From Halarcobacter sp. (GTDB lineage Bacteria > Campylobacterota > Campylobacteria > Campylobacterales > Arcobacteraceae), in NCBI RefSeq assembly GCF_963676935.1, contig NZ_OY781470.1, positions 1,460,680-1,524,679 on the forward strand: DNA of 64,000 bases. Reading direction: 5' to 3'. The notes under the pieces are model-generated. The model was not told the DNA's origin, searched no databases, and saw only the letters and a program-made list of their open reading frames with translations. The translations under genes and the position numbers were made by a program. Below are positions 1 through 64,000 of this stretch, piece after piece. The first letter of the stretch is position 1. Each line of letters begins with the position of its first letter.

Positions 1-72
1 TGCAGATTCAAATAATTCTTCAGCTTCCTCTAAGAACATCTCTCTATATTTAGATATATCAAAACCAGACAT
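1..72 (-). CDS. cheA: CheA chemotaxis histidine kinase, N-terminal fragment
   Basis: Only the first 24 codons lie in the window; the gene runs off the left edge. The start ATG is at 70-72 and the peptide begins MSGFDISKYREMF and continues with an acidic EEAEEL stretch. That is the usual opening of the Hpt (histidine phosphotransfer) domain of CheA, the kinase that passes phosphate from chemoreceptors to CheY. The call depends on this short peptide and on cheY lying immediately upstream on the same strand, with only 16 bases between them. Too short to confirm catalytic domains. Confidence 0.75.
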   Translation of the reverse strand, partial: MSGFDISKYREMFLEEAEELFESA

Positions 73-88
73 GATAACAACCTTTTCT

Positions 89-457
89 TTATCTACTTAA
101 TACTATGTTTACTGCTTTTAATAATTGTTCTGGAACAAATGGTTTTACAATCCAACCAGTTGCACCCGCAGCTTTACCTTTTGCTTTCATCTCATCACTT
201 CTCTCAGTAGTTAATACTAGAATAGGTCTACTCGCATATGTTGGTAATTTTCTCAACTCTCCAATAAGAGTTAGCCCATCCATATTTGGCATATTTACAT
301 CTGTTATAATTAAATCAAATGTAGTAGACTTAGCCTTTTCTAAACCATCAACTCCATCAATAGCTTCAGTTACATCGTTATAACCACCTTCGTTTAATGC
401 ATAATTCAACATATCTCTTAACATTGTTGAATCATCCACGATTAAAAGCTTAGCCAT
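89..457 (-). CDS. cheY: CheY-type single-domain response regulator
   Basis: The 122-residue protein is a stand-alone receiver domain. It has the acidic pair D8-D9, phosphoacceptor D53 in the strand IITDVNMP, T83-T84 and the conserved lysine K105 in VKPF, and no output domain. In chemotaxis, phospho-CheY binds the flagellar switch and changes rotation. The gene sits directly upstream of cheA on the same strand, which supports a chemotaxis role rather than a generic regulator. Length matches the family (about 120-130 residues). Confidence 0.9.
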   Translation of the reverse strand: MAKLLIVDDSTMLRDMLNYALNEGGYNDVTEAIDGVDGLEKAKSTTFDLIITDVNMPNMDGLTLIGELRKLPTYASRPILVLTTERSDEMKAKGKAAGATGWIVKPFVPEQLLKAVNIVLSR

Positions 458-511
458 AAAAAACCCCTTGTTTTTAATAAAAAAATATTATTTTAACTAT
501 ATTAACCAAAC

Positions 512-536
512 AAATATTAAATTAACTTTAATATTT
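512..536. repeat. AT-only inverted repeat at the pnp stop codon
   Basis: AAATATTAAA at 512-521 and TTTAATATTT at 527-536 are perfect 10-base inverted arms with a 5-base spacer. The right arm overlaps the pnp stop codon (535-537). Read on the minus strand it could end or protect pnp mRNA, but it has no GC pairs and no T-run follows, so a terminator role is weak. Confidence 0.35.
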
Positions 537-2715
537 AAATCCCATTTGAAGCCAATTCTATACGATCTTTTTTAACTTTAAGTACTTTAACTTCAATATT
601 ATCATCTACCTTTAAAACATCTTCAACTCTTTTTACTCTTTCTTTAGAAATTTTAGAGATATGTAATAAACCTTCCCCACCTTTTGGTAACTCTATAAAA
701 GCACCAAAATCAGCAATTCTTACAACTTTCCCAGTTAATACTTCATCTATTTCATATAATTTTTCAAAATCTATATTCTTTTTATTGTCTCTTCTTGAGT
801 TTGCATTATTTGAAATTGATTTAATATGTTCACAAGCATCTAATACATTTTGCTTATTTTCCCCACTAACTTTTACATTACCACTATCTCTATCTAAATC
901 GATAGAAACTGAGAATTTTTCAATAATTTCTTTAATAGTTGAACCAGCTTTTCCAATAACAACCATAATCTTACTTGGATCAATAGCAAATTGCTCAACC
1001 AATGGTAAAGCCTCACTTGGAACAATTTCAGCCGCAGCTTCTTCCATAATTCCTAATATATGCTCTCTTCCCTCTTTTGCTTGATATAAAGCTTCTTTTA
1101 AAACTGATAATTCAATTCCACCTAATTTTATATCCATTTGTAGAGCAGTAATCCCCTCTGTTGTTCCTGCAACTTTAAAATCCATATCACCATCATGATC
1201 TTCTAATCCCATAATATCAGTTAATACAGAATAATTATCACCTTCTACAACCATACCCATAGCTACACCAGCTACTAAATTAGAAATAGGAACACCAGCT
1301 GCTTTTAAAGCTAATGAACCTCCACAAACTGTTGCCATAGATGATGAACCATTTGATTCTAAAATCTCTGAAACTAATCTTACTGTTTCATCAAAATCTT
1401 TATCAATTGTTGATTCTAAAGCTTTTTTAGCTAAATTTCCATGTCCTAATTCTCTTCTTCCAACACCAAACATAGGTTTTGCTTCTCCAACAGAAAAACC
1501 AGGGAAATTATAATGAACCATAAAGTTTTCAGTTCTTGTAGATTTTTCAGTTAAAACCTCATACATCTGTCCATCTTTTGAACCAGCTAATGTACCAACA
1601 ACTAAAGCTTGTGTTTCACCTCTAGTAAATAAACAAGATGAGTGAGTAGAAGGTAAAATATTAGTATCTATTGTAATAGGTCTAACATCTTTTAAACCTC
1701 TTCCATCAGCTCTAACTTTATCATTTACAATCATAGCTCTTACTACATCTCTTTTTACTATAGAAACAGCTTCGTAGATAGTAGCAAACTCAATCTCATT
1801 TTCTGTACAAAATTCATCTTTAAATATTTTTTTGGCTAAATCTTTTAATTCTGTAGCTCTTTCACTTTTTGCTAATTTTTGTAAAGCAAATTTAATATCT
1901 TCAAAATATTTTTCTCTTACATAATCAATTACTTTTGTATCAATAGTAAATTCTACTAATTCTACATCTTTAATCTCTTTTGAAATTGATTCAAATCCAA
2001 TTTCATAAGTTTCATTTGATTCCTTTAATGCATTTTGTGCAATAGAGATTGCATTAACAAGTTCATCTTCTGTCATCTCATTTGTTTTATGTAATTTACT
2101 AAAAGCTTCAATATCTACTTCAATCATCTCTTCACTAGAGATTGATTTCATCTCAATCATTAATAATTCTTCTTTTGTACCTGCTATATATAAATCAAGT
2201 GTTGAGTCTTCAAGTTGCTCTGTAGTTGGATTAATAACATATTCACCTTCAATCCTACCAATTCTAACTCCAGATACTGATTTTTTAATTGGTAAATCAG
2301 AACTATATAATGCAGCACTTGCAGCATTTAAAGCTAAAACTTGTAAATCTACATTTTCATCAGCACTTAATACAATAACTGTTATTGTTGTAGGATACAC
2401 ATAACCTTTTGGAAATAATGGTCTTAAACTTCTATCTATAACTCTTGCTGTTAAAGTTTCAAAATCACTTGGTTTTGCTTCTCTTTTAATAAAACCACCA
2501 GGTAATTTTGCTGCAGCATAAGTTTTTTCTACATATTGAACAGTTAAAGGTGTAAAATCTTCTTCAACAGGATTGTCAAATTCACTTACTACAGTTGCTA
2601 ACACAACAGCATTTCCTAATTTTGCCAATACAGAACCATTAGCTTGTTTGGCTACTTTACCAAACTCAAATATCTCTTGTTTTCCATTTAATTCAAATTC
2701 ACATACCGTTGACAT
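535..2715 (-). CDS. pnp: Polyribonucleotide nucleotidyltransferase (PNPase)
   Basis: PNPase is a 3'-5' phosphorolytic exoribonuclease that degrades mRNA using phosphate and works as a trimer. The 726-residue protein has two RNase PH-like halves, with the active-site region GGSLALKAAGVPI and the conserved FRGETQ-like segment TRGETQALVVGTL in the second half. A KH domain (VIGKAGSTIKEI) and a C-terminal S1 domain (GKVVRIADFGAFIEL) follow. Length is normal for the family. A phosphoribosyltransferase-like gene lies 5 bases upstream, so pnp is probably the last gene of the lptD-led group. Confidence 0.97.
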   Translation of the reverse strand: MSTVCEFELNGKQEIFEFGKVAKQANGSVLAKLGNAVVLATVVSEFDNPVEEDFTPLTVQYVEKTYAAAKLPGGFIKREAKPSDFETLTARVIDRSLRPLFPKGYVYPTTITVIVLSADENVDLQVLALNAASAALYSSDLPIKKSVSGVRIGRIEGEYVINPTTEQLEDSTLDLYIAGTKEELLMIEMKSISSEEMIEVDIEAFSKLHKTNEMTEDELVNAISIAQNALKESNETYEIGFESISKEIKDVELVEFTIDTKVIDYVREKYFEDIKFALQKLAKSERATELKDLAKKIFKDEFCTENEIEFATIYEAVSIVKRDVVRAMIVNDKVRADGRGLKDVRPITIDTNILPSTHSSCLFTRGETQALVVGTLAGSKDGQMYEVLTEKSTRTENFMVHYNFPGFSVGEAKPMFGVGRRELGHGNLAKKALESTIDKDFDETVRLVSEILESNGSSSMATVCGGSLALKAAGVPISNLVAGVAMGMVVEGDNYSVLTDIMGLEDHDGDMDFKVAGTTEGITALQMDIKLGGIELSVLKEALYQAKEGREHILGIMEEAAAEIVPSEALPLVEQFAIDPSKIMVVIGKAGSTIKEIIEKFSVSIDLDRDSGNVKVSGENKQNVLDACEHIKSISNNANSRRDNKKNIDFEKLYEIDEVLTGKVVRIADFGAFIELPKGGEGLLHISKISKERVKRVEDVLKVDDNIEVKVLKVKKDRIELASNGI

Positions 2716-2720
2716 ATAAT

Positions 2721-3368
2721 TTATCCTTTATAATCTTTAATTTCTTCATAAGTTACTTCATCTAATTCATCATAATAAAAATCTATTGCTATAAAATGAT
2801 CTAAATTTTTTACATAATATAAATCATCTGCAATAGATTCAATAGTTTGAATACTTGCTGTTGGAAGTATTGGTATTGCTACTGAAACAGACTTTGCACC
2901 TAAATGTATTGCAGTTTTAATACAAGCCATCATTGTTAAACTAGTATTTAACCCCTCATCAACTAAAAGAACATTTTTATTTTCTAAATCTTCTAGTTTC
3001 TTACCTCTTCTAAATTTATTTACACAATTTGAAAGTTCATTGTCATATATATATCTAGATTTTGAAAATACAAAATCTAAACTTATATCAAATGCTTTTA
3101 CTAACTCTTCATGAATAACAACCTCTTCACTCTCTGTAACAATTGCAATTTCACACTCATCATTATTTGGTGAATATATTTTTCTTGAAAACATAATATC
3201 AAGTTTTGCATTTAATTCACTTGCAACAATTTTTGCTACAGGCAAACCATTATAGGAAGTAGATATAACTATCCACTCTTCTAATTTCATTTTATTTATG
3301 GGCAAGATATCTATAAGCCTATATGCCGCAACTTCTCTATTTTTAAAATAAATTTTATCAGGTGTCAT
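2721..3368 (-). CDS. Phosphoribosyltransferase-domain protein
   Basis: The 215-residue protein has a type I phosphoribosyltransferase fold signature: a hydrophobic strand and acidic residues in NVLLVDEGLNTSLT, which corresponds to the PRPP-binding loop (usually VDDxxxTGxT). The glycine of the TG pair is replaced by serine, so substrate binding may be altered. It sits 1 base downstream of lptD and 5 bases upstream of pnp, so it is co-transcribed with both. I cannot name its substrate; ComF-like and xanthine/hypoxanthine-type PRTases are alternatives. Confidence 0.7.
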   Translation of the reverse strand: MTPDKIYFKNREVAAYRLIDILPINKMKLEEWIVISTSYNGLPVAKIVASELNAKLDIMFSRKIYSPNNDECEIAIVTESEEVVIHEELVKAFDISLDFVFSKSRYIYDNELSNCVNKFRRGKKLEDLENKNVLLVDEGLNTSLTMMACIKTAIHLGAKSVSVAIPILPTASIQTIESIADDLYYVKNLDHFIAIDFYYDELDEVTYEEIKDYKG

Positions 3369-3369
3369 T

Positions 3370-5478
3370 TTAACTACCCACCTTCTTATTTTCTTCTTCT
3401 TTAATTTTATACTCTTGTTTTATTCCACCTAAAGGTTTTAAAAATAATTCAATATATAAAATATCTTGGGTCCTTGAATCACTAAAGTTACTTGATGTAG
3501 CAACAACTGCTCTTTCATAATTTAAATCTAAGTCCCAACAACTATCTGCAATAGAGAACTTTATACCCTGTTTTGTTCTAACATTCTCTTCAATATTATA
3601 ATTTGTGTAATACGATAATTTATATTGATCTGAAAAAGTATATCTAGCTGTCAATGAATATGATTCTAAATTTTCTTTTCCAGAATTTTCAGTTTCTTTA
3701 GACATATAATAACCTAGTTTTAAATATACATTATCATATGTTAATGAAAAATTTGAGGAGCTTTCAATTATTTTTTTATCTTGATGATTATATAATAATT
3801 TATTACTAATTGCACCTAAAAAATAATTATAAGTAATTTCATTTTCAATATTTTCTAATTTAAAATCATTAAAATTATCATAAATTAAGGACTGTGTTAA
3901 TTTATGATTAATAATTTGTTTATTATTTTCTTTATCATATAAAGATTGATTTATACCAAACTCTATAGTATCATCACTTTGATTAATAGGAAAAGGACTT
4001 AATACTCTATCATTATTTGTAATTGTATATAAATCACCTTTTTCACTAATTTTATGAACATGATTATAATCAGCAAATAAGTTAACTGTATGTATATAAT
4101 TCTCATATGGTTTAACTAAATCAGAATTAAGTGAAACTGTAGTTTTAGATTCAGAATAAATACCATCTTCATAATCAGTTTTTCCATTAGAATAGATAAA
4201 TTTATTAAAGTTAAATTCTTGTTTTAAAATTAATTTCAAATAATCATCAAATAAAGAATATGAATAAGATAAAGGAACACTCAACTCATACTGTTCAGCA
4301 TTTATCTCTTCATTTCTTTTATGATTAGTGTACTTTAAATCTGTTGAAACTAATAACTTATCTAAGAATAATGGCCTTGTATAGGTATGAGCTTGAAGTT
4401 TTGGTAATTCTTGAAGAGTATTTCCATTTGAAGTTTTAGATGTATCAATATAGTATCTAAAATAAGAACCCAAAAAATAGCTAGGAGTATTATAAATATA
4501 ATTTATTTTTGATTCAACTTTTTGAACTACAGAATCATCTTCAGTATTACTCTCTAAAACATCATATTCAATATCATTTAAATAATTTATGTCTACATAT
4601 AATCCATCTGAATATCCCAATTTATTTGGTGCTAATATATTATTTCTAACATAATTTAAACCAACACCATAATGACTCTGATTAGTTAAAGCATTTTCTT
4701 TTTGATAATCTTCATATTCTTTAAAATAACCCGCACTAAGTTTTAACATCGAATTAATTGAATCTGCATATCTAAAATAACCAAATATACCCCTACCTCT
4801 TTTAAACCTATAATCTGGTATAAATTCAAAATCATAATTATCAGCTGGAGCTACATATATTGGCTGAGAGTAAAAACCACCTTCACTTTTTGAATATCCA
4901 AATGTAGGATATAGCAAACCTGTTCTTCTTCTTGTATCTGTTGAAAAACCTAAATAAGGAGAATAAACTAAAGGTATCTCTTTTAAGTAGATTCTTGGAT
5001 TATAAATATTTATCCATTTATCTTTAGTATCATAATCTGCACTACTAAATCTAATACTCCAATCAGGATCAACACAATCGCAACTTGATAAAGTTGCTTC
5101 TTCTAAAAAAATTGTATCATTCTTTTTTTCAGAATCTTTTGAACTAATCCATATAGAGTTTGATTCTTCAAAATATAAACTTGGTTTTTGATACATATCA
5201 TCCGTGTTTATATCTAAGAAAGTATAATTACTTTTTGTTTGAACATTATTATTTTTTAATACAATAACATCGTCAAATAACTCAAAAGTTCCTTTATTTT
5301 TATCATAAATTGCTTTTTTTGCAGTTATATAATAAGAAGGTGAAAAAGCAACAACATTTCCTGTAGCAATAACAATATCATTTTTTGTCACTAAATTATT
5401 TGCTAATATTTGAAACTTTTCTTGTTGGGCATGTAATGAAACAGTGAGTATTATTGTTGCAATTATTTTTTTAAGCAT
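3370..5478 (-). CDS. lptD: LPS-assembly outer membrane protein LptD
   Basis: LptD forms the outer-membrane barrel that, with the lipoprotein LptE, inserts lipopolysaccharide into the outer leaflet. The 702-residue protein has a signal peptide (MLKKIIATIILTVSLHA, cleavage after A17), an OstA-like periplasmic beta-jellyroll domain (about residues 25-130, YDKNKGTFELFDDV), then a long barrel region rich in alternating Tyr, Asn and Asp. Two cysteines (CDC around residue 130) may take part in the disulfides typical of LptD. The start ATG overlaps the end of the RDD gene by 8 bases, which indicates translational coupling. Confidence 0.92.
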   Translation of the reverse strand: MLKKIIATIILTVSLHAQQEKFQILANNLVTKNDIVIATGNVVAFSPSYYITAKKAIYDKNKGTFELFDDVIVLKNNNVQTKSNYTFLDINTDDMYQKPSLYFEESNSIWISSKDSEKKNDTIFLEEATLSSCDCVDPDWSIRFSSADYDTKDKWINIYNPRIYLKEIPLVYSPYLGFSTDTRRRTGLLYPTFGYSKSEGGFYSQPIYVAPADNYDFEFIPDYRFKRGRGIFGYFRYADSINSMLKLSAGYFKEYEDYQKENALTNQSHYGVGLNYVRNNILAPNKLGYSDGLYVDINYLNDIEYDVLESNTEDDSVVQKVESKINYIYNTPSYFLGSYFRYYIDTSKTSNGNTLQELPKLQAHTYTRPLFLDKLLVSTDLKYTNHKRNEEINAEQYELSVPLSYSYSLFDDYLKLILKQEFNFNKFIYSNGKTDYEDGIYSESKTTVSLNSDLVKPYENYIHTVNLFADYNHVHKISEKGDLYTITNNDRVLSPFPINQSDDTIEFGINQSLYDKENNKQIINHKLTQSLIYDNFNDFKLENIENEITYNYFLGAISNKLLYNHQDKKIIESSSNFSLTYDNVYLKLGYYMSKETENSGKENLESYSLTARYTFSDQYKLSYYTNYNIEENVRTKQGIKFSIADSCWDLDLNYERAVVATSSNFSDSRTQDILYIELFLKPLGGIKQEYKIKEEENKKVGS

Positions 5479-5899
5479 TAACTACTAATGTCCTTCCTGT
5501 TTTATCATGAAATGCTTGTCTACCTTCTGTAAAAAAAGCAAAAATAAAACCAATATAAACAAAATACTCACTTGCTATTCTTGATATTGACCTAATTATT
5601 GATGAGCTTAATGAAACTCTACCAAAATTATAATAATCAATTACTCTAATTTTTAGAACTAATTTTCCAATTGTTGCTCCATAATACCATACAAAAAAAC
5701 TTTGATAAATAAATTTTACAAAAAATACAGGGAAAATTAAACTTGCCAATACATTTGCTAATTGTTCTTCATTAGCAATGCTTGTAACTAAAGAATCCCA
5801 GAAGATAAAATAAACTAAAATTGTTATAATTAATTCGTCTATTAAAAATGCAAAAATACGTTTTGTTATTGAAGCTAATTCAAGATTTTCGTTATTCAT
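5471..5899 (-). CDS. RDD family membrane protein
   Basis: The 142-residue protein has three or four hydrophobic segments and the RDD signature: an arginine in the first segment (KRIFAFLIDELIITIL) followed by paired acidic residues, and the GATIGKLVLKIRVID motif in the middle. RDD proteins are small inner-membrane proteins of mostly unknown function; some are Na+/H+ antiporters. It lies between purD (16 bases upstream) and lptD (8-base overlap), so it belongs to the same transcript. No further role can be read from the sequence. Confidence 0.85.
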   Translation of the reverse strand: MNNENLELASITKRIFAFLIDELIITILVYFIFWDSLVTSIANEEQLANVLASLIFPVFFVKFIYQSFFVWYYGATIGKLVLKIRVIDYYNFGRVSLSSSIIRSISRIASEYFVYIGFIFAFFTEGRQAFHDKTGRTLVVNA

Positions 5900-5915
5900 A
5901 TTTTAATTAATTCTT

Positions 5916-7184
5916 CTATTTTAAAGCTTGATATGCAATATCAGTTCTACATTTTTTACCAGCAAAATGTACTTGACCACATAACTTATAAGCTCTATCT
6001 CTAGCTTCTTTTATCGATGTTCCAAATCCTACACATAATAAAACTCTTCCACCAGTTGCAAAAAGTTTATCATCCTCTTTTGCAACACCAGCATATGAAA
6101 TATGTGTATTATTTGAAATCTCTTCATCTACAATTTCATCTACAATTATTTCTGCTGGTTCTGAAGAACCATAAGGATAATTTGCACTTGCCATAACAAC
6201 AGCAACACCAAATTCATTTTTAATTTTGATATCTAATTTATCTAATTGTTTTGTAGCACCTTTATAAAATAATTCAGAAACAGGAGTTTCCAATAAAGGC
6301 ATTAAGATTTCACACTCTGGATCACCAAATCTTACATTATATTCTAAAATAATTGGTTCACCTTTTACAACCATTACACCTATAAACAACACACCTTCAA
6401 AGGGAGCCCCTTCTTTTTTCATGCCGTCTAAAGTTGGTTTAATAACTCTTTCTTCAACTTTTTTATAAATATCATCATTTACCAAAGGTGTTGGAGCATA
6501 TGCCCCCATACCACCAGTATTTGGTCCAGTATCACCATCCCCTACTCTTTTATGATCTTGAGCAGCAGGAAGTACCTTATAATTTTCACCATCACAAATG
6601 GCAAAAATCGATAATTCATACCCATCTAAATACTCTTCAACAACTATAGAAGTTCCAGCATCACCAAAAGATTCTCCACTTAGCATTTGCGTAGCTGCTT
6701 CTTTTGCTTCACCTTTTGTTTGAGCAATAATTACACCTTTTCCTGCACATAAACCATCAGCCTTTACAACTATTGGTTCACTCATTGTATCAATAAAATC
6801 ATGAGCTTCTTTTTCATTTGTAGTTTCGATAAACGCTGCTGTTGGTATATTATATTTTTTTAATATATTTTTCATATAAACTTTTGAACCTTCTAGTTGT
6901 GCAGCTTTTGCACTAGGTCCAAAAATAGTTAAATCATTTGATTTAAAAATATCAACAACACCATCTACTAAAGGAGCTTCAGGTCCTACAATTGTTAAGT
7001 CTATATTATTTTCTTTTGCCCAATTTGCTAATTCATTATAATCTTTTATATTAATATTTGTACCTAAATTGTCAGTTGCACCATTTCCAGGCATAAAAAA
7101 GATATTATGATTCTCTTCTTCTTTTGATATAGCTAACCCTATTGAGTATTCTCTTCCACCACTACCAAGTATTAAAATGTTCAC
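5916..7184 (-). CDS. purD: Phosphoribosylamine-glycine ligase (GARS)
   Basis: PurD joins 5-phosphoribosylamine and glycine using ATP, the second step of purine synthesis. The 422-residue protein begins with the dinucleotide-like loop [12 protein letters not shown], followed by an ATP-grasp domain ([21 protein letters not shown] for metal binding) and the C-terminal domain ending in [10 protein letters not shown]. The start is GTG at 7182-7184, preceded by AAGGA eight bases upstream. A 6S RNA candidate lies 21 bases before the start, a linkage known in Campylobacterota. Confidence 0.96.
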
Positions 7185-7204
7185 AGATTTTCCTTAAAAA
7201 AAGT

Positions 7205-7396
7205 AATAAAAAATATATATCCAAGTAGTCGTTAACCATCAAATGGCCCTAAAAGCCAACGTTAGCAGGTAAGAACTATGTATTAGGAGCTGAAATACTA
7301 AAAGTAAACGCTACACACCACATAACTTACAATTACCCACAAAATTAAAGTATCGGACCCTCAACAATGGAAATCCCGTGCTACTTAGATATATAT
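7205..7396 (-). ncRNA. ssrS: Candidate 6S RNA (purD-associated)
   Basis: This roughly 190-base non-coding stretch folds on the minus strand as one long imperfect rod. The ends pair over 16 bases (7381-7396 with 7213-7228, one G-U). A small side hairpin (GGCCAT/ATGGTT) sits in the 3' half of a central open region. The apical stem is formed by GGTAA..TATGT with ACATA..TTACC, and a T-run at 7207-7212 ends the transcript. A closing stem, a central bubble with a 3'-side hairpin and an apical stem of this size are the hallmark of 6S RNA, which binds sigma70-RNA polymerase. A conserved RNA upstream of purD is known in this phylum. No covariance search could be run. Confidence 0.7.
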
Positions 7397-7426
7397 TATT
7401 TTAACTAATTATCTTTAAATTAAACA

Positions 7427-8062
7427 TTAAAAACTATCCAGCATTGCAAGTTTTATACACTCTTCAATGGAAGTTTTATTACTAATCTTAAAATCTACAT
7501 AATCTGGTAAATATTTAGCTGTTGTTTTCCCAATTACAATCGCTTTAAAACTTTTATCCCAAGTATAAATTTTAAAAAAACATTCTATACTAGAAGGAGA
7601 AGTAAATATGATAGAAGAGTTTTTTTCTATTTTTTCTTTTATATTATCATTACAAACAGTTTTATAGGTAGTTAATTCATCAATATTTATATTAGCATTT
7701 TTTAAAGTTTCAACTAAATTTGATACTACTTTTAAAGCTCTAATATATAAAACTTTTTTATCTTTTAATAAAGGTATTAATTCTTTAGCAAAATCATTGC
7801 CATGTCCACTTTGACCAATAAATTTAACATTTCCACCCTCTTTATTAATAATTTTTGCAGTTTTTTCTGCAATAGCATAAGAGGGAATATTTTTCCAATC
7901 ATTATTAAAAGAATTTAAAGAGTAAACACCATTTTTTGAAGTAAAAACTAAAGCATCATATTTTTTTAAATCTATATAAGATTTAATATATTCTATTTTA
8001 AAGATCTCAATATTTTGAACATCTTCATGTTTTTGATTACTAAGTAGATATATCTTTGCCAT
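7427..8062 (-). CDS. hemD: Uroporphyrinogen-III synthase
   Basis: HemD closes hydroxymethylbilane to uroporphyrinogen III with inversion of ring D, on the path to heme. The 211-residue protein shows the weakly conserved HemD pattern: DALVFTSKNGVYSL near residue 40, the SSIIFTSPSSIECFF segment around 150, and IVIGKTTAKYL near 175. Length fits (210-260). It ends the unit that starts with the SulP gene 2 bases upstream. Sequence conservation in this family is low, but the TSxNG and TSPS motifs are clear. Confidence 0.85.
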   Translation of the reverse strand: MAKIYLLSNQKHEDVQNIEIFKIEYIKSYIDLKKYDALVFTSKNGVYSLNSFNNDWKNIPSYAIAEKTAKIINKEGGNVKFIGQSGHGNDFAKELIPLLKDKKVLYIRALKVVSNLVETLKNANINIDELTTYKTVCNDNIKEKIEKNSSIIFTSPSSIECFFKIYTWDKSFKAIVIGKTTAKYLPDYVDFKISNKTSIEECIKLAMLDSF

Positions 8063-8064
8063 TC

Positions 8065-9651
8065 TTATCTTTCATATTCATTTTTTTGTATAGAATTTAC
8101 TGCATCATCAATATTACTAAATATTTTACTATTACTAAAAATATTATTACTATCAACTTTTAATACTTTTCTTTTTTGAGAATGTTTTAATAAAAGAACA
8201 ACTTCAATATCATTGTTTTTTAATTTATTTATAATCTCTTCAATCATAAATATTGCAGAAATATCTAAAAAATGAACTTTTAAACAGTTTAATATTACAA
8301 ATTTTGTTTGGGGTTTTATTTTATCAATTTTTCTATCTAATATAGATGCGGTACCAAAAAAAAGTGAACCGTCAATTTCTAAAATCTCAATATCTCTATT
8401 ATCTAAATTTATATCAAAATCAAATTTTTTATTTACATGAGATGTTTGCATTCTTGTTCTTTTTGAGACTTTATAAACTGCAACAATTGAAGCAAAAGTG
8501 ATTCCAACTCCAACAGCCATAATTAAATCAACAAATATAGTAAGTAAAAATACAGTAAGCATTATAAGTAAGTCAACTCTTGATACTTTATTTATAATCT
8601 TTAGAAATTTATAATCCAATATATCAAAACCTACTTTTATTAAAATACCTGATAAAACAGATAAAGGTATTTTTGATGCAAGTGGAGCTAAAAAGAGTAC
8701 AATAACTAACAAAGTTAAAGCATGAAATATACCTGAAAGTCTAGTTTTCCCACCACTTTTTATATTTATTACTGTTCTCATAGTTGCACCTGCTCCTGGT
8801 ATTGCACCAACCAATGAGCATAAACTGTTACCAATTCCTTGTGCGATCAATTCTTGATTTGGTTTGTGATTAGTTTTAGTCATAGAATCTGCTACTAATG
8901 AAGTAAGTAGTGTATCTATTGAACCTAATAGTGCTAAGGTAATAGCTAAAGTAATAATACTGTTCAAATGTAATAATTCAAAACTTGTTGGTATTTTAAA
9001 ATCGGGTAAGCCCATAGGAATCTCACCTATAGTTGGAACATTATATTTCATAGATATTGCAAAATATGTAACAACTACTAATGCAATTAAGGCAGAAGGG
9101 ATATATTTACTTATAGATTTAGGTGTAAAAAACATTATAATCAAAGTAATTGTTGCTAATACAATTGAATCGCTACTCGCTAATTTAAAACTATTAGGAA
9201 TCTCTACAATAGTCCTAATCACAGAACCATATGAATCTACACCAATAAATGGATTTATTTGCAAAATTATAATAATTACGCCAATTCCACACATAAATCC
9301 AGAAATTACAGGATAAGGAATATACTTTATCCACTTTCCAATTTTTATAACTCCAAAAGAGATTTGTATAATTCCAGCTAAGAAAATTACAGTTATAACT
9401 GATTCAAAATCGTTTTGAAAGGTTGCTATAGCAGTTGCTGTAACAACTGTCATTGGTCCTGTTGGACCTGAAATTTGAGTTGAAGTGCCTCCAAAAAGAG
9501 ATGCAAAAAAACCTAAAATAATGGCGCCGTAAAGTCCAGCAGTTGCCCCTGCTCCACTTGCTACTCCAAATGCAAGAGCTAAAGGTAAAGCAACAACAGC
9601 AGCTGTTACTCCACCAAAAAAATCATTTTTAATACTATTTATACTTATCAA
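8065..9651 (-). CDS. SulP family anion transporter with STAS domain
   Basis: The 528-residue protein has about 10-12 membrane segments (residues 10-400) with the SulP signature GPTGPMTVV and a conserved AGAGATMRT loop. A cytoplasmic STAS domain follows (about residues 415-520). SulP proteins carry sulfate, bicarbonate or dicarboxylates; no partner such as carbonic anhydrase is adjacent, so the substrate is open. The start is TTG at 9649-9651, with AAGGAGG nine bases upstream. A second SulP gene lies at 30418-31962. Confidence 0.9.
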   Translation of the reverse strand: MISINSIKNDFFGGVTAAVVALPLALAFGVASGAGATAGLYGAIILGFFASLFGGTSTQISGPTGPMTVVTATAIATFQNDFESVITVIFLAGIIQISFGVIKIGKWIKYIPYPVISGFMCGIGVIIIILQINPFIGVDSYGSVIRTIVEIPNSFKLASSDSIVLATITLIIMFFTPKSISKYIPSALIALVVVTYFAISMKYNVPTIGEIPMGLPDFKIPTSFELLHLNSIITLAITLALLGSIDTLLTSLVADSMTKTNHKPNQELIAQGIGNSLCSLVGAIPGAGATMRTVINIKSGGKTRLSGIFHALTLLVIVLFLAPLASKIPLSVLSGILIKVGFDILDYKFLKIINKVSRVDLLIMLTVFLLTIFVDLIMAVGVGITFASIVAVYKVSKRTRMQTSHVNKKFDFDINLDNRDIEILEIDGSLFFGTASILDRKIDKIKPQTKFVILNCLKVHFLDISAIFMIEEIINKLKNNDIEVVLLLKHSQKRKVLKVDSNNIFSNSKIFSNIDDAVNSIQKNEYER

Positions 9652-9674
9652 GGAATAAATCCTCCTTAAAAAAA

Positions 9675-11102
9675 TTAAAACTCCTCTATCTCTTCCTCGT
9701 CAACTTCTCTTTGACCTTTTTTTCTAGCAACAATATGAATAGGTGTACCTTCAAAATTTATGTTATCTCTTAAAAAATTAATCAAATATCTTTTATATGA
9801 GAAGTGTAAAAATTTTGGCTTATTCATAATAAGAGCAATTCTTGGAGGCTTTGTTTCAAATTGTGTTGCATAATATATTCTAAGATAATTACCAGCAGGA
9901 CTAGGTAGTGCATGTCTTATTGTTGCTGTTTCAATTACTTTATTAAGTACAGATGTTGGAATTCTTTGTGAATAATTATCATATATCTCTACTAATTTAT
10001 CTTTAAGTCTATCTATACTTCTTCCTGTTTTTGCAGAAACTGCGATAATAGGAGCATAATAAAGAAATTTAAATTTACTTCTAACTTTTTCTTCTAATTT
10101 TTTAAAGTCATCTGCATTTTCATCCCATTTATTTAAAACAATAATAGTTCCTAAACCATATTCATCTACTAATCCAGCAATTTTTTCATCTAAATCAACT
10201 AGTTCTTTAGATGCATCTAATACAACAAGAGCTAAATTTGCTTTTTCTAACATCTCTTTTGTTCTCATTAAAGCAAATTTTTCAATACCTTCAATTCGCC
10301 CTCTTCTTCTTAAACCAGCTGTATCTACAAAAGTAATATTTTTATCTTTATATTCAAATGATTCATCAACTGGATCAATTGTAGTACCTGCAATTGATGA
10401 TACAACAGATCTTTCTTCCCCTACAAGTGCATTTAAAATAGACGATTTTCCAACATTAACTCTTCCTATTATAGCAACTCTTATTTCACCATCATCTTCT
10501 ACTTTTTGCTTATTTATATCCTCGATTGGGTCAAGAAAATCTTCTAAAAAATCATCACTATCTTCTTCAATAAGAACTTGTGGTTCCTCTTTTCTAGGAG
10601 GCAATTGATTTGAAATCCATTCAAAAAGTCTTTTTGTACCTCTATTATGAGAAACAGAAATCCCAAAAAGATTTTCTTCATCGATACCAAACTCATAAAA
10701 AGACCAAAGTCTTTCTAACTCTTTATCATTATCAATTTTATTTACAATCAATGCAAGTTTTTTGTTAAGAGCTTGAAGCTCATAAAATAGTTCTTTATCC
10801 TTTTCATCTGGTAATCTTTTTCCATCAACCATAAAAAGTATTATATCAGCCTCTTTTGCACACTCTACAGCTTTTTTCTTAACATTTGAAAATATCTCAT
10901 CATTGGTATCATCAATACCACCAGTATCAAGCATTATTGCATCTCTTTCTAATATTTCTACTTCATGCTTTCTAATATCTCTAGTTGTACCTGCCATATC
11001 TGAAACAATAGCAATTCTTTTTTTAGCAATACGATTAAATAGAGATGACTTACCAACATTTGGCTGTCCAATCAATGCAATTTTTTTAAGCTCGTTATTC
11101 AT
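9675..11102 (-). CDS. der: Ribosome-assembly GTPase Der (EngA)
   Basis: Der is a double-GTPase needed for 50S subunit maturation. The 475-residue protein has two G domains, each with a P-loop (GQPNVGKSSLFN near residue 12; GRVNVGKSSILN near 213), switch DTGG/DTAG motifs and NKxD (NKID, NKWD). A C-terminal KH-like domain follows (PPRIALIMNKPKF). An acidic linker joins the two G domains. Length and order are standard. Confidence 0.97.
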   Translation of the reverse strand: MNNELKKIALIGQPNVGKSSLFNRIAKKRIAIVSDMAGTTRDIRKHEVEILERDAIMLDTGGIDDTNDEIFSNVKKKAVECAKEADIILFMVDGKRLPDEKDKELFYELQALNKKLALIVNKIDNDKELERLWSFYEFGIDEENLFGISVSHNRGTKRLFEWISNQLPPRKEEPQVLIEEDSDDFLEDFLDPIEDINKQKVEDDGEIRVAIIGRVNVGKSSILNALVGEERSVVSSIAGTTIDPVDESFEYKDKNITFVDTAGLRRRGRIEGIEKFALMRTKEMLEKANLALVVLDASKELVDLDEKIAGLVDEYGLGTIIVLNKWDENADDFKKLEEKVRSKFKFLYYAPIIAVSAKTGRSIDRLKDKLVEIYDNYSQRIPTSVLNKVIETATIRHALPSPAGNYLRIYYATQFETKPPRIALIMNKPKFLHFSYKRYLINFLRDNINFEGTPIHIVARKKGQREVDEEEIEEF

Positions 11103-11121
11103 TTAAATTAAAATCCTTATA

Positions 11122-11161
11122 AAATTAAAAAAGGCATTAGCCTAAAAAGACTAATACCTTT
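11122..11161 (-). terminator. Intrinsic terminator after hpf
   Basis: On the minus strand an 11-base stem (AAAGGTATTAG with CTAATGCCTTT, one G-U pair; plus-strand arms 11151-11161 and 11130-11140) encloses a 10-base loop. It is followed directly by a T-rich tail. It lies 20 bases past the hpf stop and ends that transcript before der. Confidence 0.85.
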
Positions 11162-11180
11162 AGATAATTTGAATATATTA

Positions 11181-11723
11181 TTAATATAATCCAAATTTTC
11201 CTTCTTCTTTTGCTTTGTATAATACTCTTAAGTTATCATCTTTGTCATAGAATACTTTAAATAGATCCTCACTAGCTTTTAAGCTTTCTACAGCCTCTTC
11301 AATATCAATTGGTTTATAAGAAGCCAATTTTACAGGTATAATTTCATTTTCATACTTTTCTAATTGAGCAGCTACTTCATCTTGAACTTCAATAGCTTCA
11401 ACTTCACTAAGCTTAGTAGCTTTGTGTCCTGTAATTTTATCATGATGTCTTCTTAAAACTTTTGAAACTCTATCAACAGCAATGTCAATAGCAGCATATA
11501 AGTCTTTATCTTTTTGTTTAACAACAACCGTGTCTAAATGTGCTATATTTAAAGTAAATTCAAAAGTAAATGCTTTTCTTCCGTTTTTTTCTTCTTGAGA
11601 TATAATTGCACCAACAGATATAATATCTAAATTATATTTTTTAAAAATTTCTATTGAACTATTAACATAATCTTTAATAGGTTCAGTTAATTCTATGTGT
11701 CTTCCTACAATACTTGTATTCAT
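11181..11723 (-). CDS. hpf: Long-form ribosome hibernation promoting factor
   Basis: HPF binds the 30S A/P region and pairs ribosomes into inactive 100S dimers in starvation. The N-terminal domain (MNTSIVGRHIELTEPIKDYV; about residues 1-100) is the S30AE fold, and the C-terminal segment (about 120-180, EVVxLASYKPIDIEEAV-like) is the dimerisation domain of the long form. I place the start at ATG 11721-11723, not at an upstream in-frame codon, because AGGAG lies just ahead of it and the protein then opens like the family. It is 180 residues long. A terminator follows. Confidence 0.9.
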   Translation of the reverse strand: MNTSIVGRHIELTEPIKDYVNSSIEIFKKYNLDIISVGAIISQEEKNGRKAFTFEFTLNIAHLDTVVVKQKDKDLYAAIDIAVDRVSKVLRRHHDKITGHKATKLSEVEAIEVQDEVAAQLEKYENEIIPVKLASYKPIDIEEAVESLKASEDLFKVFYDKDDNLRVLYKAKEEGKFGLY

Positions 11724-12044
11724 AACATACTCCTTTTGCTTATATAATAAATTAATTCTAGCATACAATTGATTAATTAATAGTCATGGTATAAGAAATA
11801 ATAAGAATAATATTGAAAATCACCTATAATACATAGAAATCAATTCAATAATAATATTGAAATTTTCTGTAGGGTATAACTTTGTGAAATACTGAATGGA
11901 GTATTTATTTATAAAATTATGGAGTTTTATTCAAAAAAGTATTTTTTCTTTTTAAATATTCTTAATATGTAGTTGAAGTTATAGTATTTATAATCTTTTT
12001 ATTATCAAATTCTATAACTTCCAATAAGTATTGGGAAAAAACTA
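11724..12044. other. 321-base intergenic region between hpf and fliD
   Basis: No credible gene. On the minus strand an extended -10 (TGCTAGAAT; hexamer at 11755-11760) would start hpf transcription about 25-30 bases upstream of its ATG. The direct repeat AATAATATTGAAA occurs twice (around 11809 and 11850). Past the fliD stop there is a short hairpin CCAATA/TATTGG (12021-12034) next to an inverted repeat GAAGTTATAG/CTATAACTTC (11975-11984 and 12012-12021). Neither is followed by a T-run on the minus strand, so the fliD terminator is uncertain. Confidence 0.6.
11755..11760 (-). promoter_or_regulatory. Putative extended -10 promoter of hpf
   Basis: TAGAAT is preceded by TGC, giving an extended -10 element, and sits 31 bases upstream of the hpf start. 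No good -35 hexamer is visible, which is usual for sigma70 promoters in this phylum. Confidence 0.5.
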
Positions 12045-13388
12045 TTAATTATCGTTTTTATCCATATTCATTATTAATTTTAATGATGAAAAAGAATTTT
12101 CCATTTGTGTAATAATCACTGTATATGCTGCAAACTGACTTGCTAATTGCTGATACTTAGTATCTATTCTTTCTGTTTCTTCCTCTTGAGAATCATTTAA
12201 ATCTTTAAGTTGCTTAGACAATCTCTCTTCATATGTAGTCATAATTCCATCTAAACTATCCAAATCATCTAAATACGCAGTAATTCTTGTACCAATACCT
12301 TCCTTTTCAGCATAACCTATAAATAACTCTTTTAAATCATCATAATTATCAGTAAGTGCTTCAGATAAATCTCCTGCATCAATCTCCATTCGACCATCTT
12401 TATTAAAAGAGATTCCATAAACAAAAGCATTCTCTTCGTCTGAAAGTCCATATGTATCATAGAACATGTTTTTTATATCACCTACAATACCTCTTAGGGT
12501 ACTAGAATCAGAGATTAGAGCAGGGCTATCCTCACTTCCTCTTGTATAAGAATCAACCAACTCAACTAATTCATTATAAACTGTTGCAATTTTATTAATT
12601 TGTTCTATAACATAAGTATCATCACGCTCAATTGAAATTGATGCATCTCCCTTTTCTGCTGCAGTAATTATTAATCCATTTTCCATTGTAACTTTATTTG
12701 AAGACAAATTATAATCTACACCATCAATTTTAGCTTTCATATTTTGTGCACTTACAACATGGTTTAAGTCATTATCATACCCTAAATTTAAATCACCTGT
12801 TTGTCCAATTGTAATAGCATTATCAAGTCCTGTATCCACACTTTTAATAATCATCCTATAAGAGTTATCACCAACTTGCTCCAAGGATGCTTCAATACTT
12901 GAATTATAATTAATTTGAGTAACTATCTCTTCGTAAGTTTTATCAGTAGTGTCAAAATCATAAGTTGAACTACCTAGTGTAATACTTAATATTCCTGAAT
13001 CCATAGTTGCACTTGTATCTGCAATAATATCTGATTGGTATACATCTTTTGTTGCTAATTGATCAACTGTTACAGCAATAGTACCAGGATTGATATTACT
13101 AGTATCTGCAGCATTAAAACTTACAGCAGTACCTGTTGTAGTTGCTGAAACTTCATCAAATACATTTGTACTTGTATTATATAAATCAAAACCTTCAATC
13201 ACTGATAAAAACTCATCAATTTTTGCTGATATTTCATTTACAGCTTCAATTGTAGCTTCACTTTCTTCAATATTTTTTTCTATAGGAGCTATATAAGCAT
13301 TAGTTTCAGTTTCTTTTAACTTATTAATTAAATCCTGATTTAAATCAACACTTCCTGAACTTCCAAGTCCTAATATTCCATCAGCCAT
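12045..13388 (-). CDS. fliD: Flagellar filament cap protein FliD (HAP2)
   Basis: FliD forms the cap at the filament tip and folds flagellin subunits as they emerge. The 447-residue protein has the N-terminal FliD_N region (LGLGSSGSVDLNQDLINKL, residues 6-110) and a C-terminal FliD_C region with a helical end (DSQEEETERIDTKYQQLASQF) that forms the coiled-coil leg. It starts the 3' half of a late flagellar cluster and is followed upstream by flgK (13-base gap). No signal peptide, as expected for export through the flagellar type III apparatus. Confidence 0.93.
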   Translation of the reverse strand: MADGILGLGSSGSVDLNQDLINKLKETETNAYIAPIEKNIEESEATIEAVNEISAKIDEFLSVIEGFDLYNTSTNVFDEVSATTTGTAVSFNAADTSNINPGTIAVTVDQLATKDVYQSDIIADTSATMDSGILSITLGSSTYDFDTTDKTYEEIVTQINYNSSIEASLEQVGDNSYRMIIKSVDTGLDNAITIGQTGDLNLGYDNDLNHVVSAQNMKAKIDGVDYNLSSNKVTMENGLIITAAEKGDASISIERDDTYVIEQINKIATVYNELVELVDSYTRGSEDSPALISDSSTLRGIVGDIKNMFYDTYGLSDEENAFVYGISFNKDGRMEIDAGDLSEALTDNYDDLKELFIGYAEKEGIGTRITAYLDDLDSLDGIMTTYEERLSKQLKDLNDSQEEETERIDTKYQQLASQFAAYTVIITQMENSFSSLKLIMNMDKNDN

Positions 13389-13401
13389 TTTTTATCCTTT
13401 A

Positions 13402-15009
13402 CTACATATTTAAAATAGTTTGCAACATCTCATCAACAGCTGTAATAATTTTAGCATTTGCTTCATAAGCTGCTTGATACTGCATTAAATTAATCATCTC
13501 TTCATCAGAATTAACTTTTGTTAACTTCTCATAAGTAACTGTCATTGAGTTTAATACTGCATCCTGTGCTTCTTTTAAAGATATATTATCTTCATTATTT
13601 ACAGAAACATCTTCAAGTAAATTTTTATAAAACTCTTTAAATGAAGTTACTTCACTACTTCTTGAATCAATATTTATATCTTCAGCCCATTGTAATTGAG
13701 ATATACCTTCTAAATCACTGCCTGAAAGATTAAATGCACTATTTTTTACATATTCAAATGTATTTACACTTGCACCTTTAAACATTGTAGTATCACTATT
13801 TTGAGCATATGCTTCTACAAATGCTTTAGTAAAATCATTTAAGGCTCTTTTATAATATAAAATTTCAGATGTTTCAGATGTTAAATTTTCAGACAAAGAT
13901 TTAAATGAACCACCTGACAGATTTAGTTCATTATTATAAACCACTACACTAACATTATCTGTAGCTTCAACTGAAACATTTGTATCTTTTCCTACAATCG
14001 AACCTGCTACATTAATTTTTAAATCGAAGATATTATCTTCTCCACCCTCAATTGATTCAATTATTAAATTATTAGCTGTATCTAATCGAGCTTGTAAATT
14101 ACCAAATTGTGAATCATTATTTATTTTATCTACAATTTGTTGTTTTAAATCAAAATTTGTTCCACCTGATACATTTGCTGTGATATCTATAGAAATATCA
14201 TTATTTAAAGTTAAAGTGATAACGTCTCCATCACTAAAATTTGTATCATTTAAATCTGTTGTAGTATATATATCTTTTTGGCTAACATATTCCTCTTTTA
14301 CACTAAGCTCGTGGAAACTTGTAGTATTAAAAATTAAATTTTCTCCACCCATTTCTAATACATAATTGCCATTTTCAGTACTTATATCAATATTTCCATA
14401 ATTTGATAATTGATTTTCTAACTGATCTCTTTTATCAAGAAGTTCATTCGATTCACCAGTATCAACCATTTTTTCATTTATATGAGATATTTTCTCTAAT
14501 ATTGAATTTACTTCATCAACTTGATCTTTTAATAAAGATAAATTATCATCTTGAAGCTCTTCCAAATCTGCATAAATACTTTTGATATTATTTATAATCA
14601 TAGTTGACTGACTATTAAGCTCTGCTTTATATGTTGCAGAAGAAGGGTCTCCTCTCAAAGTTTCTGCTGCTGTAAAAAAATTACTTAATGATGTAGAAAA
14701 ACCACTATTGGCAGTCTCTTTAAATATTTGTTCTGCGCTGCTTAATGTACTATTTTGTTGAGTATAATAGTTTGAATAACTATTTTGACTTAAAATTTGT
14801 GTATACAAATAAGGACTAGTAGTTCTATTTACACCATCAAAAGATACACCATTTCCTATATTAAGACGGATACTTGCAACTTCACTTGTTTGGACAACTC
14901 TTTTTTTATAACCTTCCGTATTTTCATTAGCAAGATTATTTGAAGTAACATCTATCGCATATCTTGAAGTTTTAAGACCACTTTGTGCAATATACAATGA
15001 ATCCATCAT
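13402..15009 (-). CDS. flgK: Flagellar hook-associated protein FlgK (HAP1)
   Basis: FlgK is the first of two junction proteins between hook and filament. The 535-residue protein begins with the rod/hook N-terminal motif (SLYIAQSGLKTSRYAIDVTSNNLANENTEGYKK) typical of axial proteins and ends with the matching C-terminal helix (NLMQYQAAYEANAKIITAVDEML). The middle part is an Asn- and Ser-rich variable domain. It lies between fliD and flgL, which is the usual order of junction and cap genes. Confidence 0.94.
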   Translation of the reverse strand: MMDSLYIAQSGLKTSRYAIDVTSNNLANENTEGYKKRVVQTSEVASIRLNIGNGVSFDGVNRTTSPYLYTQILSQNSYSNYYTQQNSTLSSAEQIFKETANSGFSTSLSNFFTAAETLRGDPSSATYKAELNSQSTMIINNIKSIYADLEELQDDNLSLLKDQVDEVNSILEKISHINEKMVDTGESNELLDKRDQLENQLSNYGNIDISTENGNYVLEMGGENLIFNTTSFHELSVKEEYVSQKDIYTTTDLNDTNFSDGDVITLTLNNDISIDITANVSGGTNFDLKQQIVDKINNDSQFGNLQARLDTANNLIIESIEGGEDNIFDLKINVAGSIVGKDTNVSVEATDNVSVVVYNNELNLSGGSFKSLSENLTSETSEILYYKRALNDFTKAFVEAYAQNSDTTMFKGASVNTFEYVKNSAFNLSGSDLEGISQLQWAEDINIDSRSSEVTSFKEFYKNLLEDVSVNNEDNISLKEAQDAVLNSMTVTYEKLTKVNSDEEMINLMQYQAAYEANAKIITAVDEMLQTILNM

Positions 15010-15094
15010 AATGAATCCTTTTTTATAATATTTTTAAATAATTTATCTTCAATATTTGAAAACTTGAAGTTAAATAAATATTTCATCTCTTAAC

Positions 15095-16459
15095 CTATCT
15101 CATATAATTAACTAAAGACAATTCATTTACTCTACTAATTGTAGAATATAAAGCTGTATAAGTTATCTCTAAAGCTTTTGCTTGAATACCAAGTTCAGTT
15201 AAATCTGCTGAACCATACTCTTTTTCTAAAATATTTAAATTAGTCAATTTTGTTGAAACAATACTACCATATGATTCTATAGTACTTGTTCTTGTTCCAA
15301 CTAAAGAATGGGAAATATTTTGAGATTCAAAAGCTTTATTCATTCTTGCTAAAACGTCTGAAACAACATTTTTTTGATCAGCTACTGTAATTGTATTACC
15401 AGCATTGTCTTCTAATCTTAAAGCATTAATAACATTATCTAAATCATCAAAAATAGAACGATGAACTTCAAGTTCAGCAACTGATGTATTTAATGCTGTA
15501 AATGTCCCATCCCCATTATCAGTAACACTAATTGGAGTTGTAGAAGTATCCCCATTTATATATAAACTATCAAATGTACCATCATTGTTTGAATCCGTTA
15601 ATTCCCACTCATTACCATCTTTATCCAATATTATATTATTTGAAGTAAAAGTAAAACTATCTCCATCACTTGATATATTTAATACAACTGTAGAGGTATT
15701 ATTAGTCATAGTAACTGTACCATCGCCATTATCCGTAACAGGAATAGGAGTTGTAGAAGTATCACCATTAATATATAAGCCATCAAAAGATGTATCACCA
15801 TTTGTATCAACTAATTGCCAAGTATTTCCATCATCATCCATAACAGTTTCACTTGAATTGAAAGTAAAGGTTTCACCTTGACCATATTTTTGCCCACTAC
15901 TAGCTTCTGTATCCACATAATAAAATGCTTCAATTCCATTTATTCCTTGTGCTGTGTATGTAGCATCTTCAACATTAATTTTTCTTGTTGAATTATCACT
16001 TTGATAAGATATTACTCCTGTAGTAGGGTCTTGACTAAAAGGTGTAAGATTCGTATTTACCCCAGAAAAAAGATATTGACCATCAACTTTTGTATTAGAT
16101 AAAGCTAAAAGTGATTCTTTATAATCTTCCAATTGTGTAGCAATAATCTCTCTTTGATTTTGTCCTGTAGTATCCGTATTAGCTTCAATTAATTCTGAAA
16201 TCATTGATTGAGTACTAGTCTTTATTTGAGCCATGGTATCATCACTTGTTGTATTAAAAGCTTTACTTAAATCAATATGTTGACTGATTGAATCGTAACT
16301 ATTAATATCACCCCTGATACCTAAAATTTTACTATATAAAACAGAATCATCACTTCCATACTCTAAGGCTTCTTGAGTACTAAGTGCCGTATTAACTTTA
16401 TGATTCAATTTATCTAAAAGCGAAAGATTATAGCTTATTGATGAAAGTGACTTAATCAT
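15095..16459 (-). CDS. flgL: Flagellar hook-associated protein FlgL (HAP3)
   Basis: FlgL joins FlgK to the first flagellin. The 454-residue protein shows a flagellin-like N terminus (SLSSISYNLSLLDKLNHKVN..) and a C terminus (LTELGIQAKALEITYTALYSTISRVNELSL) of the D0 type. The FSGVNTNLTPF segment near residue 130 is the usual FlgL turn. The middle holds two copies of a roughly 70-residue module rich in D/G/N/T (see the repeat entry). It lies between flgK and flgE in the axial gene series. Confidence 0.9.
   Translation of the reverse strand: MIKSLSSISYNLSLLDKLNHKVNTALSTQEALEYGSDDSVLYSKILGIRGDINSYDSISQHIDLSKAFNTTSDDTMAQIKTSTQSMISELIEANTDTTGQNQREIIATQLEDYKESLLALSNTKVDGQYLFSGVNTNLTPFSQDPTTGVISYQSDNSTRKINVEDATYTAQGINGIEAFYYVDTEASSGQKYGQGETFTFNSSETVMDDDGNTWQLVDTNGDTSFDGLYINGDTSTTPIPVTDNGDGTVTMTNNTSTVVLNISSDGDSFTFTSNNIILDKDGNEWELTDSNNDGTFDSLYINGDTSTTPISVTDNGDGTFTALNTSVAELEVHRSIFDDLDNVINALRLEDNAGNTITVADQKNVVSDVLARMNKAFESQNISHSLVGTRTSTIESYGSIVSTKLTNLNILEKEYGSADLTELGIQAKALEITYTALYSTISRVNELSLVNYMR
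15465..15880 (-). repeat. Two tandem 70-residue modules inside flgL
   Basis: Protein residues about 194-263 and 264-331 align: FTFNSSETVMDDDGNTWQL / FTFTSNNIILDKDGNEWEL at the start, then FDGLYINGDTSTTPIPVTD / FDSLYINGDTSTTPISVTD, then DNGDGT. The DNA copies (about 207 bases each) are still close. The NxDGxxD pattern looks like a surface-exposed, possibly calcium-binding beta module added to the variable part of FlgL. Confidence 0.85.
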
Positions 16460-16475
16460 GGCTAACTCCTATTTA

Positions 16476-18479
16476 TTATCTTTTAAGTTGAATTAAAGTT
16501 GTTAAAAGTTCATCTGAAGTTGTAATCGATTTTGAATTCGCTTCAAATGCTCTTTGAAAAACCATTAAATTAACTAAACTCTCACTTAGATCTGCTGTAC
16601 TAAGTTCTAAGTTCTTTTCATTTACTGTTGTTGAATTATCATTATTAATTGTATATATTGCTGTACCACTTTTTGTTGTTTCTTTTAATAGATTATCACC
16701 AATTGATTCTAATCCAATATTATTTGCAAACTGAGCAATTGCAATTTGTCCAATTACAAAATCAACACCATCTTGTGTCATAGTTACTAAACCTGTTTCA
16801 TCAACAGATATTTCTCCAAATGATTCATCTGTTAAACCTAAAGAGTCAAGTTTTAATTGTAAAGATGTTCTTGAAGTCTCTTGGTCAACTGTAGAGATTA
16901 TTTGCATAAACTCTGCACCTGCACCAGTATTACCACTTAATTCTAAATTTTTATCTTTTCTATACTCAGTACCATTATCAAAATATCTCATAACACCAGA
17001 GAACTCTTCACCTGTAGTATTTGATTTTATTACTAGTTGTCCATTTACTAATTCAGCTGAAACTTTATCAGTTATTTCAGGTGTAGCAGCTGAATTAATC
17101 TGACTGATTAAACTAGCTACTGCTTGATCATAAGTTAAACCTGTAGCAGTTGTAAGAGTATAATCAGTACCATCTATACTCATAGTATAAGATAATGTAT
17201 CATTAGCATTATCCCAAACTATAGGATTTCCATTATCATCTGCAACAACATCTGCTTCTCTATATACATCATATTGCTTACCTGCAACTGCTGATCTTAA
17301 AGCTCTCATTGCAGAATCAACTGCACCCTGCCCTGTACCTTGAACTGAATCAGTAATTGTAGTAGATGTACCTTGAACCTCTATATTATCTGATGATTCT
17401 GCAATATCACCTATAACAAACTCTTCACCAGGGATAATTGATTCAATCATTATTCGTCCATTTATTACATCTGAAAAGGCAGTTGAAGGGTTATTTGCTG
17501 CTGAAACATCAATAGTATATGCATTTAAACCTGTAATATTTGAAATTCTATCAGCCATAGCTTTATATGTTGCAGCTCTACTTGCTAAAACATCATAATC
17601 CCCTTGACCATCAGAATTTCCATCACCATCTAAATCACCAATACCAGTTCCTACTGCAGTAACAAATTCTGGTGTTGCAATCTCTTGAACATAATCTTGT
17701 GTATATTTATCTCCATTGATAAATACATAGATTTGTTCACCCTCTGCGTTTAATGAACTACTACCTCCATCTGGAAAATCTATTACTGTTCTTTGAGCTT
17801 GAGAAGGTGAAGAAGTTGCTTCTGGATTCTCTGCGTATTTGCTTAAGGCATTATTATAGTTTGTTACTAAAGCTTCAATATCAGAAATCTTTGAAGCATA
17901 GTTTTTAATACCTGAACCTGTTAATACAAGAGAGTCACTTCTTGCACTCTCCGCATAATCAGTCATTTTTGCTGCATAAGTTTCAACTCTTGAAGGAAAT
18001 TTTACAACTTGATTACCTGCAATTTCAGTAAAGAATTGATTAAATGATGTCCAGTTATTATTTGTAGATATTATGTCACTTGATGGATCAACTGGACTCA
18101 TAGCCCATCCTTGAACCTCATAACCATTTGCATCTTGAAGGGTTCCATTATCACCCATCCTCATATTTCCCGCTCTAGTATATAAAGTTTCAGAAGTACC
18201 TGTGGAATCTACATTCCTTACAACAAAGAAACCATCTCCATATAAAGCTAAGTCATATGAAGATTCTGTTCCTTTCATACTTCCTTGAGTATATTGTTTT
18301 TCAGCATTAGTTACTCTAGAACCTTTACCAATACTATCTTGATACATCATATCTGCAAATGAAACCCTAGAGGCTTTATAACCTATTGTATTAACATTCG
18401 CTACATTGTTTGATTCATTATCAATTGCAGATTGAGCCGTTTTTAATCCTGAAATTCCAGTCCATAATGCACCAATCAT
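16476..18479 (-). CDS. flgE: Flagellar hook protein FlgE
   Basis: FlgE polymerises into the hook, the universal joint of the flagellum. The 667-residue protein begins with ALWTGISGLKTAQSAIDNESNNVANVNTIGYKASR, the axial N-terminal motif, and ends with SESLVNLMVFQRAFEANSKSITTSDELL, the matching C-terminal helix. The central part is long, as in other Campylobacterota, where FlgE exceeds the 400 residues of enteric bacteria. flgD (its cap) lies upstream on the same strand. Confidence 0.93.
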   Translation of the reverse strand: MIGALWTGISGLKTAQSAIDNESNNVANVNTIGYKASRVSFADMMYQDSIGKGSRVTNAEKQYTQGSMKGTESSYDLALYGDGFFVVRNVDSTGTSETLYTRAGNMRMGDNGTLQDANGYEVQGWAMSPVDPSSDIISTNNNWTSFNQFFTEIAGNQVVKFPSRVETYAAKMTDYAESARSDSLVLTGSGIKNYASKISDIEALVTNYNNALSKYAENPEATSSPSQAQRTVIDFPDGGSSSLNAEGEQIYVFINGDKYTQDYVQEIATPEFVTAVGTGIGDLDGDGNSDGQGDYDVLASRAATYKAMADRISNITGLNAYTIDVSAANNPSTAFSDVINGRIMIESIIPGEEFVIGDIAESSDNIEVQGTSTTITDSVQGTGQGAVDSAMRALRSAVAGKQYDVYREADVVADDNGNPIVWDNANDTLSYTMSIDGTDYTLTTATGLTYDQAVASLISQINSAATPEITDKVSAELVNGQLVIKSNTTGEEFSGVMRYFDNGTEYRKDKNLELSGNTGAGAEFMQIISTVDQETSRTSLQLKLDSLGLTDESFGEISVDETGLVTMTQDGVDFVIGQIAIAQFANNIGLESIGDNLLKETTKSGTAIYTINNDNSTTVNEKNLELSTADLSESLVNLMVFQRAFEANSKSITTSDELLTTLIQLKR

Positions 18480-18525
18480 TGTAAATCCTTTTTCTTAAAA
18501 TTCAATTTTTTTTAAATATGTAACT

Positions 18526-18531
18526 ATTATA
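18526..18531 (-). promoter_or_regulatory. Possible -10 element in front of flgE
   Basis: TATAAT (minus strand) in the 83-base gap between flgD and flgE, about 47 bases before the flgE start. It could give a second, flgE-proximal transcript. I saw no sigma54 (TGGCAC-N5-TTGC) match here. Confidence 0.35.
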
Positions 18532-18562
18532 CCTAAAATATCTATAAATAGCTACTTTTTCA

Positions 18563-19321
18563 TTAGTATATCTTTGATACACTCGAATATGGCAAGGTAT
18601 CTGCTTCTTCAGCATAAGTTGTAACATTATTTTGAGTGTATTTCAAATCTATTCCAGAAGAAGCTATTCCACTTCCACCATTTTCAACATACATTTTTAT
18701 AGAATAAGTATCATCAGCATTTTTTGAAACCGCAGCAGATACACCACTTATTGCATTTAATTCTTCTGCAAATTCATCATATGTTTTATCTTTTGTACTA
18801 AGTTTATGCTCTTTTCCGTTAGAATCATAAACAGTGAAATAATCATTTTCATCTGTTGACCCTAAAGAATCAAATTTATCCTCTGTTGACCCTATTATAT
18901 ATTCATCATAATAACCTGTAATTTCATATGCTGTTAAAGTTACATTACCATCTTTCCCTTCAACAGAATAAACTTTATATTGTTTTGGATCTCCTGAATC
19001 ATTTTTAGTTCCTGCTTCAACTAAGTGTCCAATTAAAGAACTAGCATCTGACATAGCACTTTGATTAAGCCCTGCTGTAATATTTTCCATAGCATTTACA
19101 ATTGAAGTGTTTGCTTCTAAAGTTGATAATTGCAATTGTGAATCCATCATTGAAGCAGCATCAACAGGTTTTGTTGGATCTTGCATCTTAAGTTCTGTTA
19201 ACATAAGATTAATAAAATCTTCACTTTTTAACCCCTCTTTTGATACTCCAGTAGTATATGTATTTCCATAAGCATCTGTTGCACTTGTTGTTTTAACACC
19301 ATCAGTTGATGTAGTTGCCAT
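18563..19321 (-). CDS. flgD: Flagellar hook capping protein FlgD
   Basis: FlgD forms the transient cap under which FlgE assembles. The 252-residue protein has the FlgD N-terminal signature (FINLMLTELKMQDPTKPVD, near residue 35) and the following QLSTLE motif; the C-terminal part is a beta domain. The start ATG (19319-19321) has AAGGAG ahead. Its promoter region carries an 18-bp box shared with the response-regulator gene at 20624-21307 (see promoter entries). Confidence 0.93.
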   Translation of the reverse strand: MATTSTDGVKTTSATDAYGNTYTTGVSKEGLKSEDFINLMLTELKMQDPTKPVDAASMMDSQLQLSTLEANTSIVNAMENITAGLNQSAMSDASSLIGHLVEAGTKNDSGDPKQYKVYSVEGKDGNVTLTAYEITGYYDEYIIGSTEDKFDSLGSTDENDYFTVYDSNGKEHKLSTKDKTYDEFAEELNAISGVSAAVSKNADDTYSIKMYVENGGSGIASSGIDLKYTQNNVTTYAEEADTLPYSSVSKIY

Positions 19322-19349
19322 GGCTAACTCCTTAATGTTTACTGTTATT

Positions 19350-19374
19350 ACAGTAGAAAATATAACTCTACTGT
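19350..19374. promoter_or_regulatory. Inverted repeat in the flgD leader
   Basis: ACAGTAGA (19350-19357) and TCTACTGT (19367-19374) are perfect inverted arms, 9 bases apart. A third ACTGT element at 19341-19345 can pair with the first arm as an alternative. It lies just downstream of the putative flgD transcription start, so it could be an operator or an mRNA hairpin. No T-run follows on the minus strand, so it is not a classic terminator for the kinase gene. Confidence 0.45.
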
Positions 19375-19376
19375 TA

Positions 19377-19411
19377 ATTATATTATCTAAAAGTAAATAA
19401 AAAGTAACAAA
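19377..19411 (-). promoter_or_regulatory. flgD promoter with the 18-bp box TTTGTTACTTTTTATTTA
   Basis: The box (minus strand, plus coordinates 19394-19411) contains a -35-like TTGTTA. A -10-like TATAAT (19377-19382) begins exactly 22 bases after TTGTTA. GATAAT also lies at the standard 17-base spacing. The same box and the same 22-base distance to a -10-like hexamer are found before the response-regulator gene. Confidence 0.5.
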
Positions 19412-19416
19412 ATGGC

Positions 19417-20649
19417 TTAAAATTGTATTTTAAAAATGTGATAATTTTCATTAAAGTAATAATATAGATTGTATCCATGACGTTTTATAATACTATTTGT
19501 AATATAAAGACCTAAGCCTAGACCTTTATCAATTGATTCATAATCTCTGTTAAAGGGTTTTAAATATTCATCAAAAGGTTTTTTCAATGGTTTTCCATGA
19601 TTTTTAATAATTAAAGAATCCTTACTAATAACAATTTCAGGTTTTCCTTCTGTATTGTATCTCATAGCATTGTCGATAAGATTTTTTAAAGATATTGCAA
19701 AAAGTTCATAATCTACATATATAGTTGTTAAATTTGTATATATATCAACTTGTGATTTATCAATCAATAGAATATCCAAAGATTGATCAAGTAAATCAAT
19801 AACTCTATACTCTTTTCTTTCTAAAGTAATTTGTCCTGATGTTAATTCTTCTAATTTAACAAACTCTTCTAAAAGATACTCTAATCTTGAAAATGCTCTT
19901 TTTAGAATATCTTTTTTCTTTCCCTCTTCTAATGTATCAGAAACTAATTTTCCTTTTGTAATTGGTGTTTTAAGTTCATGCAAAATATTACGTAGAAAGA
20001 GTTTTCTAGAGCTATTTAGATCTCTGATTTTTTCAATAGCATTATTAAATTCATTTGAGACTTGTGCTATTTCATCATCACCATCAATAGTTGTATTAAT
20101 TTCTAAACTACCTTCAGAAAATTTGTTTATTTCATTTTTTAACTTAATCAAAGGCTTTAATTTTTTAAATAAAAAATAATAAAACCAAACTAATAAAATA
20201 TCAATAAAAACTAAGACTATTATCCAAAAGTACTTATTTTTAGATAAAAATGATTTATCAATCAATAATATCTCTAGTGGTTTAGGATTAAAATATATAA
20301 AAACTTCATTATTATATTTATATAAGTTTATTATATCTTCTTTACTATCAAACTTTATTTTTTCTGGCTTTTTACTTATTAAATCATTAAATGAAAGCTC
20401 TGCTAATTGCATATTAAAAGTAGAAATTTTTTCATTTATTATTTTATTTGATAAACCTAATCTAATATCTTTTTCAACTGTTTTAATAACTGATATATAT
20501 TTTTCAGATAATAAAGCTTGATAATTTTTATAATCAAATGAAAACTGCAGATAAATCAATGAATTTATAATTATAAAAATTAAAAAGAAAAATAGTGTTA
20601 TTTTAAAAAAGATAGAATTTCTTTTATCCATTAACCAGTTTATAGCCAA
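19417..20649 (-). CDS. Membrane sensor histidine kinase (ArsS/CprS-like)
   Basis: The 410-residue protein has one N-terminal membrane segment (about 14-35), a periplasmic sensor part of about 100 residues and a second segment (about 140-160). A HAMP-like linker, the H-box (ILHELKTPITKGK, about 223-235) and an HATPase domain with N-box (NLIDNAMRYN) and G-box (GLGLGLYI) follow. The H-box sequence is that of the acid-sensing ArsS group of Campylobacterota. The start overlaps the end of the response-regulator gene by 26 bases, so the pair is translationally coupled. The stimulus is unknown. Confidence 0.9.
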   Translation of the reverse strand: MAINWLMDKRNSIFFKITLFFFLIFIIINSLIYLQFSFDYKNYQALLSEKYISVIKTVEKDIRLGLSNKIINEKISTFNMQLAELSFNDLISKKPEKIKFDSKEDIINLYKYNNEVFIYFNPKPLEILLIDKSFLSKNKYFWIIVLVFIDILLVWFYYFLFKKLKPLIKLKNEINKFSEGSLEINTTIDGDDEIAQVSNEFNNAIEKIRDLNSSRKLFLRNILHELKTPITKGKLVSDTLEEGKKKDILKRAFSRLEYLLEEFVKLEELTSGQITLERKEYRVIDLLDQSLDILLIDKSQVDIYTNLTTIYVDYELFAISLKNLIDNAMRYNTEGKPEIVISKDSLIIKNHGKPLKKPFDEYLKPFNRDYESIDKGLGLGLYITNSIIKRHGYNLYYYFNENYHIFKIQF

Positions 20650-21307
20650 CTCCTCTTATTGAATGTATATATTTTGGTTTTTTAGAATTTTCTTCAATTT
20701 TATTTCTAACTCTACCTATTAATACATCAATACTCTTATAACTACTTTCATACTTAATTGAATCAACATTGGACAACAACTCTTCACGGGATACAACAAA
20801 ACCTGCTTTTTTTATCAAATATGCTAAGATATGATATTCTGCATTAGTAAGATTTAAAACTTTTTCTTCTTTTAAAATCTCCATTTTTTCTTCATTTAAA
20901 ACAAAAATAGCTGTGTTGTCTTTTTTATTTTCATCCGATTCATCAATGTTGCATCTTCTAAGTATAGATTTAATCCTAAATATTAATTCTTGGGTGTCAT
21001 AAGGTTTTGGCATATAATCATCAGCACCTAAACTAAAGCATGCAGCTTTATCACTTATATTTGAACGTGCACTAGAAATAATAATTGGTGTACTATAGTG
21101 TTCACGTATCATTCTACACACATCTATACCATCTATTTCAGGTAAAGATAAATCTAAAATAATTAAATCATATTTCTTTAATCTAAGTGCTGATATTGCT
21201 AATTCTGGGGAGTCATAGTTTGTTACATTTATATTATGCTGTTTTAAATAATCTATTAAAATATCAGCTAATTCTAAATCATCTTCAATCATCAATATTT
21301 CTATCAA
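20624..21307 (-). CDS. OmpR-type response regulator
   Basis: The protein has a receiver domain (MIEDDLELA; phosphoacceptor D in LIILDLSLPEIDG; lysine in MPKPYD) and a winged-helix DNA-binding domain (GFVVSREELL...IHSIRGVGYKL). I choose TTG 21305-21307 as start (227 residues), because AAGGA lies 6 bases ahead and the protein then opens as LIEILMIEDD. A longer version from TTG 21341-21343 would begin upstream of the putative transcription start. The partner kinase gene overlaps its 3' end. The gene's own promoter carries the box also found before flgD, which suggests autoregulation and control of the flgD operon. Confidence 0.9.
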   Translation of the reverse strand: MIEILMIEDDLELADILIDYLKQHNINVTNYDSPELAISALRLKKYDLIILDLSLPEIDGIDVCRMIREHYSTPIIISSARSNISDKAACFSLGADDYMPKPYDTQELIFRIKSILRRCNIDESDENKKDNTAIFVLNEEKMEILKEEKVLNLTNAEYHILAYLIKKAGFVVSREELLSNVDSIKYESSYKSIDVLIGRVRNKIEENSKKPKYIHSIRGVGYKLVNG

Positions 21308-21329
21308 CCTATATCCTTTTATAGAAATA

Positions 21330-21364
21330 ATTTTAGTGAACAAGACTAAATAAAAAGTAACAAA
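21330..21364 (-). promoter_or_regulatory. Response-regulator promoter with the shared 18-bp box
   Basis: TTTGTTACTTTTTATTTA (plus coordinates 21347-21364) is identical to the box before flgD. A TAAAAT hexamer (21330-21335) begins 22 bases after TTGTTA, as in the flgD copy. A start of transcription near 21323 would leave a leader of about 16 bases before TTG 21307. Confidence 0.5.
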
Positions 21365-21371
21365 CTACACT

Positions 21372-23612
21372 TTAAATAAGTATTTCTCTATTTCCTTTTG
21401 CATTTGCTTCAGATAAAACGCCTGTTTGTTCTAACTGTTCTACTATAGTTGCTGCTCTATTATAACCAATTCTTAGTTTTCTTTGAATATATGAAATAGA
21501 TGTTTTTTTATCATTTAATACAACATCTTTTGCATCTTCATAAAGTTCATCAAGTTCACCCATTTCTAAAGAGCCTGAACCATTACTTAATGCTGAATCA
21601 GTTTTATCTTTAACAAAATTCATATCATATTCAACTTCTCTTTGATCTTTTAAGAAATCTACAACACTTTCGATTTCTGTTTCCATTGACCAAGGAGCAT
21701 GAAGTCTAACTAAACCTGAAGTTCCTGGAGGAGTAAACAACATATCCCCTCTTCCTAATAAAGATTCTGCACCTAAAGAATCAAGAATAATTTTTGAATC
21801 AACTTTTTGACCAACTTTATATGATAATCTACTAGGAAGATTTGCTTTAATTAATCCTGTAACAACATCCACAGAAGGTCTTTGTGTTGCAACTATTAGG
21901 TGAATTCCAGAAGCTCTTGCCATTTGAGCAAGTCTGGCAATTGATAACTCAACATCTTTTCCACTTGTCATCATCAGGTCAGCTAACTCATCAATAACTA
22001 CTACTATATATGGAATAGCTTCAAAACCATCTCTTTTTGCTTTTTCATTATAACTTTCTATATTTTTTGTCTTTGTTTTAGACATCAAAGTATATCTTCT
22101 TTCCATCTCTGCAACCATATTAGATAAAGCATTAATTGCATCAGTTGGTTTTGTTATAACAGGAGTTAAAAGATGTGGTATTTCATTATACATAGAAAAC
22201 TCTAACATCTTAGGATCAATCATTACAAGCTTTAAATTATCTGGCGAGTTTTTATATAATAAAGATAAAATCATAGAGTTAATACCAACTGATTTACCTG
22301 AACCTGTAGTTCCTGCAATAAGTAAATGTGGAAGCTTTTTTAAATCTGTAATAAAAGGTTTTCCAACAATATCTTTACCTAAAATCATTGTTAAAGGTGA
22401 TTTTGCATTTTGGAAAATTTCACTCTCTAAAAGCTCTCTAATATAGATAGTTTGAGTATCATCATTTGGAACTTCAATACCTACTACATCTTTACCTGGG
22501 ATTGGGGCTTGGATTCTTATAGTTTGAGCTTTTAAAGCCATTGCTAAATCATCTTGAAGATTAAGTATTTTTGAAACCTTTACATTAGGTGCAGGTTTAA
22601 ATTCAAAAGTTGTTACAACAGGTCCTGTATAAGTTCTTACTACATCACCTTCAATTTTAAACATCAATAGTTTTTCTAATAAATCTTCAATTTTTTTATC
22701 AATTTGAGCTTCTGATACTTTTGATTTTTTCTCTTTTGGTGCACTTTGGAAAAATTTAGTAGATGGCAATTCAAAATCTTTTGGTTTTTCTGTATTACCT
22801 AGTTCTATTTCATCTTGTAGTTTTTTATTCTCTTCTAATTCATCTACAATTAATGCATGAGGTTGCTCGACATCAATAACATCTTCAATCTCATTATCAT
22901 CTTCAATAAACTCTTTTTCTTCTATAGAATTAACTTCATTTTCTTCTTGAGAGAGTGTAATTATATTTAAATCATCAACTTCAATATTAGCTATCTCACT
23001 TTCATCAACTTCTTCTATAATAATCTCAGCTACATCACCATCATTTTTAACTTTTACTTTGTCTTCTGATGATGAAGAAGCTACTCTTTTCTCTCTTTTA
23101 TCTTTTCTTTTATTTTCAATTCTTTTAGGTTTTACTGCTGTATTAACTCTTTTAAAATTTGGAACAATTTTTTTTGCATTGAAATTAATATTAGAATCTT
23201 CAAATAAAATCATTAAAGATATAATAAGCCCTATAACTAAGAATATCCATAAACCAACATTACCAATAAATGGAAACATTGAAGATATTATATAGTTTCC
23301 AATCTCACCTGAGTAAATACCTTTTCCTACTACTAAAGATTGAAAAATCAATAAAGAGATTAAAAGCAAAATTACAGATAAACTTTTTATACTAAAATCT
23401 TTTAAATCAAAATCTTTTTTAAAATTTAAAATATACAAAGGGTATAAAAATAAAATCAAATAGATATATGATAAAAAGCCAAAATATTGATGTGAAAATG
23501 TTGCAAAAAGGAAACCTATTTTTCCAACACTAATCTTATCACTAACAAATGTAGCATATTCAAAATAAACAATAATAAATAAAAAGATTGATGATAAAAT
23601 TTTCTTAACTAT
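21372..23612 (-). CDS. ftsK: DNA translocase FtsK
   Basis: FtsK anchors at the division site and pumps DNA to clear the septum and support dimer resolution. Seen in order: about four membrane segments, a long acidic linker (EEVDESEIANIEVDD..), the alpha/beta motor with Walker A (GTTGSGKSVGINS) and Walker B (VVVIDELADLMM), and a C-terminal gamma winged helix (ISYIQRKLRIGYNRAATIVEQLE). The first canonical start is TTG 23457-23459, but this would cut into the membrane region. The reading frame stays open back to the lpxD stop and encodes a further membrane segment (IVKKILSSIFLFIIVYFEYA) with GKIGFLF and FGFLSY motifs. The best start is ATA 23610-23612, with AAGGG 6 bases ahead (746 residues). 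Confidence 0.9.
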   Translation of the reverse strand: MVKKILSSIFLFIIVYFEYATFVSDKISVGKIGFLFATFSHQYFGFLSYIYLILFLYPLYILNFKKDFDLKDFSIKSLSVILLLISLLIFQSLVVGKGIYSGEIGNYIISSMFPFIGNVGLWIFLVIGLIISLMILFEDSNINFNAKKIVPNFKRVNTAVKPKRIENKRKDKREKRVASSSSEDKVKVKNDGDVAEIIIEEVDESEIANIEVDDLNIITLSQEENEVNSIEEKEFIEDDNEIEDVIDVEQPHALIVDELEENKKLQDEIELGNTEKPKDFELPSTKFFQSAPKEKKSKVSEAQIDKKIEDLLEKLLMFKIEGDVVRTYTGPVVTTFEFKPAPNVKVSKILNLQDDLAMALKAQTIRIQAPIPGKDVVGIEVPNDDTQTIYIRELLESEIFQNAKSPLTMILGKDIVGKPFITDLKKLPHLLIAGTTGSGKSVGINSMILSLLYKNSPDNLKLVMIDPKMLEFSMYNEIPHLLTPVITKPTDAINALSNMVAEMERRYTLMSKTKTKNIESYNEKAKRDGFEAIPYIVVVIDELADLMMTSGKDVELSIARLAQMARASGIHLIVATQRPSVDVVTGLIKANLPSRLSYKVGQKVDSKIILDSLGAESLLGRGDMLFTPPGTSGLVRLHAPWSMETEIESVVDFLKDQREVEYDMNFVKDKTDSALSNGSGSLEMGELDELYEDAKDVVLNDKKTSISYIQRKLRIGYNRAATIVEQLEQTGVLSEANAKGNREILI

Positions 23613-23621
23613 GATAGACCC

Positions 23622-24569
23622 TTATTTTAATAATTTTGCAATTCTTCCTTGAAGTTTTAGCCATTGTCTATGTTCAAACAATGGAAAACCAGCCCACTGC
23701 TTTTTAGGAGTTGTAATTGATTTTGTGACCCCTCCTCTTGCAGCAATTGTAGTAAAAGGTGCAACCTCAAGATGTCCTGCCGTTGCACTTTGTCCACCCA
23801 TAATAACATACTCATGTAATGTTGTTGAACCAGATAAACCAACTTGACCTGTTAAAATTGAACCTGTTCCAATCTTACAGTTATGTGCAATGTGGATTAA
23901 ATTATCTAATCTAACTCCATCAGATATTATTGTAGATTTAAATACAGCCCTATCTATTGAAGTATTAGAACCAATCTCTACATCATTTCCAATAACAACA
24001 TTTCCATTTTGATAAATCTTTATATATTTACCATCTTTTGTATTAGCAAAACCAAAACCATCACTGCCTACAACAGTTCCTGAGTGAATAATACAATCAC
24101 TACCAACTACACAATCTCTGTAAATAGTCACATTTGGATGTAAGATTGTATTATCACCAATTGATACATTATCTCCAATAAATACACCAGCCATTATCTT
24201 ACAATTTTTACCAACTTTACTATTTTTACCTAAATATACATTTGGCATAATAATTGTATCAGTACCTACTATACAATCTTCACCTTCATCTTCAATCACT
24301 TTAGGTGCAAAAAGTTTTGATGCATATGCTAGGTTTAGATAAGGTTCTTCACATACTAAAGCAATTGAAGTATTAGGAACTAAAGAAGCAAACTCTTTTT
24401 TAACTAAAACAGCTGCTGCTTTTGTATTTTTTAAATCGTTTATATATTTTTTATTTTCTAAAAATGTTAATTCGTTTTCATTTGAGTCAAGTAGAGTATT
24501 TAAGCCAACTATTTCAACTTCACTTGAAGAGTCTAAATTTAAAACCTTTGCTATTTCATTAAGTTTCAA
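23622..24569 (-). CDS. lpxD: UDP-3-O-acylglucosamine N-acyltransferase LpxD
   Basis: LpxD adds the second acyl chain in lipid A synthesis, using acyl-ACP. The 315-residue protein has an N-terminal uridine-binding domain (about 1-100) and a left-handed beta-helix of hexapeptide repeats (IGDNVSIGDNTILHPNVTI and more). Catalytic histidine is in LIHIAHNCKIG (near residue 232). The C-terminal helix ends the protein. The start is TTG 24567-24569, with AAGGAA 7 bases ahead. Its stop codon is in frame with and just before ftsK. Confidence 0.95.
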   Translation of the reverse strand: MKLNEIAKVLNLDSSSEVEIVGLNTLLDSNENELTFLENKKYINDLKNTKAAAVLVKKEFASLVPNTSIALVCEEPYLNLAYASKLFAPKVIEDEGEDCIVGTDTIIMPNVYLGKNSKVGKNCKIMAGVFIGDNVSIGDNTILHPNVTIYRDCVVGSDCIIHSGTVVGSDGFGFANTKDGKYIKIYQNGNVVIGNDVEIGSNTSIDRAVFKSTIISDGVRLDNLIHIAHNCKIGTGSILTGQVGLSGSTTLHEYVIMGGQSATAGHLEVAPFTTIAARGGVTKSITTPKKQWAGFPLFEHRQWLKLQGRIAKLLK

Positions 24570-24608
24570 TTTATATTTCCTTATAAAAATAGAAAGATAA
24601 GATTACTC

Positions 24609-25106
24609 TTATCTTTCCATCGCTACTACACCACTTTTTACTACTTCAAGTGGTTTAAATTTGCTCATAATATTTGTAAAATTTGCAATTCTACTAGGAG
24701 CATCTGTTGCAGAGATAACAATAGCATCATCAGTTACATTTTGTATATGTCCATTATATGCTCTTGCTATTACATCTATGTCACTAAGAGGTTGATCAAT
24801 TGGTATTTTAATTAATACTGTCTCTTTTTCTATTACATTTTGATGTTCGTTTACTTTTAATACTGGTATTAACTTATTCAGTTGCTTTACAATTTGATCT
24901 ATAATTCTTTTATCACCAGTTGTAACTATAGTCATTCTCGAATATTCACTTCCTGAAATTGGTGCAACTGTTAGAGAATCAATATTATATCCCCTTGCTG
25001 AAAATAAACCTACAATTCTAGATAATACATTGTGTTCATTTATCACAATCACAGAGATAACCTGTCTTGCAATTTCAGTATCATAATAGTGGTTAAAATT
25101 ATTCAT
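24609..25106 (-). CDS. ilvN: Acetolactate synthase small (regulatory) subunit
   Basis: This subunit activates IlvB and carries valine feedback. The 165-residue protein has an N-terminal ACT domain (ISVIVINEHNVLSRIVGLFSARGYNIDSL) and the C-terminal ALS_ss_C domain (residues about 90-163). It overlaps the large-subunit gene by 8 bases, consistent with coupled translation in a 1:1 complex. Size is typical for the short ilvH-type form. Confidence 0.95.
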   Translation of the reverse strand: MNNFNHYYDTEIARQVISVIVINEHNVLSRIVGLFSARGYNIDSLTVAPISGSEYSRMTIVTTGDKRIIDQIVKQLNKLIPVLKVNEHQNVIEKETVLIKIPIDQPLSDIDVIARAYNGHIQNVTDDAIVISATDAPSRIANFTNIMSKFKPLEVVKSGVVAMER

Positions 25107-26793
25107 TGTTATCTCCTAAAAGTGTCATTTCATTTAATGCATGTCCATTTGGTACCATTGGCAATACAATCTCATCTCTTGAAACAACAACATCAATCAT
25201 TGCTGGTTTTTTCTTTTCAATTGCATCTTTTAATGCTTCATCAAACTCTTTTTTAGTTGTAACTCTATATCCAACTCCTCCAAATGCTTCAACAAGCATT
25301 TTAAAGTCTGGTTGCATAGAAAGGTCAGTCTCTGATAATCTATTTTCATAAAATAGTGTTTGCCACTGTCTAACCATTCCTAAATAGTTGTTGTTTAGAA
25401 TAATATTAATTACTGGTAAATCAGCTTCAACACAAGTCATTAACTCTTGAATGTTCATTAAAATTGAACCATCACCTGTAAAGTTAATAGAAACTTTGTC
25501 TTTATTTCCTCTTGCAACGCCCATAGCTCCTGGAAGACCAAATCCCATAGTTCCTAATCCACCTGAAGTATTAAACTGTCTTGGATAAGAAAATGGATAA
25601 AACTGTGCTGTCCACATTTGATGTTGTCCAACATCAGTAGAGATAATAGCATTTTCACCTAATGTTTGCCCTACTCTTTCAATAACCCATTGTGGTTTAA
25701 TTGTAGAATCAGAATCGTTATATCTTAAAGGCTCTTTTTCTCTATAATCTTTAAGTAATGAAACCCAATTTGTATAATCATTAAATTCCATATCTTTTGC
25801 AGCTTCAAGCATACCTTCAACAGTAACTTTCAAGTCTCCAACAATTGGATAATTTGTATGTACAAGTTTAGCAATTGAAGTTGGATCAATATCGATATGA
25901 ACTACTTTTGCTTTTTTAGCAAATTCATCCAATCTTCCTGTTACCCTATCATCAAATCTTGCACCAAGTGAGATGATACAATCTGTATCATGAGCTGCCA
26001 TATTTGCAGCAAACTCTCCATGCATACCTAACATACCAATTAATAATGGATGATCATTACCCATTACACCTCTTGCCATCAATGTTTCAACTACAGGTAT
26101 ATTTGTTAGTTCAGCAAGTTCTCTTATTACATAAGAACAATTTGCTAAAACAGCTCCTCCACCTACATAAAAAATTGGTTTTTTTGACGTTGAAATTGCA
26201 GTCATTGCTTTTTTCAATTGTCTTTTATTGTAATTAACTGTAGGTTTATATGTTGGTAAATTAACCTCTTTTGGATATTTAAATTCTGCTAGTTCAGCTG
26301 TTATATCTTTAGGTATATCAACATGGACAGGTCCTGGTCTTCCAGTACTTGCTATATGAAATGCCTCTTTTATAATTCTTGGTAAATCCTTAATATCATT
26401 TACTAAATAATTGTGTTTAGTACAAGGTCTTGAGATACCTACTGCATCAATTTCCTGAAAACCATCTGTTCCAATAATTGTAGTTGGAACCTGACCAGAG
26501 ATCACTACTAATGGAATTGAATCCATGTATGCATCTGCTAGACCTGTAACTGCATTTGTAAACCCTGGACCAGAAGTAACTATTGCAACACCAACTTTTC
26601 CTGTTGATTTAGCATAACCTTCTGCGGCATGAATTGCAGCTTGTTCATGTCTAGTTAATATATGTTGAAAAAACCCTTGTTTATAAATTTCATCGTAGAC
26701 ATTCATAATAGCGCCACCAGGGTATCCAAATACTACTTCAACCCCTTCCTCTCTTAATGATTCAGTAACCATTTTTGCGCCACTTATTTTCAT
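25099..26793 (-). CDS. ilvB: Acetolactate synthase large (catalytic) subunit
   Basis: The enzyme condenses two pyruvates, or pyruvate and 2-oxobutyrate, in branched-chain amino acid synthesis, using thiamine diphosphate, Mg2+ and FAD. The 564-residue protein has the three ALS domains: N-terminal TPP_N (catalytic glutamate in RHEQAAIHAAEGYAK), central FAD-linked domain, and C-terminal TPP domain with the GDGSILMNIQEL motif. Size is normal. No leader-peptide attenuator could be recognised in the 143 bases upstream. Confidence 0.97.
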   Translation of the reverse strand: MKISGAKMVTESLREEGVEVVFGYPGGAIMNVYDEIYKQGFFQHILTRHEQAAIHAAEGYAKSTGKVGVAIVTSGPGFTNAVTGLADAYMDSIPLVVISGQVPTTIIGTDGFQEIDAVGISRPCTKHNYLVNDIKDLPRIIKEAFHIASTGRPGPVHVDIPKDITAELAEFKYPKEVNLPTYKPTVNYNKRQLKKAMTAISTSKKPIFYVGGGAVLANCSYVIRELAELTNIPVVETLMARGVMGNDHPLLIGMLGMHGEFAANMAAHDTDCIISLGARFDDRVTGRLDEFAKKAKVVHIDIDPTSIAKLVHTNYPIVGDLKVTVEGMLEAAKDMEFNDYTNWVSLLKDYREKEPLRYNDSDSTIKPQWVIERVGQTLGENAIISTDVGQHQMWTAQFYPFSYPRQFNTSGGLGTMGFGLPGAMGVARGNKDKVSINFTGDGSILMNIQELMTCVEADLPVINIILNNNYLGMVRQWQTLFYENRLSETDLSMQPDFKMLVEAFGGVGYRVTTKKEFDEALKDAIEKKKPAMIDVVVSRDEIVLPMVPNGHALNEMTLLGDNNE

Positions 26794-26872
26794 TGTCTCT
26801 CCTATTATAAATTAGTCAAAAATTATACTCAAAATGTTATTAATACTATCTTTAATTAGTTGATTGGGGGGA

Positions 26873-26900
26873 TTTTAAGTTTATTTTAAATTAATGATAA
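26873..26900 (+). promoter_or_regulatory. Possible sigma28-like promoter of the flagellin-tail gene
   Basis: TTTTAAGTTT (26873-26882) followed 13 bases later by GATAA (26896-26900). This resembles the sigma28 pattern TAAAGTTT-N11-GCCGATAA, with one base less of spacing and without the GCC. It lies 37-64 bases before the start of a protein with a flagellin-like end, which is the reason to consider a flagellar sigma factor. Confidence 0.35.
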
Positions 26901-26936
26901 GTTCTGTAGAATAAGTAGAGTTTCAAAAGGAATAAT

Positions 26937-27728
26937 ATGGATGTAAATAGCATAGAAAACGGGCTTGTTTCATTAAACAATACACCTCAAAAAATTAATA
27001 AAAAATCTGATACATCAGTTGTTCACAATGATAAAGAAGACTCTTTTTCCCTTTACATAAAAGATTATAATAAAAAAAGAGATGAATTATCCTCTTCTCT
27101 TCAAGCTTTTAATGAAGGTATTGCAATTACAAAAATTGCTATAAGAGGGTTAGAAAAAGAACAAAATTCTTTAAGAGATATTGAGATTTCACTCTCTTTA
27201 AATAATGAATATAATGATAAAAACAATATTAAAAAATCTATTTTAGAGGAGTTGCAAAACTTTAAAGAGATTGCTTATGATACAAAATATAAAAGAGAAA
27301 AACTAATTGCAGTTGATGATTTTGAAGAGAATCTAAGAATAGAAATTTTTACTAAAGAATCTTATTTTTCAATAGAAAAACCAAATACCCCAATTATTGC
27401 ATCTTTAGTAACACAAAATATTAATAAAAGTGATTTGAATAATCAAGCAAGCCTTGATAAATTGATTCTTTCTGTAGAAAAAGCTATAAATGAGTTAAAA
27501 AATATAGAATCACAATTTGATGAATTACATAATAATTTAGTCCAAAGTGCTAAAAAATCTATTCAAGATCAAGTCAATTTATCTAATCAAAACAAAAGAA
27601 AAAAAAGCATTGACTTTACAGAAGAAGTTAATAATTTTTCAAAAGACAAAGTTAAAGCAAACTCTGGATATCTAGTAACTTCACAAGCAAATATAGTACA
27701 AGATCAAAGTGTTGATTTATTATCATAA
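26937..27728 (+). CDS. Putative flagellar axial protein with flagellin-like C terminus
   Basis: The 263-residue protein is not a standard family I can name. Its last 30 residues (NFSKDKVKANSGYLVTSQAN, then IVQDQSVDLL) read like the C-terminal D0 helix of flagellins (FSKANI..SGSYAMAQAN..). Two long helical, probably coiled-coil parts lie before it (about residues 30-110 and 165-225), with no signal peptide. It is short of a normal flagellin and lacks the flagellin N-terminal motif. The sequence suggests a protein exported by, or packed onto, the flagellum. The 3' end overlaps that of ppx by 6 bases, convergent. Confidence 0.6.
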   Translation: MDVNSIENGLVSLNNTPQKINKKSDTSVVHNDKEDSFSLYIKDYNKKRDELSSSLQAFNEGIAITKIAIRGLEKEQNSLRDIEISLSLNNEYNDKNNIKKSILEELQNFKEIAYDTKYKREKLIAVDDFEENLRIEIFTKESYFSIEKPNTPIIASLVTQNINKSDLNNQASLDKLILSVEKAINELKNIESQFDELHNNLVQSAKKSIQDQVNLSNQNKRKKSIDFTEEVNNFSKDKVKANSGYLVTSQANIVQDQSVDLLS

Positions 27729-28637
27729 ACTGTTTTGCATACAATAGTTTACAGCAACACCTTCTCTTAATCCATCATCTAATACAATAGATTCTTTTTT
27801 TTCTAGAACCTCAAAAATAGCTCTGTAAATATATATACCAACCTCAATAAATTCAACTCTACCTTTTCCAACAAGTTTTGTTATAGTAGCTTCATCACTA
27901 TTTTCAAATATTTTTAAACAATCCTTTAGATCATCTAAATTTACTATTGTTCCATTTACTTTATTTTTATCATAATGAAAAAAGTCTTGTCCTAATTTAA
28001 CAGCTGCTATTGTTGTTGGAGTTCCTGCAGTTGCTACAAATGTATAATTATTTAAATCAAAATTTAAACTAGATAAAAAGTTATTAATCTCACTTTTATA
28101 TTCAGATAATTGTTTTAATAAATCATTTTTTGAAAGATATTTTTGTGTTAAAGTAACAATTCCAAAATTAAAACTTTTAGAATAAAATTTATCTTCATTA
28201 TTTACAATTATCTCTGTTGAACCACCACCAATATCCAATAATACAAAATTTGAAGAGTTTATTTTTTCTCTTTTTAAAGCATACTTAACAGCTAAAAGAG
28301 TTAATCTTGCCTCTTCTGAACCATCAATGATTTTAAAATCTACACCTATCTCTTTTTTAAAGTATGCTAAAACTTCTTTGTTATTTTTTGCCATTCGCAT
28401 TGCTGCAGTTGTAACACATATAGCATCTTCTGGTAAATAATTTAATTTTTGTATTGATTTTCTTAAAGCTTTTATAACTCTTTGTTGAGCTTCATTAGAG
28501 ATAAGACCTGTTGTATTAAGGCCATCAGCCATACCTACAACTTCATTGTACTCATCAACTATTTTACTATTTTTACAATCATATATTAAAACTCTAAAAG
28601 AGTTAGAACCTAAATCTATAGTAGTTATTTTATCCAT
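27723..28637 (-). CDS. ppx: Ppx/GppA phosphatase
   Basis: Ppx/GppA enzymes cleave polyphosphate or pppGpp. The 304-residue protein has the sugar-kinase/actin fold: TTIDLGSNSFRV at the start, FVLLDIGGGSTEI near residue 140, and TAGTPTTIAAVKL near 205. It is the short form (about 300 residues) without the HD-like C-terminal domain. Which of the two substrates it prefers cannot be told. It lies 3 bases downstream of pssA. Confidence 0.88.
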   Translation of the reverse strand: MDKITTIDLGSNSFRVLIYDCKNSKIVDEYNEVVGMADGLNTTGLISNEAQQRVIKALRKSIQKLNYLPEDAICVTTAAMRMAKNNKEVLAYFKKEIGVDFKIIDGSEEARLTLLAVKYALKREKINSSNFVLLDIGGGSTEIIVNNEDKFYSKSFNFGIVTLTQKYLSKNDLLKQLSEYKSEINNFLSSLNFDLNNYTFVATAGTPTTIAAVKLGQDFFHYDKNKVNGTIVNLDDLKDCLKIFENSDEATITKLVGKGRVEFIEVGIYIYRAIFEVLEKKESIVLDDGLREGVAVNYCMQNSL

Positions 28638-28640
28638 TAA

Positions 28641-29195
28641 CTATGGATGCTTTATTTTTAATTTTGAATTTAGTAAAAAACCTATGATAATCATAAATAT
28701 TAAGACAACATTCTCATTTATAATTCCTGTAAGCCAAACAAGATAAACAACCCAAAGAAGTATAGCTCCTAAAGGAGTGGGAACACCAGTAAAATATTTT
28801 TCTACTGACCCTTCTTCGGCATTAATATTAAATTGAATTAATCTTCTTAATCCAGAAATTACATAATAAATAAAAGCAAAGGCAACTAAAGGAGTAAAAA
28901 GCATCATCTCTTTTCCATCAATTACTGCAAAAAATATAAACATAGTTGGAACAATAACAAATGATAAAAAGTCTGCAAAAGAATCTAACTGAATCCCAAA
29001 CTCAGTTGATAAGTTATACTTTCTCGCTATTTTTCCATCTACAATATCAAATCCTCCCGCAAGCCATGCAAATAATGCACTTGCTAAAAAATTTTCATGT
29101 GTTAAATAATATATTGCCATCATTCCTGCTGCAATATTAAAAAATGTAGCCAAATTAGCTAAATTAAAGTGACTACTTTTATCAAATAAAAACAT
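28641..29195 (-). CDS. pssA: CDP-diacylglycerol-serine O-phosphatidyltransferase
   Basis: The 184-residue membrane protein has the CDP-alcohol phosphatidyltransferase motif DGxxARxxxxxxxxGxxxDxxxD, read as DGKIARKYNLSTEFGIQLDS, near residue 48, and five to six hydrophobic segments. PssA makes phosphatidylserine from CDP-diacylglycerol and serine, the precursor of phosphatidylethanolamine. The protein is shorter than common PssA (about 230-250). A GGDEF gene ends 1 base before its start. Phosphatidylglycerophosphate synthase is the main alternative. Confidence 0.75.
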   Translation of the reverse strand: MFLFDKSSHFNLANLATFFNIAAGMMAIYYLTHENFLASALFAWLAGGFDIVDGKIARKYNLSTEFGIQLDSFADFLSFVIVPTMFIFFAVIDGKEMMLFTPLVAFAFIYYVISGLRRLIQFNINAEEGSVEKYFTGVPTPLGAILLWVVYLVWLTGIINENVVLIFMIIIGFLLNSKLKIKHP

Positions 29196-30311
29196 CTATT
29201 TTACCTCTTCATTATAAATTCTATATTGATTTCTTCCATTCTCTTTTGATCGATAAAGAGACTCATCAGCCATTTTATACAGCTTATTGCATGAGATGTA
29301 AGAATTAGCTTCATATATTACTGCTCCAATAGAAATAGTAACTACATTTGAGATTTTACTATTTTTATGCTCAATATTTAATGATTCTATATTTTTATTT
29401 ACATCTGCTAAACAATCTTTTAAAATATCTTCATCAATATCAAACAGTATTACACCAAACTCTTCTCCACCTAATCTAAAAACATATTCATACTCTCTAT
29501 TAAAATAGTTCTTAAGAGTACTAGCTACACTTTTTAAGGTTAAATCTCCCATATCATGGCCATAAGTATCATTGTATTGCTTAAAAAAATCTATATCTAA
29601 AATCACAAAAGCACTTTTCCAATTGTTTGCATTGGAAATAAAGGGCATATTATCAAAAATTTTATCAAAATATTTTCTATTGTATAATTTTGTCATGCCA
29701 TCTGTTATAGATTCTAATTTATATTTTTTAGTAAGAATTTTCAGTTGATTATCTTTTTTTATAATTGAATAAATAATAAAAGCTATAAAAAGGAAAGAGA
29801 TAACAACAAGAATTATCATATTATAAAAAAGATAATCTTTCATAGATGAGTATTCAGCTAAAAACTCTCTTCTTTTCTTATAAGCAACTTTTTTTTCATG
29901 TTCTTTTAAAAAATTGATTTTCTCTATCATTAAATTATATGTAGAAAACTTAGCTTTAAAAGTCAGTGAATTTAATATATCTTTGTTAATTTTATCTACT
30001 ACTTTTCTTTCTTCGTCAGCTTTGTATGAATTATTATAATAATCCCATTCTTTTTTTATTTTTTTAAAATAAGGAGTTCTATTACACTTTTTATGAGTTT
30101 TCATACAAACAATTAAATCAGAAAATAAGTCATCTAAAGTATGCAATTTTAAAACAGGAATATAATTACCAAAATATATATAATCTATTCGTTTTTTTAA
30201 CTTATCAATTTGAGAATTAAACATAAAAGCTGATGTAAATAATGATAAAAGGATAATTACAATTAGTACACCTAATTTAAAACTTAAACTTTTGTAGAAC
30301 TCTTTTTTCAT
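29196..30311 (-). CDS. Membrane-bound GGDEF diguanylate cyclase
   Basis: The 371-residue protein has an N-terminal membrane segment (about 10-30), a roughly 120-residue periplasmic part with a CNRTPYF segment, a second membrane segment (about 160-183) and a GGDEF domain. The active motif is RLGGEEF and the DxxD-like turn before it is ILDIDFFKQYND. It should make cyclic di-GMP. The inhibitory RxxD site is replaced by REYE, so product feedback may be weak. The substrate of the sensor part is unknown. Confidence 0.9.
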   Translation of the reverse strand: MKKEFYKSLSFKLGVLIVIILLSLFTSAFMFNSQIDKLKKRIDYIYFGNYIPVLKLHTLDDLFSDLIVCMKTHKKCNRTPYFKKIKKEWDYYNNSYKADEERKVVDKINKDILNSLTFKAKFSTYNLMIEKINFLKEHEKKVAYKKRREFLAEYSSMKDYLFYNMIILVVISFLFIAFIIYSIIKKDNQLKILTKKYKLESITDGMTKLYNRKYFDKIFDNMPFISNANNWKSAFVILDIDFFKQYNDTYGHDMGDLTLKSVASTLKNYFNREYEYVFRLGGEEFGVILFDIDEDILKDCLADVNKNIESLNIEHKNSKISNVVTISIGAVIYEANSYISCNKLYKMADESLYRSKENGRNQYRIYNEEVK

Positions 30312-30384
30312 GGATGTTATTATAGCTAAAAAACTAATAAATTTTATTATGAATAGCTTAACCTATGATAAATTTTAGTTTAGA

Positions 30385-30390
30385 TATAAT
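30385..30390 (+). promoter_or_regulatory. Promoter -10 of the second SulP gene
   Basis: TATAAT in the 106-base divergent gap between the GGDEF gene and the SulP gene; 28 bases before the TTG start. Consistent with the strong -10 and weak -35 of this phylum. Confidence 0.5.
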
Positions 30391-30417
30391 CGCGACTTTA
30401 TAATATAAGGAATAGTT

Positions 30418-31962
30418 TTGTTAAATATTAAAAATACATTTATTGGAAAATCAATAAAAAGTGATGTACTTTCAGGAATAGTTGTAGCAGTTGCACTAGT
30501 ACCTGAAGCAATTGCATTTTCTATAATCGCTGGAGTTTCACCACTAGTTGGACTTTATACTGCTTTTATACTAGGTTTAATAACTGCATTAATTGGTGGT
30601 AAAGCTGGTATGATTAGTGGAGCAACAGGGGCAATTGCTGTTGTTTTAGTTGGACTTGGTGTAGATGTAAAACAATCTTTAAGTCCTGAAATGCTGTCTC
30701 AATTAACACAAAATGGTGAGCTTGCAAACTACATATTACAATATATTTTATTAGCTACTATTCTTGCAGGTATTATTCAAATAACTATTGGGGCATTTAG
30801 ACTAGGTAAATTAATCAGATTAGTTCCACAACCAGCAATGTATGGTTTTGTAAATGGTCTTGCAATTGTTATTGCAATGGCACAATTCCCACTTTTTAAA
30901 GGTGAAAACTGGGTTATGTATGCTTTAGTATTAGCAACAATGATTATTGTTAAGTTTTTTCCGAAAATAACCACATCAATCCCTTCTGGACTGATTGCAA
31001 TTATTGTTATATCAGCTGTGGTAATTGGATTTGATTTAGATACCAAAAGAGTTGGAGACTTAGCTGATATTTCAGGGAACCTTCCAAGTTTTGGAATTCC
31101 AACATTACATTTAGATTTAGAATCTATTTTAATAGTATTACCTTATGCTGTTTTAGTTTCACTTGTAGGTCTTATTGAATCTTTACTTACACTATCTGTT
31201 TTAGATGAGATGGGAGGAAGAAGAGGTAGTGGAAACCAAGAATGTATTGCTCAAGGAACTGGAAATATTGTATGTGGTTTCTTTGGAGGAATGGCAGGTT
31301 GTGCTATGATTGGACAATCAATAATCAATTTCTCAAATGGTGGTTGGGGAAGACTATCAGGTGTAACAGCAGCTATATTACTAATCTCATTTGTAGTCTC
31401 TTTATCTTCTTATATTGCATTAATTCCTGTTGCTGTTTTAGTTGGTATCATGTTTATGGTTGCAATTGGTACTTTTGAATGGGAAAGTGGAAATAGAATA
31501 AGATATATGCCAAACTCTGATAAATTTGTATTGGTTGCAGTTACAGTTATAACAATTTTTGCTGACTTAGCTATTGCTGTTATTACAGGTATAATTATTT
31601 CTGCTTTAGTATTTGCTTGGAAACATTCAAAAGTTAGAAGTAGAACAAAAAGAGAAAATGAAAATACAAAAGTTTATCAATTTGATGGTCCACTATTTTT
31701 TGGTTCAACAACATCATTCTTTGAACTATTTGATATTAAACATGACCCAGAAAATATTGTATTAGACTTTAGAGATGCAAGAGTTATGGATATTTCAGGG
31801 GTTGAAGCTATTGATACAATAACAAAAAAATATGCCCAAGCAGGTAAGAAGTTGGTAATTAGATACTTAAGTGAAGATTGTAAAAAAATACTTAAGGATG
31901 CAGGTCCATTTTGTACTTATGAAGAGGATGATCCTCGATATAAAGTAGCAATTGACTATTAA
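30418..31962 (+). CDS. SulP family anion transporter with STAS domain
   Basis: The 514-residue protein has about 10 membrane segments (13-400), the SulP motifs ISGATGAIAVVL and GGMAGCAMIGQSIIN, and a C-terminal STAS domain (about 420-505; NIVLDFRDARVMDISGVEAI). It may carry sulfate, bicarbonate or another anion. It starts with TTG (30418-30420), preceded by AAGGA. It differs from the SulP at 8065-9651 in having no close similarity beyond the family motifs, so the two probably serve different substrates. Confidence 0.9.
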   Translation: MLNIKNTFIGKSIKSDVLSGIVVAVALVPEAIAFSIIAGVSPLVGLYTAFILGLITALIGGKAGMISGATGAIAVVLVGLGVDVKQSLSPEMLSQLTQNGELANYILQYILLATILAGIIQITIGAFRLGKLIRLVPQPAMYGFVNGLAIVIAMAQFPLFKGENWVMYALVLATMIIVKFFPKITTSIPSGLIAIIVISAVVIGFDLDTKRVGDLADISGNLPSFGIPTLHLDLESILIVLPYAVLVSLVGLIESLLTLSVLDEMGGRRGSGNQECIAQGTGNIVCGFFGGMAGCAMIGQSIINFSNGGWGRLSGVTAAILLISFVVSLSSYIALIPVAVLVGIMFMVAIGTFEWESGNRIRYMPNSDKFVLVAVTVITIFADLAIAVITGIIISALVFAWKHSKVRSRTKRENENTKVYQFDGPLFFGSTTSFFELFDIKHDPENIVLDFRDARVMDISGVEAIDTITKKYAQAGKKLVIRYLSEDCKKILKDAGPFCTYEEDDPRYKVAIDY

Positions 31963-32017
31963 TACTTTTCTTTACTTTTGCTTTAAAAGATGATAAAATT
32001 ATCAAAAGGTTAAAAGA

Positions 32018-32509
32018 ATGGAAGTATTAAATACAACTCAATCAGCATCATCAATATATATGCAACTTGCTCAAAAAAGAGCAGAATTAGCAAGTATTGA
32101 GAAAAAAGATGTTGAGAAATCAACTCTTGATTCTTATGATAAAACTTCTTCTTCATCAAAATATGATGAAAAAGATTACGAAAGAGTTGTTAGTAAATTT
32201 AAAAAACTAGATTCTGAAACTAAAATTCATGAACAGTTGCATGCTTCTAAGGTTACAACTACTACTCCAATTAATTATAATTATCAAGTAGGACCTGATG
32301 GAAAACTTTATGCTACAGGTGGTTCAGTAAGATTTGATACTTCGATACCTAAAGATGAAGCAAGTGCTAATTTAAAATTGCAACAACTTCAAGATGCAGC
32401 AAGTGCTCCAAATGAATTAAGTGGTGCTGATGCCCAAATAGCAAGAGTGGCAAACCTAAATAGACTTCTTTTACAAAGTCAAGAACAAGGAGTTGAAAAT
32501 GACAGTTAA
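32018..32509 (+). CDS. SprA-related HExxH protein
   Basis: The 163-residue protein has an HExxH motif (HEQLH, near residue 71) preceded by a helical, charged N-terminal third. It is followed by YNYQVGPDGKLYATGGSVRFDTS, a pattern I associate with the SprA-related family (PF12118). The HExxH pair suggests a zinc-binding, possibly peptidase, site. There is no signal peptide or membrane segment. It is first of three tightly linked genes: a 79-residue protein overlaps it by 11 bases and trxC follows 1 base later. Substrate unknown. Confidence 0.65.
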   Translation: MEVLNTTQSASSIYMQLAQKRAELASIEKKDVEKSTLDSYDKTSSSSKYDEKDYERVVSKFKKLDSETKIHEQLHASKVTTTTPINYNYQVGPDGKLYATGGSVRFDTSIPKDEASANLKLQQLQDAASAPNELSGADAQIARVANLNRLLLQSQEQGVENDS

Positions 32510-32738
32510 TAATAACTTATCAAGTATGCTTTCTATACAAATGGAAGTTAATCAAATGGCTCAAAATATTGCACAAGTTGCAAATGCAGTTGGAGACCCT
32601 GTTTTTCAAGAAGCAGCAGGTGATATTATTGATTCACTTGTACAACAAACTCCAGCAACAATTGCATATAGTGCAAATGCTCAAGGAGTTGTAACTCAAC
32701 AAGCAGTAATGGATACAATTTTAGATATAAAGGCTTAA
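32499..32738 (+). CDS. Small hypothetical protein between an HExxH gene and trxC
   Basis: A 79-residue protein with an even, helical, non-membrane composition and repeated Gln/Asn/Ala (MAQNIAQVANAVGDP). I start at ATG 32499, because AGGAG lies 6 bases ahead and an upstream TTG (32493) is less likely. It overlaps the preceding gene by 11 bases and ends just before trxC, so it is expressed with both. I know no family for it with confidence; it has the size and composition of a small motility-related protein, but that is a guess. Confidence 0.55.
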   Translation: MTVNNNLSSMLSIQMEVNQMAQNIAQVANAVGDPVFQEAAGDIIDSLVQQTPATIAYSANAQGVVTQQAVMDTILDIKA

Positions 32739-32739
32739 T

Positions 32740-33171
32740 ATGTCAAAACTAAACGTAGTATGTCCTCATTGTTTAAAAATTAATTCAATTCCAAAAAAAG
32801 ATACATATAAAGTTGCGAACTGTGGTAATTGCAAGAACTCTTTATTAGATACAACACCTATTGAAGTTGATAACACAACTTTTGATCATGTTATTGTAAA
32901 TTCAGATATACCTGTAATAGTTGACTTTTGGGCACCTTGGTGTGGACCTTGTAAAATGATGGCACCAATTTTTAATGAGGTAGCTCAAAAATATCCTTTA
33001 AAAGCATTATTTATAAAAGTTAATACAGAAGAGCAACAAGAGTTAGGTGCTAAATATGGTATTCGATCAATACCTACATTAATTATTTATAAAGAAAGCA
33101 AAGAAGTTAAAAGAGTTAGTGGAGCACTTGACCCACTAAGATTATCTGAATTAGTTAATTCAAATTTATAA
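32740..33171 (+). CDS. trxC: Thioredoxin 2 (zinc-ribbon type)
   Basis: The 143-residue protein has an N-terminal zinc-ribbon with two CxxC pairs (CPHCLK and CGNCKN, residues 7-30) and a thioredoxin domain with WCGPCKMM (near residue 62). This layout is that of TrxC, which reduces protein disulfides and is tied to oxidative stress. It closes the three-gene unit starting at 32018. A bidirectional terminator follows. Confidence 0.93.
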   Translation: MSKLNVVCPHCLKINSIPKKDTYKVANCGNCKNSLLDTTPIEVDNTTFDHVIVNSDIPVIVDFWAPWCGPCKMMAPIFNEVAQKYPLKALFIKVNTEEQQELGAKYGIRSIPTLIIYKESKEVKRVSGALDPLRLSELVNSNL

Positions 33172-33203
33172 AAAGTAGCTTTTAAAATCTATAAGCTACT
33201 TTT
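33171..33203. terminator. Bidirectional terminator between trxC and the PagL-like gene
   Basis: A perfect 11-base stem (AAAAGTAGCTT at 33171-33181, AAGCTACTTTT at 33193-33203) encloses an 11-base loop. T-runs fall on the 3' side in both directions. It overlaps the last codons of the PagL-like gene and the stop of trxC, which converge here. Confidence 0.85.
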
Positions 33204-33658
33204 AATCCAACAAAATCTAAACCTGAATTATCATCATCAAGATTTGCATTTGAATAATGATTGTATTTTAATGTAGCATCAAAATTATCATTAAATCTAT
33301 ATCCAAAACCTATACTTTCTTTAAATTGAAAATTCATACCAAACTGTTTATGGTCTAAATGTTCTTTACTAAAATAAGCAACACCTAATCCTGCTTCAAA
33401 ATATAAATTTTCAGTAATGTCAATTGTAGCTAATGGCTGTGTACTAATAATAGCCATACTATCATTTTTACCATCTACATATTCTGTTGTAACTTCTAAG
33501 CTTAGATCTGCGATATCAAAAAGCTTGTAATCAAAATCTTTAAATAAAGATAAACCATAAACATCAATGCTGTCTTTATATCCATATTCTAATGAGATTC
33601 TATCAAAAGAACATGCATAGCTAACTAACATAACAAGAATAAGAACAATCTTCTTCAT
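33182..33658 (-). CDS. PagL-like lipid A 3-O-deacylase
   Basis: The protein (158 residues from ATG 33656-33658, with GGAG ahead) has a signal peptide (KKIVLILVMLVSYACS) and an eight-strand barrel pattern. Its C-terminal strands (LKYNHYSNANL.., then SGLDFVGLKVAYRF) carry the HxSNA signature of PagL and end in the Phe typical of outer-membrane proteins. PagL removes the 3-O acyl chain from lipid A, with the His and Ser of this motif at the active site. It is small, as in the family (about 170). An acyloxyacyl hydrolase is the name for the wider group. Confidence 0.75.
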   Translation of the reverse strand: MKKIVLILVMLVSYACSFDRISLEYGYKDSIDVYGLSLFKDFDYKLFDIADLSLEVTTEYVDGKNDSMAIISTQPLATIDITENLYFEAGLGVAYFSKEHLDHKQFGMNFQFKESIGFGYRFNDNFDATLKYNHYSNANLDDDNSGLDFVGLKVAYRF

Positions 33659-33752
33659 CCAACTCTCCATGTGTGTGTAGTGCTAAATAATATCAATAAT
33701 ATTATTAATATTTAGTAAAAAAGAACATTATCTATACATTAAATTGTATTTT

Positions 33753-34256
33753 TTATTTACTTTTGTTACATTTCTTTAAAAAACTATAAAGCTCATTTAT
33801 TTGAAATTCATTAAATACTAAAATGCCATTTTCTAACAGTAATTTTGCAGTTAACCCTTCTCCTTCTACAAGCTTGCCAGAAAAAGTACCATCATATATT
33901 TTTTCATTTCCACAAGAGGGGGAATTAGATTTTAACAATACAACTTTTATATTTTCACTTAGACACAAATCAAGAGTATTTTTTGCTCCTAAAAGAAAAT
34001 TAACTGTAACATCTTCACCTTTTTCATTTTTTACCATAAAAGGCTTTTTTGCTGAAATTATTTCAGCTGGAGCCCTTGGTATAGAAAGTCCACCTGATAC
34101 TTCGGGACAAAAAGAGTATATTTCATTTTCACAAAGTATATCCATGAACTTTTCTTTTTCAGAAAAAGTAAAAGAATTAGTGTATGCTATTGCTGAATTA
34201 GCTCCATCATACCTTACATCTTCACCAAGAAGACAAGAAGAGATTAAAATTTTCAT
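33753..34256 (-). CDS. DUF523 family protein
   Basis: The 167-residue protein begins ILISSCLLGEDVRYDG, the signature of DUF523 (YbbK-like), and has a second conserved SNSPSCG motif near residue 110. The two cysteine sites (SSCLLG and SPSCG) suggest a metal or sulfur role. It lies 1 base downstream of a TtcA-like gene and is probably expressed with it. The biochemical function of the family is not known to me. Confidence 0.85.
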   Translation of the reverse strand: MKILISSCLLGEDVRYDGANSAIAYTNSFTFSEKEKFMDILCENEIYSFCPEVSGGLSIPRAPAEIISAKKPFMVKNEKGEDVTVNFLLGAKNTLDLCLSENIKVVLLKSNSPSCGNEKIYDGTFSGKLVEGEGLTAKLLLENGILVFNEFQINELYSFLKKCNKSK

Positions 34257-34257
34257 A

Positions 34258-35016
34258 CTAATCTCTATCTAAAAATTCTTTTGTAAAAAAAGTAGATGTT
34301 TGTATATTATTAAATGCTGCTTTCATTGAGATAAACATTTGAGGATTATCTTCTTCCATTTTTGCTAAAAGTTCTTTAGTTTTTTCCCTAGCATAAGGCA
34401 TTTTTATATCAAACCTCATTGCAGGACAGGCTTCATCTCCAATTACATTAATCTCATTACTTTGAGCAAAAGCACGAAGTTGTCTCTCTCTACAAAAAAT
34501 CAATGGTCTAATTACTTCTAAACCATTTTCAGCTTTGTATATTGGTGGCATAGATCTTAATGCTCCATTATAAAGAAAGTTCATAAAAAATGATTCCATT
34601 GCATCATCTAAATGATGACCTAATGCCAATTTATTATAACCTTGTTCTTGTGCTGTTGAGTAAAGGTATCCTCTTCTCATTCTTGAAAAGAAAGAACAAA
34701 AAGATGAATTCTTTCTAATTTTTTCTCCTGCTAATTCAAAAATTTCAGTATCAACAATTTCATGTTCAATACCATGTTCCTCACAATGTTTTGCAAGAAA
34801 TTCTACTTGTTCACCCATTCCATAAGTTACCGTAACAGCTTTAAATTCAAAATTAAAAGGTGCAACTCTTTTTAAATGGTTTAATGCATGAATTAAAGTT
34901 GTAGAGTCTTTTCCACCAGAAAATCCTACTAAAACCCTATCGCCTTCTTTTATTAATTCATATTCAGCATTTGTTTTACCAACTAATTTGGATATTTTTT
35001 TACTTAATTCTACCAA
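34258..35016 (-). CDS. TtcA-like tRNA 2-thiolation enzyme
   Basis: TtcA makes 2-thiocytidine in tRNA using a PP-loop ATPase site and an Fe-S cluster. The protein has the PP-loop SGGKDSTTL, the GHHLDDAMESFF motif and RRG in SRMRRG. The first cysteine pair of TtcA (CxxCSRxRRG) reads CSFFSRMRRG, so one cluster cysteine is lost, and the later PCxxC reads EACPAM, with a single cysteine. I start at TTG 35014-35016 (252 residues), preceded by AGGA; longer ORF versions are unlikely. The DUF523 gene follows 1 base later. Confidence 0.8.
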   Translation of the reverse strand: MVELSKKISKLVGKTNAEYELIKEGDRVLVGFSGGKDSTTLIHALNHLKRVAPFNFEFKAVTVTYGMGEQVEFLAKHCEEHGIEHEIVDTEIFELAGEKIRKNSSFCSFFSRMRRGYLYSTAQEQGYNKLALGHHLDDAMESFFMNFLYNGALRSMPPIYKAENGLEVIRPLIFCRERQLRAFAQSNEINVIGDEACPAMRFDIKMPYAREKTKELLAKMEEDNPQMFISMKAAFNNIQTSTFFTKEFLDRD

Positions 35017-35205
35017 AACTATTTTTCCTATTATTATATATATTTTCGCGATTATATCATATTTTTTACATAGTTTCATTAAATATATTTTTCATTAAAA
35101 AAAGAAAATAATTAAATTTTAAAATAATTTTATAATTAAATTAACTAGCTTTTTAGATAATTTCTATATAATTGCAACTCACTAAATCTAAACAAAGAAT
35201 TATAT

Positions 35206-35394
35206 ATGACACAAGAAGAGATCAAAGAGTTTAAAAAAACAATTGAAAGAACTATTTTACCAATAGTTAAAAATATGCCCGAAGACCAAATAAAAGAGAT
35301 CATCGCACTTGTGGAAAGAGAACACCCAGAACTTCCAAAAGGTTATGGGTATATGCTTTATGAGCAAATTCTTATTATGAAATATAATAAATAA
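35206..35394 (+). CDS. Small hypothetical protein, 62 residues
   Basis: A highly charged helical protein (MTQEEIKEFKKTIERTILPI...). No signal peptide, membrane segment or known motif. It lies alone in a gap between the divergent ttcA-like gene and the convergent GntR gene, with a poor ribosome-binding site. Its regular amphipathic character argues for a real gene. I do not recognise the family. Confidence 0.5.
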   Translation: MTQEEIKEFKKTIERTILPIVKNMPEDQIKEIIALVEREHPELPKGYGYMLYEQILIMKYNK

Positions 35395-35396
35395 GT

Positions 35397-36038
35397 TTAA
35401 ATACCTATTTGATTTTTTACAATATCTACTAACTTATTAATAATTAAATCTGATGTCTCACAAGCTTTTTCTTCATTTGATTCTAAAATTGCATCTATTA
35501 ATTTCATATGAATTTTAGCTGAATCCTCTAAATCGTCGACACCTTTAAAATAATACCAAAACCTTCTACTTCTAATATGTAAAGGTGCTGTAGCATTTGC
35601 TGCAAATGAGTTTTTTGCTGATTCAAAAATAGCTTGATCTAAAAGTTTATCAACTCTTAAATATTTATTTACATCTTTTTCATCTACTGCAATTTGCATA
35701 TGTTTTTTAAAATCTAAAATCTTATTTTTTTCGAATGTTGTTGCATATTTTGTTGCTCTTGTTATTAAAAGTCTGTCTAAAACTCTTCTTGTTTCTAATA
35801 TTGATAATTGATTTGTCATATTAATATCAGATATTTGTACTCCACGTCTTGGAATAATTGTAATCAAAGATTCATTAGCTAGTTTTAATAATGCTTCTCT
35901 TAATGGTGTTCTACTTATATCAGATAAAGCCATAAGCTCTTTTTCTGAATATGTTTTTCCTGGTTCAAGTTTTAGTGTTACAAGTAACTCTTCTAAAATT
36001 TTATAAGCTTTTGATGATAAATTATTTTCTGACATCAT
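35397..36038 (-). CDS. GntR/FCD family transcriptional regulator
   Basis: The 213-residue protein has an N-terminal winged helix (LSDISRTPLREALLKLANESLI, with the R-x-P-x-REAL motif of GntR recognition helices) and a C-terminal all-helical FCD ligand domain. It is the 3'-most gene of the run of hydroxyproline-degradation genes (35.4-46.1 kb). The ligand is probably a hydroxyproline-pathway compound. Palindromes upstream of the first gene of the cluster (46111-46131; 46189-46200) are candidate operators. Confidence 0.88.
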   Translation of the reverse strand: MMSENNLSSKAYKILEELLVTLKLEPGKTYSEKELMALSDISRTPLREALLKLANESLITIIPRRGVQISDINMTNQLSILETRRVLDRLLITRATKYATTFEKNKILDFKKHMQIAVDEKDVNKYLRVDKLLDQAIFESAKNSFAANATAPLHIRSRRFWYYFKGVDDLEDSAKIHMKLIDAILESNEEKACETSDLIINKLVDIVKNQIGI

Positions 36039-36050
36039 TATTCCTTTATC

Positions 36051-36254
36051 TTAATTATGATTTAGCATATTAAGAACTATATTTCTCTTTTTGTAGAATG
36101 TTCCAGTAATTTTAAGTATTACTGCACTTAATTTTAAATATTTTACTTTTTCTTTAACTTTTACATCAATATTTATATTTTCATTTAAATAAATAATAAT
36201 CTTATCATAATTATCCTTATCTAGACTAAGCTTAATATAATCAACTATATTCAT
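36051..36254 (-). CDS. Small hypothetical protein, 67 residues
   Basis: Lys/Ile-rich, overall charged, no motif or membrane segment. It starts with ATG 36252-36254 inside the 3' end of the DMT transporter gene, a 14-base overlap with AAAGGAAAA ahead, so it may be co-translated. It lies between the transporter and the regulator of the hydroxyproline cluster. No family recognised. Confidence 0.45.
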   Translation of the reverse strand: MNIVDYIKLSLDKDNYDKIIIYLNENINIDVKVKEKVKYLKLSAVILKITGTFYKKRNIVLNMLNHN

Positions 36255-37131
36255 TGTTTTTCCTTTCTTTTGTCTGCTTTGAAATAAAAACTAAGAAAAT
36301 ACCAATAATAATAACCGTTCCAATAATAATAAATCTAAATGTTACTTGTTCGTTAAAAACAAAAATACTTAAAATAGATGTTAAAAGAGGAATAAGTAAT
36401 AAAAATGGTGATATAAAACTTATATCTTCTATTTTCAATAAATAAGCCCAAATACCATGACCTAAAATACTTCCTGCAATAACAACATAAAAAAATGAAT
36501 AATATGTCATATTGTTTTGAATATCACTTAAAACACTAAAGCTCTGATTATCATATAACATAAATAGATTCATCATAGGAATACCTAAAAATGATGTCCA
36601 TGCAATTATTGCTATACTTTTTACCTTTTTTATTTTCTTTACTAGAATAAAATAAAAACCCAAAAATAAAGCTGAAAAAATAGCTAATATAAATGCTTTT
36701 CTACTTTCTAATAAATTTGGATCGTATAATAAAAAAATTATTCCTACAAAAGATATAAAAAGACCAAAAATACGTAGTTTTGATGGAATATCTTTAAATA
36801 TAATCCAAGATAAAAGAATAGAAAAAGGGATAGAAAGTTGTATAAGTAATGATATACCCCCTAAACTTTTTGTACTTTGAATTGATAAAAAAAGTAAACC
36901 AAAATGTCCGGGAACAATTAATAATGTTGCAATAAATAAATATAAAAAGTCTTTTAAATTAGGTAATTTAAGCATAAAAGGAAAAAGAAGAATTGAAATT
37001 ACTATAAATCTTAGAGTTAAGGCCGTAAAAGGTTCAATCTCCATTAATAATATTGATATAAAAACAAAGTTTGCTGCCCAAAGTAAAATTACAAAAAGAA
37101 TTAGTGATAATACATATATTTTTTTATTCAT
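36241..37131 (-). CDS. DMT/EamA family transporter
   Basis: The 296-residue protein has ten predicted membrane segments in two EamA repeats, with the conserved Glu/Pro pattern (LLMEIEPFTALTLRF near residue 30; FISPFLLLIPLLTSI near 240). It is a small-molecule exporter or importer in the drug/metabolite superfamily; the substrate cannot be read. It is part of the hydroxyproline cluster, so it may export an intermediate or import an imino acid. 35 bases separate it from the ABC genes. Confidence 0.85.
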   Translation of the reverse strand: MNKKIYVLSLILFVILLWAANFVFISILLMEIEPFTALTLRFIVISILLFPFMLKLPNLKDFLYLFIATLLIVPGHFGLLFLSIQSTKSLGGISLLIQLSIPFSILLSWIIFKDIPSKLRIFGLFISFVGIIFLLYDPNLLESRKAFILAIFSALFLGFYFILVKKIKKVKSIAIIAWTSFLGIPMMNLFMLYDNQSFSVLSDIQNNMTYYSFFYVVIAGSILGHGIWAYLLKIEDISFISPFLLLIPLLTSILSIFVFNEQVTFRFIIIGTVIIIGIFLVFISKQTKERKNNEYS

Positions 37132-37166
37132 TATAATCCTTTATCCACTAACTCTTATTTATAAAT

Positions 37167-37892
37167 TTAATGTAGTACTTTTGATAAAAACTGTTGAGTT
37201 CTCTCTTTTTGTGGGTTTCCAATCACTTGTTCTGGAGTTCCAATCTCTTCAATTAAACCTTTATGAAAAAATGCAATTCTATCTGACACTTCTCTAGCAA
37301 AAGCTATTTCATGGGTTACACATATCATAGTCATACCTTCATCCCTTAAAAGTCTAAGTGTATCTAAAACCTCTCCAACAAGTTCAGGATCAAGTGCTGA
37401 TGTAATCTCATCAAACAACATATACTCAGCTTTCATAGCAAGTGCTCTTGCTATTGCTAATCTTTGTTGCTGACCACCTGACATTCTAGTTGGATATTCA
37501 TCTAGTTTTGTTCGAAGCCCTACTCTTTCAAGCTGGTCTTTAGCTATATACCTAGCTTCTTCATAAGACATTCCTAAAACTTTCATAGGAGCTAACATTA
37601 CATTTTCAAGAACAGTTAAATGGGGGAAAGAGTTCCATTGTTGGAAAACCATACCAATCTTTTGTCTTAATCTATTTTTATCAGTTTTTTTATCATGAAC
37701 AGAAATTCCATCAACAATAATCTCTCCAGCTTGAATATTTTCAATAGCATTAATACAATATAGCATAGTAGATTTACCAGACCCAGAACCTCCAATTACA
37801 GAAAGAACTTCACCTTTTTGTACTGTTAAATCAATCCCTTTTAAAACTTCTAAATCACCAAATGATTTATGTACACCTTTTAATTCTATCAT
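37167..37892 (-). CDS. Polar amino acid ABC transporter ATPase
   Basis: The 241-residue ATPase starts at ATG 37890-37892 (AAGGAAG ahead); a much longer ORF upstream in the same frame is out of the family and ignored. It has Walker A (GGSGSGKSTML), Q-loop (GMVFQQWNSFPHL), ABC signature (MSGGQQQRLAIARALAM) and Walker B with DEITSALDPE. This is the HisP/GlnQ group. It overlaps the permease gene by 4 bases (ATGA), and with the next three genes it makes a complete importer. Confidence 0.95.
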   Translation of the reverse strand: MIELKGVHKSFGDLEVLKGIDLTVQKGEVLSVIGGSGSGKSTMLYCINAIENIQAGEIIVDGISVHDKKTDKNRLRQKIGMVFQQWNSFPHLTVLENVMLAPMKVLGMSYEEARYIAKDQLERVGLRTKLDEYPTRMSGGQQQRLAIARALAMKAEYMLFDEITSALDPELVGEVLDTLRLLRDEGMTMICVTHEIAFAREVSDRIAFFHKGLIEEIGTPEQVIGNPQKERTQQFLSKVLH

Positions 37893-38611
37893 ACTTTTAA
37901 CTTCCTTTCTAAATTTGCTGCATATAATGAAATTGGATATGAGATAATAAAATAAAATATTCCAACACCAATCAATAGCAATAAAGCTTCTTGTGTTTTT
38001 GAAATCATCTCTTGAGTTGATCTTAATAACTCCATATATCCTATAACTGAAACTAGTGCTGAATCTTTTATAACTGATAAAACAATATTGATCCAAGCTG
38101 GAAAAACTGTTCTTAAACCTAAAGGGAAAACTATATAAATATAATCTTGCCAAAAACTCATACCTAAAGATCTAGCAGCTCTTCTTGTAGTACTTGGTAC
38201 AGAGTCAATACCTGCTCTAGCAACTTCAGTAACAAACCCTGAAGTATAAGTAGATAAAACAATTGCTCCAACCCAGAATACTGAAATATCAATCTCTAAA
38301 ATACCCATTAATGAATAAAATAAAATAAATTGAATAATTAATGGTACAGATTTTAAAATATCCAAAAATCCATCTAAAATAAAATTTACATACATATTTG
38401 AATTACTTTTAATAAAACCAAAAATCAAACCAAAAAATGTTCCTATAGTAATTGAAACTACTGAAATCATTATTGTTCTGATCAAACCATCAAAAATAAA
38501 ACTTAAATCATATACAGTTATAGTAGATACTCTAACAGCATCAATAAATTCATAAGCTAAGTATAATCCAACTAATGAATAAATTAATTTTTTTAATTGT
38601 TGATTACTCAT
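37889..38611 (-). CDS. Polar amino acid ABC transporter permease
   Basis: The 240-residue protein has about five membrane segments and the HisMQ-type EAA loop (EVARAGIDSVPSTTRRAARSLG). It is one of two different permeases of a heterodimeric importer and overlaps its partner by 1 base. Specificity is given by the binding protein, not by this subunit. Confidence 0.92.
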   Translation of the reverse strand: MSNQQLKKLIYSLVGLYLAYEFIDAVRVSTITVYDLSFIFDGLIRTIMISVVSITIGTFFGLIFGFIKSNSNMYVNFILDGFLDILKSVPLIIQFILFYSLMGILEIDISVFWVGAIVLSTYTSGFVTEVARAGIDSVPSTTRRAARSLGMSFWQDYIYIVFPLGLRTVFPAWINIVLSVIKDSALVSVIGYMELLRSTQEMISKTQEALLLLIGVGIFYFIISYPISLYAANLERKLKV

Positions 38612-39285
38612 TATATATCCCCTTTAAATAACTTATATCCAACTAATCGAGAACCAAGAAGAATGATTTTTGCCATAACAAAATACATTCCAGCAGTTAC
38701 TAAATAAAACTCAAATGTTCTAAAAGACAAAGACTGTAACTGGTCTGTTTTTCCTGTAAGTTCTAGCATTCCTACAAGTGTTCCTAAAGATGTCATCAAC
38801 AATGACCAAATCATCTGATTTGTAATTGGATGATAAACTTTTCTTAAAACTTGAGGTACAATAACATATCTATATGCTTGAAACTTATTCATACCAAGTG
38901 ACCTTGAAGCTGACATTTGAGTAGTTGCAATAGATGCAAATCCTCCCCTTAATGTTTCAGCTAAATATCCTGCATTGTTAAAAGTTAAAGCAGCTAATAC
39001 AGCAACATAAGGACTTAAATGAATACCAAAGCTACCTAATCCAAAATAGGCCATATATATTTGAAAAAGAGCAGGAGTATTTCTAGCTATTTCAATCCAA
39101 AGAACACTTGGTGTTCTTAAAAACTCATTATCTGAATCTTTTCCTAAAGATAAAAATATCCCTATAACTAGTCCTAAAACCATAGAGATAATTGCAACTT
39201 GAAGTGTTACAAATGCTGCACTCAACATCTCTGGAAATACATTCCAAACTGTAATCCAATGAAAACTATATTCAAAATCAAACAT
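38611..39285 (-). CDS. Polar amino acid ABC transporter permease
   Basis: The 224-residue protein (start ATG 39283-39285, AAGGA ahead) has the same HisMQ layout: first segment near residue 20, EAA loop LRGGFASIATTQMSASRSLG, and about five membrane segments. It pairs with the permease at 37889-38611. A 49-base gap separates it from the binding-protein gene. Confidence 0.92.
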   Translation of the reverse strand: MFDFEYSFHWITVWNVFPEMLSAAFVTLQVAIISMVLGLVIGIFLSLGKDSDNEFLRTPSVLWIEIARNTPALFQIYMAYFGLGSFGIHLSPYVAVLAALTFNNAGYLAETLRGGFASIATTQMSASRSLGMNKFQAYRYVIVPQVLRKVYHPITNQMIWSLLMTSLGTLVGMLELTGKTDQLQSLSFRTFEFYLVTAGMYFVMAKIILLGSRLVGYKLFKGDI

Positions 39286-39334
39286 TATCAATCCTTACAT
39301 TGATGTATTATTCAGAAGCAAAGCTTCCGAATAA

Positions 39335-40153
39335 TTAATAATAAATTCCATTGACAGTTAAGTCTCTAAGTGGTGAATTACCAAAATATTTTTTGTTTAG
39401 CTCTTCATATCTTCCTGTTCTTACTTGTTGGTGAACAAAAAGATTTAAATAATTAATAAATCCATACTCATCTCTTTTTGTAATAAGTGAAACATAATCG
39501 TTATAATTAGGGATAAATGGCCCTGCTTCATAATCTTTAAATTTGTCAAGTTTTAATAACTCAGTAATTGTTGTATCACTAGAAATAATAACATCAGCTT
39601 TTCCTTGTAATAAAGCTAAGTGTGCATCATTTTCTGATTTAGATGAAAAATAGTTTGATTTATCAAATTCAAGTTTTTCTGCATTTTTAAGAAATTCTGT
39701 TTCAGATACAGTACTTAAAGCAGCACTTACTTTTTTACCTTTGATATCTTCAAAAGTTTTAATACCTGAACCTTTTTTTATCATTGCTTGTTGTTTAAAT
39801 ACAAAATAAGGTATTGTAAACCCAACTGATTGAGCTCTTTTTAAAGTATCAGATGTTGAACCAATAACAACATCAACTTTTCCTGATGTAATTGCAGGAA
39901 CTCTTTGAGCAAATGACATAGATTTTAATTCTAATTTAACGCCTAAAGCACTTGCTAAATCACCACAATAATCCACATCAAATCCTGCTGGATTGTTTTT
40001 TACATCTCTATAACCCATTGGTGGGAAATCTAAAACAACACCACATTTTAATTTACCTTTTTCAAGAACCTTATCTAATAAATCCGCATTTGCACTTGCT
40101 CCTAGAGCTATAACTGAAGTAGCTACAAGAGCTAATTTTTTAATTAATTTCAT
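39335..40153 (-). CDS. Periplasmic amino acid-binding protein (SBP family 3)
   Basis: The 272-residue protein has a signal peptide (MKLIKKLALVATSVIALG, cleaved near ANA) and the family-3 binding-protein fold with GKLKCGVVLDFPPMGYRD near the N terminus. The inner lobe segments are KAQSVGFTIPYFV and KADVIISSDTT. Binding-protein genes of this kind serve polar amino acid importers; the context of a hydroxyproline pathway suggests hydroxyproline or proline as ligand. It is the first ABC gene of the unit. Confidence 0.9.
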   Translation of the reverse strand: MKLIKKLALVATSVIALGASANADLLDKVLEKGKLKCGVVLDFPPMGYRDVKNNPAGFDVDYCGDLASALGVKLELKSMSFAQRVPAITSGKVDVVIGSTSDTLKRAQSVGFTIPYFVFKQQAMIKKGSGIKTFEDIKGKKVSAALSTVSETEFLKNAEKLEFDKSNYFSSKSENDAHLALLQGKADVIISSDTTITELLKLDKFKDYEAGPFIPNYNDYVSLITKRDEYGFINYLNLFVHQQVRTGRYEELNKKYFGNSPLRDLTVNGIYY

Positions 40154-40198
40154 AATCTTCCTTTTTTTATTTTGATTTTAAAGCTTTCTTCTTTTTGC

Positions 40199-40208
40199 AT
40201 ACATGTAT
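40199..40208. promoter_or_regulatory. Palindrome between the binding-protein and dehydrogenase genes
   Basis: ATACATGTAT is a perfect 10-base palindrome in the 84-base gap upstream of the ABC unit. It could be an extra site of the cluster regulator, giving the ABC genes their own control. Its sequence differs from the palindromes upstream of the DapA-family gene, so the link is weak. Confidence 0.3.
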
Positions 40209-40237
40209 TATATTTTCTATTACAGTACCCTCCTTAA

Positions 40238-41488
40238 TCAAAATCTATAAAGATTCATCTTCTCAATATCTAAATCTGGCTTTTCTTCATTTATCAATGA
40301 TGTAACAATTTTCCCTGTTGCAGGGCCAAGTGATATACCAATCATTGCGTGTCCTGTCGCAATAATCAAGTTTGACAACTCTTTACTTCTTCCAATATAT
40401 GGAATTCCATCTGGAGAACAAGGTCTTAATCCTGCCCATAAATCATCCATTTGATTCTCTTTAATATCTAATCCATTTATATAATTGTTTGAAGCATTTC
40501 TGATATTATTAACTCTTCTTTGAACAATTGATTTATCTTCACCACAAATCATCATCGTCCCAGCAAAATTAACATAAGAATCATATGGTGTTATTGCAAC
40601 TTTCTCTTCAGCTAATATCATAGGTGTTGTAAAATTTAAAGCATCATTCTTATCAACTTTGAAAGAAAAACCTTTTCCACCTTGCATAGGGATATTAAGA
40701 TTGAATTTTTTAGCAATATTTGATGTATAGACACCTGCTGTAAAAATAAACTCATCTGCATAGTAAACATTATTATTGTTATCAACAATTGAATCTATTT
40801 TTACATTAGAGATGTTTATATCTTTGATAGTGCAGTCTTCTTTAAAAACAACACCCTCTTTTTCCAAATAATTTTTTATAGCAATAATCAAATCATATGG
40901 CTGAACTCTTCCATCATCTTCATAATAAGCTGCTCCTAGAACATCAAAAGATGCATTCGGCTCAAGCTGTTTTAAATCATCTTGATTTAATATTCTTCCT
41001 TTTAGACCTAATTCATTAGCTTCTTTTATTAAATGCTCTTCCTCTTTTAATGTTTTTTCTTCTTTACATAACATCAAAAGACCTGTATTTTTGTAATCAA
41101 AATCAAAATCTGTACTATTCATTAAATCTTTATATAAAGATGTACTGTAAAGACTGATATCTCTTAAAAAATATTTATTATTTTCTACATTCTTTTTTGT
41201 ACAAAAAGAGTTAAATCTAATAATCCATTTAATTAAATCCATGTCAAATCTAGGTTTTAAAAAGAATGGTGAATTAGGATTTAACATCCATTTTAAACCC
41301 TTTTTTAATACACCTGGATTTGCCAATGCTTCAAAATGACTAGGTACAGTTAATCCTGCATTACCGTAAGAGCATTCAACACCTATTTTACTAGACTCAT
41401 AAACACTAACTTTATAACCACTTTTGTGTAAAAAGTAAGCAGAAAAGAGTCCACTTATTCCACCACCAATTATTGCTATATTTTTCAT
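40238..41488 (-). CDS. FAD-dependent D-amino acid (hydroxyproline) dehydrogenase
   Basis: The 416-residue protein has an N-terminal FAD-binding loop (IAIIGGGISGLFSAYFL) and the DadA/LhpB-type C-terminal site (WAGLRPCSPDGIPYIGRS), then ATGHAMIGISLGPATGK. It lies 1 base downstream of a hydroxyproline epimerase gene. In that setting the substrate should be cis-4-hydroxy-D-proline, which is oxidised to pyrroline-4-hydroxy-2-carboxylate with electrons passed to the respiratory chain. D-alanine or other D-amino acids are alternatives on sequence alone. Confidence 0.85.
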   Translation of the reverse strand: MKNIAIIGGGISGLFSAYFLHKSGYKVSVYESSKIGVECSYGNAGLTVPSHFEALANPGVLKKGLKWMLNPNSPFFLKPRFDMDLIKWIIRFNSFCTKKNVENNKYFLRDISLYSTSLYKDLMNSTDFDFDYKNTGLLMLCKEEKTLKEEEHLIKEANELGLKGRILNQDDLKQLEPNASFDVLGAAYYEDDGRVQPYDLIIAIKNYLEKEGVVFKEDCTIKDINISNVKIDSIVDNNNNVYYADEFIFTAGVYTSNIAKKFNLNIPMQGGKGFSFKVDKNDALNFTTPMILAEEKVAITPYDSYVNFAGTMMICGEDKSIVQRRVNNIRNASNNYINGLDIKENQMDDLWAGLRPCSPDGIPYIGRSKELSNLIIATGHAMIGISLGPATGKIVTSLINEEKPDLDIEKMNLYRF

Positions 41489-41489
41489 A

Positions 41490-42494
41490 TTATATTACCT
41501 GAAACCCGTGTGCATAAGGATCATCATCATCAATTGTAATTGTGTTTAAACCAGTAATTTTAGCCCAACCTTCGATAGAAGGAACTATAGCTTTATACTC
41601 TGCTAATTCAAGCTCTTTTTCAATTCGTCCAATAAATTTTGATCCTATAATACTTTCATGAATAAATTCATCACCTTTTTTTAACATACCTCGTGAATAC
41701 CATTGAGCCATTCTAGCACTTGTTCCTGTTCCACAAGGAGATCTATCAATTGCTTTATCTCCATAAAAAACAGCATTTCTTGCTGTTGAACTATCATCAA
41801 TAGTTTTTCCAGTCCATTCAATATGAGATAAACCACAAATAGTTTCATTTTTAGGATGTACAAACTTATATTTTTCATTAAGTTTGTCCCTTAACTCTTT
41901 ACTCATTGAGATTAATTGACTTGCAGTATAGTTTTCCATACCAGCAAAGTTTTCTTGAGGCTCAACGATTGCATAAAAGTTTCCACCATATGCAACATCA
42001 ACAGTTAATTTACCCAATACTGAAGATTCGACTTCAAGATTTGTAGAGTGTAAAAAAGATGGGATATTTACAATTTTCACTGATTTAACTCTATCTTTTT
42101 CATCTCTTGTATAAGTTGCCACAACTAATCCAGCTGGTGTTTCAATTCTTAATTCACCCTCTTTTTTAGGTGTTACAATCTCTTTCTCAATTAAAACTGT
42201 AACTGTTCCTATTGTTCCATGTCCACACATTGGCAGGCATCCACTTGTTTCTATAAAAAGTATAGATACGTCATACTCATCACTACTTGGTTGAAATACT
42301 ATTGAACCACTCATCATATCGTGACCTCTTGGTTCAAACATTAAACCTTTTCTAATCCAATCAAACTCTTTTAAAAAGTGTTGTCTTTTTTCGCTCATAT
42401 TAGCTCCCTTAAGTAAAGGTGCCCCACCACAAACTACTCTTACTGGATTTCCACAAGTGTGTGCATCTACACAAAAAAATGTTTTACAAGACAT
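41490..42494 (-). CDS. 4-hydroxyproline 2-epimerase
   Basis: The 334-residue protein belongs to the proline racemase family. Both catalytic cysteines are present: MCGHGTIG near residue 87 and SPCGTGTSA near residue 250. A dehydratase of this family would have Thr at the second site, so this is an epimerase. It converts trans-4-hydroxy-L-proline to cis-4-hydroxy-D-proline. Gene order (importer, dehydrogenase, epimerase, aldehyde dehydrogenase, deaminase) supports hydroxyproline over proline. It starts MSCKTFFCVDAHTCGNPVR, as in the family. Confidence 0.9.
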   Translation of the reverse strand: MSCKTFFCVDAHTCGNPVRVVCGGAPLLKGANMSEKRQHFLKEFDWIRKGLMFEPRGHDMMSGSIVFQPSSDEYDVSILFIETSGCLPMCGHGTIGTVTVLIEKEIVTPKKEGELRIETPAGLVVATYTRDEKDRVKSVKIVNIPSFLHSTNLEVESSVLGKLTVDVAYGGNFYAIVEPQENFAGMENYTASQLISMSKELRDKLNEKYKFVHPKNETICGLSHIEWTGKTIDDSSTARNAVFYGDKAIDRSPCGTGTSARMAQWYSRGMLKKGDEFIHESIIGSKFIGRIEKELELAEYKAIVPSIEGWAKITGLNTITIDDDDPYAHGFQVI

Positions 42495-42496
42495 TT

Positions 42497-43435
42497 CTAA
42501 CTCCTAGTTACTTTCTCATAAACTAATCTTGCTGCGGCTAAATCTTCTAATCCATGCCCAACAGATTTAAAAAGAGTTATTTGAGAATCACTCACTCGTG
42601 CTTCTTTTTTTCCTCTTGTTAAATCAAACAAGTCAGCTTTAAAATTTTCTTCGAATATTATCTTATTTTCTAATGGAATTTTTATTTCACCTGATTCTTT
42701 TTTAGCCATATTAGTGTCTATAAAAATATCTACATTTTTAATAAACTCATCATCAGCTTCTCTCATATCAGGTTTATACGCTCCAACCAAGTCAAAATGT
42801 TGCCCTTCTTTTATGTTTTTTCCAAAAATCAAAGGGTTATGACTTAAAGTTGCACAAGAAACTATATCAACGTTTGAAATCTTATCTTCAATATTTTCAA
42901 CAACTTGAATATTGTATTCAGGTAGTTCATCTACTATTTTTTGGGCTTTACTTTTATCCCTACCCCAAATATAAATCGCTTTTAAATCTCTTACACAAGA
43001 GTGAGCCTTAATTAACTCTTTACTTAATGCACCAGTTCCTATCATCAACATAGAAGTTGAATCTTTTCTTGATAAATATGAACTAGCCAATGCAGAAGCT
43101 GCTGCTGTTCTTTTTGAAGTTAAGGGTTTACCATCAATAATTGCTTGAAGTTCACCTTTATGCCCATCAAAAAGAATATAAATACCATTTATAGCTGGTA
43201 GATTATATTTAGCATTATTTGGAGATACAGTTAATATCTTAGTTCCAACACTAACACCCTCTTGCCAAGCAGGCATTAAAAGTAAAGTTGAATCAATTTT
43301 TTCTTCTGGATTCTCATAATCATAATGAAGTCTATCAGGAACTTTAATCTTATTAATAAAAGCATTTTTTAATACTTCTATCAATGAAGGATAATCTAAG
43401 TTCTTAATAACTTCTTCTTTTTCTATAAATCTCAT
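42497..43435 (-). CDS. Ornithine cyclodeaminase/mu-crystallin family reductase
   Basis: The 312-residue protein has a Rossmann loop (MLMIGTGALSKELIKAH), the RTAAASALASSYLS segment, and a C-terminal site GKKEARVSDSQITLFKSVGHGLEDL. In hydroxyproline clusters, members of this family act as pyrroline-2-carboxylate reductases (LhpI-like) that return an imino acid to L-proline, or as related imine reductases. It overlaps the aldehyde dehydrogenase gene by 4 bases. True ornithine cyclodeaminase and alanine dehydrogenase are less likely in this context. Confidence 0.8.
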   Translation of the reverse strand: MRFIEKEEVIKNLDYPSLIEVLKNAFINKIKVPDRLHYDYENPEEKIDSTLLLMPAWQEGVSVGTKILTVSPNNAKYNLPAINGIYILFDGHKGELQAIIDGKPLTSKRTAAASALASSYLSRKDSTSMLMIGTGALSKELIKAHSCVRDLKAIYIWGRDKSKAQKIVDELPEYNIQVVENIEDKISNVDIVSCATLSHNPLIFGKNIKEGQHFDLVGAYKPDMREADDEFIKNVDIFIDTNMAKKESGEIKIPLENKIIFEENFKADLFDLTRGKKEARVSDSQITLFKSVGHGLEDLAAARLVYEKVTRS

Positions 43436-45015
43436 ATTCTTTCTCTTGTATACTTATCATTAACAATTCTAAGAATCTCTAAAGGATTTTCATCTTTAAG
43501 CTCTTCAGGAAGTAGAGAATTTGGACAATCTTGGAAACAAACAGGTCTAACAAATCTTCTAATAGCTCCTGTTCCAACAGAAGTAAATCTTGAATCAGTA
43601 GCAGCAGGAAAAGGACCCCCGTGTTGCATAGAGTGACAAACTTCAACACCAGTTGGAACTCCATTAAAAAGGATTCTTCCACATCTATTTTCTAAAGAAA
43701 ATATTTGCTTTTTAAACTCATGCATATCAGACTCTTCACCCATAACAGTTGCAGTTAATTGTCCTTCTAATGACTCAATTACCAAATCAAGTTCATCTTT
43801 ACTTTCACACTCAACAACAAGTGAATATGGACCAAAAACCTCTTCATGGAGTTTTGGGTTTGAGATAAATGTTTTTGCTGTAACATAAGCAACTGTTGGT
43901 CTACCTTCAGCTCTTGTATTTTTAAGTTTTGATTCACCTAATAACTCAATATCATCTTGAGACAAGGCATCAGTTTTTGATTTTTCAAAAGCTTGTTGTA
44001 TACCACTTGATAACATAGTAGTAGGAGAAATATTTTCAATTGATTTTGCTAATTCAGATTTAAAAGCATCTGAGTTTTCATCTTTTACTAATAAAATCAA
44101 TCCTGGATTTGTACAAAACTGACCAACTCCAACAGTAATAGAACTAGCATAAAGTTCTGCCATATTTTTAGTATCTTTTAAAGCAGTTGGTAAAAATAAA
44201 CAAGGATTTATACTACCCATTTCTGCAAAAACTGGAATTGGAGTTTTTCTTTGATTAGCAAGTTCAAATAGTTTCATACCACCTTGAGTTGAACCTGTAA
44301 AACCAACAGCTTTTACTACTTCATGAAGTACTATTTGTTGACCAACAGTTCTTCCTTCACCATGAACCATAGAAAATGTACCATCAGGCATATTACATTT
44401 TTTAACTGCTTCTATAATTGCAGTTGCAATAAGCTCTGATGTTCCACTATGAGAAGAGTGAGCTTTTACAATGACTGGACACCCAGCAGCTAATGCTGAA
44501 GCTGTATCTCCACCTGCACAAGCAAAAGCTAAAGGAAAATTACTAGCTTCAAATACTGAAACTACTCCAATAGGTCTTAACATCTTTCTTAAATCATTTC
44601 TAGGAAGTGGTTTTCTATCTGGAAGAGCTTCATCTATTGTTGCTTCAACCCAAGAGCCCTCTTTTAAAAGATTTGCAAACATTCTAAGTTGTCCTACGGT
44701 TCTACCTCTTTCACCTTCAATTCTTGGTCTTGGAAGATTAGATTCAGCAATAGTTCTTACAATAAGTTCATCTCCTAGATTTATAATCTCATCAGCAATA
44801 GTTTCTAAAAACTCAGCTCTTTGAGCTTGAGTTTTTTCTTTGTATTCAAAAAAAGCTAAATTTGCTTTTTCTAAAGCTTCATCCACTTCTTCTTTTGTAG
44901 CATGGTAAAATACCCCCTCTAATGATTCATTAGAGTGAATATCATATATTTTGCTACTTTTATCACCATTTGATGATAATATATTTCCTATAAAGTTTTT
45001 ACCATGTAAACTCAT
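43432..45015 (-). CDS. 2,5-dioxovalerate (alpha-ketoglutarate semialdehyde) dehydrogenase
   Basis: The protein (527 residues from ATG 45013-45015, AAAGGA ahead) is an aldehyde dehydrogenase. It has the cofactor region FTGSTQGGMKLFELA, catalytic Cys in GVGQFCTNPGLIL and the EMGSINPCLF segment with the active glutamate. Its size and the long C-terminal region match the alpha-ketoglutaric semialdehyde dehydrogenases that complete hydroxyproline and sugar-acid pathways. The product is 2-oxoglutarate. The neighbouring DapA-family gene supplies the semialdehyde. Confidence 0.85.
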   Translation of the reverse strand: MSLHGKNFIGNILSSNGDKSSKIYDIHSNESLEGVFYHATKEEVDEALEKANLAFFEYKEKTQAQRAEFLETIADEIINLGDELIVRTIAESNLPRPRIEGERGRTVGQLRMFANLLKEGSWVEATIDEALPDRKPLPRNDLRKMLRPIGVVSVFEASNFPLAFACAGGDTASALAAGCPVIVKAHSSHSGTSELIATAIIEAVKKCNMPDGTFSMVHGEGRTVGQQIVLHEVVKAVGFTGSTQGGMKLFELANQRKTPIPVFAEMGSINPCLFLPTALKDTKNMAELYASSITVGVGQFCTNPGLILLVKDENSDAFKSELAKSIENISPTTMLSSGIQQAFEKSKTDALSQDDIELLGESKLKNTRAEGRPTVAYVTAKTFISNPKLHEEVFGPYSLVVECESKDELDLVIESLEGQLTATVMGEESDMHEFKKQIFSLENRCGRILFNGVPTGVEVCHSMQHGGPFPAATDSRFTSVGTGAIRRFVRPVCFQDCPNSLLPEELKDENPLEILRIVNDKYTRERI

Positions 45016-45129
45016 TTTATATCCTTTTTTCATAATGCTGGTAGTTGTAACTACTGGACAAACTCCAATAAATTTACATTTCATACCAACCATTTAGATT
45101 AATTAAATTTTTTGATATCATCAATAGGA

Positions 45130-46101
45130 TTAATCTAATAACCCCAAGCCTTCAATTCTTTCTTTTGCTAGAATATATCTTGCTCGAACATCTTCAATTT
45201 GCTCAGGAGTTAATTTTTTACCAAGTGTACGAAGTCCTCCATCAACATCATTATGATGAAGTCCCATTGCAAACTTAAGATATTCCATAAGAAGTGGCTG
45301 ACCATCTAGATATGAAATAGAGTTCATAGCCTGAGAAACTTTTAGAGCCTCATCCCATTCTCCTTTTAAAACGTACTCCTGCATAGTAATACTAGCTTTT
45401 GGGAAAATAGTACCGACACCTGTAATTCCACCGCATGCTCCAGCAAGTCCAGCATATACAGTTACAGTGTCAACACCTGCCAAGATTTTTAAATCTTTGT
45501 TCACTAACAATAGTGTTTCAATAATAGACACATCTATCGTCGATATCTTAAGAGCAGCTACTTCAGGTAAAGAAGCAAGTTTAATAAGAGTATTTGTTGA
45601 GATTGCATGATATCCAGCTGCATCAGGGTTATTATAAGGCATTATTGTTACTCCTGCCTCTTTTGCAGCTGTTGCAGCAAGAGCATAATAAGCATACATA
45701 TCTTCATCAGAAGGAACTTCTAAAGTTTTTGGAGGCATAACCATAACAGTATCCACACCAACTGTTGCTAGTCCTGCAATGATTTTGGCAATTTCTTCTT
45801 TAGTTTCTGCCGAAGCTCCACTAATCAATGGAACATTGTTTTCCTTAGCAACTTCAGAAAGTGATTTAAGTAAAGAAAGCCGCTGTTCGTTGCTTAAATA
45901 ACTATTCTCACCTAAAGTACCAGAAGCGACAAGTCCCCCCATTCTACTTCCGCCCTTTCCTTGAGCTTTTAAGACATATTCAGCCTGTCTTCGTGTTTCA
46001 TCAAAGTCTATTTCAAGGACACCTGATTCTGACTCTTTTAGCCATGTAAACACGGCTGGCATAACTGTATAAAGCCAATCTGTACTAGTTGTTTTCATCA
46101 T
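45130..46101 (-). CDS. DapA-family pyrroline-4-hydroxy-2-carboxylate deaminase
   Basis: The protein belongs to the dihydrodipicolinate synthase/N-acetylneuraminate lyase family of TIM-barrel Schiff-base enzymes. Family features are the GLVASGTLGENSYLS substrate loop, YNNPDAAGYHAI, and the lysine in EVAALKISTIDVS. It should deaminate 4-hydroxy-pyrroline-2-carboxylate to 2-oxoglutarate semialdehyde. It is the first gene of the hydroxyproline unit. I start at ATG 46099-46101 (another ATG follows at once), with AAAGG ahead; a longer N terminus is not like the family. A 115-base gap separates it from the aldehyde dehydrogenase. Confidence 0.85.
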   Translation of the reverse strand: MMKTTSTDWLYTVMPAVFTWLKESESGVLEIDFDETRRQAEYVLKAQGKGGSRMGGLVASGTLGENSYLSNEQRLSLLKSLSEVAKENNVPLISGASAETKEEIAKIIAGLATVGVDTVMVMPPKTLEVPSDEDMYAYYALAATAAKEAGVTIMPYNNPDAAGYHAISTNTLIKLASLPEVAALKISTIDVSIIETLLLVNKDLKILAGVDTVTVYAGLAGACGGITGVGTIFPKASITMQEYVLKGEWDEALKVSQAMNSISYLDGQPLLMEYLKFAMGLHHNDVDGGLRTLGKKLTPEQIEDVRARYILAKERIEGLGLLD

Positions 46102-46110
46102 ATTACCTTT

Positions 46111-46131
46111 TGTCAAATAAATTATTTGACA
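46111..46131. promoter_or_regulatory. 21-base palindrome just upstream of the DapA-family gene
   Basis: TGTCAAATAA (46111-46120) and TTATTTGACA (46122-46131) are perfect inverted arms with one base between. The site ends 9 bases before the start codon. A 10+10 symmetric site of this type is what a GntR dimer binds. It could also occlude the ribosome site as an mRNA hairpin. Confidence 0.55.
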
Positions 46132-46188
46132 TATCCTTTTCATCTTATTTTAATTTATATATCTATAATATATTTTATTAAAATATTA

Positions 46189-46220
46189 TTGATATATCAA
46201 AAGTATATCAGATATATATC
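46189..46220. promoter_or_regulatory. Cluster of TATATCA palindromes over the putative promoter
   Basis: TTGATATATCAA (46189-46200) is a 12-base perfect palindrome, and GATATATATC (46211-46220) lies 10 bases on. On the minus strand TTGATA can serve as -35 for TAAAAT 17 bases later, so the palindrome overlaps a promoter. GntR-type sites often look like this. Low-complexity AT content means chance is possible. Confidence 0.4.
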
Positions 46221-46327
46221 AATAGGATTATTAAATAAAACTTAAATTAAATAAAATATTGTATATAAATTAAACAGAACTAATGATTAAGTATTTAAGT
46301 GCCTGTATTTATGAGGGAAAAAGAGAT

Positions 46328-47257
46328 TTAATATAAATTTATTTTTAGTACATTATCTTCTTCAAATAGATGTATGCCTAATATTTTATAATACTCTTTG
46401 ATTAAGTAAGCTAGATTATTGTAGATATTTAAAGTTATAAATCCATTTGGATAAAGGTGATGTATTGAATTTAATTCATGTGTTAAATTTATAAAGGTTT
46501 CTATAAAATCTGTTTTTTCTAACTCCAAGGCAAGTAAACAATCTAATTGATTTAGATTTATATTTAATCCATTTAAATACCCTATTAAATATGATGCACT
46601 TTTTAATACAGATTCGACCTGTTTTATGCTTAATTGAATTAGATCTTCCCTTGAATTATTTATTTTGTAAGCTGTTAGTTGTGTTTTTATATCTTTTAAT
46701 TTATTAACTTTATATAATAAACTATTTGCAAAACTAATAGGATAATCTGTTTTTATTGCACTACTAGAAGATATATAGTTTGCTATATATTCACTCCAGC
46801 AAAGTTCTGCAATTGGATAGGTTATAGAATCTACACCTTCATATCGCTTATTTTTTAATATATTTTTAAAAGCATCAATTTTTTTATTATTGTCATGAAT
46901 ATGTGCAAACTCATGATGTAATATATGGAAGAGTTTTTTGGCATCTAATTCTTCTTCATTTTTTAAATAATTTTTTATCATTTTTGATTTTACTACTAAA
47001 TAAAATTCATAATCATTTTTTGTTTCTAAAGTTAACACTGCAGCATAAATATCTTTTGACATTTCAAATCTATTTTTTTTTGAGTTATTATTCAATAAAA
47101 AAGATATATCATTTTTATAATCAGAGCTAATTAGTATATTTGTAAATCTTCTTAAGTCTAAAAAGCTAAGTTCTTTTATTAGATGATTTATCAATTTTAA
47201 TGCTCTATTTGATTCAATTATTGATAAACCATTAATCTCTATATTTATCTCTTTCAT
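46328..47257 (-). CDS. Hypothetical protein with an HExxH motif
   Basis: The 309-residue protein has HHEFAH in a helix near residue 118 (LFHILHHEFAHIHDNNKK), the zinc-site pattern of gluzincin-type peptidases. An SEYIANYIS segment about 45 residues on could hold the third ligand glutamate. No signal peptide or membrane segment is present. The rest is helical and AT-codon-rich. It stands alone, upstream of a rhodanese on the other strand. It may be an intracellular peptidase or a protein similar to those of toxin or regulator systems; I cannot assign one. Confidence 0.6.
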   Translation of the reverse strand: MKEINIEINGLSIIESNRALKLINHLIKELSFLDLRRFTNILISSDYKNDISFLLNNNSKKNRFEMSKDIYAAVLTLETKNDYEFYLVVKSKMIKNYLKNEEELDAKKLFHILHHEFAHIHDNNKKIDAFKNILKNKRYEGVDSITYPIAELCWSEYIANYISSSSAIKTDYPISFANSLLYKVNKLKDIKTQLTAYKINNSREDLIQLSIKQVESVLKSASYLIGYLNGLNINLNQLDCLLALELEKTDFIETFINLTHELNSIHHLYPNGFITLNIYNNLAYLIKEYYKILGIHLFEEDNVLKINLY

Positions 47258-47399
47258 TGTATATACCTTATATTATTAATTATAAAATAGTTTTATTTCT
47301 CAAGATTAATGAAGAAATATTATTATAATTTTTTAAGCTCAAATATAGGTTATTCTTATAATATATTTATATATAAAAATATTATAAAAGGAGTTAGCA

Positions 47400-48083
47400 A
47401 TGAAAATAAAACAAGCACTTGTATTATTGGTTTCAGTTGTAATCATTAGTACATTAAATGCAAAAGGTTTTGATTTAAAAAACATGGGAGTAGATGTTAA
47501 GAACTACGATGATAAAACCATCACAATTACAAGAATACATGATGAAGAGTGTCGTTCAATAAATGGTGCTGACCCTAAAAATATCTGGTCAGGGAATTAT
47601 GCAAATGAAAAACTTCCTTCAAAATGTATTAAGAAATTTGTAACAACTGTTGGTAAAATCACACCAATGAAAATTACGGATAAAATTGAAACAATAGGAG
47701 AACTTGAAGTAATTAAATTTATAAAAGAAGCTCAAACAGACAAAAATAAGCTTCTTATTGATGCAAGGCTTCCTGATTGGTTTTTACAAATGAGTATTCC
47801 TACAGCTGAAAATATTCCCTTTACTTATTTTAACAAAGATAAATACCCTGATGATTTTTATGATGTATTAGAAATGATTGGAGTAAAAGAGATAAGTGAT
47901 GGTAAATATGACTTTTCAAAAGCAAAAGAGTTAGTACTTTTTTGTAATGGAGCATGGTGCCCACAATCTACATTTGCCATTGAAAATCTTATAAAACTTG
48001 GATATCCAGAAGAAAAATTAAAATGGTATAGAGGTGGAATGTACTCTTGGAAAATGTTAAACTTAACAACTACATCAGAATAA
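47400..48083 (+). CDS. Periplasmic rhodanese-domain protein
   Basis: The 227-residue protein has a signal peptide (KQALVLLVSVVIISTLNA) and a single rhodanese domain (about 105-222) with active Cys in LFCNGAWCPQS near residue 195. Rhodaneses move sulfane sulfur between thiols. A paralogue lies in the sox cluster at 56831-57481; the two share DFSKAK, CNGxWC and YRGGM. The N-terminal part has two cysteines (ECRS, PSKC) that the other copy lacks. Followed by a strong terminator. Confidence 0.88.
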   Translation: MKIKQALVLLVSVVIISTLNAKGFDLKNMGVDVKNYDDKTITITRIHDEECRSINGADPKNIWSGNYANEKLPSKCIKKFVTTVGKITPMKITDKIETIGELEVIKFIKEAQTDKNKLLIDARLPDWFLQMSIPTAENIPFTYFNKDKYPDDFYDVLEMIGVKEISDGKYDFSKAKELVLFCNGAWCPQSTFAIENLIKLGYPEEKLKWYRGGMYSWKMLNLTTTSE

Positions 48084-48104
48084 AGACTACCTAAGGGTAG
48101 TCTT
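48083..48104. terminator. Bidirectional terminator between the rhodanese and HD-GYP genes
   Basis: A perfect 9-base stem (AAGACTACC at 48083-48091, GGTAGTCTT at 48096-48104) with a TAAG loop spans the ends of two convergent genes. T-rich ends lie outside the stem on both strands. Good intrinsic terminator in both directions. Confidence 0.85.
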
Positions 48105-49260
48105 AAATAAATATCTTTTTAAAATCTTCACTAATTGCTTTATCTATTTTCCCTTCTTTAGCAAAAGTTTCTAATACTTTAATTGCTTCAATATTTGAAA
48201 AAGCATCTCTATATTTTTTTTCAGAAGTTAAAGATGAATATATATTTGTAATACTCAATAATCTATCTTTTAAACTTAAATCCTTTCCTTCAAATGAATA
48301 AGGATACCCACTACCATCAATAAACTCTTGCACTCTAGTTGCCCAAGTATTTATATCACTAAAACCAATTATATTTGATAATGTCTTGTTTGTATAGTAA
48401 GGGTAAGCTTTAATCTGTTTATGTTCATATGGCTCTAAAACTATATCCTTATCTATGAGCTTCTGAGGTATAAAAAACTTACCAACATTTGATAAACTAG
48501 CCGCAATTAAAAACGTTTGTTTATCTTTATGATCAAAATTATAAAAATCAGCAACCTTTTTACAATTTTCCAATAATCTACTTTCTTTATCTATAATTTT
48601 ATAAAAAATTGAAGTCATTGAAAGAATGTCTTCAAAATCTAATGCTTGAGTATAATCAAATAGTGAAGAAAAAATATAAGTTAACATCTCTTGCTCATTT
48701 TGCAAATCTAACCAAAAAGACTCAACTTCACTAAACTCTATAAAACACTCTACAATATCTGATGAAAACAATACTAGTTCATTATTCTTTACAAAATTAA
48801 CAATTCTTTCTCTGTTAGAGATATCTTTATTTGATAAATCAAAATTTGAATCTATAATATCTGCAAAAGCTATAAATTGTGAAAACAAAGGTATCTCTTC
48901 CCCTTTTAATCCAAAAACACCACTTCCATCATAGTGTTCACAATGATATTTAATTATCTCCTTTTCATCTGTTAAGAAAGGGAAACTTTTTATATACTCT
49001 TCTCCAAGTAAACAATACTCTTTTTCACGTTTAGTAGTTTCTTTTAATGCAATATTATGAATTAATGAATAAGAACATATATCTGAAAGATACTCTTTTT
49101 CATAATTAAACTCTTTTGCTAGTTTTAATGCTATAAAAGCGATTTTTTTTGAATGTTTTAAATCGGTATTATAATATTCATTTTCTATTGCATCTAAAGG
49201 ATACGAAAGTGCTAATAAAAAATTATTTAGATTAAATTGTATTTGTCTTTTTTTATCCAT
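48103..49260 (-). CDS. Double HD-GYP-like protein
   Basis: The 385-residue protein holds two HD-GYP-type domains in tandem. The first (about 30-160) has HSKKIAFIALKLAKEF, then SLIHNIAL with HN in place of HD, then KYHCEHYDGSGVFGLKGEEIP. The second (about 220-370) has LSNVGKFFIPQKL and FIDGSGYPYSFEGKDLS but lacks most metal ligands. HD-GYP enzymes break down cyclic di-GMP; the altered ligands mean one or both domains may only bind it. No receiver or membrane part is present. Convergent with the rhodanese gene. Confidence 0.8.
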   Translation of the reverse strand: MDKKRQIQFNLNNFLLALSYPLDAIENEYYNTDLKHSKKIAFIALKLAKEFNYEKEYLSDICSYSLIHNIALKETTKREKEYCLLGEEYIKSFPFLTDEKEIIKYHCEHYDGSGVFGLKGEEIPLFSQFIAFADIIDSNFDLSNKDISNRERIVNFVKNNELVLFSSDIVECFIEFSEVESFWLDLQNEQEMLTYIFSSLFDYTQALDFEDILSMTSIFYKIIDKESRLLENCKKVADFYNFDHKDKQTFLIAASLSNVGKFFIPQKLIDKDIVLEPYEHKQIKAYPYYTNKTLSNIIGFSDINTWATRVQEFIDGSGYPYSFEGKDLSLKDRLLSITNIYSSLTSEKKYRDAFSNIEAIKVLETFAKEGKIDKAISEDFKKIFI

Positions 49261-49378
49261 GATAAATCCTGTATTTTAATAATTGATGCTACTATATATT
49301 TTCTAAATATAGTTTAAAATAGAATAAATTTATTTGATTTATTATATAATAAATATTTATATTTATTTGGAGCCAAAT

Positions 49379-51316
49379 TTGAATTACAACAACATGTTAA
49401 AATTCAAAAAAATTGTATCTATAGCTTTTTTTTTGTATATTTTTGTTATTTATTTTATTTATCAAGATAATAAAAATAGTGAGATATATAATGAAAAAAT
49501 AAATATTCAAGATGTGCTTATTCAAACTAAAGCAGTTAGAAAATATGTAAGTAATGACCAAAAAGATGAGATATATGAACTCCAAAAAAAAGGTATAATT
49601 TCATATCATTATTTTACATCTCCTTTATTATCATCAACTTATAGTGCAAATAAAGTTAATGAATATTACAACGAAATAAAAAAAAGTTTAAACCTACCAC
49701 CAATCGATATTAGATTTGCTTCTCCAAATCCCAGAAATCCAAACAATATGACAACAAAAGAGGAAAAAGAGATTTTAGATCAATTTATTTCAGGTAAAAT
49801 TGATTCTTATGAAACAATAAAAAAAACTAAAGATGGAGATGTATTATATTTAGCATTGCCTACAAGAAAACTTGAAGCCAAATGTATGAGATGCCACGAT
49901 ACCCCTGAAATAGCACCAAAACAACTTGTTGAGATGTATGGAGACACTGCAGGTTTTGGTGAAAAAGAGGGAAATATTAAAGCTATTATGTCTATTGAAA
50001 AACCTCTAAAAGTAGCATATAATAAAGCTTTTGAACAGACATTAAAATCTGCAATTTATATTTTAATTGCTACATTAATATTTGTATATTTTTATTATAA
50101 TTTTAATAAAAAAATATATATTAAAAATAAACAACTTGAAAAACTTAATAAAAATCTTGATACAAAAGTAAAAGAAAGAACTACAGAGTTAAATAACTCA
50201 AAAATACAACTTTTAAATGTGATAAATAGTAGTGAATTGGGCTATTGGGATTGGGAAATAAATACTAAAAAACTTTTTGTAAATGATATCTGGCTTAATA
50301 TGATAGGAATAAAAAAAGAAAACTTTGATAACACTATCTCTCAATGGTTTGATAAAATCCACCCTGAAGATTTTCAATATGTTACAACTACAATTGATGA
50401 TGCTTTTAAAAAAGAGATATCTTTTTCAATTGAATATAGAATAAAACATAGTAATAATAACTATATTTGGGTTGAATGTGTAGGAGGTGTTGTACAAAGA
50501 GATTCTCAAGGAAAAGTGATACAAGCTTGTGGTATTCATAGAAATATAGATGAAAAGAAACAAAATGAAAATAAAGTTAAAGAACAAGAACTATTAATAC
50601 AAAACCAAGCAAGAGTTGCATCTATGGGTGAAATGTTAAAAAACGTATCTCATCAATGGAAACAACCACTTTCAATAATAACTACTGTTGCAAGTACAAT
50701 GAAACTTTCATATGAATTTAATCAACCAATGAAAAATAAAGAGATTATTGAATTTTCAGAAAAAATCTTAGAAAATGGTAATTATTTAGCAAAAGTTGTA
50801 AATGATTTTGCTTCATATTTTGATAATAATATACAAAAGAAAGAAGAATTAAACCTATCAACTACTATTAATAAAATAGTAAATATGATGAAATCTGAAA
50901 TTGATGCAATTAAATATATAGATGATGTTGATGAAGATTTATTTATTTATATTAATGAAAACTTTTTTACACAAGCTTTATTAAATATAATAAATAATTC
51001 ACATGATGCTTTTAATATAAATTCAATAGATGAAAGATATAGATTTGTTTTTATAAATGCTAAGAAAGAAGATTCAAATATAATTATAAATATGAAAGAT
51101 ACTGCTGGAGGAATAGAAGAAAATATAATAAATAAAATATTTGAACCTTATTTTACTACTAAGCATCAAAGTTTAGGTACTGGGATTGGATTATATATGA
51201 CTAACCAGATTATAAGTAAACATTTAAAAGGTACAATAACTGCTAAAAATAGTGTATATAAATTTGAAGGAAAACAACTAAAAGGTTGTGAATTCAACAT
51301 TATCATACCATCTTAA
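49379..51316 (+). CDS. Heme-sensor (Tll0287-like) histidine kinase
   Basis: The protein (645 residues from TTG 49379, TTGGAG ahead) starts with a membrane segment (about 10-28), then a periplasmic DUF3365/Tll0287-like domain with a c-type heme site CMRCHDT (near residue 170). A second membrane segment, a coiled coil, a PAS domain (about 285-390), an H-box (VSHQWKQPLS) and an HATPase domain (NNSHDAF, GTGIGLYM) follow. The heme makes it a likely redox or gas sensor. No response-regulator gene is adjacent, so it is an orphan kinase. It lies beside sox genes. Confidence 0.88.
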   Translation: MNYNNMLKFKKIVSIAFFLYIFVIYFIYQDNKNSEIYNEKINIQDVLIQTKAVRKYVSNDQKDEIYELQKKGIISYHYFTSPLLSSTYSANKVNEYYNEIKKSLNLPPIDIRFASPNPRNPNNMTTKEEKEILDQFISGKIDSYETIKKTKDGDVLYLALPTRKLEAKCMRCHDTPEIAPKQLVEMYGDTAGFGEKEGNIKAIMSIEKPLKVAYNKAFEQTLKSAIYILIATLIFVYFYYNFNKKIYIKNKQLEKLNKNLDTKVKERTTELNNSKIQLLNVINSSELGYWDWEINTKKLFVNDIWLNMIGIKKENFDNTISQWFDKIHPEDFQYVTTTIDDAFKKEISFSIEYRIKHSNNNYIWVECVGGVVQRDSQGKVIQACGIHRNIDEKKQNENKVKEQELLIQNQARVASMGEMLKNVSHQWKQPLSIITTVASTMKLSYEFNQPMKNKEIIEFSEKILENGNYLAKVVNDFASYFDNNIQKKEELNLSTTINKIVNMMKSEIDAIKYIDDVDEDLFIYINENFFTQALLNIINNSHDAFNINSIDERYRFVFINAKKEDSNIIINMKDTAGGIEENIINKIFEPYFTTKHQSLGTGIGLYMTNQIISKHLKGTITAKNSVYKFEGKQLKGCEFNIIIPS

Positions 51317-51409
51317 AATTACTCAAACACAAGACCCTAATTATAAAATATAATTATATATTAATTTTTTGTTTATATAATATTTTATAATTATAATATA
51401 GGGAATAAA

Positions 51410-52330
51410 ATGAAAAAAACTATCAGTTCAATCTTAATTTTAGGAACCGTTTCACTATTTGGTTTTGATTACAAGCTTAAGCCTGAAAAAGTAAATGAAA
51501 ATACATGGTGTTTTCTAGGTAAGCTTGAAGCTCCATCAAAACAAAATGGTGGTTTTATGTCAAATCATTGTTATGTAAATACAGGGAAAAGTTATGTTTT
51601 AATTGATTCTGGAGGAACATATGAAATTGCAAAACAAGCATATGAACAGATGCAAAAGATTGCTAATTTACCAGTAGATACAGTTATTCTAACTCATGAA
51701 CATGACGACCATTGGTTAGGAGCATCTTTTCATAAAGAAAAATTTAATTCTAAACTTGTAGGTTCTTCAGCAATAAATAAACATTATGAAGAAAACTCAA
51801 AAACAAGAATGTTCAAAATGTTAACACCTGATGCAATAAAAAATACAAAAATAGTAAAAATAGATAAAGAGATAAAAGAACCTACTATTTTAAATATAAA
51901 TGGATTAGAGTTTCAAATTATTCCTGTTGGAACTAAAGCACACACAAGTGATGACCTATTTGTATATGTACCTCAAATAAAAACTTTATTTTCAAGTGAT
52001 TTAGTAATGAATGGAAGAATAACATCTAATAGAGATGGCTCAGTAATAGGTCAATTAAAAGCTATAAAGATGATTGAAAAAATGGACTACAAAAATTTAG
52101 TACCAGGTCATGGTTTAGATACAAGTAAAAATGCAATAAATGAAACAAAACAATATTTTACATTATTAAAACAAAGAGTTTTAGAAGCAATTGAAGAAGA
52201 TGTAGGAGTTGAGAACATAACAAAAGTTATAAAAATGGAAGAGTTTAAAAATAAGGCTTTATATGATGAGTTAAATTCTAGAAATGTATTTGATGCATAT
52301 AGAGAGTTAGAGTTTTATGAAGAGGAATAA
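51410..52330 (+). CDS. Metallo-beta-lactamase-fold protein (SoxH-like)
   Basis: The 306-residue protein has an N-terminal signal peptide (TISSILILGTVSLFG) and the metallo-beta-lactamase site THEHDDHWLGA near residue 97, with later ligands in GTKAHTSDDLFVYV and PGHG. The layout matches SoxH-type proteins found near sox genes, whose role is unclear. The 3' end forms a perfect palindrome with the convergent hydrolase gene. Other hydrolase roles (glyoxalase II-like) are possible. Confidence 0.8.
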   Translation: MKKTISSILILGTVSLFGFDYKLKPEKVNENTWCFLGKLEAPSKQNGGFMSNHCYVNTGKSYVLIDSGGTYEIAKQAYEQMQKIANLPVDTVILTHEHDDHWLGASFHKEKFNSKLVGSSAINKHYEENSKTRMFKMLTPDAIKNTKIVKIDKEIKEPTILNINGLEFQIIPVGTKAHTSDDLFVYVPQIKTLFSSDLVMNGRITSNRDGSVIGQLKAIKMIEKMDYKNLVPGHGLDTSKNAINETKQYFTLLKQRVLEAIEEDVGVENITKVIKMEEFKNKALYDELNSRNVFDAYRELEFYEEE

Positions 52331-52342
52331 TTATTCCTCTTC
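52319..52342. repeat. 24-base palindrome shared by two convergent 3' ends
   Basis: GAAGAGGAATAA at 52319-52330 and its exact inverse TTATTCCTCTTC at 52331-52342 meet at the stop codons. Each half encodes Glu-Glu and the stop of one gene (EEE* and EEE*). A 12-base stem could end transcription from either side, though no T-run follows. Confidence 0.8.
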
Positions 52343-53110
52343 TAACATTTCAGTTATAGCTTCTATTGAAGCATCAGTCATATCTAAATCAATATGCCCT
52401 GCTCCTTCAACTTTAACTAATTTTGCATTTAAGCCTTTTTCTTGTGCAATTTTATAAAATGATGTTGTAACTTCAGGTTTAGAGATTTCATCTTTTGTTC
52501 CATAAATAAAAAGAAATTTTGCTTCTTTATTAACATCATCTATAACATCAACTAAAGAGATTAAATCACCTTTTTCATCTTTATGAATATCATATCTTCC
52601 ACCTGCTAATGCAATATTTTGAACTAAATCTGGATTTAAACCCATTAAAGTAGCTCCCATCATAGCTCCAGCACTATGTCCGATATATGTTACTTCTTCA
52701 GCATTATATTTTTCTTTTAATGCTTTAATCAATTTTCCCAAAAATAAAACATACTCTTTTTTTGCTGCTAAGTTTTTAACACCTTTATGAGCTAAAGATG
52801 TAAAATTATTTGTTGAAGAACCTGAATAACCAGGAAGAGCAACAGCAATTGTAGTTAAATCTGTATTCATATTCATAGTTTCAGCAAAAGGAGCATATCT
52901 TCCTAAAGTATTAGTTCCTTCATCCCAAGTTCCATGAACAATCACAACAATTCTATCATTAGATTCCCCCTTATAAGCTCTATATTCAATACACTCCCCA
53001 CCTGCAAAAATGAAATTGTCTTTAGTACACTCTTCTTTACTAATTTTATTTGCTTCTAAAGTTAATGAGAAAACAAAAACTAGTAGTAATAATGAAACTT
53101 TTTTAAACAT
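52331..53110 (-). CDS. Periplasmic alpha/beta hydrolase
   Basis: The 259-residue protein has a signal peptide (KKVSLLLLVFVFSLTLEA) and the alpha/beta hydrolase nucleophile elbow GHSAG (YIGHSAGAMMG near residue 148). An oxyanion-site VIVHGTWDEG lies near residue 57, and the catalytic Asp and His are in the C-terminal third (FIYGTKDEIS; VEGAGHIDLD). Substrate unknown; a lipase, esterase or peptidase role is possible. It ends against the SoxH-like gene. Confidence 0.88.
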   Translation of the reverse strand: MFKKVSLLLLVFVFSLTLEANKISKEECTKDNFIFAGGECIEYRAYKGESNDRIVVIVHGTWDEGTNTLGRYAPFAETMNMNTDLTTIAVALPGYSGSSTNNFTSLAHKGVKNLAAKKEYVLFLGKLIKALKEKYNAEEVTYIGHSAGAMMGATLMGLNPDLVQNIALAGGRYDIHKDEKGDLISLVDVIDDVNKEAKFLFIYGTKDEISKPEVTTSFYKIAQEKGLNAKLVKVEGAGHIDLDMTDASIEAITEMLEEE

Positions 53111-53157
53111 TTTAACTCCTTTTTTGTGTTTGATTTATTCTATAAAAATAGGCTTAG

Positions 53158-53189
53158 TTCTATATTTATTTTTTATTATAAATATAGAA
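53158..53189. promoter_or_regulatory. 12-base perfect inverted repeat in the hydrolase leader
   Basis: TTCTATATTTAT (53158-53169) and ATAAATATAGAA (53178-53189) are 8 bases apart, in the 112-base gap between the DsrE and hydrolase genes. It is AT-only apart from one C/G pair. It could be an operator for the hydrolase gene or a weak hairpin ending DsrE mRNA. Confidence 0.4.
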
Positions 53190-53222
53190 ACTAAATTTAA
53201 TGTAGTTATTTATTATATTAGT

Positions 53223-53660
53223 TTAGTAAGCAATTATGCCAACATATCCAGCAACTTGTCTCTCTATAAGTTCAACAATACCTGCTTGAACATAAGATAC
53301 ACCATCGATAAAGTCATCTTTAGTCCAATTCATTGTTTCCATTGTATTTTTACATACAATAAATTCAACATCATATTCCATTAAAGAATTTATTCTTGTT
53401 AAAGTATCTTTATCATAATCTTTTTTTAAAGCTCTAACACCATTGCCATAAGAGATTACAACAACCTTTAGACTCTCTTCTGGATACTCTTTTAAGATAT
53501 TATAAATAGTACTCAGATTATGATTCACTTTTTTTAAATCAGAGTCATATAATTGAATAGCGACTTTTCTTGGTTCATCAAATGTAGGTTGTGGGTCACT
53601 AAATGTTGATTGGGCATAACTAAATATAGTAATAAATACTAATAATATAATTTTTTTCAT
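53223..53660 (-). CDS. Periplasmic DsrE-family protein
   Basis: The 145-residue protein has a signal peptide (KKIILLVFITIFSYAQS) and a DsrE/DsrF-like alpha/beta domain: KVAIQLYDSDLKKVNHNLSTI near residue 32, FIVCKNTMETM with a single conserved Cys near 104, and GIVELIERQVAGYVGI at the end. DsrE-type proteins bind or relay persulfide sulfur. It is next to a MOSC gene and the sox region, consistent with sulfur trafficking in the periplasm. Confidence 0.82.
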   Translation of the reverse strand: MKKIILLVFITIFSYAQSTFSDPQPTFDEPRKVAIQLYDSDLKKVNHNLSTIYNILKEYPEESLKVVVISYGNGVRALKKDYDKDTLTRINSLMEYDVEFIVCKNTMETMNWTKDDFIDGVSYVQAGIVELIERQVAGYVGIIAY

Positions 53661-53669
53661 TTTATTCCT

Positions 53670-54128
53670 TTATGATGCAATTTCATTGATATTTTCGTCT
53701 AATATTTCAACTTTAGAATTTTTAGAAATCATACCACTTTTTTCAATTTTACAATATAAACCTCTGCAGCTTTTTAATAATTTTGGTAATTTCTTATCAA
53801 AAACTGATAAATGGTTACAAATAGTACACTTTTCTGTAATTTGTATTATAGCTTCATCAATTTTGATTCTAGTTCCAACAGCTAAATCATGGGGATTAAA
53901 ATCAAAAAGAATATTTTCTCCTAAACTTCCAAATTCTAAATTTATAAAATATTCTTTTGCTAAATCATAACTATATGTACCAACTATCATAACTGTTTTA
54001 TCTAAATCATCACCCGCAAATTTATCATCTTTTATACCAAAATCAAATACTAATTCTAAATAATCAACCTGTGGTCTTGGTAGTCCACTTTGTCCAATTT
54101 TTGCACTAAAAGTGTCTATTATTTTCAT
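53670..54128 (-). CDS. MOSC-domain protein
   Basis: The 152-residue protein has a MOSC core (GTRIKIDEAIIQITEKCTICNHL near residue 88 and GDDLDKTVMIVGTYSYDLAK near 40), with four cysteines in CTICNHLSVF, SCRGLYC. MOSC domains handle sulfur on molybdenum cofactor or pyridoxal enzymes. The sulfur-carrying role fits its place between DsrE and a thioredoxin-fusion gene, and SoxC in the cluster is a molybdoenzyme. No signal peptide is seen. Confidence 0.75.
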   Translation of the reverse strand: MKIIDTFSAKIGQSGLPRPQVDYLELVFDFGIKDDKFAGDDLDKTVMIVGTYSYDLAKEYFINLEFGSLGENILFDFNPHDLAVGTRIKIDEAIIQITEKCTICNHLSVFDKKLPKLLKSCRGLYCKIEKSGMISKNSKVEILDENINEIAS

Positions 54129-54130
54129 AA

Positions 54131-54931
54131 TTATAAGTTTTCCTTTAATATTTGTAAAAAATCTTTTTTAACCCAAGCTCCAGGATAAGTATGCAAAAGC
54201 TCACCACCCGTAGTTAAAAAGAAAAATGTAGGAGTCATCCCCTTAAAATGTTTTTTTAAATCAAATGGCAATTTTACAAAATCAACATCTACTTCTAAAA
54301 AAATAAAATCTTCATTTATTGCTTCTTCTACCTCTGTTAAAGATAAAACTTCTTTTTTCATTTTCTTACAAAAATAACAAGTTTGTGAAGTAGCGAATAC
54401 TATAATTTGTTTACCCTCTTTTACAGCTTTTTCTAAAATCTCTTTTTCATCATAATCTTTAGTCAAAATTTTTACTGGTTTAGGATTGTTTTTTAATCTA
54501 TTCTTTTTATAGCCCATGAAATATTGTGCTAAAAGTTCAGCTTCTTCATCACTAATTTCCATAGGTTCTTTTTTCTTATAATATTTTAATATATGAGCAT
54601 CACAAATACTGTCATTTAAATCAGGATTTGCTAAATAATTTTTAAGATACTCTTCAATCTCTATTGGTCTCATATCAGGGTCATTTGGGTCACCAATTTT
54701 TTTACTACTCTCCATAATTGCCCAAGCTAACATATTCTCTGTAGGTATTGTTAAATTAAGTAAAGTGTTGTTTCTCTCAAAAAAATTCTCTTTTAATTTT
54801 TTAAATGAAATATATGATTTATGACATGATGAACATTTATCTTTAAATAATGTTTCACCCTCTTTAAAATCTGCATTTAAATTTACTACTAAAAAAATAA
54901 AAAATAGTAAAAAATATCCCTTTCTAATCAT
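54131..54931 (-). CDS. Cytochrome c-thioredoxin fusion protein
   Basis: The 266-residue protein has a signal peptide (GYFLLFFIFLVVNLNA), then one c-type heme site CSSCHKS (near residue 33), a helical cytochrome-like part up to about 155, and a thioredoxin-type domain with CYFCKKM (near residue 184). A conserved proline follows in KGMTPTFFFL. The thioredoxin part resembles SoxW. The heme domain would link it to periplasmic electron transfer, and the CxxC could reduce disulfides of Sox proteins. It lies 3 bases from the MOSC gene and 84 from soxB. Confidence 0.8.
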   Translation of the reverse strand: MIRKGYFLLFFIFLVVNLNADFKEGETLFKDKCSSCHKSYISFKKLKENFFERNNTLLNLTIPTENMLAWAIMESSKKIGDPNDPDMRPIEIEEYLKNYLANPDLNDSICDAHILKYYKKKEPMEISDEEAELLAQYFMGYKKNRLKNNPKPVKILTKDYDEKEILEKAVKEGKQIIVFATSQTCYFCKKMKKEVLSLTEVEEAINEDFIFLEVDVDFVKLPFDLKKHFKGMTPTFFFLTTGGELLHTYPGAWVKKDFLQILKENL

Positions 54932-54982
54932 CTTTTCTCCTTCAACTTAAAAGATACTTCAAAACAAATATCTATTAAATTG

Positions 54983-55008
54983 AAGAAGAGATAAAATTAT
55001 CTCTTCTT
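54983..55008 (-). terminator. Hairpin after soxB
   Basis: AAGAAGAGATAA and TTATCTCTTCTT form a perfect 12-base stem with a 2-base loop, 8 bases past the soxB stop. The tail is A/T-mixed rather than a clean T-run. It may end or slow the transcript before the thioredoxin-fusion gene. Confidence 0.55.
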
Positions 55009-55015
55009 AATTTAA

Positions 55016-56791
55016 TTAAACGATTCCAGGATTACCTTTGATACCTACAATATCAGGTGTATCAACTTTTAAATTTGCTATATGTTTAACATTTTTTAAA
55101 TAAGTTTCTACAGTTTCCCAAACTGGTTCACCAGGAGATTTAGATCCAACTGTAGACCAACCTGCAACTTTATAATTTTTGCTAGGAACAATTTTTTCTC
55201 CTGTTTTAGTAAGTGTTATCTCAGAAATTCTTTCTCCCATTTTTGCTGTTGGGTTAATCTTATAAGAGATACCACCCGTTCTAACCATATCACCACCTTG
55301 TTGATAAAATGGATCAGGATTAAACAAGTTATCTGCTACATCTTCTAAAATATCTTTTATCATTTGACCTGTTCTATCTGCTACATATGTTTCTGGATAT
55401 GTCATTGCAGTTTGAGTCATCAGGTCATCAAATGTGATCGCGTGACCAGGCATAACTGATGTTCCCCATCTAAATCCAGGAGATAAAGAGATTTGCGCAT
55501 CTTTTATATCAGTCAATGCATCACAAATAATTTGATCCCATGAACCATTGAAGTTACCTCTTCTAAATAGTGTTTCTTCTGTAGTTGCAATCTCTCTTGT
55601 TAACTCTTTAAGAAAAGGTGCTCTTACATCTTGAATATATTTCTTCATTGAAGCATCTTCAGGGATAAGATCCGAGAAAATTGGAAGAAGTGTAAATTTA
55701 AAATCTTTTACTTTTCCATTTTGAATATCTAAATCAAGTACATTTAAGAATTTTCCATTTGAACCTGCATTACAAACATAAGTAACACCACTTTCATTTT
55801 TTACAGGATAAGCTTCAGGAACTCCATCATGTGTATGTCCCCCCATGATAAAATCTATTCCAGTTACAACTTCAGCCATCTTTTTATCTGTATCATATCC
55901 ATTATGAGATAACACAATAACAGCATCTGGTTTTTCATTCTCTCTAATTTCATCTACAATATCTTGCATATTTTCATCATTAATAGAGAAAGTCCAATCA
56001 GGAATAAATCTTTGAGGATTTGCAATTGTAGTATAAGGGAATGCTTGACCAATAATAGCAACTCTTGCATTTCCTAATTTTTTAATAGTATATGGTTTAA
56101 AAGCATAACCTTCATCCACATCATATGCTTGCATTGCAATATCAGTTTCTTCAAATAAAGCATCCTCTTTAACTTTTACATTTTGAGCTAAGAACTCAGC
56201 ATCAAGCATTTTTACATTTTCTAAAACTTCTTCTGCTTTATATGTAAATTCCCAGTGTCCAACAGCTACATCTACACCTAAAAGGTTCATGGCACCAACC
56301 ATATCTTTACCTCTAGTATAAAGAGCAGTTGCACTTCCTTGCCAAGTATCTCCACCATCTAATAATAAAGTTTTTTCTTTACCAAAGTTATTTCTTAAGA
56401 AATCTACTACAGTTTTGATTTGTGCAAAACCACCAGTTCTACCCATTGCTTTTGCATGCTTTTCAAAGTTTACACAAGAATAAGCATATTCTAATCTTTT
56501 ATTTCCTTTTATTCCATAATAATCTAAGAATTTTTCACCAACAATATGTGGTGGTTTTCCAAAATTACCATCAAAACCTAAGTTTACACTAGGCTCTCTA
56601 AAATACACTGGCAAAAGTTGTGCATGTGAGTCTGTCATATGCATAAGTCTAGCATTACCAAATGGCTTAAGTTTATAATAATCCTCAAGCTTATTAGTGT
56701 CTGTCATCCTTGTATGTGAATTAGCAAATACTGGTGCAGCACCTAGTACTGCCATCATATAAACAAATTCTCTTCTACTTAATTTACTCAT
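55016..56791 (-). CDS. soxB: Thiosulfohydrolase SoxB
   Basis: SoxB cleaves the sulfone from SoxY-bound thiosulfate, with two Mn ions, releasing sulfate. The 591-residue protein has a Tat-like N terminus (SRREFVYMMAVLGAAPVFA) and the metallophosphatase fold: MHMTDSHAQLLP (first metal ligands), LDGGDTWQGSATALYTRG, GGHTHDGVPEAY. A 5'-nucleotidase C-terminal domain follows. Length fits the family. It lies downstream of a rhodanese gene and belongs to the sox cluster. Confidence 0.95.
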   Translation of the reverse strand: MSKLSRREFVYMMAVLGAAPVFANSHTRMTDTNKLEDYYKLKPFGNARLMHMTDSHAQLLPVYFREPSVNLGFDGNFGKPPHIVGEKFLDYYGIKGNKRLEYAYSCVNFEKHAKAMGRTGGFAQIKTVVDFLRNNFGKEKTLLLDGGDTWQGSATALYTRGKDMVGAMNLLGVDVAVGHWEFTYKAEEVLENVKMLDAEFLAQNVKVKEDALFEETDIAMQAYDVDEGYAFKPYTIKKLGNARVAIIGQAFPYTTIANPQRFIPDWTFSINDENMQDIVDEIRENEKPDAVIVLSHNGYDTDKKMAEVVTGIDFIMGGHTHDGVPEAYPVKNESGVTYVCNAGSNGKFLNVLDLDIQNGKVKDFKFTLLPIFSDLIPEDASMKKYIQDVRAPFLKELTREIATTEETLFRRGNFNGSWDQIICDALTDIKDAQISLSPGFRWGTSVMPGHAITFDDLMTQTAMTYPETYVADRTGQMIKDILEDVADNLFNPDPFYQQGGDMVRTGGISYKINPTAKMGERISEITLTKTGEKIVPSKNYKVAGWSTVGSKSPGEPVWETVETYLKNVKHIANLKVDTPDIVGIKGNPGIV

Positions 56792-56830
56792 TTAATTAAT
56801 CCCTTCAAATAAATTTAGAGACATTCTAAA

Positions 56831-57481
56831 TTACTTACCAGATCCTACTACTGTAAAACCTAAAGATGCCCAAGCTTGCATACCACCTCTGTAGTATTTG
56901 ATTTTTTCAGCAGGATATCCCATTTTTAATAATGCGAATTTTGCATTTTTAACCATACCTGGAGTTTGTCCACACCAATAACCATTACAATATAAAGCTA
57001 AAGTTTTTGCTTTAGAAAAATCAAGTGTTCCATCATCTTTTTCAATAACACCCATTTCATCTTCCATCATCTCTATAGCAGTATCTCTCTCATCAAAGTT
57101 AGTATAAGGTACATTTACAGCACCTGGTATTCTAAGCTTAGCATACCATCCTGGCTTTCTTGAATCGATAATTGCAATAGTATTATCAGTTTGTGCTTTT
57201 TTCATATACTCTATAAACTCTATTTCACCTACAGTTTCAACACCTGGCGCTAAAGTCATAGGCTGAGGAGTTCCTCTATTTGTAGTATCGTATAATGGTG
57301 AGATTTTATTACCTGCTGTTTGATTTCTCATAAGGGTAAATTTTTCTCCATTTAGATTCATTTCAATTGATTTAACACCTTTTGAAATTGGAACAAATTT
57401 TTCATCACCTTCTGCCATAGCACTTACAGAACAAATTCCAGCTATAGCTGATGCAACAAGTAATTTTTTTAGAATTGTCAT
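56831..57481 (-). CDS. Periplasmic rhodanese-domain protein of the sox cluster
   Basis: The protein (216 residues from ATG 57479-57481, AAGGA 8 bases ahead) has a signal peptide (TILKKLLVASAIAGICSVSAMA) and a rhodanese domain (about 85-210) with active Cys in YCNGYWCGQTPG near residue 170. It is a paralogue of the protein at 47400-48083. It may take the sulfane sulfur left on SoxY. It lies between soxB and a lipoprotein gene, behind a terminator hairpin. Confidence 0.88.
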   Translation of the reverse strand: MTILKKLLVASAIAGICSVSAMAEGDEKFVPISKGVKSIEMNLNGEKFTLMRNQTAGNKISPLYDTTNRGTPQPMTLAPGVETVGEIEFIEYMKKAQTDNTIAIIDSRKPGWYAKLRIPGAVNVPYTNFDERDTAIEMMEDEMGVIEKDDGTLDFSKAKTLALYCNGYWCGQTPGMVKNAKFALLKMGYPAEKIKYYRGGMQAWASLGFTVVGSGK

Positions 57482-57522
57482 CTGTTTTATCCTTAATTTC
57501 ATTTCATATCTAATTTAAAAGT

Positions 57523-57550
57523 AAAAAAAGTCAAGAAAGATCTTGACTTT
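57523..57550 (-). terminator. Intrinsic terminator inside the sox cluster
   Basis: On the minus strand AAAGTCAAG and CTTGACTTT form a 9-base perfect stem with a 6-base loop, followed by TTTT (seven Ts in all). It lies between the lipoprotein gene (57556) and the rhodanese gene (57481). Partial stop here would leave soxB less expressed than soxCDXYZA. Confidence 0.8.
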
Positions 57551-57555
57551 AATTT

Positions 57556-57993
57556 TTAGTATTTATATCCATCACCTGGAACAGCTAATCTCCAAGTTTT
57601 TTTACTCTCAGCAGATTGAGCTAAAGCAGCTATTGCAAACTTACAAGCTCTTTGGGCTGCATAATCAGTAGGAAGCTTAGTTTTTGATGGTTTACCTTTA
57701 AAAGTCATAGGATTTACCTCTTTTGCACCTGTTTTAATTGCCTCTTCAACTGAGATAATTAAATCAGAATTATTTACTGTAAGTCTTCTAAATTCTAGAC
57801 CTTTTGCTTTTGCAACTTCATTATATTTTTTTGCTGTTGCAATAACATTTTCAATTCCATTTTTTTCTACACTACATACTACTTTTTCATCTTCATTGAC
57901 AGCAGATGCTATACTTGGTGAAGAAGAACTTACACACGCAGTCAATGAAAACATTGCTGCAGTTACTAGTGATAAATTTAATATTTTCTTCAT
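57556..57993 (-). CDS. Sox-cluster lipoprotein (possibly SoxXA-binding)
   Basis: The 145-residue protein has a signal peptide with a lipobox (LTAC, Cys near residue 20), so it is likely anchored to a membrane. The C-terminal half has two cysteines and ends in a WRLAVPGDGYKY segment. Its position next to soxA, before a terminator, suggests a SoxXA-binding (SoxK/SAXB-like) subunit, but I only infer this. Size is somewhat larger than published SAXB. Confidence 0.6.
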   Translation of the reverse strand: MKKILNLSLVTAAMFSLTACVSSSSPSIASAVNEDEKVVCSVEKNGIENVIATAKKYNEVAKAKGLEFRRLTVNNSDLIISVEEAIKTGAKEVNPMTFKGKPSKTKLPTDYAAQRACKFAIAALAQSAESKKTWRLAVPGDGYKY

Positions 57994-58006
57994 AATAATC
58001 TCCTAC

Positions 58007-58945
58007 TTATTTTCTTATATCTGGACCGTCAATTTTCATACCATTTGACATATATGCCATGAAAAATAGTAGTTCTTTCATCTCTTTAGAATCATTTTTT
58101 GGTGGTACTTGACCTTGATCTTTAATACAACCAGACATTCTTCTTTCTAAAGTTCCTAAACCATCATTATTTTTATCAGCAGCTGCCCATTTTAATCTAT
58201 AAACAGGGAAGTGTGTAACTTGTCCTAAAAATGGAGATAAACTTTCATTTCTAACTCTTTGCCCAGCACCTTGAACATGACACTCAGCACAGCTTAAATT
58301 AAGATAACCTCTTTGAGTATAATAATACTCTTTACCTCTATCATAAGCCGCTGCTGCTTCAGCACTATTAATTTTTACATCAATAATTTTTTCTTCATCT
58401 TGTGCAGACTTAACAAAAAATGCTTCTAAATGAGCAATTTTACCTTTTGTAGTTTTCCATGCTTTTTCACCATTTGATGTAAGACATTGATTAATTGCTA
58501 CAGTTAAAGTTTGTACATCTTTTTTAGTTTCATCAAAATATGGATACATTGAACCAGCTTGTGCTGGATCAGGGAAACAATCTTGAAATGATTTACCATT
58601 TGCAAATGGCTTTTCATATAATGCTTCTCCATATTCAACAAATTCTTCAGTAGGAGGAAACTCTTTAATCTCTTCGTAAGACATTCTTCCATTTTTAGAA
58701 AAAGAATAATTTCCTTCCGAAAAATCTTGGAATTTTAATCCACTTATAAAATTATTTTTCAACTCATCATCTGTAGAATAAGGGAAAAAAGTATTTCTAT
58801 TTTTTAATGGATCTTCAAATTTTGCTTCAAAATATTTTATTAAAGCAATTCTATCTTTTTCAGCTTGTGCATTAAAATCTGAAGCATTTAATGTACAAGC
58901 AGCTATTGCAACAAGTGCAGCTGTTTTTGCAATTTTTAATAACAT
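58007..58945 (-). CDS. soxA: L-cysteine S-thiosulfotransferase subunit SoxA
   Basis: SoxA with SoxX couples thiosulfate to the SoxY cysteine. The 312-residue cytochrome c has a signal peptide (KTAALVAIAACTLNA), one CxxCH heme site CAECH (near residue 222) and the active-site cysteine in RMSGCIKDQGQ near 268. The N-terminal heme of dihaem SoxA is absent: the site reads CFPD. This is a monohaem form. It sits between the lipoprotein gene and soxZ. Confidence 0.93.
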   Translation of the reverse strand: MLLKIAKTAALVAIAACTLNASDFNAQAEKDRIALIKYFEAKFEDPLKNRNTFFPYSTDDELKNNFISGLKFQDFSEGNYSFSKNGRMSYEEIKEFPPTEEFVEYGEALYEKPFANGKSFQDCFPDPAQAGSMYPYFDETKKDVQTLTVAINQCLTSNGEKAWKTTKGKIAHLEAFFVKSAQDEEKIIDVKINSAEAAAAYDRGKEYYYTQRGYLNLSCAECHVQGAGQRVRNESLSPFLGQVTHFPVYRLKWAAADKNNDGLGTLERRMSGCIKDQGQVPPKNDSKEMKELLFFMAYMSNGMKIDGPDIRK

Positions 58946-58989
58946 ACATATCTCCTTAAGTCTTTTTAACCATTCAAAAGAATGATTAA

Positions 58990-59304
58990 TTATTTAATTT
59001 TTTGGTTATCTACTTGAGTATTACCTTTTAAATCAACCCAAGAAAACTCTACTTTATCACCTTTTTTAGCTCCAACTGCATCTGCATTGAACATAAATTT
59101 CATATAAGGATTTTTTGATAAAAATTGACTCGTAGAAACTTCATATACTATTTTATCATTTACTTTTGCAACAACATAAGTAATAAAATTTGCTTCTTTT
59201 TTTGCTCTTTCAGCTTCTTGATAACTTAACATATCGTGTTTAGCAAGAGCTTTAACAGTTACAACACCTTTTTTTAATTTTGCTTTAATTCTAGTTTTAG
59301 CCAT
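58990..59304 (-). CDS. soxZ: Sulfur-oxidation protein SoxZ
   Basis: SoxZ pairs with SoxY to carry the substrate. The 104-residue protein is a small beta-sandwich without a signal peptide (exported as a complex with SoxY through Tat). Typical features are the start AKTRIKAKLKKGVVTVKALA and the end VEFSWVDLKGNTQVD. It lies 68 bases downstream of soxY. Confidence 0.94.
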   Translation of the reverse strand: MAKTRIKAKLKKGVVTVKALAKHDMLSYQEAERAKKEANFITYVVAKVNDKIVYEVSTSQFLSKNPYMKFMFNADAVGAKKGDKVEFSWVDLKGNTQVDNQKIK

Positions 59305-59372
59305 TATAATTCCTTTTTTCTATTTTTTAATTTTGTAAAATTTATTTAATCATTTATGATAATTGAACTAAA

Positions 59373-59825
59373 TCAACCACCACATCCACCGATTGTTACT
59401 TTTACATCTTTAGATGAAGAATATAATTTACCACCATCTTCAACAACTGCTGTAACTTTTCCTGTTTTTGCCATTTTGATTCTAATAGAATAATCAATAA
59501 TTCCACCTTCTGGTACTGTAAATACAGCAACAGTAGCTTCAGGGTTAGCATCTTGGAATATTGCTACTTTTGAACCTGATTTTGCAGTAACTGTTACAGG
59601 AATAACTGCACCATTTTCAGCAATATCTGGAGCTTTTAATTCAAGACTTCCACCTTCAACTGTAGTAGATGTTCCAAATAACTCTTTAATTGCTACATCA
59701 ACTTTAGTTGCTGTAAATGCCTTAGGCTTTGTTTCTCTAAAATTAACAGCACTTAGTGTAGTTGGCGCCATTGAAACAGCTAATGCACCTAAACCTAAAC
59801 CTAAAAAATTTCTTCTGTTTATCAT
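59373..59825 (-). CDS. soxY: Sulfur-oxidation carrier protein SoxY
   Basis: SoxY holds sulfur intermediates on a cysteine at its very C terminus. The 150-residue protein has a Tat signal (NRRNFLGLGLGALAVSM) and ends in the carrier motif GGCGG. The beta-sandwich core is between residues 45 and 140. It follows soxX after 21 bases and precedes soxZ, the usual order. Confidence 0.96.
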   Translation of the reverse strand: MINRRNFLGLGLGALAVSMAPTTLSAVNFRETKPKAFTATKVDVAIKELFGTSTTVEGGSLELKAPDIAENGAVIPVTVTAKSGSKVAIFQDANPEATVAVFTVPEGGIIDYSIRIKMAKTGKVTAVVEDGGKLYSSSKDVKVTIGGCGG

Positions 59826-59846
59826 ATCTTTTCCTTTTTAAATTTA

Positions 59847-60197
59847 TTAATCTATTGTTTTTAAATAAGCAATAACTGCTTTTATTTCACCATCACTTAA
59901 CCATCCATTTTTCCCAAATGCAGGCATTTGTGAAATTGGATTATCAGTATTAGGATTATATATCTTGTTATATAATGCTTCATCAGGCCAATATTTTAAA
60001 GCCTGTAATTTTGGTCCCATGCTTCCTGGTCCATCTATATTTTTTCCATTTGCATCATGACAAGCTAAACAATTACCTAAGTTTTTAGTATTAAAAATCT
60101 TTTCACCTTTTTTTACTAAATCTTCATTAGCTGAAGATAAAGTAACAGCAAGTGCACTGATAGCTGTTGCTACAGCTAAACTTTTGATTAATTTCAT
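59847..60197 (-). CDS. soxX: Cytochrome c SoxX
   Basis: SoxX forms the heterodimer with SoxA and takes electrons. The 116-residue protein has a signal peptide (SLAVATAISALAVTLSSA) and one c-type heme site CLACHD (near residue 44) with the axial Met in ISQMPAFGKNG near 92. Small size is normal. The gene is 11 bases downstream of soxD and upstream of soxY. Confidence 0.93.
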   Translation of the reverse strand: MKLIKSLAVATAISALAVTLSSANEDLVKKGEKIFNTKNLGNCLACHDANGKNIDGPGSMGPKLQALKYWPDEALYNKIYNPNTDNPISQMPAFGKNGWLSDGEIKAVIAYLKTID

Positions 60198-60208
60198 TGC
60201 TTTCTCCT

Positions 60209-61393
60209 TTATTTACTAGAGTTGATCATAAAATCAACAATCTTTTTAAAATCTGCATCTGATAAATCAACACCACCTTTAGGAGGCATTGCATTAATAC
60301 CATTAATACCATTAGCATAAACAGCATCTTTACCTTTTGCTAAAACTGCTTCCCAAGCATCTTTGTTTCCAACTACAGGTGCACCAATTGCATCATTTGC
60401 ATGACAAGCTGCACAATAAGTTTGATAATCTTTTTCAGCTTGAGTAACTTCTTTAGCACCAGCAACTTTCCATGATCTTTCAGTAGATGCAGGTGGTTCA
60501 AAGTCATTAAGTTCATTTTTTATTCTAAGAACTGGTACTTCCCCTTTAATACAATCTGTCATACATCTTGTACCTGCACCATAATTTTTAGAATCACTTA
60601 AAAATGCTTTCATATTTTCTACACCTTTTTTAGGATCTTCTGGTGTGTCTACATTTGGATAAAATCCATCTTTATTTGGCATTTTTATTTTTAAAAAGTT
60701 TTCTCTATCTAATACATACTCTTCATCAAGCTCTTCACCATCAATCTCAATACCATTTTCCATTAGTAAGTATGCAACTAAAGCATAAGTTTCACTATTT
60801 GACAATGATTTTGGATGAGGGAATGGCATTGCATCTTGAATATACCAGAATAATGTACTTGCATATGGCCAATATGTACCAATAGTTTTAACTGGTGGTT
60901 CAACACCTGGATTTTTATCTGCTGGATTTAATAATTGATTTTTTAATGAATCTGTTGAAGAAGTTCCAGCTGATAATGTTGGATAACCTTTACCACCTGT
61001 ACCAAACTCACCATGACACATTGCACATTGAGAATCGTATAATTCATTACCCCATTCTACTGAACCTTCAGCTTTTTTGGGATTACCATCTTCATCAAGA
61101 ACAATTTTTCCATTTTTTGTATCAAATTCAGGTAGTCCAGTTCCATCAGGCATTACATCAATATTCCATGCTGCTATTTCTGTTTTTGTAGGTGTTCTAC
61201 CATGATTATATTTTTCTACTTTTTGAGTATTTACATGATACGAAGTATATTTACCATCTTTTACTTCATATTTAACAGCTCCATCAACAGATCTGCTATT
61301 ATTTGAAGCACATGCAGTAGTTAATAATGATGTAGCAATTATACTTAAACCAACTAATGTTTTTTTAAGCGTGATGTTTTCTAATGTGAACAT
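60209..61393 (-). CDS. soxD: Diheme cytochrome c SoxD
   Basis: SoxD is the electron-accepting subunit of the SoxCD sulfur dehydrogenase. The protein (394 residues from ATG 61391-61393, GGAGG ahead) has a lipobox-like signal end (LLTTAC) and two CxxCH sites, CAMCHG near residue 125 and CAACHA near 345. A CMTDC segment lies between them. The start overlaps the soxC end by 29 bases. It lies next to soxC, as the enzyme requires. Confidence 0.93.
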   Translation of the reverse strand: MFTLENITLKKTLVGLSIIATSLLTTACASNNSRSVDGAVKYEVKDGKYTSYHVNTQKVEKYNHGRTPTKTEIAAWNIDVMPDGTGLPEFDTKNGKIVLDEDGNPKKAEGSVEWGNELYDSQCAMCHGEFGTGGKGYPTLSAGTSSTDSLKNQLLNPADKNPGVEPPVKTIGTYWPYASTLFWYIQDAMPFPHPKSLSNSETYALVAYLLMENGIEIDGEELDEEYVLDRENFLKIKMPNKDGFYPNVDTPEDPKKGVENMKAFLSDSKNYGAGTRCMTDCIKGEVPVLRIKNELNDFEPPASTERSWKVAGAKEVTQAEKDYQTYCAACHANDAIGAPVVGNKDAWEAVLAKGKDAVYANGINGINAMPPKGGVDLSDADFKKIVDFMINSSK

Positions 61394-62699
61394 TATTAAC
61401 CTCCCCATTCGATTTTACTTCCCATGTAACAATTGCATTTCTATGATATACAGATTCTACACCCACTACTGAAGTTTCTTGATCAATAGTTGGCTGAACA
61501 TTACCTGCATCATCAACTGCTCTACTAGATAAAAACATTGGTTTCCCTTCCCATTTAAAGATATAAGAGAATCTTGTCCATGCTTTTGGTAAAACTAATC
61601 CTTTTAAACTAGCTTCAATCCAATTGTCACCACCATCAAAAGAAATATCAACATGCTTAATTGTACCGTGACCAGACCAAGCTAAACCTTCGATTTCAAC
61701 TAAATCACCTTTTTTAAGGTTAGTCCAAGGTTTTTCAGGACATGGTGAAGTAACTACAGAGTTAACTTCATTTGGCCAAAAATATTGGATTGCTTTTCCA
61801 GTTTTTTGTAACATCGTATATTTAGATGTTTCCTCTTTAGAATGCCAAGGTTTATCTGAAAATTCTAATCTTTTTAACCATTTAGTATTTAGATTACCTT
61901 CCCAACCTGGAACAATAAGTCTTAATGGATAACCTTGTTCAGGTCTCAATGCTTCTCCATTTTGTCCCCAAACAAGCATTGCATCATCTAAAGCTTTTTC
62001 AACAGGTATTGTTCTTGGATTTCCAGCATTATCACTACCTTCTGATAACATCCAAACTGCATCATCCTCTAAACCAATATCATCTAATACAGTTTTAAGC
62101 ATAACTCCTGTCCATTGAGCACAACTCATCATACCTTTCATAAATTGAAGATTATTAAATTGTGGTCCTCTCCATCCTGTTGAACCATTTGCAGGACACT
62201 CAATAAAGTAAATTCTGCTTTCGCTTGGATATTTTTTTAAGTCATCTAAAGTTAAAACAACTTCTCTTTTAACCTTTCCATGAATCATTAATCTAAATTT
62301 ACTTGGATCTACATGTGCAGTTCCTCCATGATCTCTTGTAAAGAAAAGACCATTTGGAGTTATTATCCCCTCAGACTCATGTACAGGACACATCGATACT
62401 GATGCATATGCATCACCTGATGATAAAAGATCTGTCGTTCTTCTAGTATTATTGTGTTCATAAGGTGAAGGTATTCCATATAGATTTTTAGTAACCGGAT
62501 CACCTAGTTTTACTCCCCATTCAGCTTCTTCAACTATAGTAGCATCATCTGCTTTTAGTTTTACTGGAGATAAAACATTTGCTGCAGCAATAGCTCCCGC
62601 TGAATAAACTGCAGTTTTTCTAAAAAAGTCTCTTCTGCTTAATTTTTTATTATCTACAGTTGAAAGTTCTTTTTCAGAATTTTTGATAACTTCCGTCAT
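61365..62699 (-). CDS. soxC: Sulfur dehydrogenase molybdenum subunit SoxC
   Basis: SoxC carries molybdopterin and oxidises SoxY-bound sulfane sulfur with SoxD. The 444-residue protein has a Tat signal (SRRDFFRKTAVYSAGAIAAAN) and the sulfite-oxidase fold, with the Mo-binding cysteine in FIECPANGSTGW near residue 173. A C-terminal Ig-like dimer domain (ISFDGGDNWIEASL) follows. It is the first gene of the sox unit. The divergent gene is moeA, which makes its cofactor. Confidence 0.95.
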   Translation of the reverse strand: MTEVIKNSEKELSTVDNKKLSRRDFFRKTAVYSAGAIAAANVLSPVKLKADDATIVEEAEWGVKLGDPVTKNLYGIPSPYEHNNTRRTTDLLSSGDAYASVSMCPVHESEGIITPNGLFFTRDHGGTAHVDPSKFRLMIHGKVKREVVLTLDDLKKYPSESRIYFIECPANGSTGWRGPQFNNLQFMKGMMSCAQWTGVMLKTVLDDIGLEDDAVWMLSEGSDNAGNPRTIPVEKALDDAMLVWGQNGEALRPEQGYPLRLIVPGWEGNLNTKWLKRLEFSDKPWHSKEETSKYTMLQKTGKAIQYFWPNEVNSVVTSPCPEKPWTNLKKGDLVEIEGLAWSGHGTIKHVDISFDGGDNWIEASLKGLVLPKAWTRFSYIFKWEGKPMFLSSRAVDDAGNVQPTIDQETSVVGVESVYHRNAIVTWEVKSNGEVNNVHIRKHHA

Positions 62700-62833
62700 T
62701 ATTCCTCCTTAAAAAATCAGTTACTAACGCCAAACCCAAAATAAATCTACTTTACTTATAATAGTTATAAGTTGCCCTAATGATGGCTACCCTAAAAGTA
62801 AATTTACTTAAACTTATACGTATCATAACACCC
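62700..62833 (-). promoter_or_regulatory. Structured 5' leader of soxC with alternative helices
   Basis: On the minus strand three elements can form: a palindromic stem AAGTAAATTTACTT (62796-62809), a GC hairpin GTAGCC/GGCAAC (62771-62790), and ACTTATAA/TTATAAGT (62754-62761 and 62765-62772). The middle strand 62766-62773 can instead pair with 62811-62818 (AACTTATA). The two pairings exclude each other. CCCTAA occurs twice (62775, 62790). This looks like a switching leader but matches no family I know. Confidence 0.5.
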
Positions 62834-62834
62834 A

Positions 62835-62859
62835 ATTATATAAGTTTTTGTTATATAAT
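62835..62859. promoter_or_regulatory. Palindrome overlapping the soxC promoter
   Basis: ATTATATAA (62835-62843) and TTATATAAT (62851-62859) are perfect inverted arms 7 bases apart. On the minus strand the arm provides a TATAAT (-10), so a factor binding here would block soxC transcription. A sulfur-responsive repressor is a possible ligand. Confidence 0.5.
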
Positions 62860-63061
62860 GATGTATCTATTATTACGACATTTTTTCCTTAAGTCAATTA
62901 TTTTTCATGTAATATTTTAAAAAATTTCGTTTCGTAACATAATTAATATAACTTGCTATTTAGATGCTATTTTAAACATAAAAATTACTTAAATTAGACC
63001 TCTAAAGTGAACTTTTTTTTAGTATATGTTAATATTCCGTCAACAATTTATGGAGCAAAAT

Positions 63062-64000
63062 ATGAAAAAATATATCAATTATGATGAGTCTTTAACAATA
63101 CTAAGTAATATGGAATTTAAAGGAAAAAATAAGGAAAAACTTTTTTTAATCAATGCACTCGGTAGAACCATTGCTGAGGACATAATAGCGAATAGTAATT
63201 CACCTGAGCACCCTACTTCGGGTATGGATGGTTATGCCATAAAATTTGAAGATCAAAAAAATGAATTTATAGAGATAATAGATAAAAATCCAGCTGGTAT
63301 AGTAATAGATTCTGAAGTTGTTTTAGGTACTACAATTAAAACTTTTACAGGTTCACTTATGCCAAAAGGTGCAGATACTTTAATACCTGTAGAAAATGTT
63401 GAAGTAAAAGATAATAAAATTTATATAATAAATAGTGTACCGAAAGGGTTTGCTGTAAGAAGTATTGGTGAAAACTATAAAAAAGGGGAAATACTTATTA
63501 AAGCAGGTTCTGTTGTAGGTTATGCAGAGATAGGCGTTTTGGCTTCATTAAATATTGGACAAATATATGTTAAAAAGTCTCCTGTAGTAAGTATTGCTAG
63601 TACAGGTAGTGAGATATTAGATATAGGTGAAGAACAAATAAATAATGCACAAATAAGAAGTTCTAACCATCTTACTGTTGAAGCCTTAGCAAAAAAAGCT
63701 GGAGCAAATACTGTTCAAATGGGTATAGTAAAAGATGATATGGATACTATAACGGAGATGATGACAAATGCTTTAGAAGTATCAGATATATTAGTAACCA
63801 CTGGTGGAGTATCAAAAGGTGATTATGACTTTGTTCAAGATGTAGTAAAAGAAAGATTAGGTGCAGAAGTTTTATTTCATGGGGTAAAAGTTAAACCAGG
63901 TGGTCCCCTTTTAATTGCTAAAAAAGAGAATAAACTTATTATCTCATTACCAGGATTTGCATACTCTTCAACAGTGTGTGCTATCTTATATCTTATCCCA
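63062..64000 (+). CDS. moeA: Molybdopterin molybdenumtransferase MoeA, 3' end beyond the window
   Basis: MoeA inserts molybdenum into molybdopterin. The visible 313 residues begin MKKYINYDESLTIL; MoeA features are SGMDGYAI, TGSLMPKGADTLIPVENV, STGSEI and VTTGGVSKGDYDF. The usual PGNP loop near the end reads PGFAYSS. It reaches the right edge with no stop. It is divergent from soxC, a molybdoenzyme gene. Confidence 0.9.
   Translation, partial: MKKYINYDESLTILSNMEFKGKNKEKLFLINALGRTIAEDIIANSNSPEHPTSGMDGYAIKFEDQKNEFIEIIDKNPAGIVIDSEVVLGTTIKTFTGSLMPKGADTLIPVENVEVKDNKIYIINSVPKGFAVRSIGENYKKGEILIKAGSVVGYAEIGVLASLNIGQIYVKKSPVVSIASTGSEILDIGEEQINNAQIRSSNHLTVEALAKKAGANTVQMGIVKDDMDTITEMMTNALEVSDILVTTGGVSKGDYDFVQDVVKERLGAEVLFHGVKVKPGGPLLIAKKENKLIISLPGFAYSSTVCAILYLIP

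What the first reader, a model, noticed from the sequence alone, without database searches (positions are those of the whole stretch)
19377..21364. Same 18-bp box at the same promoter distance before flgD and before a response-regulator gene
TTTGTTACTTTTTATTTA occurs upstream of flgD (plus coordinates 19394-19411) and of the OmpR-type regulator (21347-21364). In both, a -10-like hexamer (TATAAT, TAAAAT) begins exactly 22 bases after TTGTTA. The two copies flank the two-component genes. This suggests that the regulator controls itself and the flgD-flgE-flgL-flgK-fliD series, linking an ArsS-like sensor to hook assembly. An 18-base repeat can arise by chance in AT-rich DNA, so the shared spacing carries the weight.
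Basis: partly seen in the sequence, partly recalled or inferred. Interest (0 to 1): 0.55.

Follow-up and report, generated by a model that had tools for sequence, protein, structure and literature searches.

The report
Regulator switch for itself and hook
The repeated box looks like a real, evolutionarily conserved control site: a sensor-regulator pair appears to switch on its own gene, a block of flagellar hook genes and, in related bacteria, a calcium-binding-type protein gene, giving a testable candidate regulator in a group whose flagellar control is described as unknown.

Summary
Comparison redefines the box as TGTTAC-N5-ATTTAC-N10-TAWAAT: two half-sites 11 bp apart, ending 10 nt before the -10, an OmpR/PhoB-type layout. 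It precedes the regulator gene in 19 of 20 fetched loci with at most 2 mismatches. A model built from 17 of those promoters, window excluded, finds sites before flgD (14/18 loci), flgE (13/18) and an EF-hand gene (21/23), but 0 of 107 control regions. The 79 more distant regulator homologues checked lack it. The sensor passes the ArsS-family cut-off. Binding, signal and direction of control are inferred.

The parts
19377..19409 (-). flgD operator-promoter: TGTTAC (19409-19404), ATTTAC (19398-19393), -10 TATAAT (19382-19377)
   Evidence: 0 mismatches to the consensus; model score 27.8; also 0 mismatches in G010, G014, G006
21330..21362 (-). Regulator's own operator-promoter: TGTTAC (21362-21357), ATTTAG (21351-21346), -10 TAAAAT (21335-21330)
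   Evidence: 2 mismatches; score 20.0; conserved before the regulator in the orthologous loci
20624..21307 (-). OmpR/PhoB-type response regulator; likely start TTG at 21307 (the longer ORF from 21343 would run into the promoter)
   Evidence: PF00072 and PF00486 over cut-off
19417..20631 (-). ArsS-family sensor histidine kinase (likely ATG at 20631)
   Evidence: NF038389, 375 bits against cut-off 250; HAMP and HATPase_c over cut-off, HisKA just under it (25.4 against 26.9)
18563..19321 (-). flgD, hook-capping protein, first gene of the hook block
   Evidence: PF03963 over cut-off
16476..18479 (-). flgE, hook protein
   Evidence: TIGR03506 over cut-off, PF06429 over cut-off
15095..16459 (-). flgL, hook-filament junction protein
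   Evidence: PF00669 just over cut-off, 29.5 against 26.6; position in the block
13402..15009 (-). flgK, hook-filament junction protein
   Evidence: PF22638 and PF06429 over cut-off
12045..13388 (-). fliD, filament cap
   Evidence: PF07195 and PF02465 over cut-off
12009..12039 (-). Decayed third site: the -10 region is kept and the half-sites are degraded
   Evidence: Aligns to the intact EF-hand promoter of G010
11954..11991 (-). Remnant of the 5' end of the EF-hand gene; no EF-hand homologue of this family found elsewhere in this genome
   Evidence: Alignment to G010; 0 matches in G000 at E 1e-6

Best explanation
The two boxes are operators of the OmpR-type regulator encoded between them. 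When its ArsS-family sensor phosphorylates it, the regulator binds head-to-tail to TGTTAC-N5-ATTTAC just upstream of the -10 and recruits RNA polymerase. It thereby raises its own expression (positive feedback) and transcribes the block flgD-flgE-flgL-flgK-fliD. In relatives the same regulator also drives an EF-hand (calcium-binding type) gene, which is probably the older target, the hook block having come under this control later. In this genome no second hook set was found, so hook building, and through it the flagellum, should depend on the sensor's signal. Shown here: the sites, their conservation, their restriction to these promoters among the regions tested, and the co-occurrence of regulator, hook block and EF-hand gene. 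Inferred: binding, activation rather than repression, operon structure, the order of evolution and the nature of the signal.
For: Exact repeat in two promoters only. In 17 regulator promoters the half-sites and -10 are 97% conserved on average against 68% for the other columns, though these columns were picked from the same sequences. Independent prediction: 21/23 EF-hand, 14/18 flgD and 13/18 flgE upstream regions at p<=0.01; 0/107 controls. Of the 27 sites with at most 1 mismatch that one search lists in 22 regulator-bearing genomes, 26 are at these promoters: 18 regulator (which shaped the consensus), 4 flgD, 4 EF-hand. The hook block occurs in 17 of 23 genomes with the regulator and 0 of 81 without (p=7e-15); the EF-hand gene in 20 of 23 against 7 of 81 (p=1e-12; genomes are related, so these p values are too strong). 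The recognition-helix region is near-invariant in 14 orthologues and different in 8 paralogues. In G060 the regulator gene is split and no site is left before it.
Against: No binding or expression data. Four of 18 flgD and five of 18 flgE regions lack a significant site; in G007 neither reaches p<=0.01 (0.245 and 0.03). In seven genomes the EF-hand gene occurs without a detected orthologue of this regulator; four of these have a site at p<=0.01 (two of them weak, 4 mismatches), one at p=0.017, one was not tested and G024 has none, so another regulator may read a similar sequence there. Two regulator-less genomes (G080, G081) keep a perfect site after ftsK, read here as a deletion scar. One search lists 4 further sites with 1 mismatch in regulator-less genomes. 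No site of score 12 or more in the main flagellar cluster of G000; flagellin loci are without a site but for one weak hit.
Confidence: 0.79

Rival explanations
1. The same sites are operators, but the regulator represses: bound next to the -10 it blocks RNA polymerase, and the signal relieves repression of the hook block.
For: The sites abut the -10; comparison cannot tell the direction of control.
Against: A fixed 10-nt distance on one strand fits an activator; sites of HP1043 that overlap promoters are called typical of activators (passage of PMC8345958).
Confidence: 0.12
2. The box is bound by a different OmpR-family regulator of the cell, and the neighbouring two-component pair is only one of its targets.
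For: Seven genomes carry the EF-hand gene without a detected orthologue of this regulator, four of them with a site at p<=0.01. A similar site precedes a DUF748 gene, also in G013, which lacks the regulator.
Against: Box and regulator orthologue go together, and the widespread paralogue of about 55% identity has a different recognition helix and, by eye, no such site in the 8 upstream regions printed.
Confidence: 0.08
3. Chance, or a recently duplicated promoter without regulatory meaning, in AT-rich DNA.
For: Loose matches are as common as for the reversed pattern.
Against: Conservation at the same places across several genera, with variable spacers and clean controls.
Confidence: 0.01

Closest known systems
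BfmRS and efhP of Pseudomonas aeruginosa (PMC8025907, passages read)
   Same: A response regulator whose three strongest ChIP regions include its own promoter and that of efhP, an EF-hand gene
   Different: No flagellar hook block among those three; homology between the systems not tested here
HP1043 of Helicobacter pylori (PMC8345958, abstract and passages read)
   Same: OmpR/PhoB-family protein binding two hexamers with a 5-bp spacer that overlap promoters
   Different: Essential orphan acting without phosphorylation; hexamer TTTAAG; other targets
ArsRS of Helicobacter pylori (recalled)
   Same: The sensor here belongs to NCBI's ArsS family
   Different: ArsRS is known for acid response; no published operator was compared
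PhoB and the pho box (recalled)
   Same: Two direct repeats, 11-bp period, about 10 nt before the -10 in place of a -35
   Different: Different half-site sequence and targets
OmpR-type flagellar regulators FtcR, Rem, LafR (recalled; only a search listing seen)
   Same: An OmpR-type regulator dedicated to flagellar genes
   Different: Here only a hook-to-cap block plus an EF-hand gene, with a linked ArsS-type sensor
FlgS/FlgR with RpoN in Campylobacter and Helicobacter (named in PMC2147049, passages read)
   Same: A two-component system controlling hook genes
   Different: FlgR is an NtrC-type sigma-54 activator (recalled); no -24/-12 site lies near the hook block

Membership tests
OmpR/PhoB-family response regulator | Receiver domain plus winged-helix Trans_reg_C domain | tested here: met
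   PF00072 and PF00486 over cut-off
OmpR/PhoB-family response regulator | Binds tandem half-sites about one helical turn apart | not testable with these tools
   Such sites exist with an 11-bp period; binding not tested
ArsS-family sensor kinase | Score over the NCBIfam NF038389 cut-off | tested here: met
   375 bits against 250
ArsRS acid-response system | Responds to acid | not testable with these tools
   No experiment; the predicted sensor model gave kinase-core and phytochrome-type matches, none informative for the sensor domain, in the 50 rows shown
FlgSR/RpoN flagellar control | -24/-12 promoter before hook genes | tested here: not met
   Two window matches with 1 mismatch, at 7788 and 48328, neither near flgD-fliD; 1.4 expected by chance
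Dual (polar plus lateral) flagellar system | Second export apparatus (second FlhA) | tested here: not met
   One FlhA over the cut-off in 30 of 32 genomes, none in G060 and G100; a second match in G080 is under the cut-off
XopAW-family EF-hand protein (EF-hand gene of relatives) | Score over the NF041410 cut-off | tested here: not met
   59-71 bits against 120 in 4 proteins; EF-hand Pfam domains are met

The most novel reading that the evidence does not exclude
In 11 of the 17 genomes with this block a single flagellar export apparatus serves two alternative hook sets, one of them placed by a two-component system in a regulon with an EF-hand protein. The cell would then exchange its hook, and perhaps export the EF-hand protein through the same machine, in response to a signal such as calcium. 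In the lineage of this window the signal-controlled hook set has replaced the ordinary one.
Probability: 0.3. Interest if true: 0.78.

Novelty: new variant of a known kind. Interest (0 to 1): 0.6.

Why it matters
Passages of two papers state that Arcobacter flagellar genes must be under a different, unknown regulation (PMC2147049, PMC9321776), the second adding that no DNA-binding regulator was found in or near the flagellar loci. If this window is from that group, as I infer, here is a candidate with its operator, its target promoters and relatives in which the wiring differs, so for these lineages the question can be tested directly. It also suggests how a structural gene block can be captured by an existing regulon.

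Tried and rejected
TTGTTA as a -35 element: rejected, it lies 22 nt from the -10. Regulator as general flagellar master: no site of score 12 or more in the three stretches (60 kb) of the G000 main flagellar cluster; in G006 one of 12.4 in 39 kb (L296, not followed). In 30 flagellin-type loci of 12 genomes one weak hit (13.9, L340 of G006, not followed). Ribosome-hibernation gene (HPF) as the third target: rejected, 0 of 12 upstream regions; the third site belongs to the EF-hand gene before it. A DUF748 gene as a fourth target: a similar site in G000 and G010 (18.6), weaker in G014 (12.6) and G006 (3.5), but also in regulator-less G013 (16.2), so probably not of this regulon (9 of 18 loci had a readable upstream region). 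The site at G000:C1:198677 lies at an overlap of coding genes and is rejected. RpoN absence as an explanation: rejected, G000 has a sigma-54 domain gene. Sensor signal from structure: the predicted model (pLDDT 84, pTM 0.55) gave matches to kinase cores in the 50 rows shown and nothing informative for the sensor domain.

Rows dropped and limits. Promoter model: 17 of 20 regulator promoters used (L147, L153, L155 repeat others); the window's own was left out. EF-hand test: 23 of 30 loci (L275-L281 left out as fragments or repeats; one search shows sites of 1 or 2 mismatches in L276-L279 and L281, 4 in L275, none in L280). The 18 flgD loci include G079 twice (17 genomes). Several of the 107 control regions are coding sequence. 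The FlgD tree leaves out L182, which gave no row, and its labels rest partly on gene neighbourhood. The match list is capped, so cut-off fragments such as that of G119 may be missed in other genomes. One search keeps the best 80 of 213.

Full report
Observation. The two boxes, their strand and the equal spacing are as described. They are the only exact copies in the genome (0.009 expected from base composition). Loose matching is uninformative: 161 places against 146 for the reversed pattern at 3 mismatches.

What is conserved. I searched 104 genomes of the window's family for the regulator. A close orthologue (60% identity or more) is listed in 22, counting G060 with a split gene; G119 carries a copy cut by a contig end, which makes 23. 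In 20 fetched loci (19 genomes, the window's not among them) the regulator promoter follows TGTTAC-N5-ATTTAC-N10-TATAAT with at most 2 mismatches in 19 and with 3 in G006; common variants are TGATAC and TAAAAT. The window's own has 2. Of the other three regulator genomes, G060 has no site left, G119 is cut before its promoter, and in G101 the regulator follows the EF-hand gene, with a site of 3 mismatches before that gene. In 17 distinct promoters the specified columns are 97% conserved on average and the others 68%, but the columns were picked from these same sequences. Of the 80 loci kept from named contigs (of 213 found), L003 (74% identical, with hook genes) has a perfect site, and the other 79, from Campylobacter, Sulfurimonas, Sulfurovum and others, have 4 mismatches or more in the 160 nt before the regulator. 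The recognition-helix region S-I/V-DVLIGRxR is kept in the 14 orthologues and absent from the 8 paralogues printed.

Targets. In 15 loci a third site with at most 2 mismatches follows fliD, or follows the sensor gene where no hook genes lie between. It precedes a gene for a protein of roughly 210-310 residues; the four examined have EF-hand domains. Using a model built from regulator promoters alone, without the window's, I scored upstream regions against dinucleotide shuffles: EF-hand 21 of 23 at p<=0.01; flgD 14 of 18; flgE 13 of 18; der, flgK, flgL, fliD, ftsK, sensor and HPF together 0 of 107 (several of these control regions are coding). Half-sites without the -10 gave 13 of 18 and 12 of 18, with 3 of 107 controls. 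Seventeen of 18 loci have a significant site at flgD or flgE; G007 has neither. In this window only flgD has the site, not flgE.

Genome-wide. With up to 2 mismatches the full pattern finds 89 places in 22 regulator-bearing genomes against 35 for the reversed pattern, and 68 against 40 in 22 genomes without the regulator; in G000 alone it is 4 against 4 (sums of the tables). At 0-1 mismatch one search lists 27 sites, of which 26 are at regulator (18), flgD (4) or EF-hand (4) promoters; the regulator ones shaped the consensus. One search lists 6 such sites, of which 2 (G080, G081) follow ftsK exactly where the regulator would be, best read as scars of deletion.

The hook block. FlgD of this block differs from the ordinary FlgD of the family; the two form separate groups in a tree of 29 rows (100/100). 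The block occurs in 17 of 104 genomes, all with the regulator. Eleven of the 17 also have an ordinary flgD; six do not (G000, G006, G010, G014, G060, G119). I read 60 kb of the main flagellar cluster in G000 and 39 kb on one side of FlhA in G006 and found no FlgD or FlgL, and only rod-type FlgE homologues. In a flagellin-domain search the block's FlgL is the only FlgL-like match in G000, G006 and G010, the other three in each looking like flagellins. FlhA is never duplicated over the cut-off: one in 30 of 32 genomes, none in G060 and G100. So this is an alternative hook set, not a second complete flagellum. In G060, without FlhA, the regulator gene is split and no site is left before it. In G000, G010, G014 and G006, which lack an ordinary flgD, the flgD site is perfect; in G060 and G119, which also lack it, the flgD site is weaker (scores 16.0 and 15.3). 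In the remaining genomes it is weaker or not significant at flgD and, but for G007, significant at flgE.

EF-hand gene. Found in 27 of 104 genomes, 20 of the 23 with the regulator and 7 of the 81 others (Fisher p=1e-12, too strong because the genomes are related). G000, G014 and G077 lack it. In the window its place after fliD holds a degraded site and a short 5' remnant that align to the intact copy of G010. In genus g6 seven genomes have the gene; only G119 shows this regulator, on another contig. Of the seven genomes without a detected regulator, four have a site at p<=0.01 (G116, G117, G118, G121), G020 one at p=0.017, G120 was not tested (4 mismatches), and G024 has none. That the EF-hand gene is the older target is inferred from the six regulator genomes without a hook block (G026, G062, G071, G097, G100, G101), which all have it; loss of the block there is an alternative.

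Mechanism. The site's fixed place on one strand, 10 nt before the -10, fits an activator that substitutes for a -35. By recall this is the layout of the pho box, and passages of PMC8345958 describe two hexamers with 5-bp spacing overlapping promoters for HP1043 as typical of activators. BfmR of Pseudomonas aeruginosa offers a parallel: its three strongest ChIP regions include its own promoter and that of the EF-hand gene efhP (passages of PMC8025907). Signal, phosphorylation and direction are inference. Calcium is a guess from the EF-hand target only.

Context. Passages of PMC2147049 and PMC9321776 say Arcobacter lacks RpoN and FliA, and the second also FlgRS, and that its flagellar regulators are unknown. 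Contrary to the first point, G000 and 12 of the other 14 genomes of this family tested carry a sigma-54 domain protein, so I do not use RpoN absence as an argument. I did not test FliA. Among the titles shown by the literature searches (part of the hits) none is about this regulator or hook block; I saw listings and starts of abstracts only, apart from the passages cited.

Noticed in passing
G000:C1:3062418-3062882 and 12 of 14 other family genomes tested: A sigma-54 (RpoN) DNA-binding domain protein is present, although PMC9321776 reports RpoN lost in all Arcobacter species.
   Followed up: no
L246 (G080), L247 (G081), L251 (G063): A regulator-type site (perfect in G080 and G081, 2 mismatches in G063) remains after ftsK although regulator, sensor and hook block are not there: apparent deletion scars.
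   Followed up: partly
L294:8381-8413 (G000:C1:1234380) and L295:7533-7565 (G010): A related direct-repeat site (TGTTAT-N5-ATTAAC) 24-25 nt before a DUF748 gene, with a similar one in regulator-less G013: perhaps another regulator's site.
   Followed up: partly
L245 (G060): Regulator gene split by about 1.5 kb of other DNA in a genome without a detected FlhA.
   Followed up: no
L154 and L155 (G079 contigs C8 and C11): The regulator, hook block and EF-hand gene appear on two contigs with identical scores: a real duplication or an assembly effect.
   Followed up: no
L233:1707-2593 and orthologues: By eye the EF-hand protein shows no signal peptide and has a conserved C-terminal end (S-x-F-x-Y-A type), which may point to an unusual export or assembly role.
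   Followed up: no
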